A stretch of 32,269 nucleotides of DNA from Nitrospirota bacterium (GTDB lineage Bacteria; Nitrospirota; Leptospirillia; Leptospirillales; Leptospirillaceae): positions 1-32,269 of the forward strand of contig JAJYYA010000071.1 of NCBI GenBank assembly GCA_021801345.1, in the 5' to 3' direction. Positions 1-32,269 of this stretch are shown one piece after another. The translations under genes and the position numbers were made by a program. The first letter of the stretch is position 1. Each line of letters starts with the position of its first letter. Below the pieces are notes generated by a model. The model saw only the letters and a list, made by a program, of their open reading frames with translations. It made no database searches and was not told the origin of the DNA.

Positions 1-394
1 CTTCCCCAGATAATGATACCGCGAAAAGAGCGCGTTCCACAGCCGGGACTCTTCCTTATGTCGCGACCCGCACGATCTCGAGCGGACCGAGCTCAGAAAG
101 AGCTCCGTCGAACGGCTCCGCCATCGTATTCCAGAGGGGGTCCGTCTCCTCCGGCGGTCTCCATCCCGGGACAGGCCCGCAAGACGTGGGAAGGACGACC
201 TCCTTCGTCTTCTCGAGTTTGTTCAGGAGAAGCCGGGCGTTCATCTCCTTGGGCTTCCCGGAAGCTCCCTTCCACCCCAGAATCTCGCACACCTTCCGCG
301 CCAGGGCGCTTCGCGAAACGGCGCACGCCGCCTCTTCCCGGATCGTGTCGAGAATCGTTGTGTCGAGAGTCTGGCCGAAGATTTTCATGCCCAC
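1..394 (-). pseudogene. DruA/DUF4338-type protein, frameshifted and cut by the window edge
   Basis: The reading frame from 394 gives 112 residues containing SRSALARKVCEILGW and KPKEMNARLLLNKLEK, which match the N-terminal domain of the DUF4338 family (Druantia DruA and transposase-like relatives). It stops at TAA (56-58) right after LGPLEIVRVAT. One base out of phase, the sequence resumes at once as KEESRLWNALFSRYHYLG, the next conserved block of the same family (positions 57 to 1). The gene therefore carries a single-base shift near 56-59. The catalytic C-terminal half lies outside the window. The start may be ATG 394 or ATG 388; homologues begin near the second. It could be a decayed gene, a sequence error or, less likely, a programmed +1 shift. 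Whether it belongs to a Druantia locus or a lone transposase-like gene cannot be seen here. Confidence 0.6.
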
Positions 395-532
395 ACACTA
401 CACGAAAACTTTGGCCGTGTTCACCCCCTACTTATGGGGCAGGTCAGCCGTGAAGGAAAATCAAATCGGAAGGAAGGTCAGGCGTCGACAGCAGGCAGAC
501 AGGAGAGAGGTTCCCCGAAGTCGCCAAAAGAC

Positions 533-569
533 AAAAAAAACCTGTCAGGATGGTTGAGACCCTGCCAGG
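533..569 (-). terminator. Rho-independent terminator (second of two)
   Basis: On the minus strand CCTGGCAGG pairs with CCTGACAGG (one central mismatch) across an 11-base loop and is followed by eight T residues (540 down to 533). It lies behind the terminator at 594-649 and backs it up. Confidence 0.6.
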
Positions 570-593
570 CCATGAAACCGTTCCGTCTTGCAC

Positions 594-649
594 AAAAAAC
601 CTCCGACGACCTGACCTCGGCCGCCACGGCGAAGGAAGGTCATCAGAGG
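594..649 (-). terminator. Rho-independent terminator of the 38-residue membrane protein gene
   Basis: Read on the minus strand, CCTCTGATGACC (649-638) pairs with GGTCGTCGGAGG (611-600) over 12 pairs including two G-U pairs, followed by TTTTTT (599-594). The loop contains a further small hairpin (GCCGTGGCGGC). It begins 16 bases after the stop codon of the gene at 665-781. Confidence 0.72.
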
Positions 650-664
650 TTTGGGGACGATCGC

Positions 665-781
665 CTACTGCTTGACCGAAGTGGCGTATCCCCAGGCAAA
701 GATGACAGCAACGACTGCAAAGAATCCCATCCACCCCATCAGGCTCGGATTGTCCCCGACCATCTTGTGAACATCGTACAT
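665..781 (-). CDS. 38-residue single-pass membrane protein
   Basis: This short reading frame has all the marks of a real gene. It has a GGGGG ribosome binding site a few bases before ATG, a 38-codon frame ending in TAG, and a strong terminator immediately downstream. The protein has a short polar N-terminus (MYDVHKMVGDNPS), one hydrophobic segment from about residue 15 to 34 (GWMGFFAVVAVIFAWGYA) and a basic tail ending SVKQ. Its size and shape resemble the tiny accessory subunits of respiratory complexes such as CcoQ-like or CydX-like proteins, but I see no diagnostic motif, so function is open. It is monocistronic on the minus strand, with no respiratory gene beside it. A second mini-membrane protein of similar build is at 15614-15712. 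Confidence 0.72.
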   Translation of the reverse strand: MYDVHKMVGDNPSLMGWMGFFAVVAVIFAWGYATSVKQ

Positions 782-1197
782 TTTGGCCCCCTTGCTCAAT
801 TCAAGGAAAATAGTTTATGATGAGAACGTCGATGCCTACCCAATATAGGCGGCAATCGCCCCATTGTCAAGACCATCTCGTTCCCCTCCCCCGTCCCTCC
901 GCCGACCTCGATGCGCTCCTTCCGATTTGGCCGAATTGGCCAAAATGGCGCAACGGAAGGAGGCCGGCACCAGAAGCGGCCGGAAGGATTCCGGATAATA
1001 CAGACGCCGAAGTCGTCCAATTGCTCCGGCGCGGGCGAGGGTAAGGGAAAAATTCAGGAGACCTGTATTAGTACTCCCGTAATCCGGACCGACCTTTTCC
1101 GCATCATACGGAGATTCATCCCCGACCACGTGCGCTCCCTCAGAACGCCTTGGGACAATTCGCCGCCCCCCCCCTTGAACAACAAAGGGGCCAGGCG
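782..1197. other. Intergenic region between divergent genes
   Basis: No convincing gene is seen in these 416 bases. Short frames exist on both strands but lack ribosome binding sites and recognisable sequence. It must hold the promoters of the leftward 38-residue gene and the rightward CorC-type gene; I see no clear sigma-70 hexamers. It contains the nested inverted repeats at 916-962. Confidence 0.6.
916..962. repeat. Nested inverted repeats
   Basis: The outer arms CTCCTTCCG (916-924) and CGGAAGGAG (954-962) are perfect complements. Inside them TTTGGCC (926-932) and GGCCAAA (938-944) form a second perfect palindrome around GAATT. There is no T-run, so this is not a typical terminator. It could be an operator or a structured mRNA leader. 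Confidence 0.5.
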
Positions 1198-2565
1198 ATG
1201 ACGCCCCTCTGGCTAGCCACCATCGCGATTCTCGTTTTGATCCTCTTCAACGCCTTCCTGGCCGCCGCCGAACTCTCCGTCATCTCCCTCCGGCTCTCCC
1301 GGGTCCAACAGCTCTCGGGCGACGCCTCCCCGGAAAGCCGGGCGCTTCTTAAGCTCAGGAAGGATCCTGAGCGCTTCGTCGCCACCGTCCAGGTCCTGAT
1401 GACACTCTCCACAGGCCTGGCCTCGGCCGCCACGGGGACGGTCTCCTACGAAAAGCTCAAACCCGTCTTGGCCGAGATTCCGGTGATTTCGGACCATCAT
1501 GTCTTTCTGCCCCTCACCGTCTTCGGGGTCATCCTTCTTCAGGTCTTCGGCATGCTGGTTCTGGGCGAGATCGTCCCGAAGACCATCGCCATCCGGAACA
1601 ACGAGCGGATCGCCCTGCTTCTCGCGCGTCCGATCCTTCTGCTCTCAGACCTCCTCAGCCTTCCGGTCAGGGTCGTCACGACGACCAGCCTCTTTGTCGT
1701 CCGCCTCCTGAAGGTAGAGCCCGCGACGGCCTCCTATCCCATTACGCCCGAAGAGCTTGAACTGCTTCTCAAGGAGGGCGGCGAGCACGGGATCATCAAT
1801 CGTACCGAACAGGATCTCATTCAGAGCGTCTTCAAGTTCACCGACATCTCGGTGCGGGAGGTCATGGTCCCACGGGTCCGAATGGTCACGATCCGGACCA
1901 GCATGACCCTCCATGAAATCATCGAAATCTTTTCGGAAAATCGCTATTCGCGCTATCCCGTCCTCCGGTCGGAGACCGACGAGGTCGCGGGGATCCTCTA
2001 CTACAAGGATCTTGTCGAGCTCCTAAACGATCCCGCCCCCTTCCGGATCGAAAAAATCCTCCACCCCCCCTACTTTGTGCCCGAGTCGATGAAGGTCCCC
2101 CATGTGTTGAAGGAGATGCAGAAACGGCGCACCCAGATGGCGCTCGTTCTCGACGAATACGGAGCCCTCGACGGACTCGTGACGATGGAGGACCTTCTCG
2201 AGGAGATCGTCGGAGAGATCGAGGACGAGTCGGACGAGATCGCCAAGCCCGTGGAGCGTCTCAGAGACGGATCCTGCCTCGTCGACGCCTCCCTTTCCAT
2301 CCGCGACCTTTCCGAAGACTACAGAATCTCCATCCCCGAGGGAGAGGATTACGAAACCCTTGCGGGATTCGTTCTTTCCCAGCTTCAGACGATTCCCCGC
2401 GGCGGGGAATTCTTTTTCCAGAAAAACATGAAATTTACCGTCGTCGAGGTCGACCGGCAGCGGGTCTCGAGGGTCAAGATCGAGTTTCTCGACGGTCCTT
2501 CTCCCCCTGCCCGAGGGGACGGTTCCCTGCCCCTCCCCGACCAGAAGGCAGGAGGACACTCATAA
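1198..2565 (+). CDS. CorC/HlyC-family membrane protein with CBS domains (CNNM type)
   Basis: The 455-residue protein has the standard layout of the family. The N-terminal CNNM (DUF21) membrane domain spans about residues 1-190, with hydrophobic stretches such as PLWLATIAILVLILF and LPLTVFGVILLQVFG and the conserved LGEIVPKTIAIR. A CBS pair follows at about 200-330 (REVMVPRVRMVTI, SRYPVL, GLVTMEDLLEEIVGEI), then the CorC_HlyC transporter-associated domain at about 345-430. Members take part in magnesium or cobalt transport or in membrane protection; the name hemolysin is historical. I chose ATG 1198 rather than the in-frame ATG at 1150 because it has a purine-rich GGGG upstream and puts the first membrane segment at the N-terminus. 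It overlaps the next gene by one base (TAATG). Confidence 0.88.
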   Translation: MTPLWLATIAILVLILFNAFLAAAELSVISLRLSRVQQLSGDASPESRALLKLRKDPERFVATVQVLMTLSTGLASAATGTVSYEKLKPVLAEIPVISDHHVFLPLTVFGVILLQVFGMLVLGEIVPKTIAIRNNERIALLLARPILLLSDLLSLPVRVVTTTSLFVVRLLKVEPATASYPITPEELELLLKEGGEHGIINRTEQDLIQSVFKFTDISVREVMVPRVRMVTIRTSMTLHEIIEIFSENRYSRYPVLRSETDEVAGILYYKDLVELLNDPAPFRIEKILHPPYFVPESMKVPHVLKEMQKRRTQMALVLDEYGALDGLVTMEDLLEEIVGEIEDESDEIAKPVERLRDGSCLVDASLSIRDLSEDYRISIPEGEDYETLAGFVLSQLQTIPRGGEFFFQKNMKFTVVEVDRQRVSRVKIEFLDGPSPPARGDGSLPLPDQKAGGHS

Positions 2566-3158
2566 TGAAAAAGATTTCCGGATCCCCGCTATTCCGGATC
2601 CTTTTCTCCCCCGTCGGACTGATCGTTCTGGTAGGACTGGCGGGGGGTCTATTCGTCTCCGATCTCTTCCGGGGCATTGCGATGCGCCAGGCCCCCCCGC
2701 CCGAGATCGCCGCCGGTCCCCAGAACGCCACCCAGGCCCCCCTCGCCTACTCGGAGACCTTCCGTCCCGACTCCGACAACGGCATCGTCGCCTTCCGGGC
2801 CGAACGAATCGGTGTGGCGGGAGGGCAAACTACCGTCATGCTTGCTATCCGTTTTCATCGCCGCAAGGAATACTCCTTCTACCAGATCGGCTCCTATGAA
2901 CCTCCGGCCTTGGTCGACAAGAACGGGGGACTCCTTCTGGGAACGGTCGAGTTTCCCGCCAACCGTCATTTTTCGGGAGGGGAGACCTTCCGCACCCTGA
3001 TCACCTTTCCCGGGACGCCCGCCTCCTTTCCCGTCACACTTTCGCTCTTCATGGGAGAGAGATATGCCGGCCAGTACCACATGACCCCGATCTCGCTGAC
3101 GGGCCTGTCCCCCTCCAATCATCCACCGGCCCCGTCCAAAGGATCCCTCCACCCATGA
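2565..3158 (+). CDS. Signal-anchored secreted protein of unknown function
   Basis: The 197-residue protein starts with a lysine-bearing N-terminus and a hydrophobic segment (about residues 9-36, FRILFSPVGLIVLVGLAGGL), which would serve as an uncleaved anchor or signal peptide. The rest is polar with several beta-like stretches (GIVAFRAERIGV, TVMLAIRFHR, FPVTLSLFMGERYAGQYHM), suggesting an exported beta-sandwich-like domain. I do not recognise a family. It is translationally coupled to both neighbours: TAATG with the CorC-type gene and ATGA with the next gene. It therefore probably works with these two membrane proteins. Confidence 0.75.
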   Translation: MKKISGSPLFRILFSPVGLIVLVGLAGGLFVSDLFRGIAMRQAPPPEIAAGPQNATQAPLAYSETFRPDSDNGIVAFRAERIGVAGGQTTVMLAIRFHRRKEYSFYQIGSYEPPALVDKNGGLLLGTVEFPANRHFSGGETFRTLITFPGTPASFPVTLSLFMGERYAGQYHMTPISLTGLSPSNHPPAPSKGSLHP

Positions 3159-4165
3159 CCGACGACCCTACCCTCAATATCATCGACCCCGAGGTCGAGG
3201 ACACAAATGAAAAGTTTGCCGTCGTTCTCATGGGCGCGACCTCAGGCCAGATCTTCGGCCTTGTGGCCCTTCTTGTGGGTCTCGTCGGAGGAGCCATGTC
3301 CGACCTCATGGCCGGCCTTTTCAATGTGGGACTCGGCATGGGCCTCTTCTCTCTTTTCGAGATCCTTCACTTCCTTATCCTTCGCCGCTGGACCCGCCAG
3401 GTCCCCGAAGGAGCCCTGCGAACAGCTTTGGCCTTCCTCGTTCCGGCCGGAGTCATGGCGCTCCTCTGGAGCTATGCCACCTTTGCCGTGACCGACTGGG
3501 CCGTTCTCGGATACCCGGCCGGCTTTCTTTTTGTCCTGCTTTTCCACCGGGGCCTCTCCGCCCTCACGATCGCCCCTCCGCGCTCCCGCAGGACCACCTA
3601 TATCCACACCCCCTTCGACCGCCATGCCCTTTTGATCGTCGCCCTCGTCGGATCGATCCTGGGCGTCGGCGTCGGAATGGGATCCCAGGGACACCGGATC
3701 ATCGGTCGGGGCCCCTTTGCGCGCGCCTTCCTGGCCGAGAAGATTACCGACGCCCGCTCCCAGGCCGACCTCCTTCTTTTCGGGATCCCCCGCCCCTACC
3801 GACTCAAGAACGCTCTCGAAGTGGCCAGGAAAAAAGGAGTTCGCCTCCGGATCCTTTTGACCCGGGCCGCGGCCGAGCGCTATGCGCCTGCCCTCGCGGC
3901 CATCGAAGCCGAAAAGGTCCCCGTGAGGATCCTTCCCGAGCCCCTCCCCTCCTATCTTCGCCCTCAGGCCCTCATCGACCGGCGGATCTTCCTTCACGGA
4001 TCGGGAGGCTGGGGCTCTTTCGACCGCGCGGGAGGCCATCAGATGCGCATGGTGGGAAACCTGCTCTCGATCGGAGAGATCCGGGCCTGGCAAAAAAATT
4101 TCGACGCCCTCTGGACGGTCTCCTCTCCCCCGTCCCCCCCCGTTGCCCTGCCGAAAGGCTCCTAA
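3155..4165 (+). CDS. Membrane protein with degenerate phospholipase D-like domain
   Basis: In this 336-residue protein the first half carries about five hydrophobic segments (near residues 25-50, 52-75, 88-110, 117-138 and 158-177). The second half reads like one phospholipase D-like domain: SQADLLLFGIP, then LKNALEVARKKGVRLRILLTR, then KVPVRILP, ending in ALIDRRIFLHGSGGW. Aligned to the HxKxxxxD...GS signature, the histidine is Leu268 and the lysine is Pro270, while Asp275 and Gly282-Ser283 remain. Known PLD enzymes need the His and Lys, so catalysis is unlikely; a binding or structural role is my inference. The start overlaps the previous stop (ATGA). It is the last gene of the CorC-type operon. 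Confidence 0.7.
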   Translation: MTDDPTLNIIDPEVEDTNEKFAVVLMGATSGQIFGLVALLVGLVGGAMSDLMAGLFNVGLGMGLFSLFEILHFLILRRWTRQVPEGALRTALAFLVPAGVMALLWSYATFAVTDWAVLGYPAGFLFVLLFHRGLSALTIAPPRSRRTTYIHTPFDRHALLIVALVGSILGVGVGMGSQGHRIIGRGPFARAFLAEKITDARSQADLLLFGIPRPYRLKNALEVARKKGVRLRILLTRAAAERYAPALAAIEAEKVPVRILPEPLPSYLRPQALIDRRIFLHGSGGWGSFDRAGGHQMRMVGNLLSIGEIRAWQKNFDALWTVSSPPSPPVALPKGS

Positions 4166-4216
4166 CCGCGCTCCCCAAGAAACGCAAATCATTACAAATT
4201 AACGCTTTACCGATCC

Positions 4217-4245
4217 TTGACAAGACCCTTCTCCCTTGATAAAGT
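4217..4245 (+). promoter_or_regulatory. Sigma-70 promoter of the isc operon
   Basis: TTGACA (4217-4222) and TAAAGT (4240-4245) are separated by 17 bases, the optimal spacing. The expected transcription start at about 4252 lies inside the palindrome at 4251-4267. The Rrf2 gene starts at 4292. Confidence 0.75.
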
Positions 4246-4250
4246 AATGA

Positions 4251-4267
4251 CAGACCAAAAAGGTCTG
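4251..4267 (+). promoter_or_regulatory. Palindromic operator, probably for the Rrf2 regulator
   Basis: CAGACC (4251-4256) and GGTCTG (4262-4267) are perfect inverted arms around AAAAA. The site sits directly over the expected transcription start of the isc operon, where a bound dimer would block RNA polymerase. Autorepression by the Rrf2 protein encoded next is the natural reading; no binding data can be seen here. Confidence 0.6.
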
Positions 4268-4291
4268 CGATAAAACAAGTCGGAGAATCCG

Positions 4292-4765
4292 ATGCTCAAA
4301 CTGACAAAAAAAGTCGACTATGCTCTTCTGGCGTTAAATCTCATGGCCCAGGCCCGCGAAGGCGAGACCTCGAACGTTCGGGATATCGCCACTCTCTACA
4401 AGATTCCGCCGGAGATCCTGGCCAAGGTGATGCAGAAGCTTTCAAAGGCAGGCCTCATACAAAGCCACAACGCACCGCGGGGTGGGTACTCTCTCAAACT
4501 TCCGGCCGAGGATATCTCGGTTCTGAAGGTTCTGACGGCCGTCGAAGGTCCTGTCGGGATCGTCAGCTGCTCCGACGGTTCGGACAAGGATTGCCAGCAG
4601 AGAGACCAGTGCGACATTCGCTCCCCCCTCGAGCGTCTTCAGAACAACATTCTCTGGTTTCTCGAGGCCCTCTCGATCCGGGAGCTGGGCCTGGAACCTT
4701 CCGTCATGAAAGGAGTCACAGATGGATCCGGTCTATTTGGACAACCACTCCACCACAAGGGTTGA
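4292..4765 (+). CDS. iscR: Rrf2-family iron-sulfur regulator (IscR-like)
   Basis: This 157-residue protein begins with the family hallmark MLKLTKKVDYALLALNLMA and a winged helix including IPPEILAKVMQKLSKAGLIQS and PRGGYSL. Three cysteines, Cys93, Cys101 and Cys107, follow in CSDGSDKDCQQRDQC, where IscR-type members bind a [2Fe-2S] cluster. The spacing C-x7-C-x5-C is slightly wider than the C-x5-C-x5-C of E. coli IscR. It probably senses cluster status and controls this operon through the palindrome at 4251-4267. The last 44 bases overlap the next gene, whose AAGGAG ribosome binding site lies inside this frame, so the two are translationally coupled. The exact orthology to IscR is inferred from gene order. 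Confidence 0.85.
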   Translation: MLKLTKKVDYALLALNLMAQAREGETSNVRDIATLYKIPPEILAKVMQKLSKAGLIQSHNAPRGGYSLKLPAEDISVLKVLTAVEGPVGIVSCSDGSDKDCQQRDQCDIRSPLERLQNNILWFLEALSIRELGLEPSVMKGVTDGSGLFGQPLHHKG

Positions 4766-5930
4766 TCCCCGCGTGGTCGAGGCAATGCTGCCGACCTTCA
4801 CCGAGGTTTACGGCAATCCCGGCTCCCGCAACCACGCCTTCGGCTGGCAGGCGGAAGAGCTCACGGAAAAGGCCCGGGAAGAGGTCGCGAAATTGATCGG
4901 CGCCGATCCCAAGGAGATTATCTTCACCTCCGGCATGACCGAATCCGACAACCTGGCCATCAAGGGGGTGGCGACCATGTACCGGGAGAAGGGCTCCCAT
5001 ATCGTCACCATCGAGACAGAGGGCCGGTCGGTCCTCGACCCCATCCGCACCCTCGAGACCCAGGGCTTCACCGTCACAGTCCTTCCCGTCGACCGGGGGG
5101 GGATCGTCGATCCCGAGGCTGTCCGCGCCGCCATTCGTCCCGACACCATTCTCGTCTCGATAATGACGGTGAACCATGAGATCGGAACCATCCATCCGAT
5201 CGCACAGATCGGAGCCATCACCCGGGAGAAGGGCGTCCTTTTCCACACCAATGCCGCCTATGCCGCCGGCGTCATGCCCCTCGACGTCAACGAAATGAAC
5301 GTCGACCTTCTCTCCCTGAACGCCCACCTGATGCACGGGCCCAAGGGAGTCGGCGCCCTCTATGTTCGGAGAAAGCCCCGGGTCCGTCTTGCCCCTCAAA
5401 TCGAGGGAGGGGGGCTCGAGCGCGGCTTCCGTTCGGGAACTCTCAACACCTCCGGCATCGTCGGCTTCGGTGCCGCAGCCCGTATCGTCAGAGAGAATCT
5501 CCAAGGCGAGATCGCCCACAGAAAAGATCTTCGGGACCGGCTCGAGTCCGGGATCCTCGAGCTTCTGGACTATGTGGAGATCAACGGAGACCGCGAAAAG
5601 AGAAGTCCCGCAGTCACCAATCTCTCCTTTTCCTTCGTGGAAGGAGAGGCCCTTCTCATGGGTCTGCGCGGCATCGCCCTCGCCTCAGGGTCGGCCTGCA
5701 CCTCCGCCACGCTCGAGCCTTCCTACATTCTCAAGGCTTTGGGTGTCGGCACCGACCTCGCACACTCCTCGATCCGCTTTTCGGTGGGACGCTTCAACAC
5801 AAAGGAAGAGATCGAGGCCGTCATCCTCCGGGTCCGGCAGGCGGTAGAGAAGCTTCGGGAGATGTCCCCGCTCTACGAGATGGCCAAGGAGGGCATCGAC
5901 TTGAAGAGCGTCCAGTGGAGCCCCCACTGA
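4722..5930 (+). CDS. IscS-like protein lacking the PLP lysine (probable pseudo-cysteine desulfurase)
   Basis: Length (402 residues) and sequence follow IscS from end to end, for example YLDNHSTTRVDPRV, FGWQAEEL, VGALYVRRKPRVRLAPQI and LAHSSIRFSVGRF. The PLP site, however, is rebuilt. With a constant offset of three from E. coli numbering, His104 is Gly101 (TEGRSVLD), Asn155 is His152 (VNHEIG), Asp180 is Asn177 and Gln183 is Tyr180 (HTNAAYAAG), and the Schiff-base Lys206 is Leu203 (NAHLMHGPKG). Ala75 is Met72 and the histidine of GGGHERG is leucine. The mobile sulfur loop is kept (SGSACTSA, Cys326), as is the C-terminal IscU-contact region. A protein without the lysine cannot form the internal aldimine, so classical desulfurase activity is not expected. 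It may be a scaffold, persulfide relay or regulator. The frame is intact with AAGGAG before ATG. Confidence 0.9.
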   Translation: MDPVYLDNHSTTRVDPRVVEAMLPTFTEVYGNPGSRNHAFGWQAEELTEKAREEVAKLIGADPKEIIFTSGMTESDNLAIKGVATMYREKGSHIVTIETEGRSVLDPIRTLETQGFTVTVLPVDRGGIVDPEAVRAAIRPDTILVSIMTVNHEIGTIHPIAQIGAITREKGVLFHTNAAYAAGVMPLDVNEMNVDLLSLNAHLMHGPKGVGALYVRRKPRVRLAPQIEGGGLERGFRSGTLNTSGIVGFGAAARIVRENLQGEIAHRKDLRDRLESGILELLDYVEINGDREKRSPAVTNLSFSFVEGEALLMGLRGIALASGSACTSATLEPSYILKALGVGTDLAHSSIRFSVGRFNTKEEIEAVILRVRQAVEKLREMSPLYEMAKEGIDLKSVQWSPH

Positions 5931-5958
5931 GAGTCAAGGGAGCGCCGAAGGAGAAATG

Positions 5959-5977
5959 CCGGGGGAGTTTCTCCCGG
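5959..5977 (+). other. Intercistronic RNA hairpin between the IscS-like gene and iscU
   Basis: CCGGGGGAG and CTCCCGG can pair around TTT with a small bulge in the 83-base gap before iscU. There is no T-run, so it is not a terminator. In other isc operons such hairpins can mark mRNA processing or stabilise the downstream message; that role is inferred here. Confidence 0.4.
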
Positions 5978-6013
5978 AATGAGACCGACACAGACAGATA
6001 GACGGAGACGACC

Positions 6014-6400
6014 ATGGCATACAGCGATAAAGTGATTGACCACTATAACAACCCCCGGAACGTAGGCTCCTTCGACAAGACCGAGGACAACGTCGGAACG
6101 GGGATCGTCGGCGCCCCCGAGTGCGGGGACGTCATGAAGCTCCAGCTCAAGATCACCGACGACGGGATCATCGAGGAGGCCCGATTCAAAACCTTCGGGT
6201 GCGGATCGGCCATCGCGTCGAGCTCCCTGGCCACCGAATGGGTCAAGGGAAAGACGTTGGACGACGCCCTCAAGATCAAAAACACCGAGATCGCCAAGGA
6301 GCTGAACCTCCCGCCCGTCAAGCTTCACTGCTCCGTCCTGGCGGAGGACGCCATCAAGGGAGCGATCGAGGACTACCAGAAGAAGCGCCAGAAGGTCTGA
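6014..6400 (+). CDS. iscU: Iron-sulfur cluster scaffold protein IscU
   Basis: This is a canonical IscU of 128 residues and normal length. The three cluster ligands are present as Cys37 (GAPECGDV), Cys63 (FGCGSAIASSS) and Cys106 (LHCSVLAEDA). Asp39 and the LPPVK motif (99-103), which HscA recognises, are also there. It assembles [2Fe-2S] clusters from iron, electrons supplied by ferredoxin and sulfur supplied by a cysteine desulfurase, and passes them on with HscA/HscB. Because IscU is fully conserved while the neighbouring IscS-like protein has lost its PLP site, the sulfur source for this scaffold is the open question. It is cotranscribed with iscA, 25 bases downstream. Confidence 0.96.
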   Translation: MAYSDKVIDHYNNPRNVGSFDKTEDNVGTGIVGAPECGDVMKLQLKITDDGIIEEARFKTFGCGSAIASSSLATEWVKGKTLDDALKIKNTEIAKELNLPPVKLHCSVLAEDAIKGAIEDYQKKRQKV

Positions 6401-6425
6401 CCCCATAACCCAAGAGGAGGTTTCG

Positions 6426-6755
6426 ATGATTACCCTTACCGACGCGGCCATCAACGAGGTGGCACGCCTCAAGAAGGTCCAGAACAAGGAGGCCCACTTT
6501 CTTCGCCTCGGAATCGAAGGCGGCGGGTGCTCCGGCCTCTCCTATCTGATCAAGCTCGAGGAGAGCCCGGGCGAGTTCGACGAGGTGATCGACGCCGACA
6601 GGAACGTCCGCATCGTTCTCGATCCCAAGAGCAAGATCTACCTCGAAGGCTCCACCCTCGACTATGTGGGGGGAGGACTGATGGGAGGAGGCTTCAAGTT
6701 CGAAAACCCGAACGCCGCCCACAGCTGCGGCTGCGGATCCTCCTTCTCGGCATGA
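6426..6755 (+). CDS. iscA: A-type iron-sulfur carrier protein IscA
   Basis: The 109-residue protein begins MITLTDAAINEVARL and contains the three conserved cysteines of A-type carriers: Cys35 in GGGCSGLSY, and Cys101 and Cys103 in the C-terminal SCGCGSSF. Family members accept clusters from IscU and deliver them, particularly [4Fe-4S] clusters, to client proteins. A GAGG ribosome binding site precedes ATG 6426. It lies between iscU and hscB, the usual place in ISC operons. Confidence 0.93.
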   Translation: MITLTDAAINEVARLKKVQNKEAHFLRLGIEGGGCSGLSYLIKLEESPGEFDEVIDADRNVRIVLDPKSKIYLEGSTLDYVGGGLMGGGFKFENPNAAHSCGCGSSFSA

Positions 6756-6822
6756 CCCACAAAAAGAATCGGAAGAGACGGGAGGATCCTCTCCCCGTTC
6801 TCTCCTCCGAGGGAGATTTTTC

Positions 6823-7533
6823 ATGACACAGGTAAACGCGGCTCCCCCCCGGGATCACGTCTCGCCTTTTCTCCATCCGCATGCCCACGGTCACGGCGCT
6901 GACAACACCGCCGGCCGTTCGGTCTGCTGGAACTGCGAAAAGACGATCGCCGACGAGGACGTCTGCCCCTCCTGCATTCGCGTCCAGCCCTTCGGAGAGG
7001 CCAGAAACTACTACAAGATCCTCGACGTTCCGGAGAGGCTCGCCCTCGACCCGAGGCTACTGACCTCCGCTTACCACGAGAAGAGCCGTCTTTTCCATCC
7101 CGATCACCACGTCGGCGACTCGGAGAAGGAGCAGGAGATCGCCCTGGCCAATGCCTCCCTGGTCAATCTGGCCTTTCGGACTCTCCGGGATCCCTTCCTC
7201 AGAGCCCGATACTATGTCGCAAGGCGTCGGGGGGAGGACGGACGACCCACCAGAAAGGCGACCCTTCCGCCGGCAGTCCTTATGGAGATCATGGATCTTC
7301 GCGAGGAGGTTCAGGCACAAGCGGGCGAAGGGAAGCTTCAGGAGGCCTCGGCACGCGTCCGGTCGGTGCTCGACCCCCTGGACAACGAGATATTTGCCTC
7401 CTTTGAAGGCATCGATTCCATAAAAGAGGGCTCCCCCGAGCTTTCCTCCGCTCTCGACCTTCTGTCGGAGAGGCTCGAAAAGCGCTCCTACCTCCAGAAC
7501 CTTCTGGCTGAGCTCAAGGAGAAATCTGCATGA
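6823..7533 (+). CDS. hscB: J-domain co-chaperone HscB with N-terminal zinc-type motif
   Basis: At 236 residues this is longer than E. coli HscB (171). The extra N-terminus holds a histidine-rich stretch (LHPHAHGHG) and two CxxC pairs, CWNC (35-38) and CPSC (48-51). Such a metal-binding extension is known from eukaryotic HSC20 and some bacterial HscB proteins. The J-domain follows ([12 protein letters not shown] at 92-94), and then the HscB C-terminal helical domain ([14 protein letters not shown] and onward), which binds IscU. HscB brings IscU to HscA and stimulates its ATPase. The stop overlaps the hscA start (ATGA), so the two chaperones are translationally coupled. Confidence 0.93.
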
Positions 7534-9368
7534 AGCCTGTGGTCGGCATCGATCTGGGGACGACCCACTCCCTCGTCGCCTACAGAAAGGAAGACGGCAC
7601 GGTCGAAGTTCTTCGCGACCGTGAGGGCCGCGCGCTTCTTCCTTCCGTGGTGGCCCTCTCGCCCGACGGAGTCAGCGTCGGATGGGGCGCCCGGGAGCTC
7701 ATAAACAACCCGAAGACCACTGTCGTCTACGCCGCCAAGCGTCTCATGGGACGATCCTTCGAGGAGACCGCCGCCGAACGCGCGCATCTCTCCTATCCGG
7801 TGATCGACAAGAATGGCTCTCCGGCCATCCCGGATCCGGAGAGGGGGCGCACGCTGACACCGCCGGAGATCGGGGCGCTGATCCTCTCCAACCTCCGGTC
7901 CCGGGCAGAAGAAGCTCTGGGCTGTGCCGTCGCCGATGCGGTCATCACCGTTCCCGCCTACTTCAACGACGCTCAGCGCCAGGCGACGAAGGATGCGGGG
8001 GCGCTTGCCGGGCTCAACGTCCTGCGCATCATCAACGAGCCGACCGCTGCCGCCCTCGCTTACGGCCTGGGAGAGAAAAAGGACGGACTCTTCGCCGTCT
8101 TCGATCTGGGCGGCGGCACATTCGACTTTTCTCTTCTCGAGATCCGCAAGGGGATCTTCGAGGTGCGCGCCACCAGCGGAGATACCCACCTCGGAGGAGA
8201 AGACTTCGACCGGGCGATCCTGACGGAGTGGCTCGAATCCGATCCGGGACTGGCCGCCAAGGCCGAACGTCCCGAGGTCAAGGACATCCTCCGAAAAGAG
8301 GCGGAACGGGCCAAAATCGCTCTTTCGAAGACCTCAGAAGTCACGGTAAGACTTCCTTCGCTGGAGTTTTCCACCACACTGACCCGGGCGCGGCTCGACA
8401 CTCTTGTCGCGCCCTTTGTTTCGCGAGCGTTCCATGCGGTTCGCTCGGCCATGCAGGACTCCGGGATCGAACCCCAGGCAGTGGACGGGGTCATTCTCGT
8501 CGGAGGCTCCACCCGATTTTTGCGCTTCAGAGAGGCGGTGGCGGAGTTCTTCGGGAAGCCCCTCCTCGACTCCGTCGACCCCGATCTCGTGGTGGCGGAG
8601 GGCGCGGCGGTCCAGGCCGACATCCTTTCCGGCCGGCGAAAGGATCTTCTCCTTCTCGATGTCACTCCGCTTTCGCTCGGCATCGAGACGATCGGGGGGG
8701 TCACGAGCACCCTGATCCCCCGGAACACCACCATTCCGGCGCAGGCCAAGGAGCTCTTCACCACGTACGTCGACGGACAGGTCAACGTGGACATTCACGT
8801 CCTTCAGGGCGAGCGCGAGATGGCCGCCGACAACCGGAGCCTCGGCCGTTTCACCCTTTCGGGCATCCCGCCCCTTCCGGCGGGGGCCCCACGGATCGAA
8901 GTCACCTTCCAGATCGATGCCAACGGGATCCTCGAGGTGAGCGCCCGGGAGCAGACCACCGGCCAGCGGGCGAATGTCGTGATTCACCCTTCCTATGGCC
9001 TTGCGAAGGAGGATGTCAGAGAGCTTCTCAAGGAGGCCTTCTCCCATGCCAAGGAAGACTTCGAGCTCCGTCTTCTGGTCGACAGCCGGACCGAGGCCCA
9101 GACGGTCATCAACGCGACCGCCCGCGCCCTTGCCACCGTCGGATCGGACATCCTCGACGAAAGAGAGCGCCAGGCGATCGAGGCCCAGACAAAGATTCTC
9201 CGCACCGCCATGGAGGGCAACGACGGGAAGAAGGTCCGGGACGAAATCCGAACCCTCGACCGACTGACCCAGCCCCTGGCCGAACGCCTCGTCAACCATT
9301 CGCTCACGGAAGCCCTCTCCGGGAAACATCTCCCGGAAATCCCCCCGGAAGGAGGGTCCCATGCCTAA
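7530..9368 (+). CDS. hscA: Hsp70-type chaperone HscA for Fe-S cluster transfer
   Basis: The 612-residue DnaK-like protein starts [15 protein letters not shown] and carries the actin-like ATPase motifs [28 protein letters not shown] and [12 protein letters not shown]. The substrate-binding domain begins near [14 protein letters not shown], and a shorter helical lid follows. Length fits HscA (about 615) rather than DnaK (about 640), and the position between hscB and fdx settles the assignment. It drives release of clusters from IscU by ATP-dependent binding of the LPPVK motif. The 3' end overlaps the ferredoxin gene by eight bases. Confidence 0.95.
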
Positions 9369-9696
9369 AGTCTCCTTTTCTGCCGACCCGCGCCTTGCTG
9401 AACCCTTTTCCCCGGCGACCGTCTCGGTGCCGGAGAACGCCACCATTCTCGAGGCGGCGAAGGCGGCCGGCGTTCCCCTTGAACACAACTGCGGAGGCGT
9501 CTGCGCCTGCTCGACCTGCCACGTGATCGTCGATGACGGCTTCGACCGGCTTTCGGTGATGGAGGAGGACGAGGAGGACCAGCTCGACCGGGCCGAAGGC
9601 CTGACCCTGAAGTCGCGCCTCGGATGCCAGGCCCGGATCAACGGCGATATCTCCGTCCGCATTCCTCCCTGCTCCCGGGGCTCTCACGAACATTGA
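9361..9696 (+). CDS. fdx: ISC-type [2Fe-2S] ferredoxin
   Basis: This 111-residue adrenodoxin-type ferredoxin has cluster ligands Cys44, Cys50, Cys53 ([12 protein letters not shown]) and Cys89 (RLGCQ). An extra cysteine, Cys48, lies within the first loop. The acidic [15 protein letters not shown] helix is typical of the group. It supplies electrons for cluster assembly on IscU. It overlaps the end of hscA, and a GGAGG site lies just before ATG. The N-terminus lacks a signal peptide, as expected for a cytoplasmic protein. Confidence 0.95.
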
Positions 9697-9724
9697 TGGG
9701 AAACACTGACAAAAGGACGGCCTC

Positions 9725-9928
9725 ATGAACTGGAGCGACCCCTACGAAATCGGATACCAGCTCTCGGAGCACCACCCCGGGATCGATCCCCTCACGGTCC
9801 GGTTCACGGACATGCACGCCTGGATCCTGGCCCTTCCGGGTTTTTCGGGAGATCCCAAGGCCTCGAACGAAAAGATCCTCGAGGCGATCCAGATGGCTTG
9901 GCTCGAGGAATGGAAGGACAGCCGCTAG
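9725..9928 (+). CDS. iscX: IscX, small acidic Fe-S assembly adaptor
   Basis: The 67-residue acidic protein matches IscX: MNWSDPYEIGYQLSEHHPGIDPLTVRFTDMH in two blocks, the conserved LPGFSGDP and the closing ILEAIQMAWLEEW. In characterised bacteria IscX binds IscS and tunes its activity, depending on iron. Its retention next to an IscS homologue without a PLP site suggests that the interaction surface is still in use, or that IscX serves another IscS elsewhere. The gene lies 28 bases after fdx and overlaps the next frame. Confidence 0.92.
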   Translation: MNWSDPYEIGYQLSEHHPGIDPLTVRFTDMHAWILALPGFSGDPKASNEKILEAIQMAWLEEWKDSR

Positions 9929-10362
9929 AGACCTCCCGGAGGGTCAGGATCCGCGTCCGGATCCCCACGGAGGCCCTCTCTCCCCTCGGGCTTGTTGCCC
10001 GGCTTCTCTGGGCCTTCGGCCGCTCCGGGCGCATTCCCTCCTACGAGGACTACCGTGCGGCCCGACGAGGACAGGACGATTCGCTCGACTCCGAGAGTTT
10101 CCTGAGTCTCTGCCTCAAAGTTCGTCCCGATCCGGGCCAGTCGTTTAGGGACCACCTTTTCCGTCCCCATCTCCGGGACCGGAAGGGGACGCTCTACCAG
10201 GTGATCTCCATCTCCCGAAACCGGATCGATCTTCTCCGGGAGGACGGAACGAGCGGGACCACTACGCCCCACGAGCTCGACGCCTGCTTTGTCCCGATCG
10301 CGCAAGCGGACCTTGTGCGGCCGGGCGAACACCATGACAGACCCCCTTCAGCCCTCCTGTAG
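9910..10362 (+). CDS. Unknown protein encoded between iscX and mrp
   Basis: I do not recognise this protein of about 150 residues. It begins inside iscX; ATG 9910 is the likeliest start, with GAGGA directly upstream, though a TTG at 9898 is possible. The N-terminus is arginine-rich (SRRVRIRVRIP), followed by LVARLLWAFGRSGRIPSYEDY and a region that looks beta-rich (TLYQVISISRNRIDLLREDG). It has no cysteine pair that would suggest cluster binding, only isolated cysteines. Overlap with iscX and the short gap to mrp place it in the isc transcript, so a role in cluster assembly or delivery is a reasonable guess by context only. Confidence 0.65.
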   Translation: MEGQPLETSRRVRIRVRIPTEALSPLGLVARLLWAFGRSGRIPSYEDYRAARRGQDDSLDSESFLSLCLKVRPDPGQSFRDHLFRPHLRDRKGTLYQVISISRNRIDLLREDGTSGTTTPHELDACFVPIAQADLVRPGEHHDRPPSALL

Positions 10363-10397
10363 AGGCCTGGAAGCCGAATAATCACGAAGGAGAACCA

Positions 10398-11498
10398 ATG
10401 AGCCAATCCACCGACAAGACCATTGCCGAAGGGGTCATGAAGGCCCTCGGACGCGTTATCGAACCCGACTTCAAGAAGGATCTGGTCACCCTCAATATGA
10501 TCGAGGAACTCTCCGTCAAGGAGGGACATGTCGTCTTCACCGTGATTCTGACGACCCCGGCCTGCCCCCTGAAGGAGGAGATCAAGAAGGCCTGCATGTC
10601 CGCCCTTGCTTCCGTCCCGGGAATCGCCTCGGTCGACATCCGGATGACCGCCCGCACGACGGGAGGTGGCGCCCGGGAAGGAAAGCTCGCCATCGAAGGC
10701 GTCAAGAACGTCATCGCCGTCTCAAGCGGCAAGGGCGGAGTCGGGAAGTCCACGACCGCCGTCAACCTCTCTATCGCCCTCTCCCGCCTCGGGGCCAAGG
10801 TCGGCATTCTCGACTCCGACGTCTACGGGCCGAACATCCCCATGATGCTCGGAGTGACAACCCTTCCCAAGCAGGTGAACAACCGCTGGTTCCCTCCGAA
10901 AATCCACGACATCCCCATCATGTCGATGGCCTTCATGGCCCCTCCCGGCGCCCCCCTCATCTGGCGCGGTCCCATGCTACACGGGATCATCACCCAGTTC
11001 GTACGGGACGTGGAATGGGGCGAGCTCGACTACCTTGTGGTGGACATGCCCCCTGGCACAGGCGACGCCCAGCTCTCCCTTTGCCAGCTCGTGCCGGTCA
11101 CCGGGGCGGTCATCGTCACGACCCCCCAGGAGGTCGCACTCTCCGACTCACGCCGGGGGCTCGCCATGTTCCAGAAGGTCAACGTTCCCATCCTGGGGAT
11201 CGTCGAGAACATGAGCACCTTCCACTGCCCCCACTGCCACCACGAGACGCCGATCTTTTCTTCGGGCGGAGGCGAACACGCCGCCGCAGAGCTCAAGGTC
11301 CCCTTCCTCGGGCGCATCCCCATCGATCTTGCCATCCGGGAGGCGGGGGACTCGGGCCGTCCCATCGGCCTTACCCATCCGGAGAGCCCTCTTTCGGAGG
11401 CCTATCTGAAGATCGCCGGATCGATCGCCTCGCGCATCAGCGTCCTGAACTCGGACTACCAGCCGATCACCTTGGGGAACCTGGCCCAGGCGACCTAG
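10398..11498 (+). CDS. mrp: Mrp/ApbC/NBP35-family Fe-S cluster carrier ATPase
   Basis: The 366-residue protein has an N-terminal MIP18-type domain (DUF59, about residues 5-85) and a P-loop NTPase domain with the deviant Walker A GKGGVGKS (111-118). Further motifs are the switch-like LDSDVYGPNIP and the cluster-ligand pair Cys277-x2-Cys280 (HCPHC). Such proteins bridge a [4Fe-4S] cluster across a dimer and deliver it to target proteins. A GGAG site precedes ATG 10398. It is the last gene of the isc transcript, which ends at the terminator at 11508-11537. A DUF971 protein, a domain often fused to Mrp, is encoded at 13759-14100. Confidence 0.94.
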   Translation: MSQSTDKTIAEGVMKALGRVIEPDFKKDLVTLNMIEELSVKEGHVVFTVILTTPACPLKEEIKKACMSALASVPGIASVDIRMTARTTGGGAREGKLAIEGVKNVIAVSSGKGGVGKSTTAVNLSIALSRLGAKVGILDSDVYGPNIPMMLGVTTLPKQVNNRWFPPKIHDIPIMSMAFMAPPGAPLIWRGPMLHGIITQFVRDVEWGELDYLVVDMPPGTGDAQLSLCQLVPVTGAVIVTTPQEVALSDSRRGLAMFQKVNVPILGIVENMSTFHCPHCHHETPIFSSGGGEHAAAELKVPFLGRIPIDLAIREAGDSGRPIGLTHPESPLSEAYLKIAGSIASRISVLNSDYQPITLGNLAQAT

Positions 11499-11507
11499 TT
11501 CTCCCCC

Positions 11508-11537
11508 GGGAGAGGCTTTCAAGGCCTCTCCCTTTTT
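11508..11537 (+). terminator. Rho-independent terminator of the isc operon
   Basis: A perfect nine-pair stem, GGGAGAGGC and GCCTCTCCC, encloses a seven-base loop and is followed by TTTTT. It begins ten bases after the mrp stop codon. Confidence 0.9.
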
Positions 11538-11555
11538 CAAAATCTAAGGATGCGT

Positions 11556-11804
11556 ATGGACCCTCTCAAGGTGCAGCGTCTGGCGGACTTCGACGCCCGG
11601 CACACCGACTACCGGAAGGCCCGTCTTTTGGCCGCCCGCGCCTACGAAAAAACCCTCGGAGGAGGAGACTCCCCCTCCAGAACCGGCTCTCCGGAAGAAT
11701 GGAAGGTCTGGGAAGAGGCCATCTCGGCCGAACTCGAAGCCTTCGTCGACCTCAAGGAGGCCTGGGAAGCTCTCCGGAGAAACGAACCGTGGAGCGCCCC
11801 CTGA
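11556..11804 (+). CDS. Small charged protein of unknown function
   Basis: The 82-residue product is highly charged and probably all helical (YRKARLLAARAYEKTL, WEEAISAELEAFVDLKEAWEALRR). The second ATG, 11556, is preferred because AAGGA lies six bases upstream; the ATG at 11550 sits on that site. I recognise no family. The gene follows the isc terminator and overlaps truA by 16 bases, so it heads the truA-gpsA cluster. Confidence 0.65.
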   Translation: MDPLKVQRLADFDARHTDYRKARLLAARAYEKTLGGGDSPSRTGSPEEWKVWEEAISAELEAFVDLKEAWEALRRNEPWSAP

Positions 11805-12667
11805 CACACACATCCTGCCGGATCGCCCTTCTTCTGGCCTATGACGGACGGGATTTTTTCGGATGGCAGATCCAGCCCGGGCAGCGGACCGTCCAGGGGG
11901 TGCTGGGGGAGGGGCTTTCGGCCCTTTCGGGGCGGACGGTCGGCGTCGTCGGAGCGGGACGGACAGACGCAGGGGTCTCGGCCTGGGGGCAGGTCGCGCA
12001 CGCCGACCTCCCGGAGGACTTTCGGGTCCCTCTCGACCGCCTTCCCCGCGTTCTCAACGCCCGCCTTCCCGACAGCCTCCGCGTCATCGACTGCCGACGA
12101 GTGAGCGGATCCTTCCACGCCCGCCACAGCGCCCGGGGAAAGATCTACCGGTATGCCTTCCGGATCCTTCCTCCCGGGCTTTCCCGCCACCCTATCGCCG
12201 ACCCCTTCTCGGCCCCCCTTGGCGCCTCATTCTCCCTTGCGAGGGCCCGGGAGGCGGGGCAGCTCTTTCTCGGAACCCACGACTTCCGGCACTTTTCCGT
12301 CGCCTCCTCGCTTCCCGAAAACAGCATCCGGAGAATCGACGCTCTCCATTGGGAGGAGCGACCCGCAGGGCTCGCCCTCTGGGTCACCGGACCGGGCTTT
12401 CTTCACCGGATGGTCCGCATGGTGGGAGGCACCCTCCGGGAGGCGGGCGAAGGACGCCGTCCGATCTCCGAGATCTCCTCGCTCCTCGAACCCGCCTCCC
12501 CGCCGCCCTTTCGCTCCCTCTCCCCCCTTCCTCCCGAAGGACTTTCTCTTGCGCGGGTCCTCTACCACGACGACCCATTCGACCCTCGCACCCAAAACTG
12601 CTATTCTCAAGACAATACGCATCCGGATCACCCTCCCGCGAAAGGCGGCAACGACTCCCATGGCTGA
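11789..12667 (+). CDS. truA: tRNA pseudouridine synthase A
   Basis: TruA converts U38-U40 in the tRNA anticodon stem to pseudouridine. The catalytic aspartate is Asp60 in GAGRTDAGVSAWGQVAHAD. Also present are YDGRDFFGWQ, SFHARHSARGKIYRY, GTHDFRHF and GFLHRMVRMVGGTL, all family blocks. The frame has no ATG near its N-terminus. I chose GTG 11789, with GGAG about nine bases upstream, giving 292 residues. The C-terminal tail (about 35 residues after LARVLYHDDPF) is longer than usual and low in complexity. The stop overlaps the gpsA start by eight bases. Confidence 0.92.
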   Translation: MERPLTHTSCRIALLLAYDGRDFFGWQIQPGQRTVQGVLGEGLSALSGRTVGVVGAGRTDAGVSAWGQVAHADLPEDFRVPLDRLPRVLNARLPDSLRVIDCRRVSGSFHARHSARGKIYRYAFRILPPGLSRHPIADPFSAPLGASFSLARAREAGQLFLGTHDFRHFSVASSLPENSIRRIDALHWEERPAGLALWVTGPGFLHRMVRMVGGTLREAGEGRRPISEISSLLEPASPPPFRSLSPLPPEGLSLARVLYHDDPFDPRTQNCYSQDNTHPDHPPAKGGNDSHG

Positions 12668-13709
12668 TGGCTCCCGCCACTCCTTCTCCCGGATCGGCGC
12701 CTCTCCCTCCCCCCTCGTTTTGGGCGGAGGCTCCTGGGGAACGGCCTTGGCCGTCCACCTCTCCCTGGCCGGATGGCCTGCCACCCTCTGGGTGCGCGAT
12801 CCGATCCTGGCCCAAGATATCGCGAGAACCCGCGAGAACCGGGTCTATCTCCCGGGGATCCCCCTTCCGGAGAGTCTCGATGTGACCCCCGACCTCGAGA
12901 AGGCCCTTTCCCGGGCCTCGCTCATCGTCCTGGCCGTTCCTTGCCAGTCGTGCCGACAGGTCCTCTCCCGGATCTCCGGGATCCTTCCCCGCCCCCTCCC
13001 CCTGGCCGGAACGACCAAGGGCATCGAAAACGATACGATGGAAACCGTCTCGGAGATCGTCCGGGAGACCTACTCGCCGGAACCGTCCGACTACGCGATT
13101 CTCTCCGGCCCCTCCTTCGCCCGGGAGGTCGTCCAGAAGAAGCCCACCGCCGTCGTGGCCGCCTCCACCGACTCGGCCTTGGCCCGGGACATCCAGCACC
13201 TTTTCAACACTCCCTGGTTCAAGGTTTACACTCGCCGGGACGTTCGGGGGATCGAGATCGCAGGAGCGATGAAAAACGTTCTGGCCATTGCCACCGGGAT
13301 TTCCGACGGGATGGGTCTGGGGGACAATGCCCGGGCCGCCCTGATCACCCGGGGTCTGGCCGAGATGACCCGGATTGGCGTCAAACTCGGCGCCGACCCC
13401 CTCACCTTCTCCGGACTTGCCGGAGTCGGCGATCTTCTCCTGACCGCGACCGGAGAGAAGAGCCGGAACCGCCGGGTCGGGCTCCGACTGGGGGAAGGAC
13501 ACCCGCTCGCCACGATCTTAGTCGAGCTCGGACAGGTGGCCGAAGGGGTCACCACGGCCGCCTCGGCCCACGCACTGGCTCAGAAGACCGGGGTCGAGCT
13601 TCCCATCACCCGGGCGGTCTACCGGATCCTCTACGAGAAGGCCGACCTCGGTGCCACCCTTTCCACGCTGATGCGTCGCCCGCTTCGCTCCGAAGAGGAG
13701 CACGACTGA
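12660..13709 (+). CDS. gpsA: NAD(P)H-dependent glycerol-3-phosphate dehydrogenase
   Basis: The 349-residue enzyme makes sn-glycerol 3-phosphate from dihydroxyacetone phosphate for phospholipid synthesis. Seen are the nucleotide-binding LGGGSWGTALA, the family block TTKGIE, LSGPSFAREV, the catalytic-lysine block GAMKNVLAIATG, and GLAGVGDLLLT. ATG 12660 leaves an N-terminal extension of about 17 residues before the Rossmann strand, slightly longer than in E. coli. The C-terminus (ITRAVYRILYEKADL) is complete. Confidence 0.94.
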   Translation: MADGSRHSFSRIGASPSPLVLGGGSWGTALAVHLSLAGWPATLWVRDPILAQDIARTRENRVYLPGIPLPESLDVTPDLEKALSRASLIVLAVPCQSCRQVLSRISGILPRPLPLAGTTKGIENDTMETVSEIVRETYSPEPSDYAILSGPSFAREVVQKKPTAVVAASTDSALARDIQHLFNTPWFKVYTRRDVRGIEIAGAMKNVLAIATGISDGMGLGDNARAALITRGLAEMTRIGVKLGADPLTFSGLAGVGDLLLTATGEKSRNRRVGLRLGEGHPLATILVELGQVAEGVTTAASAHALAQKTGVELPITRAVYRILYEKADLGATLSTLMRRPLRSEEEHD

Positions 13710-13758
13710 CACCTCGCCGATGGAGCGCCTGCTCATCGGCACAATAACCGGAGATCTG

Positions 13759-14100
13759 ATGAACACTCCCCTGCCTCAGAGCATCGAGTCCCCCGACCCC
13801 CGGAGCGTCAGGATCCTCTGGCGTGACGGACATATCTCCCTCTACCCCTCCCGCACCCTTCGCCTCTTCTGCCCCTGCGCCTCCTGCGTCAACGAGTGGA
13901 CCGGGGAGAGGACGGTCCGGGAGTCCGACATTCCCGAGGAGATCCGCCCCACCTCCTGGAATCTCGTGGGACAGTATGCCCTCTCCATCGGATTTTCCGA
14001 CGGGCACGACACGGGGATCTACTCCTTCGAGCTTCTGAGGGCTCTTTGTTCCTGTCCTCACTGCGAACAGGACCGCCGGCAGAAGCACCATCAGAGCTAA
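13759..14100 (+). CDS. DUF971 (GBBH-like N-terminal) domain protein with cysteine clusters
   Basis: The 113-residue protein has the DUF971 signatures VRILWRDGHISLYPSRTLRLFCPCASC and SWNLVGQYALSIGFSDGHDTGIYSF, ending LRALCSCPHC. Cysteines 38, 40 and 43, and 97, 99 and 102, could bind zinc or a cluster. The domain is found at the N-terminus of gamma-butyrobetaine hydroxylase and, in bacteria, fused to or near Mrp-type carriers. That suggests a part in Fe-S biogenesis, which the nearby isc-mrp operon supports. ATG 13759 is chosen over the in-frame ATG 13720 because GGAG lies six to nine bases upstream and the family begins there. Confidence 0.8.
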   Translation: MNTPLPQSIESPDPRSVRILWRDGHISLYPSRTLRLFCPCASCVNEWTGERTVRESDIPEEIRPTSWNLVGQYALSIGFSDGHDTGIYSFELLRALCSCPHCEQDRRQKHHQS

Positions 14101-14183
14101 AAAGATGTGCTAGGATAAGGGCAGGGAGTCTTCCCGCTCACTTTACAACCAAAGATCTTCGATCGCGGAAAGGATGGCCGACC

Positions 14184-14849
14184 TTGGCAAAGGAAGCGCT
14201 TCTGATACTGGTGCGACACGGTGAAAGCGTCTGGAACAGGGAAAACCGCTTCACCGGGTGGGTGGATGTCGATCTCACCTCTCTGGGCATGGACGAGGCC
14301 CGGAAGGCCGGACGGCTTCTCGGAGACTATCCCGTGTCGTGCGCCTTCACATCCGGGCTTATGCGTGCTCAGAAGACCCTCTCGCTCATCCTCGAGACCT
14401 CCGGCCACAAGGGGGTTCCCGTGACGAAGTCGGAGTCGCTGAACGAACGCCACTACGGAGATCTCCAGGGGCTCGACAAGGCCGAGACGGCAAAAAAGTA
14501 CGGCGCCGAACAGGTCCATATCTGGCGGAGAAGCTACGACGTTGCCCCTCCCGGCGGGGAGAGCCTCAAAACGACGAAAGACAGAGTTCTTCCCTACGTC
14601 CACAAGGAGATCCTCCCGGCCCTTCTCAGGGGAGAGAACTGCCTTGTCGTCGCCCACGGGAACTCCCTCCGGGCCATGATCATGGAGATCGAAGCCCTGA
14701 CAAAGGAGGAGATCCTCGAGGTCAATATCCCGACGGCAACACCCATCGTTTACCGCATGGGGATCGCCGCCCCGGGGGGAGGAACGATCCCGGGACTCCC
14801 CGGACTCGAGGTCAGGGAAAAGAAGATTCTCGATGGCTCCGGACGATGA
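14184..14849 (+). CDS. gpmA: Phosphoglycerate mutase, 2,3-bisphosphoglycerate-dependent type
   Basis: The 221-residue enzyme of the histidine phosphatase superfamily interconverts 3- and 2-phosphoglycerate. Present are LVRHGESVWNRENRFTGW with catalytic His12, TSGLMRAQKT, the proton-donor block LNERHYGDLQG (Glu88), and VVAHGNSLRAM with the second histidine. There is no ATG in frame near this point. TTG 14184, with AAAGGA upstream, gives the expected N-terminus; the nearby ATG 14174 is out of frame. The C-terminal lid is shorter than in E. coli GpmA, as in other compact members. The 3' end overlaps the next small gene by 17 bases. Confidence 0.9.
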   Translation: MAKEALLILVRHGESVWNRENRFTGWVDVDLTSLGMDEARKAGRLLGDYPVSCAFTSGLMRAQKTLSLILETSGHKGVPVTKSESLNERHYGDLQGLDKAETAKKYGAEQVHIWRRSYDVAPPGGESLKTTKDRVLPYVHKEILPALLRGENCLVVAHGNSLRAMIMEIEALTKEEILEVNIPTATPIVYRMGIAAPGGGTIPGLPGLEVREKKILDGSGR

Positions 14850-14964
14850 CGACCGGGACGACGCCCGCCACCGCCGCCTGAAGATCCTGATCCTGGTGGT
14901 CAAGGCCGGCTTCGGCATCCTTCTCTTCTATTCGGTCTGGGCCTATATGCACTCTCCCGCCTGA
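14833..14964 (+). CDS. 43-residue single-pass membrane protein
   Basis: The short frame begins inside the end of the phosphoglycerate mutase gene and stops just before a strong terminator. The N-terminus is very acidic (MAPDDDDRDD), followed by a basic patch (ARHRRLK) and a hydrophobic segment from about residue 18 to 38 (ILILVVKAGFGILLFYSVWAY). The basic patch on its N-terminal side would keep that end in the cytoplasm. No family is recognised. Overlap and terminator position support translation, although the ribosome binding site is weak. Confidence 0.55.
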   Translation: MAPDDDDRDDARHRRLKILILVVKAGFGILLFYSVWAYMHSPA

Positions 14965-14987
14965 CAGACCCTTCCCGGAACTTCCCC

Positions 14988-15032
14988 GACAAAGAAAGAG
15001 GCCAGGGTTTCCCCTGGCCTCTTATCTTTGTC
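14988..15032. terminator. Bidirectional rho-independent terminator
   Basis: A perfect 12-pair stem, AAGAGGCCAGGG and CCCTGGCCTCTT, around TTTC is extended by GACAAAG and CTTTGTC beyond a small internal loop. A- and T-rich flanks on both sides fit termination of the rightward truA-gpmA cluster and of the leftward gene starting at 15555. Confidence 0.88.
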
Positions 15033-15057
15033 AGACCGAAAGATTAAAAGAGAGCGA

Positions 15058-15555
15058 TTAGTGAAAGAGCGCTCCGCCGTGGCTCGACGACCCCATGAAA
15101 AAGAGCATGGGAATCGAGAGCATCACATTGACGCGGCTGGCCAGAAAGGCAATCCGTGCAGCCTTCGTCTTTTCGGCGGGCTCAGCAGGCACGAGGCCGA
15201 TGACCTTCTTCTGGTTCGGCCAGATCAAACCCCAAACGTTGAAAAGCATGATGGTTCCAAGCCAGGCCCCCATGCCGATGATGGCCGCTCCGCCCTGGAG
15301 GGTATACGCCTGGAGAAGAATATGGCGCTGCCCCAAAATTGAGAGACCGAAGAGAACGGTCAGGAGTGCTGCCCAGCGGAAGAAGAGCAGAGCCCGGGGG
15401 ACGAGGTGCTTGAAAGCGTCAGCCTTGGCTTCCGGTGAGGCCGCCTTGAGGAAGGCTCCCTGAACAAAGTTGAAGTAATAGAGAAGGCCGATCCACATGA
15501 TCCCGGCGAGAAAATGAAACCAGCGTACGATAAGTTCCGTTGCCTGTTGTTCCAT
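15058..15555 (-). CDS. PuuD-like (urate oxidase N-terminal type) membrane protein
   Basis: The 165-residue protein has four hydrophobic segments and the pattern VRWFHFLAGIMWIGLLYYFNFVQG, typical of the COG3748/PuuD membrane domain, plus FRWAALLTVLFGLSILG and FNVWGLIWPNQKK. Histidines in the helices (HFLAG and later) could bind heme, as proposed for this family. It lacks the C-terminal cytochrome domain of full PuuD. Such stand-alone domains occur with respiratory genes, so a link to electron transport rather than purine catabolism is likely here; that is inference. AAGGAG nine bases before ATG defines the start. The 32-residue membrane protein gene lies 58 bases upstream. Confidence 0.72.
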   Translation of the reverse strand: MEQQATELIVRWFHFLAGIMWIGLLYYFNFVQGAFLKAASPEAKADAFKHLVPRALLFFRWAALLTVLFGLSILGQRHILLQAYTLQGGAAIIGMGAWLGTIMLFNVWGLIWPNQKKVIGLVPAEPAEKTKAARIAFLASRVNVMLSIPMLFFMGSSSHGGALFH

Positions 15556-15613
15556 GACAATAACTCCTTCTTGGGGAGGAATGGTTTAGTTTCGACAAAA
15601 GATTACGGAGACA

Positions 15614-15712
15614 TTAGTGGTTAACGAGCCCCTTGACGACAAAGAAAAGGATACCTGTCAGGACAAAGCCCGAAATGATCGTTCCCCACAGGGAATCAAG
15701 CGGATTTTTCAT
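15614..15712 (-). CDS. 32-residue single-pass membrane protein
   Basis: A perfect AGGAGG site lies seven bases before ATG, and the 32-codon frame MKNPLDSLWGTIISGFVLTG... ends in TAA. One hydrophobic segment covers about residues 9-28. It is the first gene of a two-gene unit with the PuuD-like protein, so it may be a small subunit of that membrane complex. Genes this short are usually missed in automatic annotation. I do not recognise its family. Confidence 0.72.
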   Translation of the reverse strand: MKNPLDSLWGTIISGFVLTGILFFVVKGLVNH

Positions 15713-15905
15713 GTGATGCCTCCTGGAAGTTCTGGAATAAATGTTTGACCGAGTGACCTTTACGGTATCTGGCGAATCCTTCACATCGATGTCGGATCAC
15801 GCAAACCATGATCTAACAAGAATAATGGCAGACAGGGCTCCTTGTCAATTTGCAGACAAAACTGGAGGCGTGGTAACCTTCGATAATTTCCTCTTCTCCC
15901 CCCCA

Positions 15906-15992
15906 GCCGGAGTGGCGAAACAGGCAGACGCAAGGGACTTAAAATCCCTCGACCGAAAGGTCATACCGGTTCGATCCCGGTCTCCGGCACCA
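15906..15992 (+). tRNA. tRNA-Leu (anticodon UAA)
   Basis: The acceptor arms GCCGGAG (15906-15912) and CTCCGGC (15982-15988) pair perfectly and are followed by A and an encoded CCA. The anticodon stem AGGGA/TCCCT (15933-15937 and 15943-15947) presents TAA at 15940-15942. A long variable arm (CGACCGAAAGGTC) and the T-loop GGTTCGATCC confirm a class II leucine tRNA. It borders the accessory block that follows, a common integration target, though no second copy of its 3' end is seen in the window. Confidence 0.97.
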
Positions 15993-16007
15993 AGCAATAC
16001 AAACACT

Positions 16008-16220
16008 TTATAGCCATATCCCAAAAATCTCTTCAAATATTCTATGGAATTTGTTGCAGTTTTTGTTGCAACGGGCTGGATCGTTCTGTATTCGAGCCTG
16101 AAGAAAGCGCCGGACGGCCGAGTAGCTTCCCGTGTACCCATATCGTCGGCACAAGGTCTTGTGGATCGTCGTCCAACGGATTCCTTCCTGCGCCCATGAG
16201 AGAATCTCCTTCTCCCACAT
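16008..16220 (-). mobile_element. IS21-like transposase (IstA-type) N-terminal remnant
   Basis: The frame encodes 70 residues, of which the first 50 ([22 protein letters not shown] and [17 protein letters not shown]) resemble the helix-turn-helix region of IS21-family IstA transposases, where GYTGSYS is characteristic. After that the match ends, and there is no DDE catalytic core or istB gene. It lies between the tRNA-Leu gene and the cut 3' end of the res gene, suggesting that an insertion followed by deletion created this junction. I see no clear terminal repeats. Confidence 0.5.
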
Positions 16221-16249
16221 CGTGACCGATGATGTGGCCTCCGGACTTC

Positions 16250-16666
16250 TGTAATCTGGAGGGTCTTGTACACGCCCTCCTTGATCGCGATGGATGGCAC
16301 CACTATGACGAACTTCGTAAACCCGTAGCGCTTGTTCAGCTCAAAAATGGTTCGCAGATAGACGTAGGTCTTGCCTGTCCCGGTTTCCATCTCCACCGTG
16401 AAATCGGAAGAGCTCAATGATTTTGAGGGGGACAAGCCGTTTCGGAGCTGGACCTCGTTCAGATTCCTGAGCCACTCGTCATCCAGGAGCGCCAGGCGGT
16501 TTCCGATTCCCAAATCGTTTGGCAAACCCGGAAGATAGGACTTCCCGGGAGCGCTTCTGATAACAGTAAACTCTGTCCGGCAGATCTCCTGTCCCCGGAA
16601 CAGATCGCAGACCGCCTCGATCGCGGCGTGCTGATAATCGAGATTGGATTCAAAGTGCAGCTTCAT
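16250..16666 (-). pseudogene. res: Type III restriction endonuclease subunit Res, N-terminal fragment
   Basis: About 139 residues match the start of type III Res proteins: [19 protein letters not shown], the Walker A block [16 protein letters not shown] and [22 protein letters not shown]. After residue 139 the similarity ends abruptly near 16250. The open frame runs on through unrelated DNA and antisense through the tRNA, which is meaningless. Roughly 80 percent of a normal Res (about 900-1000 residues), including the other helicase motifs and the nuclease domain, is missing, so restriction cannot occur. ATG 16664-16666 overlaps the stop of the RhuM gene (ATGA), showing that the two were once coupled. 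Confidence 0.85.
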
Positions 16667-17688
16667 TTTTTCTTTCCTTTGGGATTGGGCAGCTTTTTCG
16701 CAGTCATTTCCAAAGCCTTGGTCATATCCACCTCCACCGGAGCAGGGAGCGCGTCCAGTTGATGCCGATAGTTCTCGTACTCTGCTTCGGCTTTCATGCG
16801 CGCCGCTTCGGCAGATACTCGCCCCGCATGGGTCAGCACGTCGTGATCGCCCAACTTCAAAAAGTCGTCAAGCTTCTTGATCCACGCCTCCATGGTCATG
16901 GGGCGTCGACCGAGTGCCTGCAACTCCGCAAACTCCAGATAAGCCACCACAATCCGGTTCAACATCTCAAGCTCTTCTGCACTCAAATAGTTCTTGGCAA
17001 CAGACACTTCCGAACGGAGCGGGCGAAGGCCGGAAAAACTGGTCAGGCCCATATTGGGCTGACTGGCATCGGCACGTCGGTCGATCACTTCCGCGGCCGT
17101 TTGACCGTGGGCCGCCCAATGCATTTTGTTCTGGATGGTGGCAAAAAACTGTTTCGACGCATCGGCTGAAGGGTCATAATCGATGCTGGTGGCATAGATA
17201 TCCAGAACCTTTCGCCAGAACACCTTTTCCGACGAACGAATATCTCGGATACGTTCAAGGAGTTGCTCAAAATAGACTCCTGTATCCGGGTTCTTCAGGC
17301 GTTCGTCGTCCATCACGAAGCCCTTGACCAGATACTCATTCAGTTGGGTCGTGGCCCAGCGGCGAAACTGGGTGCCGCGCATCGAACGTACCCGGTAGCC
17401 GACCGCCAGAATGGCACTCAGGTTGTAATATTCCACCCGGTAGCGTTTGCCGTCTGCGGCAGTTGTCAACCAGGAGTTGACAACTGAATCCTGGACCAGT
17501 TCACCCTCTGCAAAGATCGCCTTCAGATGTTTCGCGATATTTTGCTTGCTGGTCTGAAAGAGCTCCGCCATGCCCGCCTGCGACATCCACAGATTTTCAT
17601 TGGCAAAACGACACTCGACACGGCTCTGACCGTCCTCGGTCTGATACAGCAAAAACTCCCCACCGGGAACAGGTGTGTTTTCGCTCAT
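16663..17688 (-). CDS. rhuM: RhuM-family protein
   Basis: This intact 341-residue protein belongs to the RhuM family, named from a Salmonella pathogenicity island: [43 protein letters not shown] and [17 protein letters not shown]. The first block looks like a DNA-binding helix-turn-helix, and the rest resembles the KilA-N/Bro-type phage regulator region. Biochemical function is not established. ATG 17688 lies two bases after the mod stop codon and the gene runs into res, so it sits inside a type III restriction-modification operon. It is the only gene of that operon still complete. Members of the family are frequently found with restriction systems and may act in defence or its control. Confidence 0.88.
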
Positions 17689-17690
17689 CC

Positions 17691-18920
17691 TCACAAGCTC
17701 CGCAGGTTCCGGATGCCGGACTGCTCAAGAACCGCGGCCAGATTGGTCTTGACCACATCGCTTGCGAAGCCGCTGTCGCGAAAGATGCATGTCGTTTCCC
17801 CCGTCGGAGCGAGTTCTTTATGCCAGACCACAAGGCCTTGGGCGAATGGTTCGACCTCTTCGCGAGTAATGGTTTCGGCCAGACAGACCATCAGAACCCC
17901 GTCCCCGATACTATGCACCGTTTTACCCGCAATGAGGCGTTTCTCGATGGGAACGCACAGATCCAGTCCCAGCTTGATCAGGAGCTCATAGAGAATGTCG
18001 TCTTCCGTACGATCCATCTTGATGTGCTCAATATGAGCGCGAATGGATTGTTCCAGATTTTCGGGATTCGGATCCCAGGACCGGATGTTGGAAGAATCAA
18101 GCTTGAAAACGCGAAAACCAAGGTCGCCGGGAAACATCTGGTTCTCTTTTTTGATTTTCCTGATTGCACGACGGAGACGTTCTTTTGTGATTTCGGCAAT
18201 TGTGGGAAATTGCTGGTTTTCCGTAGGTTCCGGAAGCTGCACAAGGACAAATCGGCGATGACCGCCATCCAATTGATTGATTTCAAAAACGGCTTGCCCC
18301 ATGGTCCCTGAACCGGCAAAGAAATCCACACACAGCGCAGCCGGATCAGCGATCCATGTCATGATCCGTGTCAAAAGATCGACGGGCTTCGGAAAGGTAA
18401 AAACATCATTGAGCCCCAAAGGCTTCAAATCTGCCGTTCCCCGGTCATTTGTGATGTCATCTAAAAAATCTCTGGGACGAATTCCTTCTTCCAAGCGATC
18501 TTCCAGATAATATTTGGTGTAAACATTCCATGACGACTGTGATCGGTCTGGCGTCTGCAGTGGACTTTTTGCTGTTTTCTTAAAAACAATCAGATCCTTT
18601 TTCTTCAAATAAGAATCAAAACTCCATCTCCAAACACGATCCTCTGAACTTTGCGGAATAGCATTCACCCCATCCGCAATCTCAGCGGGGAAGGTGTTTC
18701 CAGGAGGAATGGCAAATGTTCCATCGGGGCACTGGATCCAATACCTCTGATTGGGGCGGGGATCCAATGCCGCTTGATAAAGGCCAACCAACGCATAATC
18801 TCCCCGATCATCCTTGCCGTCGAATCTATCCGCATACTTTTCATCCACCACGTCCATAAAAGGCGGGAGTGATTCTATGTTTTTCGCATAAACGAGCAGT
18901 TGTTTTGTTTTCCTTTTTCT
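17691..18920 (-). pseudogene. mod: Type III DNA methyltransferase subunit Mod, 5'-truncated
   Basis: The open frame holds the C-terminal part of a beta-class adenine methyltransferase. It contains the SAM-binding motif DFFAGSGTMGQAV, upstream blocks such as TKYYLEDRLEEGIRPRDFLDD and DVFTFPKPVDLL, and the downstream family tail. The catalytic DPPY motif and the N-terminal third are missing. The match can be followed past the first ATG (18857) up to about 18920, where KTKQLLVYAKNIESLPPF is still Mod-like but no start codon or ribosome site exists. An in-frame TAA lies just beyond. A shortened protein from ATG 18857 would lack catalysis. Confidence 0.85.
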
Positions 18921-19040
18921 GAATGGAATTTATGTATGTACAGAATGTTAACTGAAGGAACTCGTGCAAGGACTTCGGAATGCGAGAGCGAGGTCCTATA
19001 AGGGCCATTCCATTAGAGTAGGACAAATTCAAAGCATCTC

Positions 19041-19328
19041 TCAAGCCGCACTCACATGCACATCCACATGGATTCCCACTTTAGAAAGCATCTTCACTAG
19101 GGCATCGATACTGAACTTTTGGATCTTTCCCTGAAGCAGATCGTTCAGTCGAGGTTGTGTAATTCCAAGTTTTTTCGCCGCTTCTCTTTGGCTCAACTTC
19201 GATCTCTCAACAAACCGTTCAACTTCGATCATCAATCGGGACCGGATCATGAGATGTTCCGCCTCAGTTTCCGAAAATCCCAGATCATTAAAAACATTCT
19301 CCGACCCTTCTTCCCATTCCGGATTCAT
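19041..19328 (-). CDS. higA: HigA-type antitoxin (helix-turn-helix)
   Basis: The 95-residue protein ends in an XRE-type helix-turn-helix, LSQREAAKKLGITQPRLNDLLQGKI. Similar short proteins with an acidic N-terminus (MNPEWEEGSENVF) are antitoxins that pair with phage Gp49-like toxins. Its start overlaps the toxin stop (ATGA at 19325-19328), giving the toxin-first order typical of higBA. It should neutralise the toxin and repress the shared promoter. Confidence 0.85.
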   Translation of the reverse strand: MNPEWEEGSENVFNDLGFSETEAEHLMIRSRLMIEVERFVERSKLSQREAAKKLGITQPRLNDLLQGKIQKFSIDALVKMLSKVGIHVDVHVSAA

Positions 19329-19654
19329 ATCCGTCTCTCCTTTAAAACCTGGTTCAATCTTTCCCGAGCTAACTCAAGATCACGCTGGGAAGTTCTTTGA
19401 GTTTTCTTCACGAACGAGTGAAGGATATACAACGCCTCCTCGAACTGTGCGACATAGATGATCCGATATTCGTTTTCCGCATGAATGCGGATCTCCCGCA
19501 CACCGGGACCAATTCCACGTAGGAGCTTCCAGTCTTTCGGATCGCATCCCTCCTGAAGACGATAGATCTGGTAGCCGGCTTCTTTTCGGGCCATTCTGGA
19601 AAATTGCTGCCGAAGATCTTTTTTCGCACTCCCGATCCAGATCACTCTCTTCAT
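19325..19654 (-). CDS. higB: HigB/Gp49-like toxin of the RelE/ParE superfamily
   Basis: The 109-residue protein has the RelE-fold pattern of the phage-derived Gp49-like group: MKRVIWIGSAKKDLRQQF, DWKLLRGIGPGVREIRI, and EYRIIYVAQFEEALYILHSFVKKTQRTSQRDLELA. The segment HSFVKKTQRTS is a strong family marker. Such toxins usually cut ribosome-bound mRNA. It is the first gene of a two-gene operon with the antitoxin and has its own promoter at 19669-19696. Confidence 0.87.
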   Translation of the reverse strand: MKRVIWIGSAKKDLRQQFSRMARKEAGYQIYRLQEGCDPKDWKLLRGIGPGVREIRIHAENEYRIIYVAQFEEALYILHSFVKKTQRTSQRDLELARERLNQVLKERRI

Positions 19655-19668
19655 GGAGAAATGATATC

Positions 19669-19696
19669 AAAATAAATATCTAAATCAATGGGTCAA
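19669..19696 (-). promoter_or_regulatory. Promoter and possible operator of the toxin-antitoxin operon
   Basis: On the minus strand TTGACC (19696-19691) and TATTTT (19674-19669) lie 16 bases apart, about 15 bases before the toxin ATG. A short inverted repeat, GATAT (19663-19667) and ATATC (19676-19680), straddles the -10 element and could be the antitoxin binding site. Confidence 0.5.
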
Positions 19697-19712
19697 TCGA
19701 AATATTCATGAA

Positions 19713-19744
19713 GATTTTTCAGGTAAGTTCTAGCCTGAAAAATC
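19713..19744. repeat. Perfect 11-bp inverted repeat
   Basis: GATTTTTCAGG (19713-19723) and CCTGAAAAATC (19734-19744) flank ten bases. It separates the divergent toxin operon and DUF2283 gene. It may be an operator, an RNA hairpin in the leader of the rightward gene or the scar of a small element. Confidence 0.5.
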
Positions 19745-19779
19745 ATGGGACACCTTGGGACAATTTTGGAACACTCAGG

Positions 19780-19971
19780 ATGAAAACTCTTTATATCGAG
19801 TTAAGGGAATCGGAAGTGTTCGAAACGCGCGATCTGGATGAAAACACAATGATCGATCTTGACCAGAAAGGGCAGATATGTGCCATCACCATAGAACATG
19901 CCGGTGAACGTGCGGATATCCCCTATTTCTCCTTCGAACAGATTCCGGCGCCGGTCTTGACCAGAACATGA
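19780..19971 (+). CDS. DUF2283 family protein
   Basis: The 63-residue product MKTLYIELRESEVFETRDLDENTMIDLD... with the closing FEQIPA motif matches the small DUF2283 fold, often found in accessory regions and near toxin-antitoxin genes. Function is unknown. The in-frame ATG at 19708 would add 24 unrelated residues encoded across the perfect inverted repeat, so ATG 19780 is preferred, although its ribosome binding site is weak. The gene is divergent from the toxin operon. Confidence 0.7.
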   Translation: MKTLYIELRESEVFETRDLDENTMIDLDQKGQICAITIEHAGERADIPYFSFEQIPAPVLTRT

Positions 19972-20357
19972 ACGAGTGGTATCGCAAGCCTTGGCCTTAA
20001 GGTTTCATCGGAACACAAAGAGGACAGCGTGACACTGACAGGACACTTCTTCAAGAGCGCTTCGTCGTAAGGCAGGAGCTCTTGCAGAAGATCGATTGGG
20101 TCAGCAACCTGCTGACCGATTGACCTCTCCCGGACATCCCTCGGCATATCTCGTCTTTTGACAACGGACAACCCCGGAAAAAGCCTTGCCAAAGTCACAA
20201 GAGAAAATGGTGGCGACAGCCTCCTGCCATAGATCGCCGCTCCACCGGCAGGAACAGGAGAGAGGAAGAGACGGCCATCTCCCAAGAGGCCGGATTGGCA
20301 AGCCCGAACCCAACGGTCAAGGCTCCTCTTTCGGATGGCGTCAAAGGGAAATGGCCT
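19972..20357. other. Stretch without a clearly supported gene
   Basis: A 120-codon minus-strand frame (19923-20285, TTG start) crosses this region but has no recognised family, no good ribosome site and overlaps the DUF2283 gene. It lies downstream of the ribbon-helix-helix gene and could be a remnant. I see nothing else. Confidence 0.45.
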
Positions 20358-20798
20358 TTATCGGGGCGGAAAAGCCTGATGAAAGGCGGTCGTGGTGAGG
20401 CCTCCATGGTCGGGATGGACAAAGACAGACCAGGAGAGAAGAAGAATAGCGACACATCCCATTGCGAAGGCCCCAAGACGCACAAACTTCCTTTGCTGGG
20501 CCGTGCGCTGATTGAAGTCCAGGGTTCGCCGGAGGGAGATGTCGAGGCTTTCGCAGGTGTGGGCCAGACGCTCCATCGACTCCACGTCGAAGACCGCCGC
20601 CGCCTGACAGACCTTAGAGAGACCTTCTTCGACTCCTGCCGCAGGCTTCGCCCCAGATTTTTCCCGGGGAACGAGCCTTCCCATCCGGACATCGTCGAGA
20701 ATGGAGCGAACGACAGAGGACATGTTCTCTCCGCCATTCTTCCTGAGCCATTCGTGAAGTTCGGGCTCAAGCCTTATGGTCAACCGGTTGTCAGACAT
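20358..20798 (-). CDS. Ribbon-helix-helix protein with a C-terminal membrane segment
   Basis: The 146-residue protein joins two parts rarely seen together. Residues 1-37 (MSDNRLTIRLEPELHEWLRK, then MSSVVRSILDDV) are a ribbon-helix-helix DNA-binding motif as in Arc/CopG repressors and plasmid MobC-type proteins. Residues about 55-105 are probably helical (a linker or coiled coil). Residues about 108-127 (RLGAFAMGCVAILLLSWSVF) form one membrane segment, followed by a short tail. It would tether DNA, or the protein itself, to the membrane. It is in the accessory block, so a plasmid or conjugative-element origin is plausible, but no partner gene is recognised. Confidence 0.68.
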   Translation of the reverse strand: MSDNRLTIRLEPELHEWLRKNGGENMSSVVRSILDDVRMGRLVPREKSGAKPAAGVEEGLSKVCQAAAVFDVESMERLAHTCESLDISLRRTLDFNQRTAQQRKFVRLGAFAMGCVAILLLSWSVFVHPDHGGLTTTAFHQAFPPR

Positions 20799-21353
20799 CT
20801 TTCACCCCCACCCTTTTGCCTCTGCCCAATATGGCCTCATCCAAAACAGGGAAAGATCCCAATCATAATCTTCTCCAAATGAAAACTCTGTGTCAACGAT
20901 CAAATAAAGCAATCATCAGAAAGCCTCACCTGCAGGAGATTATTACAAACCTGCCCCGTCCCCCTCCGAACACCCTCGCACCTTAAAGTTAAGTCCACAA
21001 AAAAATGAAATATATAAATTTACTAACCATTTAAATACCTCTTCCACCCTTGCATTTTGTTTGAACGGGAATATACTTAAAAATACCGGACAGAGCTTCG
21101 TCCTGGGCGCTCCGGACTGATTGGATCATGGGCGTTTGTTTGGTATTTTTCGCCCCCTTGCGAGCGTTTGTCGAGAGTTTCGAGGGGGGAGGCGTCAAGC
21201 TTCAATGGGCCCGATGGGCCACGACAAGCGGCAAACGCACACCAGACCGGACAAACCGGCGGGCGGAGCCACGTTAATCTTAAGAAGAAAGGAGTGCGCA
21301 CACTTCCCGCTTCCTGGCCCGAGTGCCGGGGGAGGAGTTCCTGCGCGACACCG
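20799..21353. other. AT-rich intergenic region and long leader of the cytochrome gene
   Basis: No gene is supported in these 555 bases. The part from about 20880 to 21080 is strikingly AT-rich and holds the promoter at 21050-21077. The part from about 21085 to 21353 is GC-rich and would form a leader of roughly 270 bases. It contains GCGTTTG near 21131 and CAAACGC near 21233, which could pair over a long distance. Confidence 0.5.
21050..21077 (+). promoter_or_regulatory. Possible promoter of the cytochrome gene
   Basis: TATACT (21072-21077) is a good -10 element. TTGCAT (21050-21055) is a weak -35 at 16-base spacing. The surroundings are AT-rich. The start would lie about 270 bases before the coding region. 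Confidence 0.4.
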
Positions 21354-21683
21354 ATGAAAAAAACCAGCCTTTTTTTAGGACTTTCCTCCCTCCTCCTCCT
21401 TTCGGCGCCCTCCTATGCCGCAAGCGTCAACGACCTGCTAAACTCCAACGGCTGCTTCGCCTGCCACTCGGTGGACACGAAGATGGTCGGCCCCTCCTTC
21501 AAGATGGTGGCGGACAAGTATCGCGGACAAAAGGATGCCGACATGATGCTTGCCAAGAAGATCATTGCCGGAGGCAACGGCCATTGGGACGATGTCACCG
21601 GAGGCGTGATGATGCCCCCCCATCCCGGGATGTCCATGGAACAGGCTCAATCCATTGCCAAGTGGGTCCTCTCCACCAAGTAG
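21354..21683 (+). CDS. Periplasmic class I cytochrome c (c551/c552 type)
   Basis: The 109-residue precursor has a signal peptide (MKKTSLFLGLSSLLLLSAPSYA, cut after about residue 22 or 23) and one heme-binding CFACH (34-38). The axial methionine is probably Met87 in VMMPPHP. SVDTKMVGPSFKMVADKYRG and GMSMEQAQSIAKWVLS complete the c551/c552-type fold. Such proteins carry electrons in the periplasm, and in iron oxidisers they can link iron oxidation to a terminal oxidase; that use is inferred. ATG 21354 is chosen because the signal peptide begins there, although the closest GGAGG is about 17 bases upstream. A terminator follows at 21706-21735. Confidence 0.92.
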   Translation: MKKTSLFLGLSSLLLLSAPSYAASVNDLLNSNGCFACHSVDTKMVGPSFKMVADKYRGQKDADMMLAKKIIAGGNGHWDDVTGGVMMPPHPGMSMEQAQSIAKWVLSTK

Positions 21684-21705
21684 CCTCGTCTCTCTCCAAA
21701 AGATC

Positions 21706-21735
21706 AGGCAGGGGTCGGATCCCCCTGCCTTTCTT
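21706..21735 (+). terminator. Rho-independent terminator of the cytochrome gene
   Basis: AGGCAGGGG and CCCCTGCCT form a perfect nine-pair stem around seven bases, followed by TTCTT. It begins 22 bases after the stop codon. Confidence 0.8.
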
Positions 21736-21838
21736 GTCATTCTCCCGTCTCTCCGCTAAAATCCCAAAGAGACAGACAAGAACTGATTTCCCCTCTGGAA
21801 TTTCCGATCTGACATACACCTTCGCCAAGGAGTTCCGC

Positions 21839-22330
21839 ATGCTGAAAAAAGCCTTTGCTCTTTCCCTCTTCTCCGCATTTCTTCTCGCCTCGGCCCCGAT
21901 CGTCTCTTCGGCTGACGCCCTGCCTCCCCTGACGGGAGAGAAGACGGCCAAAATGTTCAAAGACTTCAGATCCCGTGCCGGAAAGGACTTCCTCCTTCCC
22001 CAGGTCTTCAAGAGCCATCCAGGCGTCACATTCATCCTTTCCCACGCCAAGGATCTCAATCTTACGGACAAGCAGATCAAGCGACTCCGGACAATCCGCC
22101 GGAACATGCTCGCCCGTTCGCTCGCACAGATGAAGAAGATCGATGCCCAGAGAACGGCCTATCTCGCCATGGCCTCAAAGCCCCGCGTTGACGGAAAGAA
22201 GCTTCACAAGGATCTCCACAATATCGCCTGGCTCATGGCTCAGGCCACGGCAGACCACCTCACCGGCCACCTGAATGCCGCCAAGGTTCTGACCGCCGCA
22301 CAGCTCAAAAAACTCGCTTCGATCAAGTAG
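21839..22330 (+). CDS. Spy/CpxP-like periplasmic protein
   Basis: The 163-residue precursor has a signal peptide (MLKKAFALSLFSAFLLASAP, cut near SSADA). The mature part is helical and includes LNLTDKQIKRLRTIRRNM, which resembles the LTxxQ motif of Spy, CpxP and ZraP. These are periplasmic chaperones or metal-stress sensors. A second LTAAQLKKL near the C-terminus fits the same family. The KDLHNIAWLMAQATADH region has histidines that could bind metal. AAGGAG lies six bases before ATG. It follows the cytochrome gene but is separated by a terminator. Confidence 0.75.
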   Translation: MLKKAFALSLFSAFLLASAPIVSSADALPPLTGEKTAKMFKDFRSRAGKDFLLPQVFKSHPGVTFILSHAKDLNLTDKQIKRLRTIRRNMLARSLAQMKKIDAQRTAYLAMASKPRVDGKKLHKDLHNIAWLMAQATADHLTGHLNAAKVLTAAQLKKLASIK

Positions 22331-22348
22331 CTCCAAGGACAGATCCAG

Positions 22349-22378
22349 AAAAAGGGGGGATTTGCCCCCCTTTTTTCT
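22349..22378. terminator. Strong rho-independent terminator
   Basis: AAAAAGGGGGG and CCCCCCTTTTT form a perfect stem around ATTTG, with T residues continuing to 22376. The leading A-run lets it work in both directions. Confidence 0.92.
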
Positions 22379-22483
22379 TACAACGCACCTTATTCTTCTC
22401 CCTGTCTCCCTTCCGATTTTCCTTCGAAATCTCCCTCCCCATGGGACTCTTGCCCTTCCTCCCCAAAAACCCCTTGTATCTTC

Positions 22484-22513
22484 TTGACTTTCTATTAGGG
22501 TCCGGGGCATAAT
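22484..22513 (+). promoter_or_regulatory. Promoter of the DEAD-box helicase gene
   Basis: TTGACT (22484-22489) and CATAAT (22508-22513) are separated by 18 bases. The first transcribed base would be near 22520, about 300 bases before the ATG. Confidence 0.6.
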
Positions 22514-22820
22514 GAGCCTCGATATACGTCGGGCATCGTGGATTGTGTATCGCTGCGCAAGAATGCGCCGAATTTGCCGGATTCAAGGTATTGACCCTGC
22601 CAGATGGACTCGTGTCCGACCGCTCGTTCAACCCCGCTGATCATTCCCGGCACTCTGTTGGAGAAAACAGGTCCTTCGGCGTCCGAAATCTGCCCCTTTT
22701 GCATTGACCGGGGACAGAGGCGCCGCGGTGCCGGGAACGCTCCCAAAACAGGAGCACGACTTCCTCCCGGGATCCCCGCCGTCACACTCACGAACGTTCA
22801 TTCTGCTAGGAGCAACAACC
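22514..22820 (+). other. Long 5' leader of the DEAD-box helicase mRNA
   Basis: About 300 bases with no supported gene separate the promoter from ATG 22821. Long leaders of this kind occur before cold-shock RNA helicase genes, where they control mRNA stability or translation. The frame upstream of the helicase is open but its sequence is unlike helicases. I see several short GC-rich repeats (for example GCGCCGCGGTGCC near 22720) but no diagnostic riboswitch. Confidence 0.4.
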
Positions 22821-24227
22821 ATGTCATTTGAGACCCTTGGCCTCAATCCGGATCTTCTGCGCGCTCTTTCCGACCTCAAACACGACTCCCCCACCCCGAT
22901 CCAGCGGCAGACCATCCCCCCCATCATCGAGGGACGGGATGTCCTCGGCGTCGCCCAGACGGGTTCGGGCAAAACCGGCGGCTTCCTCTTGCCCTCCCTT
23001 CACCGCAACAAGCGAGCCCAGGGGAACCGCACGCGCCACCAGATTCTCGTTCTTTCCCCCACCCGCGAGCTGGCCGGTCAGATCGAGCGATCCGCACGCG
23101 AGTACGGAAAGTATCTCAAAAGCCGGACGGTTCTCCTCGTTGGCGGCACCGACATGCGACGCCAGATCGATTTCTTGAGACGCCCCTGGGATCTGGTCAT
23201 TGCCACTCCCGGCCGTCTGATCGACCACATGCAGAGGGGAACCATCACCCTTTCCCATGTCCACACCATCGTTCTCGACGAGGCCGACCGGATGCTCGAC
23301 ATGGGCTTTCTTCCCGACGTCGAAACCATCCTCAAGGCGCTCCATCCCGAGCGGCAGACCCTTCTCTTTACCGCCACCCTCCCCTCGCGGATCCAGGCGC
23401 TGACAAAGACCTACCAGAAAGACCCCGTCCTTATCCGGCTCGAGACCTCGAGCGCCCCCCCGGTTTCGATCGAGCAGGAGGTGGTGACGATCAACCACGG
23501 CTCCCAGAAGTGGGGACTGCTTAAAACGATCCTCACCGAACCCGAAACGACCGAGGGCCAGACACTCATCTTCACCCGGACAAAGCGCGGCGCGGAAGAC
23601 CTCTCCACCGCCCTTCTCGCTGAAGGCTTCCCGAGCGACGCCCTTCACGGCGACAAGAGCCAGTCGCAGCGCAACCGCGTCCTCTCGAAGTTTCGTGCCG
23701 GACAGACCCGCATTCTCGTCGCCACCGACGTGGCCGCACGGGGTCTCGACATCGACACGGTGACCTGCGTTGTCAACTACGACCTTCCCCAGTCCCCCGA
23801 GGACTATGTCCACAGGATCGGCCGCACGGGTCGCGCCGGACGCTCGGGACGCGCCATCTCCTTCTGCCACCCCGCCGACCGGAACCTCTTCCGCGATATC
23901 GAGCGGCTGGTAGGCTCATCCGTCCCTGTCTCCCCCCTTTCGCCTCCTCCCCAAGCCCGGGGCGATCGGCCCTTCCGTCCCTCGACCGGCGGACCCCGTC
24001 CAGGCGGCGCCAGAGGAGAGCGCTCCTCCCGGCCCGAAGGATCGGCAGGAGCCCGTCCGGGTTCCCGTGGAGGGTTTCGGTCCGACCGGACCGAAGGAGG
24101 ATCCTCCCGGCCCGAATGGCGTCGTGACAGGCCGGCTGGTGTCGGAGGCGGATCCCGCGTCTCCTCCCATCGTCCCTCGCACACCGAACGCCCGTCGCGG
24201 ACAAGCCCAGTTCCTCACGAGGCCTAG
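22821..24227 (+). CDS. rhlE: DEAD-box RNA helicase, RhlE-like
   Basis: The 468-residue ATP-dependent helicase shows all core motifs: the Q motif (PTPIQRQT), AQTGSGKT, PTRELAGQ, TPGRL, DEAD in VLDEADRMLDMGF, and FTAT in place of SAT. The second domain has IFTRTKRGAEDL, ATDVAARGLDID and HRIGRTGRAGR. The last 100 residues are a disordered arginine-, glycine- and proline-rich tail (PRPGGARGERSSRP and similar), a common RNA-binding extension. ATG 22821 is used, with AGGAG before it, instead of an in-frame ATG at 22704. It remodels RNA in ribosome assembly or decay. The next gene starts 12 bases downstream. Confidence 0.93.
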   Translation: MSFETLGLNPDLLRALSDLKHDSPTPIQRQTIPPIIEGRDVLGVAQTGSGKTGGFLLPSLHRNKRAQGNRTRHQILVLSPTRELAGQIERSAREYGKYLKSRTVLLVGGTDMRRQIDFLRRPWDLVIATPGRLIDHMQRGTITLSHVHTIVLDEADRMLDMGFLPDVETILKALHPERQTLLFTATLPSRIQALTKTYQKDPVLIRLETSSAPPVSIEQEVVTINHGSQKWGLLKTILTEPETTEGQTLIFTRTKRGAEDLSTALLAEGFPSDALHGDKSQSQRNRVLSKFRAGQTRILVATDVAARGLDIDTVTCVVNYDLPQSPEDYVHRIGRTGRAGRSGRAISFCHPADRNLFRDIERLVGSSVPVSPLSPPPQARGDRPFRPSTGGPRPGGARGERSSRPEGSAGARPGSRGGFRSDRTEGGSSRPEWRRDRPAGVGGGSRVSSHRPSHTERPSRTSPVPHEA

Positions 24228-24239
24228 GAGCAACGTCTC

Positions 24240-24971
24240 ATGCAGAGACCTCTTCTTGTTGGCATGACGACAGACTACGCGCCTTCCGATTCCGATCGGG
24301 AGGCGCGTTTTTTTATCAAGGAATCCTACGTCACCTACCTTGCAGGCTCCGGCGCCCGGGTTGTCCTCCTGCCGTTTTCTGCCCGACTCGACCCCGCCGA
24401 CTGGGACTTTCTCGACGGAATCGTCCTCACCGGCTCCGGTCCCGACATCCCTCCGCACTTCTACCGTGAGGAGCAGACCTACTTCCCGGGAGAGTGGATG
24501 GATCCGCGCCGGGTCGAACTCGAACTTTCACTCCTTGCCCTCTCAGAGGAAAAAGGAGTTCCGGTCCTCGGGATCTGCGGGGGGTTTCAGACGATGAACG
24601 TTTACAGGGGGGGAAGCCTCGTCCAGGATCTTCCGTCGGAGAGACCGGGGCCGGTCCGACATCGGGACCTCCCCCATCCGGCCGACCTGACGGGCTATCT
24701 TCGCGACATCGCGGGGATCTGTCAGGCGACGGTCAACAGCTTCCATCATCAGGGGATCAAGCGGGTAGGAAATGATCTCGAGGTGATCGCGACAAGTCCG
24801 GAGGATGGCCTGATCGAGGGGGTTCGGGACGGCCGCCATCCGTTCTTTTTGGGGGTCCAGTGGCATCCCGAGAGAATGGACAGAGAAGACCGGGTGAGCA
24901 AAGCGCTTCTGGCAGCCTTCCTTGAAGCCTGCCGGAGGAACCGGAAAAATCGCCCCCCCCGATCGGTCTAA
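24240..24971 (+). CDS. Class I glutamine amidotransferase, peptidase C26 (PuuD/GATase type)
   Basis: The 243-residue hydrolase has nucleophile Cys113 in GICGGFQ and the catalytic His209 and Glu211 in VQWHPE. LTGSGPDIPPHFY is the oxyanion-side motif of the gamma-glutamyl-GABA hydrolase group. Such enzymes remove gamma-linked glutamyl groups from small amines. The true substrate is unknown, as no putrescine-degradation genes are nearby. It lies 12 bases after the helicase gene, with AGGAGCAACGTCTC before ATG. Confidence 0.85.
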   Translation: MQRPLLVGMTTDYAPSDSDREARFFIKESYVTYLAGSGARVVLLPFSARLDPADWDFLDGIVLTGSGPDIPPHFYREEQTYFPGEWMDPRRVELELSLLALSEEKGVPVLGICGGFQTMNVYRGGSLVQDLPSERPGPVRHRDLPHPADLTGYLRDIAGICQATVNSFHHQGIKRVGNDLEVIATSPEDGLIEGVRDGRHPFFLGVQWHPERMDREDRVSKALLAAFLEACRRNRKNRPPRSV

Positions 24972-24990
24972 AGGCGAGGAGACAGAAGAG

Positions 24991-25020
24991 AGCCCCTTTT
25001 GGGGTCCTTCAGGGCTTTTT
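24991..25020 (+). terminator. Possible terminator of the amidotransferase gene
   Basis: AGCCC (24991-24995) and GGGCT (25012-25016) pair and are followed by T residues (25016-25020). Alternatively CCCC and GGGG pair around TTTT inside. The T-run overlaps the end of the convergent gene at 25009, so the site is only moderately convincing. Confidence 0.35.
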
Positions 25021-25878
25021 CGGAACGGCGCGCCGCCATCGGGCGATCATCGCCGGAGTGATCCGGCGGACCGCCTCCGGATCGAACAGTTTCTGCTCCC
25101 TCACCCTTCCGTCCCGGACCGTCTCGATCCGGAGGAGGATGGGGATCCGTCCCTCCTCGACCCATGCGGAAAACTCCCGGGGCTTAAGTCCGAGTTCACG
25201 CCTGACCACCCGCTCGCTCCAGAGGGAGCGCACCCACATCCGGAAACTTCTTTCCCGGCGTTTCTCCAGGGCCTCCTGAGCCCGCACCCTCCGCTTCTCC
25301 TCCCGGATAAGCCGTCTCGCCTCGCGCAGATCGTTTGCCAGACTGGCTCGGGAGATCTTTTTGCCAAGGTGCGCAAAGGCCTTTTCCACCCCCCGCAGGA
25401 CGTACCGTTCGAACTCTGCCGAGCCGTCGGCAAACGTGGGTATCATCCGAAGGGGGTTGGCCCAGGCTAGGGCATAGTTTTGGTAGGGCGACGTCGTGAG
25501 CCGCGCGAGACGCAAAAGGGGCGAGTCCTCCTCCTCAATCTCCCGCACCAGAAGCCGGGCCATCCCCGCAAGAACGTGCGTCATGAGATCCTCGGAAGAG
25601 AGGTCGAGAACCTCTCCCCCGAACTGGGACAGAAGATCGCGTTGATCCTCGCCGTCCATCTCCCCGAGATCGATCCCCCACGAACTGAGAACCCATGCGA
25701 TGGCCGCATCCTTGAGTCCGGCGTAAACCTTCTCAAAAAAACCCTCCTCCGATGTGGCTTGCGACCGCCACTCCTCGATCTCGAGAGGGTGGGGAGGGGG
25801 AAGTCCCCGGGCCTCGAAGAGAGCTTCGATCCGTTCCTCTGTCGTCAGAAGGCTCTCCTTCCCTCCCCCGCCGATCAT
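25009..25878 (-). CDS. Unknown protein with helix-rich body, last gene of the nagZ operon
   Basis: I do not recognise this 289-residue protein. It is charged and helical, with a basic middle region (RREARRLIREEKRRVRAQ-like). The C-terminal part (VVRRELGLKPREFSAWVEEGRI and LFDPEAVRRI) resembles the helix-turn-helix of MerR or excisionase-type proteins. A DNA-binding function is possible but not shown. The ATG (25878) overlaps the nagZ stop (ATGA), so it is translationally coupled to nagZ. Confidence 0.7.
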   Translation of the reverse strand: MIGGGGKESLLTTEERIEALFEARGLPPPHPLEIEEWRSQATSEEGFFEKVYAGLKDAAIAWVLSSWGIDLGEMDGEDQRDLLSQFGGEVLDLSSEDLMTHVLAGMARLLVREIEEEDSPLLRLARLTTSPYQNYALAWANPLRMIPTFADGSAEFERYVLRGVEKAFAHLGKKISRASLANDLREARRLIREEKRRVRAQEALEKRRERSFRMWVRSLWSERVVRRELGLKPREFSAWVEEGRIPILLRIETVRDGRVREQKLFDPEAVRRITPAMIARWRRAVPKKP

Positions 25879-26843
25879 CGCGAAGCTCCGAAGCGGGCCC
25901 ACCAGTCTTCGATCCGCGAGAGCGCCGGCAAAACCCTGTCGGGGCTTTCGGAAAGCCTTTTTTCGAGAGCCTTGTAAAGAGCCAGCGCCTCGCTCTGGTT
26001 CTTCAGCACGAGGAGCCCGTCGCACCCGGCATCGAGAGCCGCAAGTCCCGCCGCGACGACCCCCCGCCGGGAAACGGCGGACATAAGAAGGTCGTCGGAG
26101 AGGATGAGCCCCCGGTAACCCATCCTCTCGCGGAGAAGTCCTGTCACGATAGCGCGGGAAAGCGTGGCAGGAGTCTCCGTGTCCCAGGCGGGATAGACCA
26201 CATGGGCGGTCATCATGAGAGGGATCTCCTGATCGGCCGCCATCCGGAAGGGAAGAAGCTCGCGGCTTTCGAGAAGACCGGCATCGGCACTGACCACAGG
26301 GAGGTCGACGTGGGAGTCGAGGCTCGTGTCCCCATGGCCGGGGAAATGCTTGCCGCAGGGGAAGACCCCCCCCCGGAGAAGTCCCCGGGCAAAGGCCAGG
26401 GCCTTTTTCGCCGCCTCCTCCGGATCGGAGGAGAAGGCCCGGTCGCCAATGATGGGGTTTGTCGGGTTGGAGTCCACATCGAGGACCGGGGCGAAGTCCA
26501 CATCGAAGCCCAAAGCCAGTAGAGCGCGCCCCAGAGACTCCCCGGCCTCTTCCACCTCAAAGACATCCTTTACCGCAAGGGTTCTCATGGGGGGAAGCCG
26601 GGGAACCCCGTCGGTGAGACGGGCCACCCGCCCGCCCTCCTGGTCGACCGCGATGAGCCGGGGAGAACCGGGAAGGGAACGGATCGCATGGATCAGGTCT
26701 TTTACCTGGCCGGCATCCCGGACATTTTCTCGAAAGATGACCACCCCCAGGGGATCGATCTCGGAGAGAAACTCCCGGTCGGTCTCGGTCAACTCCGGAG
26801 CCGGAAGGCTCACCCAGAGGAGGCGCCCCACCCCGGCCTTCAC
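25875..26843 (-). CDS. nagZ: Beta-N-acetylhexosaminidase NagZ (glycoside hydrolase family 3)
   Basis: The 322-residue enzyme removes GlcNAc from muropeptides in peptidoglycan recycling. It shows VDQEGGRVARL, FAPVLDVDSNPTNPIIGDRAF, KHFPGHGDTSLDSHVDLP with the catalytic His-Asp loop, and the nucleophile aspartate in LILSDDLLMSAVS. There is no signal peptide, so it is cytoplasmic. The start overlaps the rdgB stop (ATGA) and the stop overlaps the following gene, forming a tight operon. Confidence 0.94.
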   Translation of the reverse strand: MKAGVGRLLWVSLPAPELTETDREFLSEIDPLGVVIFRENVRDAGQVKDLIHAIRSLPGSPRLIAVDQEGGRVARLTDGVPRLPPMRTLAVKDVFEVEEAGESLGRALLALGFDVDFAPVLDVDSNPTNPIIGDRAFSSDPEEAAKKALAFARGLLRGGVFPCGKHFPGHGDTSLDSHVDLPVVSADAGLLESRELLPFRMAADQEIPLMMTAHVVYPAWDTETPATLSRAIVTGLLRERMGYRGLILSDDLLMSAVSRRGVVAAGLAALDAGCDGLLVLKNQSEALALYKALEKRLSESPDRVLPALSRIEDWWARFGASR

Positions 26844-27448
26844 GCCGCCACCAGAAGGGAGAGGAGACCCTGAAAGGCCCGGGCGCGATGGGAGATTCGA
26901 TTCTTCTCCTCGGGGGCCATGAGCCCAAAGGTCACATAGTACCCTTCCGGGAGAAAGAGCGGGTCGTAACCGAACCCCCCCTCCCCCATGGGACCGTTGG
27001 CGATCCGCCCCTCGACCCGTCCCGAGGCGGCCGCCACCAGGGCTCCGCTTCCGGAGCGGACGGCCACCAGGACGCAGACAAAGCTGGCCTTCCGGCTCTC
27101 CTGCGGGATCCCCTTCATCCTTCGCTGAAGCGCTTCACGATTTTCCAGGTCGGAGGCCTCCGGCCCCGCATAGCGGGCCGATCGAACCCCCGGCTCGCCC
27201 CCGATGGCAGGCACGACAAGTCCCGAGTCGTCGGCAAAGACGATTTCCCCCGGAGGTCCGGGGAAGGAAAGGGCGGCGTTTCTGGCCTTGATCAGGGCAT
27301 TGGCAAAAAAACTCAGGCCGGTCTCTTCGACGGGGGGAGAGGGAGAAGGAAGAATCGTCACAGACGGAGGGGCAAGCCGTTCGAACTCCGAGACCTTGTG
27401 GAGGTTCCCGGTCCCAAGGTAAAGGATTGTTCGGGAGGATTCACCCAC
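26840..27448 (-). CDS. rdgB: Non-canonical purine NTP pyrophosphatase (RdgB/HAM1)
   Basis: The 202-residue enzyme hydrolyses ITP, dITP and XTP and so cleans the nucleotide pool. Motifs are LYLGTGNLHKVSEFERL, ETGLSFFANALIKARNA, FADDSGLVVPA, GVRSARYAG and GFGYDPLFLPEG. There is no ATG near the true N-terminus; GTG 27448 gives the right length and overlaps the DHH gene stop by eight bases. Confidence 0.93.
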   Translation of the reverse strand: MGESSRTILYLGTGNLHKVSEFERLAPPSVTILPSPSPPVEETGLSFFANALIKARNAALSFPGPPGEIVFADDSGLVVPAIGGEPGVRSARYAGPEASDLENREALQRRMKGIPQESRKASFVCVLVAVRSGSGALVAAASGRVEGRIANGPMGEGGFGYDPLFLPEGYYVTFGLMAPEEKNRISHRARAFQGLLSLLVAA

Positions 27449-28403
27449 CGTGGTCCTCCGGTGCGGACGGATTCGCCGGCGGGAGGACGGCCTGCCGCCA
27501 CACCCCACCCGGAAGCTCGACTTCGTGGACGGGAGCGTCCACCAGAAAACCCGCCGCCTTGGCATGGCCTCCGCCCCCATAGTTTGTGGCGACCTTCGAA
27601 AGATCCGGCCCCCCTTCGGAGGCCCGAAGGCTGTAGGTCACCCGGCCATCCTTCCGGACCGACCAGATCGCAACGAAGGGCGCATCGGCCTTCAAGGCCC
27701 CGCCGATCTCGCTCGTCAGAAGGGGGGAGTTGACGAAGAAGGCCCGCTCTCCCGTCCGAAAACGGCCCCAGACCCCCGTCTCGCGGATCGCGTTCTGGAC
27801 AAGCTGGGACTGGTAGCGAAGGATCGAATGCCCCTCCATCGCCAGAGGGTTGTCTGCGGAGACCCTCCCGTAGCCCAGGGTCTGATACATCCCCTCCCAG
27901 ACCTCGAAGTCGAAGGGGTAGGAGGCCATCGCCGTCGTGATGTCGAGGGAGAGGGGAAGGGCCCAGCGCCAAAGGTCCCGGTCCTCGACGTAACGGATCA
28001 GATTGGGTACGGGCTCTCCGGGGAAAAAGGTCTGCCAGGCGATCATCGCCCCGGAGCGATTCATGTCGAAGACCACTTCCGGATCGGAGGGGTAGAGCGG
28101 CTGGATCTTTTCCATGGCGCTCTTGTGGTGGTCGAGAAGGGTCACCCGGGGGTTGTTCTGGCGGAGTTTTGCGAAGTAGTCGGGATCGAAGGAGAGATCG
28201 AGGATGTAAACGTTCTGCCCTTTCGGCATCTCCGGAAGGAGATCGCCGTAGTTGTAGGCGACGAAGGAGAGCGGAACCTTTCCCCCGAAGCGCTTCCAGG
28301 CGGCCCAGGCGGCTCCGAAGCCGTCGGAGCAGTTCCTGTGGTAGTAGACGGTGACCGGCAGGGGATTCTCTGCTGCCGGGAGAGAACTATCGGGCGATGC
28401 CAT
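27441..28403 (-). CDS. DHH/DHHA1 family phosphoesterase
   Basis: The 320-residue protein has an N-terminal metal-binding DHH domain (YHRNCSDGFGAAWAAW, YILDLSF, LLDHHKSAM, VEDRDLWRW) and the C-terminal GGGGHAKAAGF motif of DHHA1. Family members include NrnA/NrnB-type oligoribonucleases and cyclic dinucleotide or pAp phosphatases. The spacing resembles NrnB-like proteins, but the substrate is uncertain. ATG 28403 follows AGGAG closely. It overlaps rdgB and lies 56 bases after the ABC-F gene. Confidence 0.85.
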   Translation of the reverse strand: MASPDSSLPAAENPLPVTVYYHRNCSDGFGAAWAAWKRFGGKVPLSFVAYNYGDLLPEMPKGQNVYILDLSFDPDYFAKLRQNNPRVTLLDHHKSAMEKIQPLYPSDPEVVFDMNRSGAMIAWQTFFPGEPVPNLIRYVEDRDLWRWALPLSLDITTAMASYPFDFEVWEGMYQTLGYGRVSADNPLAMEGHSILRYQSQLVQNAIRETGVWGRFRTGERAFFVNSPLLTSEIGGALKADAPFVAIWSVRKDGRVTYSLRASEGGPDLSKVATNYGGGGHAKAAGFLVDAPVHEVELPGGVWRQAVLPPANPSAPEDHGG

Positions 28404-28459
28404 CACACTCCTCCTGCCCTTTCCCGGCCTCCCCCGCCGACAAGCCGGCGAAGAAGATT

Positions 28460-30367
28460 TCAGGAATGGGATTCACCGGACCGCTCGAGAAGGCTTCCGA
28501 GCCTTTCCCATTCGGCGGTCCTGTCAGACAGTTTCTTGCGTGCCACGGAAAGCTTCGAACTCGCCCGCTTCGCCTCCGACCCCGTCCCGCGTGCCGTCTC
28601 CTCAAGCCGTGCCACCTCGGACTCAAGCTCGAGAACCTCCTTCTCGACCCAGGACAGACGACGCTCGATCCCGTCGAGATCCTCTCCCCGTTCAGAAGAG
28701 GGGGCCGTCGGGGCCGACGGAGCGGAGGGCGACGCGGAGGGATTCGCGAGCGGCGCGGCGAGACCTGTTTTCAGCACTCCGTCGCGCTTGGCCCGATAGG
28801 TCTCGAAACGATGGTTCATAAAGAGCCGGATCGCACCGGGCACGACCTCGATAATATCGCTTGCGATCCGTTCGATCACATAGCGGTCGTGGGTAATGAA
28901 GACCAGCGTCCCCCGGTAGGCGTCGAGGGCCTCGACCAGCGCCTCCCGGGAGGGCAGGTCGAGATGGTTGGTGGGCTCGTCGAGAAGAAGGAGATTTGCC
29001 GGAGAAAGCAGCATCCTGGCCAGGGCCAGTCGGCTCTTCTCCCCCCCGGAGAGAACGGAGACCTTCTTGTAGACCTCGTCGTTCTTGAAGAGAAAGGCCC
29101 CTAGAAGACCCCGAATACGCGTCTGGGTCTCGGAGTCCGGCGCCACCGACTCCATGGAGGCCAGAACCGTATCGTTCGGGTTGAGGATTTCCAGCTGGTG
29201 CTGGGAGTAGTAGGAGGTCGTCACATTGGTCCCGGTCCGGTAGCTTCCGGCATCGGGCTCGACCGCGCCGGCCATGACCTTGAGAAGGGTCGACTTGCCC
29301 GCCCCGTTGGGGCCGACCAGGGCCACCTTCATCCCCCGGCGAAGCACCCAGTCGAAGGGATGAACGATCATGCGGCCATCGTAGGACTTTTCGACCTCGG
29401 AAAAGGTTGCCACCACATCCCCCGAACGAATCGGAGCCGGAAAGGTGAAGCGCACCGTCTTCTGTGCGGTCTCACGCTCGAGGCGCTCGATCTTTTCCAG
29501 CGCCTTGATGCGGCTTTGAACCTGGGTCGCCTTGGTGGCCTTGGAGCGGAACCGGTCGATAAACTCCTGGGTCTTGGCGATCTCCTCTTCCTGGCGGGCA
29601 ATGGCGGATTCGAGCGCCAGCGCCCTGCGCTCCTTCTCCGCCAGATAGGCATCGTAGTTGCCGGTATAGACCGTCGCCTTGCCGCCGGAGAGCTCGATCA
29701 CCCCCCCCACCACCCCGTTCATGAAGCTTCGGTCGTGGGAGATGAGCAGCACTGCCCCGGGAAAGTCCAGAAGGAAGGCCTCAAGCCACTCGATGGACGG
29801 TATATCAAGATGGTTGGTAGGCTCGTCGAGAAGAAGAAGGTCGGGGTTGGTGACGAGGGTCCGGGCGAGGGCCACGCGCATGCGCCACCCTCCGGAGAGG
29901 TCCGAGACCTTCGCATCCATGCGCACCTGGTCGAAGCCCAGCCCTGCCAAAACCTTGCGGGCGGTGGTTTCCTGCTCGAATCCCCCGAGAAGCCCGAAGC
30001 GGCTCTGGACCTCCCCATAGCGGTCAAGGACCTTTGTCTCTCCCGCCTCGAGCCTCTTTTCGAGGCGCTGCATCTCCTCTTCGAGGTTCATGAGCTCTTC
30101 GTCTCCGCTCATGACGCATCCCACCGCGGTCATATCCCCCTCGATCGTCACCTCCTGGGGAAGATATCCGACCCGGTAGCCGGGAGGCATGCTGACCACC
30201 CCGTCGTCCGGTTCGCTCACTCCGGCAAGAATTTTCATCAGGGAGGACTTCCCGGCGCCGTTGGGGCCGACCAAGGCCATCCGCTCGCGCAAAGAGATCC
30301 GGAGAGACAGATCCATGAAAAGGGTCTTGGTAGGGTAATGCTTGGAGATTCCGGAGAGTGTGATCAT
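28460..30367 (-). CDS. ABC-F family ATPase (Uup/EttA-like)
   Basis: The 635-residue soluble protein holds two ABC domains. Each has a Walker A (GPNGAGKSSLMKILAG and GPNGAGKSTLLKVMAG), a signature (LSGGWRMRVALAR and LSGGEKSRLALAR) and LLLDEPTNHLD. They are joined by the helical linker of the ABC-F class (about residues 240-310). The C-terminal tail is a predicted coiled coil (IERRLSWVEKEVLELESEVARLEE), as in Uup. No membrane segments are present. Such proteins act on ribosomes, resolving stalls or protecting from antibiotics, or bind branched DNA (Uup). ATG 30367 is chosen because the domain begins there; no strong ribosome site is seen. Confidence 0.92.
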   Translation of the reverse strand: MITLSGISKHYPTKTLFMDLSLRISLRERMALVGPNGAGKSSLMKILAGVSEPDDGVVSMPPGYRVGYLPQEVTIEGDMTAVGCVMSGDEELMNLEEEMQRLEKRLEAGETKVLDRYGEVQSRFGLLGGFEQETTARKVLAGLGFDQVRMDAKVSDLSGGWRMRVALARTLVTNPDLLLLDEPTNHLDIPSIEWLEAFLLDFPGAVLLISHDRSFMNGVVGGVIELSGGKATVYTGNYDAYLAEKERRALALESAIARQEEEIAKTQEFIDRFRSKATKATQVQSRIKALEKIERLERETAQKTVRFTFPAPIRSGDVVATFSEVEKSYDGRMIVHPFDWVLRRGMKVALVGPNGAGKSTLLKVMAGAVEPDAGSYRTGTNVTTSYYSQHQLEILNPNDTVLASMESVAPDSETQTRIRGLLGAFLFKNDEVYKKVSVLSGGEKSRLALARMLLSPANLLLLDEPTNHLDLPSREALVEALDAYRGTLVFITHDRYVIERIASDIIEVVPGAIRLFMNHRFETYRAKRDGVLKTGLAAPLANPSASPSAPSAPTAPSSERGEDLDGIERRLSWVEKEVLELESEVARLEETARGTGSEAKRASSKLSVARKKLSDRTAEWERLGSLLERSGESHS

Positions 30368-30658
30368 GGTGCGGAGGGGGTCGCTCCAAGAAAGACCGCA
30401 GGCAAAAGACCCGCCTTGCGACCTCCGGACGACCTCCAGAAGACCCTTGCAAAATCGGCTGTTATCGACTGGCTCACGTATTCTGTTCCTTGACGATTCG
30501 ACAATGAGATAAACAACTCCCTCCCTTTGCACTCGGGAGAGGCTCTCCGCATGGAAAGCAAAGAGTTGGAAGATTCGGGCAAAATCCTGACGTCCTTTCA
30601 TGATAACGGACTTTTGCCGGCAGAACAAGAGCAGCTTTTCTCCCGACAGACTATGGGC
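30368..30658. other. Upstream region of the ABC-F gene
   Basis: No gene is supported. The minus-strand frame runs through but the sequence is not protein-like. The region should hold the promoter of the ABC-F operon; no clear hexamers are seen. Confidence 0.5.
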
Positions 30659-30808
30659 TCAGGGATCTTCCCGTTGCGGGCTTTCGCGGTTCCGGGGGGA
30701 CAAAAGAGCGGAGCCTCCCCCCGCAACAAACAGCGCGGCTCCGGAGAGGGCCACCCCCGACAGGAGAAGAAGGGTCCGGTCGTATCCCACAGATCGAGGA
30801 GCGGACCC
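30659..30808 (-). pseudogene. C-terminal remnant of a multi-pass (probably MFS) transporter
   Basis: The minus-strand frame reads LGSAPRSVGYDRTLLLLSGV, then ALSGAALFVAGGG and a short basic tail before TGA (30661-30659). VGYDRTLLLL followed by a hydrophobic helix and a charged tail is the usual ending of major facilitator transporters. The frame has coding-type codon use but begins exactly at the MITE-like element at 30809, and no continuation is seen beyond it. Insertion with loss of the upstream part probably destroyed the gene. Confidence 0.5.
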
Positions 30809-30982
30809 TAGGAGCCTAGGAAATAAGTCTCAAAAACGTCTTTATTGAAAAATATTCCCCACTATTCATACATTTTGAGGGAGAAAGAATTCTTTGTTCC
30901 CACTTGTTTCATGGAAATGACATTATAATCGAAACAAATTTCCACCCTCATGGATTTTTTTGACTTATTTCCCAGGCTCCTA
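30809..30982. mobile_element. MITE-like element with 19-bp terminal inverted repeats and TA flanks
   Basis: The left end GGAGCCTAGGAAATAAGTC (30811-30829) and the inverted right end, GGAGCCTGGGAAATAAGTC as read inwards (30980-30962), agree at 18 of 19 bases. TA lies directly outside both ends (30809-30810 and 30981-30982), matching the target duplication of IS630/Tc1-mariner transposons. The 132-base interior is AT-rich and has no gene. The element is too short to move itself and would need a transposase elsewhere. Confidence 0.72.
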
Positions 30983-31119
30983 GACAACGTCCGAATACCA
31001 CCCATAATTACCCGCCAAATCAGGACAATTCGTCGAAGAACGAGGCGTAGGACCTGTCGGGCAATAGGACGTGAGGAAAAATGGGTATAATCTCGGTAGC
31101 TCAGGCATTTTAAGAAGGT

Positions 31120-31764
31120 CTAGAAGTAGAGCTTTTTCAGATCAAGAACTTTTTCCAAACAAGAAAACCACGACGAGGTATTGAACTCGAAATGGGATTG
31201 AATGGCACCGGCGAGTAAATCCGCAAATTGCAGGTTCAAGCAATGTTGGCTGTCCGTTGGAGTCGTTGTAAGTCTGGTGTTGGAATTTTTATCAAATAGA
31301 AGTCCGTACACGAGATAGTCGTGCATGCCATTCCCGGATTCGACCTTCATAGAACGGCGATCCGGGATCAATTCAACCGATTCGTGTTGGGCTATACTCT
31401 CCAAAAGAAGCAATTTTGTCATATAGTTGTAAAGTTTATTGGGATCACTTCGGATATGGTCTGCCACGTTTACCTTGTTCACAACAATCGCCCGGTATTG
31501 TATTTTCTTGTTTACTTTGGCCAACACGGCTGCAGTTTTCGCAAATTCAGTTTTCCCGGATTTTGACAGTCCTGCCCATTTCTTCTCGCCTCTACTCCAA
31601 TGCTGGGATATGTATAGCTGGCGTAAACGTCGTTCAGTCAAGCGGTTGGCATCTTGCAGAACTAAAAGAGCTGCAAGCGTAAGAAATCGACTGGACCCGC
31701 CACGCAAATAAGGAGCAGAGAAGTTCCACCCGAGATCCCCGCTTTCGTCGAGATAGATTTGCAT
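31120..31764 (-). CDS. DUF3800 domain protein
   Basis: The 214-residue protein starts MQIYLDESGDLGWNFS, whose acidic residues Asp6, Glu7 and Asp10 are the DUF3800 hallmark. Near the end it has NLQFADLLAGAIQSHFE, the second conserved acidic motif. The family is thought to have an RNase H-like fold with metal-binding acids, and many members occur in phage, plasmid and defence regions. Biochemical activity is not firmly known. ATG 31764 is chosen because GGGGGA lies just upstream and the domain begins there. The in-frame ATG at 31869 lies within the structured leader. The gene is preceded by the leader RNA at 31765-31905 and its terminator-like hairpin. Confidence 0.82.
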   Translation of the reverse strand: MQIYLDESGDLGWNFSAPYLRGGSSRFLTLAALLVLQDANRLTERRLRQLYISQHWSRGEKKWAGLSKSGKTEFAKTAAVLAKVNKKIQYRAIVVNKVNVADHIRSDPNKLYNYMTKLLLLESIAQHESVELIPDRRSMKVESGNGMHDYLVYGLLFDKNSNTRLTTTPTDSQHCLNLQFADLLAGAIQSHFEFNTSSWFSCLEKVLDLKKLYF

Positions 31765-31905
31765 TGTCCCCCAAAAAATAAAAAGGCCCCACCACATTAG
31801 GTTGGGGCCAAAATTATTAGCAGACCCTGAGTCCCACGCGTTAACACCGCGTTTAGGATCCCGTTGCATGGGGGTCCGGGTTTGCTCAGGTTTTACCTGC
31901 CGCTT
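31765..31905 (-). ncRNA. Structured leader RNA of the DUF3800 gene, closed by a terminator hairpin
   Basis: From a start near 31905 the RNA can form P1 (GCAG 31900-31897 with CTGC 31823-31820). Next comes P2 (CCTGAG 31890-31885 with CTCAGG 31831-31826). Within it are two hairpins: CCCG (31880-31877) with CGGG (31863-31860), and ACGCG (31852-31848) with CGCGT (31840-31836). A terminator-type hairpin follows (GGCCCCAACC 31809-31800 with GGTGGGGCC 31793-31785, one bulge), then TTTTTATTTTTT (31784-31773). The ribosome site GGGGG begins next. The loop sequence CCCCCA (31874-31869) can pair with TGGGGG at that site. Structured RNA motifs upstream of DUF3800 genes have been described by comparative genomics; membership here is untested. 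It may be a separate small RNA, an attenuator, or both. Confidence 0.6.
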
Positions 31906-31910
31906 TTTTT

Positions 31911-31952
31911 AACATACGGCATGACGCCGATAAGTGTCAACAATTATCGGCG
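31911..31952 (-). promoter_or_regulatory. Promoter of the DUF3800 RNA with a palindrome over the -35 element
   Basis: On the minus strand TTGACA (31940-31935) and TATGTT (31916-31911) are 18 bases apart. A perfect nine-base inverted repeat, CGCCGATAA (31925-31933) and TTATCGGCG (31944-31952), brackets the -35 hexamer. This looks like an operator for a dimeric repressor. Confidence 0.68.
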
Positions 31953-32042
31953 GGTGGGGTGAGCGACATATTTTAGGACCTCCCCCCAGTCAATGCTCTT
32001 CAAACATAGGGGCCAATCAAAGTACTGACAAAGAATACTTTT

Positions 32043-32060
32043 CGCGTTAGAGTAAACGCG
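32043..32060. repeat. Short inverted repeat upstream of the divergent gene
   Basis: CGCGTT (32043-32048) and AACGCG (32055-32060) form a perfect palindrome with six bases between. It lies two bases before a possible -35 element (TGGACA, 32062-32067) whose partner TATGGA (32085-32090) is weak. Confidence 0.35.
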
Positions 32061-32136
32061 CTGGACATTTCCATGGGATTTTGTTATGGATAGAAGGACA
32101 GTTAGAGAACTTCCCTCTATCAATAAGGAGCGTTCC

Positions 32137-32269
32137 ATGAGTCCTCGAAAACGACCCCAGGTTGGCCCGCAAGTGACAAGTGCCGATAACGCACAGGAGC
32201 TTCTTCTCGAGATGAAGTCGGCCTTGCTTCGGCAGATTCAGGAGGCTCCGGACGGATCCGATGAAAAGA
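32137..32269 (+). CDS. Start of an unknown gene, cut by the window edge
   Basis: An excellent AAGGAG six bases before ATG 32137 introduces a frame open to the window end (44 codons). The product begins with a basic, proline-containing stretch (MSPRKRPQVGPQ) and a charged helix (NAQELLLEMKSALLRQIQEA). No family can be named from this part. It is divergent from the DUF3800 gene, about 200 bases away across the two promoters. Confidence 0.6.
   Translation, partial: MSPRKRPQVGPQVTSADNAQELLLEMKSALLRQIQEAPDGSDEK

Follow-up and report, generated by a model that had tools for sequence, protein, structure and literature searches.

A mobile DUF3800 gene behind a covarying structured RNA, and phage copies of the RNA without the gene

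The window, i.e. the whole stretch of DNA analysed here, is a complete contig of 32,269 nt (G000:C29) of a Nitrospirota bacterium. A unit composed of a structured RNA and a DUF3800 gene lies at the contig end on the minus strand and includes the following features.

31911..31940, minus strand: sigma-70-like promoter (-35 TTGACA at 31940-31935, 18-nt spacer, -10 TATGTT at 31916-31911)
31817..31903, minus strand: structured RNA, DUF3800-I-like, ~87 nt (covariance model and covariation)
31900-31897/31823-31820, minus strand: RNA helix P1
31890-31886/31830-31826, minus strand: RNA helix P2
31880-31878/31835-31833, minus strand: RNA helix P3
31877-31875/31858-31856 and 31873-31871/31862-31860, minus strand: RNA helix P4
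31852-31847/31841-31836, minus strand: RNA helix P5
31773..31809, minus strand: intrinsic terminator (hairpin 31809-31785, U-tract 31784-31773)
31768..31772, minus strand: Shine-Dalgarno-like GGGGG, from the sequence (ATG at 31764)
31120..31764, minus strand: DUF3800 gene, intact, 214 aa, ATG start (PF12686 match)

The initial annotation of this DNA proposed the order promoter, RNA, terminator and protein gene, and each of these is found at the place it gave, on the minus strand. The -35 and -10 elements have 10 of 12 matches to the consensus in a consensus scan, in a region with seven promoter-like sites against 1.8 expected, and similar elements are found equally far upstream of the RNA in many relatives. 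The predicted transcript to the U-tract is ~130 nt long. The terminator hairpin (-18.3 kcal/mol, z -3.1; none of 200 shuffled sequences as stable) is indeed located just before the ribosome binding site, with GGGGG directly after the U-tract.

The same annotation described the RNA as a closed multibranched structure of a kind associated with DUF3800 genes. The fold of the single window sequence is unconvincing in this respect (87-nt minimum free energy, z -1.9) and differs from the consensus, but the comparison with relatives is decisive. We aligned 24 RNAs including that of the window by MAFFT and imposed one shared structure, made up of the outer helix P1, P2, P3 and a three-way junction of which P4 and P5 are two arms. 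Standard pairs occupy 98.4% of cells, compared with 82.9% in shuffled and 31.6–39.8% in slid alignments. The covariation score is 0.511 versus 0.201 after shuffling, none of 500 shuffles reaches any of the five measures used, and RNAalifold recovers the identical structure unaided. The compensatory changes that the annotation had suggested looking for in homologous leaders were found: 17 of the 24 pairs are changed on both sides. The window RNA forms 23 of the 24 consensus pairs, the consensus fold being 0.5 kcal/mol above its minimum, and has a double change of its own in P3 (C-G versus G-C in the 23 others). The covariance model R1 assigns it 75.6 bits (E 3e-21), the window being one of the model's 24 members. 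The RNA is thus a genuine, old, covarying structured RNA, conserved across phyla; it is called real because of the covariation in 24 relatives, not because of its own single-sequence fold. The alignment of the 24 RNAs shows no obvious variable stretch resembling a guide, and a reading as guide RNA was dropped on this ground.

The known motif DUF3800-I (RF02969) is reportedly one of the structured RNA candidates described by Weinberg et al. 2017. Its model matches the window over the full length (31911-31775) with 23 bits, below the gathering score of 44.2 bits. Five of ten tested relatives also match full length (1-115) below the threshold, at 27.3–35.5 bits, and none of 16 loci reaches the gathering score; Rfam at gathering thresholds finds a tRNA and nothing else in the window. 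A search with RF02969 over 148 genomes of the phylum returned nothing and is uninformative, since the controls were silent too. The window RNA shares with DUF3800-I the nested-helix core UAAGCG-(hairpin with UGUAA loop)-CGCCGG, the 3' hairpin terminator with U-tract, and the association with DUF3800. In contrast to DUF3800-I, the window group has the outer helix P1 enclosing the core, which is not in the Rfam consensus, and a longer P4, and P1 plus the U-tract is often itself the terminator. The Rfam comparison that the annotation had recommended therefore agrees in core and terminator and falls short in score, and by sequence the RNA is better placed in a diverged sister group of DUF3800-I than among its formal members. 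RNA versions remain recognisable in most of the distant relatives (L034, L038, L039, L041 and L042). A 25%-identical Ligilactobacillus protein has no recognisable RNA, and an archaeal locus (L019, 22%-identical protein) has a DUF3800-X RNA downstream of the gene on the opposite strand.

The DUF3800 protein matches PF12686 over residues 3-190 (E 2e-11, 45 bits; gathering cut-off 21 bits), phrog_9243 (E 7e-61) and the PADLOC family PDC-M04A (E 2e-13), which PADLOC lists as a phage-defence candidate and whose name is untraceable in the literature searched. Searches of the PDB by sequence and of NCBIfam yielded nothing for this protein. An AlphaFold2 model based on 21 relatives has a pLDDT of 93.2 and a pTM of 0.90, and its best Foldseek matches among solved structures are all RNase HII (E 1e-5, TM about 0.5). 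Residues D6, E7, D135 and D182 are invariant in the protein alignments, presumably in the order expected for an RNase HII-type site. Comparison of DUF3800 proteins (A4) with 16 RNase HII proteins by hhalign gave probabilities of 0.1–0.5%, i.e. no profile relationship, and because of this result we restrict the claim to an RNase HII-like fold. The RNase HII-like fold is a high-confidence prediction, and the protein is a putative RNA-cutting enzyme of the RNase H type. An RNase H fold was also predicted for DUF3800 in PMC10910872. Separately, an RNase HII gene was not found in the window's genome, while it is present in 20 of 20 relatives searched; an assembly gap is possible (97% complete).

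A protein scan of bacterial genomes revealed 16 relatives. The 15 clear ones (L004-L018, 36–52% identity) span Pseudomonadota, desulfo-bacteria, Chloroflexota, Verrucomicrobia and others, and their upstream regions bear the same RNA; the examined relatives in cellular genomes and on plasmids have the RNA upstream too. When IMG/VR was searched by protein alignment, 74 loci were obtained. In 73 of them the RNA model locates the RNA ahead of the gene; these are not 73 independent events, as many are near-identical Acinetobacter prophages. In the remaining viral locus (L096) the contig ends 15 bases before the match. For 34 chosen loci, RNA distances correlate with protein distances (Mantel r 0.75, reached in 0 of 5000 permutations), as expected if both move together. 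These data support an obligate and co-inherited pairing of RNA and protein.

The terminator, which the annotation had called leaky, is common but not obligatory. It lies between RNA and gene in 25 of the 34 loci, either as a separate hairpin with a T-run (16 loci, 2.5 expected from shuffling; the window belongs to this class) or as P1 directly followed by a T-run (nine loci), and is missing in the other nine, mostly from one Pseudomonas lineage. The terminator hairpins differ in sequence between groups and are often non-homologous; therefore the function is kept, not the sequence.

The gene differs in composition from its surroundings, with 45% G+C and a GC3 of 0.50 versus 59% in the window and a GC3 of 0.75–0.79 in four other genes. 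Among 61 genomes searched (its own and 60 relatives), a relative of the protein was found in one other (25% identical) and the RNA in no other. By sequence, the module most likely arrived from outside. Relatives of the protein are found on plasmids of nine genera and in Acinetobacter phages, and prophage neighbours include CI-type repressors (L010, L011, L013), antirepressors (L034 and, weakly, L014) and a single-strand binding protein (L016). The RNA and the DUF3800 gene form a two-part unit travelling on phages, prophages and plasmids.

Several other observations concern the cargo of such replicons and of the window. The Acinetobacter pittii plasmid pIEC338SCOX has the DUF3800-RNA unit (L036, 3039-3692) together with VapBC and blaOXA-72, and on a Rhizobium plasmid an ABC-three-component gene set follows the DUF3800 gene (L041, 6251-9872). 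In the window, a MITE-like element of 176 bp at 30808-30983 has inverted ends of ~29 bp that are 90% alike, with a second copy (84%) at G000:C47:13311-13487. The open reading frames at 15845-18857 include a ResIII/DEAD fragment, a RhuM protein and, after them, a methylase-like frame (by eye from the translation); tRNA-Leu at 15906-15992 overlaps the end of the ResIII frame, so that this gene seems to have been cut short at a tRNA insertion site. At 19041-19654 an HTH_37/HTH_3 protein adjoins a RelE/HigB-sized frame in a type II toxin-antitoxin layout.

The RNA also exists without the gene. IMG/VR was scanned for the RNA independently of the gene with two patterns, built from gene-linked RNAs, and matches were confirmed by the model; L092 was rejected as a false pattern match. 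Among 36 confirmed viral RNA contigs, 21 have the gene, two near-identical ones have a remnant and 13 lack it; these 13 make up about six groups, and independent cases should be counted by group, not by contig. The new finding here is that the RNA occurs without its gene, in 13 of 36 viral RNA matches and about six lineages. One group comprises six Pseudomonas phages with the RNA between the late regulator and the lysis genes, and the P. aeruginosa phage-plasmid pSRV_K_1 has an RNA-only copy at the same site, within a ~100-bp cassette that is missing from D3 and P7869, whose sites match otherwise. In the remaining groups, two copies lie upstream of the large terminase gene, two have a KilA-N-type regulator next, and three are single cases. 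The Pseudomonas group keeps the helices (62–70 bits), and in P4 an A-U pair, invariant in the 24 gene-linked RNAs, is replaced on both sides by G-C. The RNA is absent from nine Pseudomonas phages that share homology in the surroundings of the orphan site. A search of E. coli genomes for the RNA gave no match, nor did the Pseudomonas, orphan and L054 RNAs as queries against named phages. In L063 and the near-identical L068, the RNA is kept and the gene reduced to a short fragment. L059 and L069 have another gene replacing DUF3800 and an RNA identical to that of L022, and therefore the gene loss is recent. A metagenome-assembled genome labelled Janthinobacterium (L009, 2389-6051) has four RNA-terminator units, two with and two without a DUF3800 gene.

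Two further observations were made in these searches. The Pseudomonas phage late region from the Q-type regulator to the holin (L076 at 5840-6320, L077, L080, L083-L085) is a mosaic in which short noncoding cassettes vary from phage to phage, one of them being the DUF3800-I-like RNA. The genome of L005 has a second RNA copy at G149:C165:363-448 (57.7 bits).

The initial annotation compared the layout with ToxIN-type loci. Type III toxin-antitoxin systems (ToxIN, CptIN, TenpIN; PMC5086642) likewise have one promoter, an RNA, a Rho-independent terminator and a protein gene, and are found on plasmids and chromosomes. The antitoxin RNA of these systems consists of tandem repeats, whereas no direct repeats were found in 31765-31960 and the leaders of relatives hold a single motif; their toxins have the ToxN/AbiQ fold, whereas here Pfam finds DUF3800 only, without a ToxN match, and the fold matches in the PDB are RNase HII. 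Given the single-copy RNA and the predicted RNase HII-like fold, membership in the ToxIN-type family is not supported. Another comparable system is AbiF/RCd22 of a C. difficile prophage, where a structured RNA with a terminator precedes the gene of a toxic nuclease-like protein and neutralises it in cis and in trans (PMC12373285). The DUF3800 pair, known here from sequence alone, is laid out in the same way, with the structured RNA and its terminator ahead of a prophage gene; it differs in that the Abi_2/AbiF protein is linked to Cas13 and its RNA has two abiF motifs, versus an RNase HII-like protein and one RNA motif. DUF3800 proteins are also accessories of Cas12a2-type and VI-F loci, with a proposed role in interference or crRNA handling (PMC10910872, PMC12669027). 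These share the domain and the predicted RNase H fold with the window protein, which in contrast is stand-alone, has 214 aa and lacks TPR. The window has no visible CRISPR locus, and the accessory role described for other DUF3800 proteins was set aside, as there is no sign of it here. In the literature searched, no function is described for the DUF3800 RNA motifs.

We propose, with a probability of roughly 0.55, that the unit is a module resembling type III toxin-antitoxin and abortive-infection systems, although its protein fold is unrelated and its RNA is single-copy. The main product of its one promoter would be a short terminated RNA, and read-through would add a little mRNA for the RNase H-fold nuclease, so that the terminator would keep the RNA in excess over the mRNA. 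The conserved three-way junction RNA would most likely be recognised by the nuclease and hold it inactive in trans. A phage that disrupts host transcription would cause loss of the RNA, the nuclease would be freed and the infection aborted. The binding of RNA to protein, the nuclease activity, toxicity, neutralisation and the phage trigger are steps that we infer. AbiF/RCd22 (PMC12373285) shows this mode of action to be feasible for a prophage protein that has another fold and is encoded behind a structured RNA. The occurrence of the RNA without the gene, but not of the gene without the RNA, is what a protein that does harm in the absence of its RNA would lead one to expect, and the phage RNA-only copies suggest, though they do not prove, that the enzyme is restrained by the RNA.

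The main rival, which we consider unlikely, is an RNA-dependent effector: as with RNA-guided enzymes of the RNase H fold, the nuclease would be inactive without the RNA as cofactor, scaffold or sensor, and the active ribonucleoprotein would attack invading nucleic acid. The obligate pairing, the co-variation of RNA and protein, the modelled RNase H-like fold and the DUF3800 accessories of Cas12a2-type and VI-F loci would fit such an effector. However, the 24 aligned RNAs lack an apparent variable segment that could serve as guide, a terminator before the gene would starve the ribonucleoprotein of protein, and RNA-only phage copies are hard to explain if the RNA merely activates the protein. 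The same copies weigh against attenuation, the second possibility of the initial annotation, in which the RNA sets only the read-through into DUF3800, like a riboswitch and perhaps with autoregulation by the bound protein. The leader position, the terminator right before the ribosome binding site and the short gap to the gene are those of an attenuator, but intact RNA copies have nothing of the gene behind them, nine of 34 loci lack a terminator, and the DUF3800-X RNA of L019, downstream and on the opposite strand, cannot be a leader. As the RNA is found without the gene but the gene not without the RNA, restraint in trans is favoured over attenuation, which we regard as improbable.

The RNA-only copies may themselves be decaying leftovers of gene loss and functionally uninformative, which is compatible with any mechanism. 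Such an origin is plausible for L063 and L068 with their gene fragment, and for L059 and L069 with recent replacement of DUF3800. As an account of the orphans as a whole it is doubtful, since the Pseudomonas group keeps its helices and scores with a two-sided replacement in P4, and the RNA cassette is missing from the homologous site of D3 and P7869. An analogous case is the pseudo-ToxI of phage PhiTE, a phage RNA that is similar to the RNA component of a bacterial RNA-protein module and for which escape was shown experimentally (PMC3475682). In both cases the phage carries the RNA without the protein; unlike PhiTE, the RNA-only DUF3800 phages are mostly temperate and known from their genomes only. 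By analogy, the RNA-only copies could act as PhiTE-like decoys, or be relics. We tentatively speculate that the pairs might constitute a protein-RNA toxin-antitoxin class of their own based on an RNase HII-like nuclease, with solo phage RNAs as decoy antitoxins against the pairs of rival prophages and plasmids.

The pair is compact and intact, with a confident structure model (pLDDT 93) and a covarying RNA, and the RNA-only phage copies predict the direction of the interaction, namely that the RNA restrains the protein. If true, the toxins neutralised by RNA would gain a new fold, and phage RNA mimicry, as in PhiTE, would gain another example.
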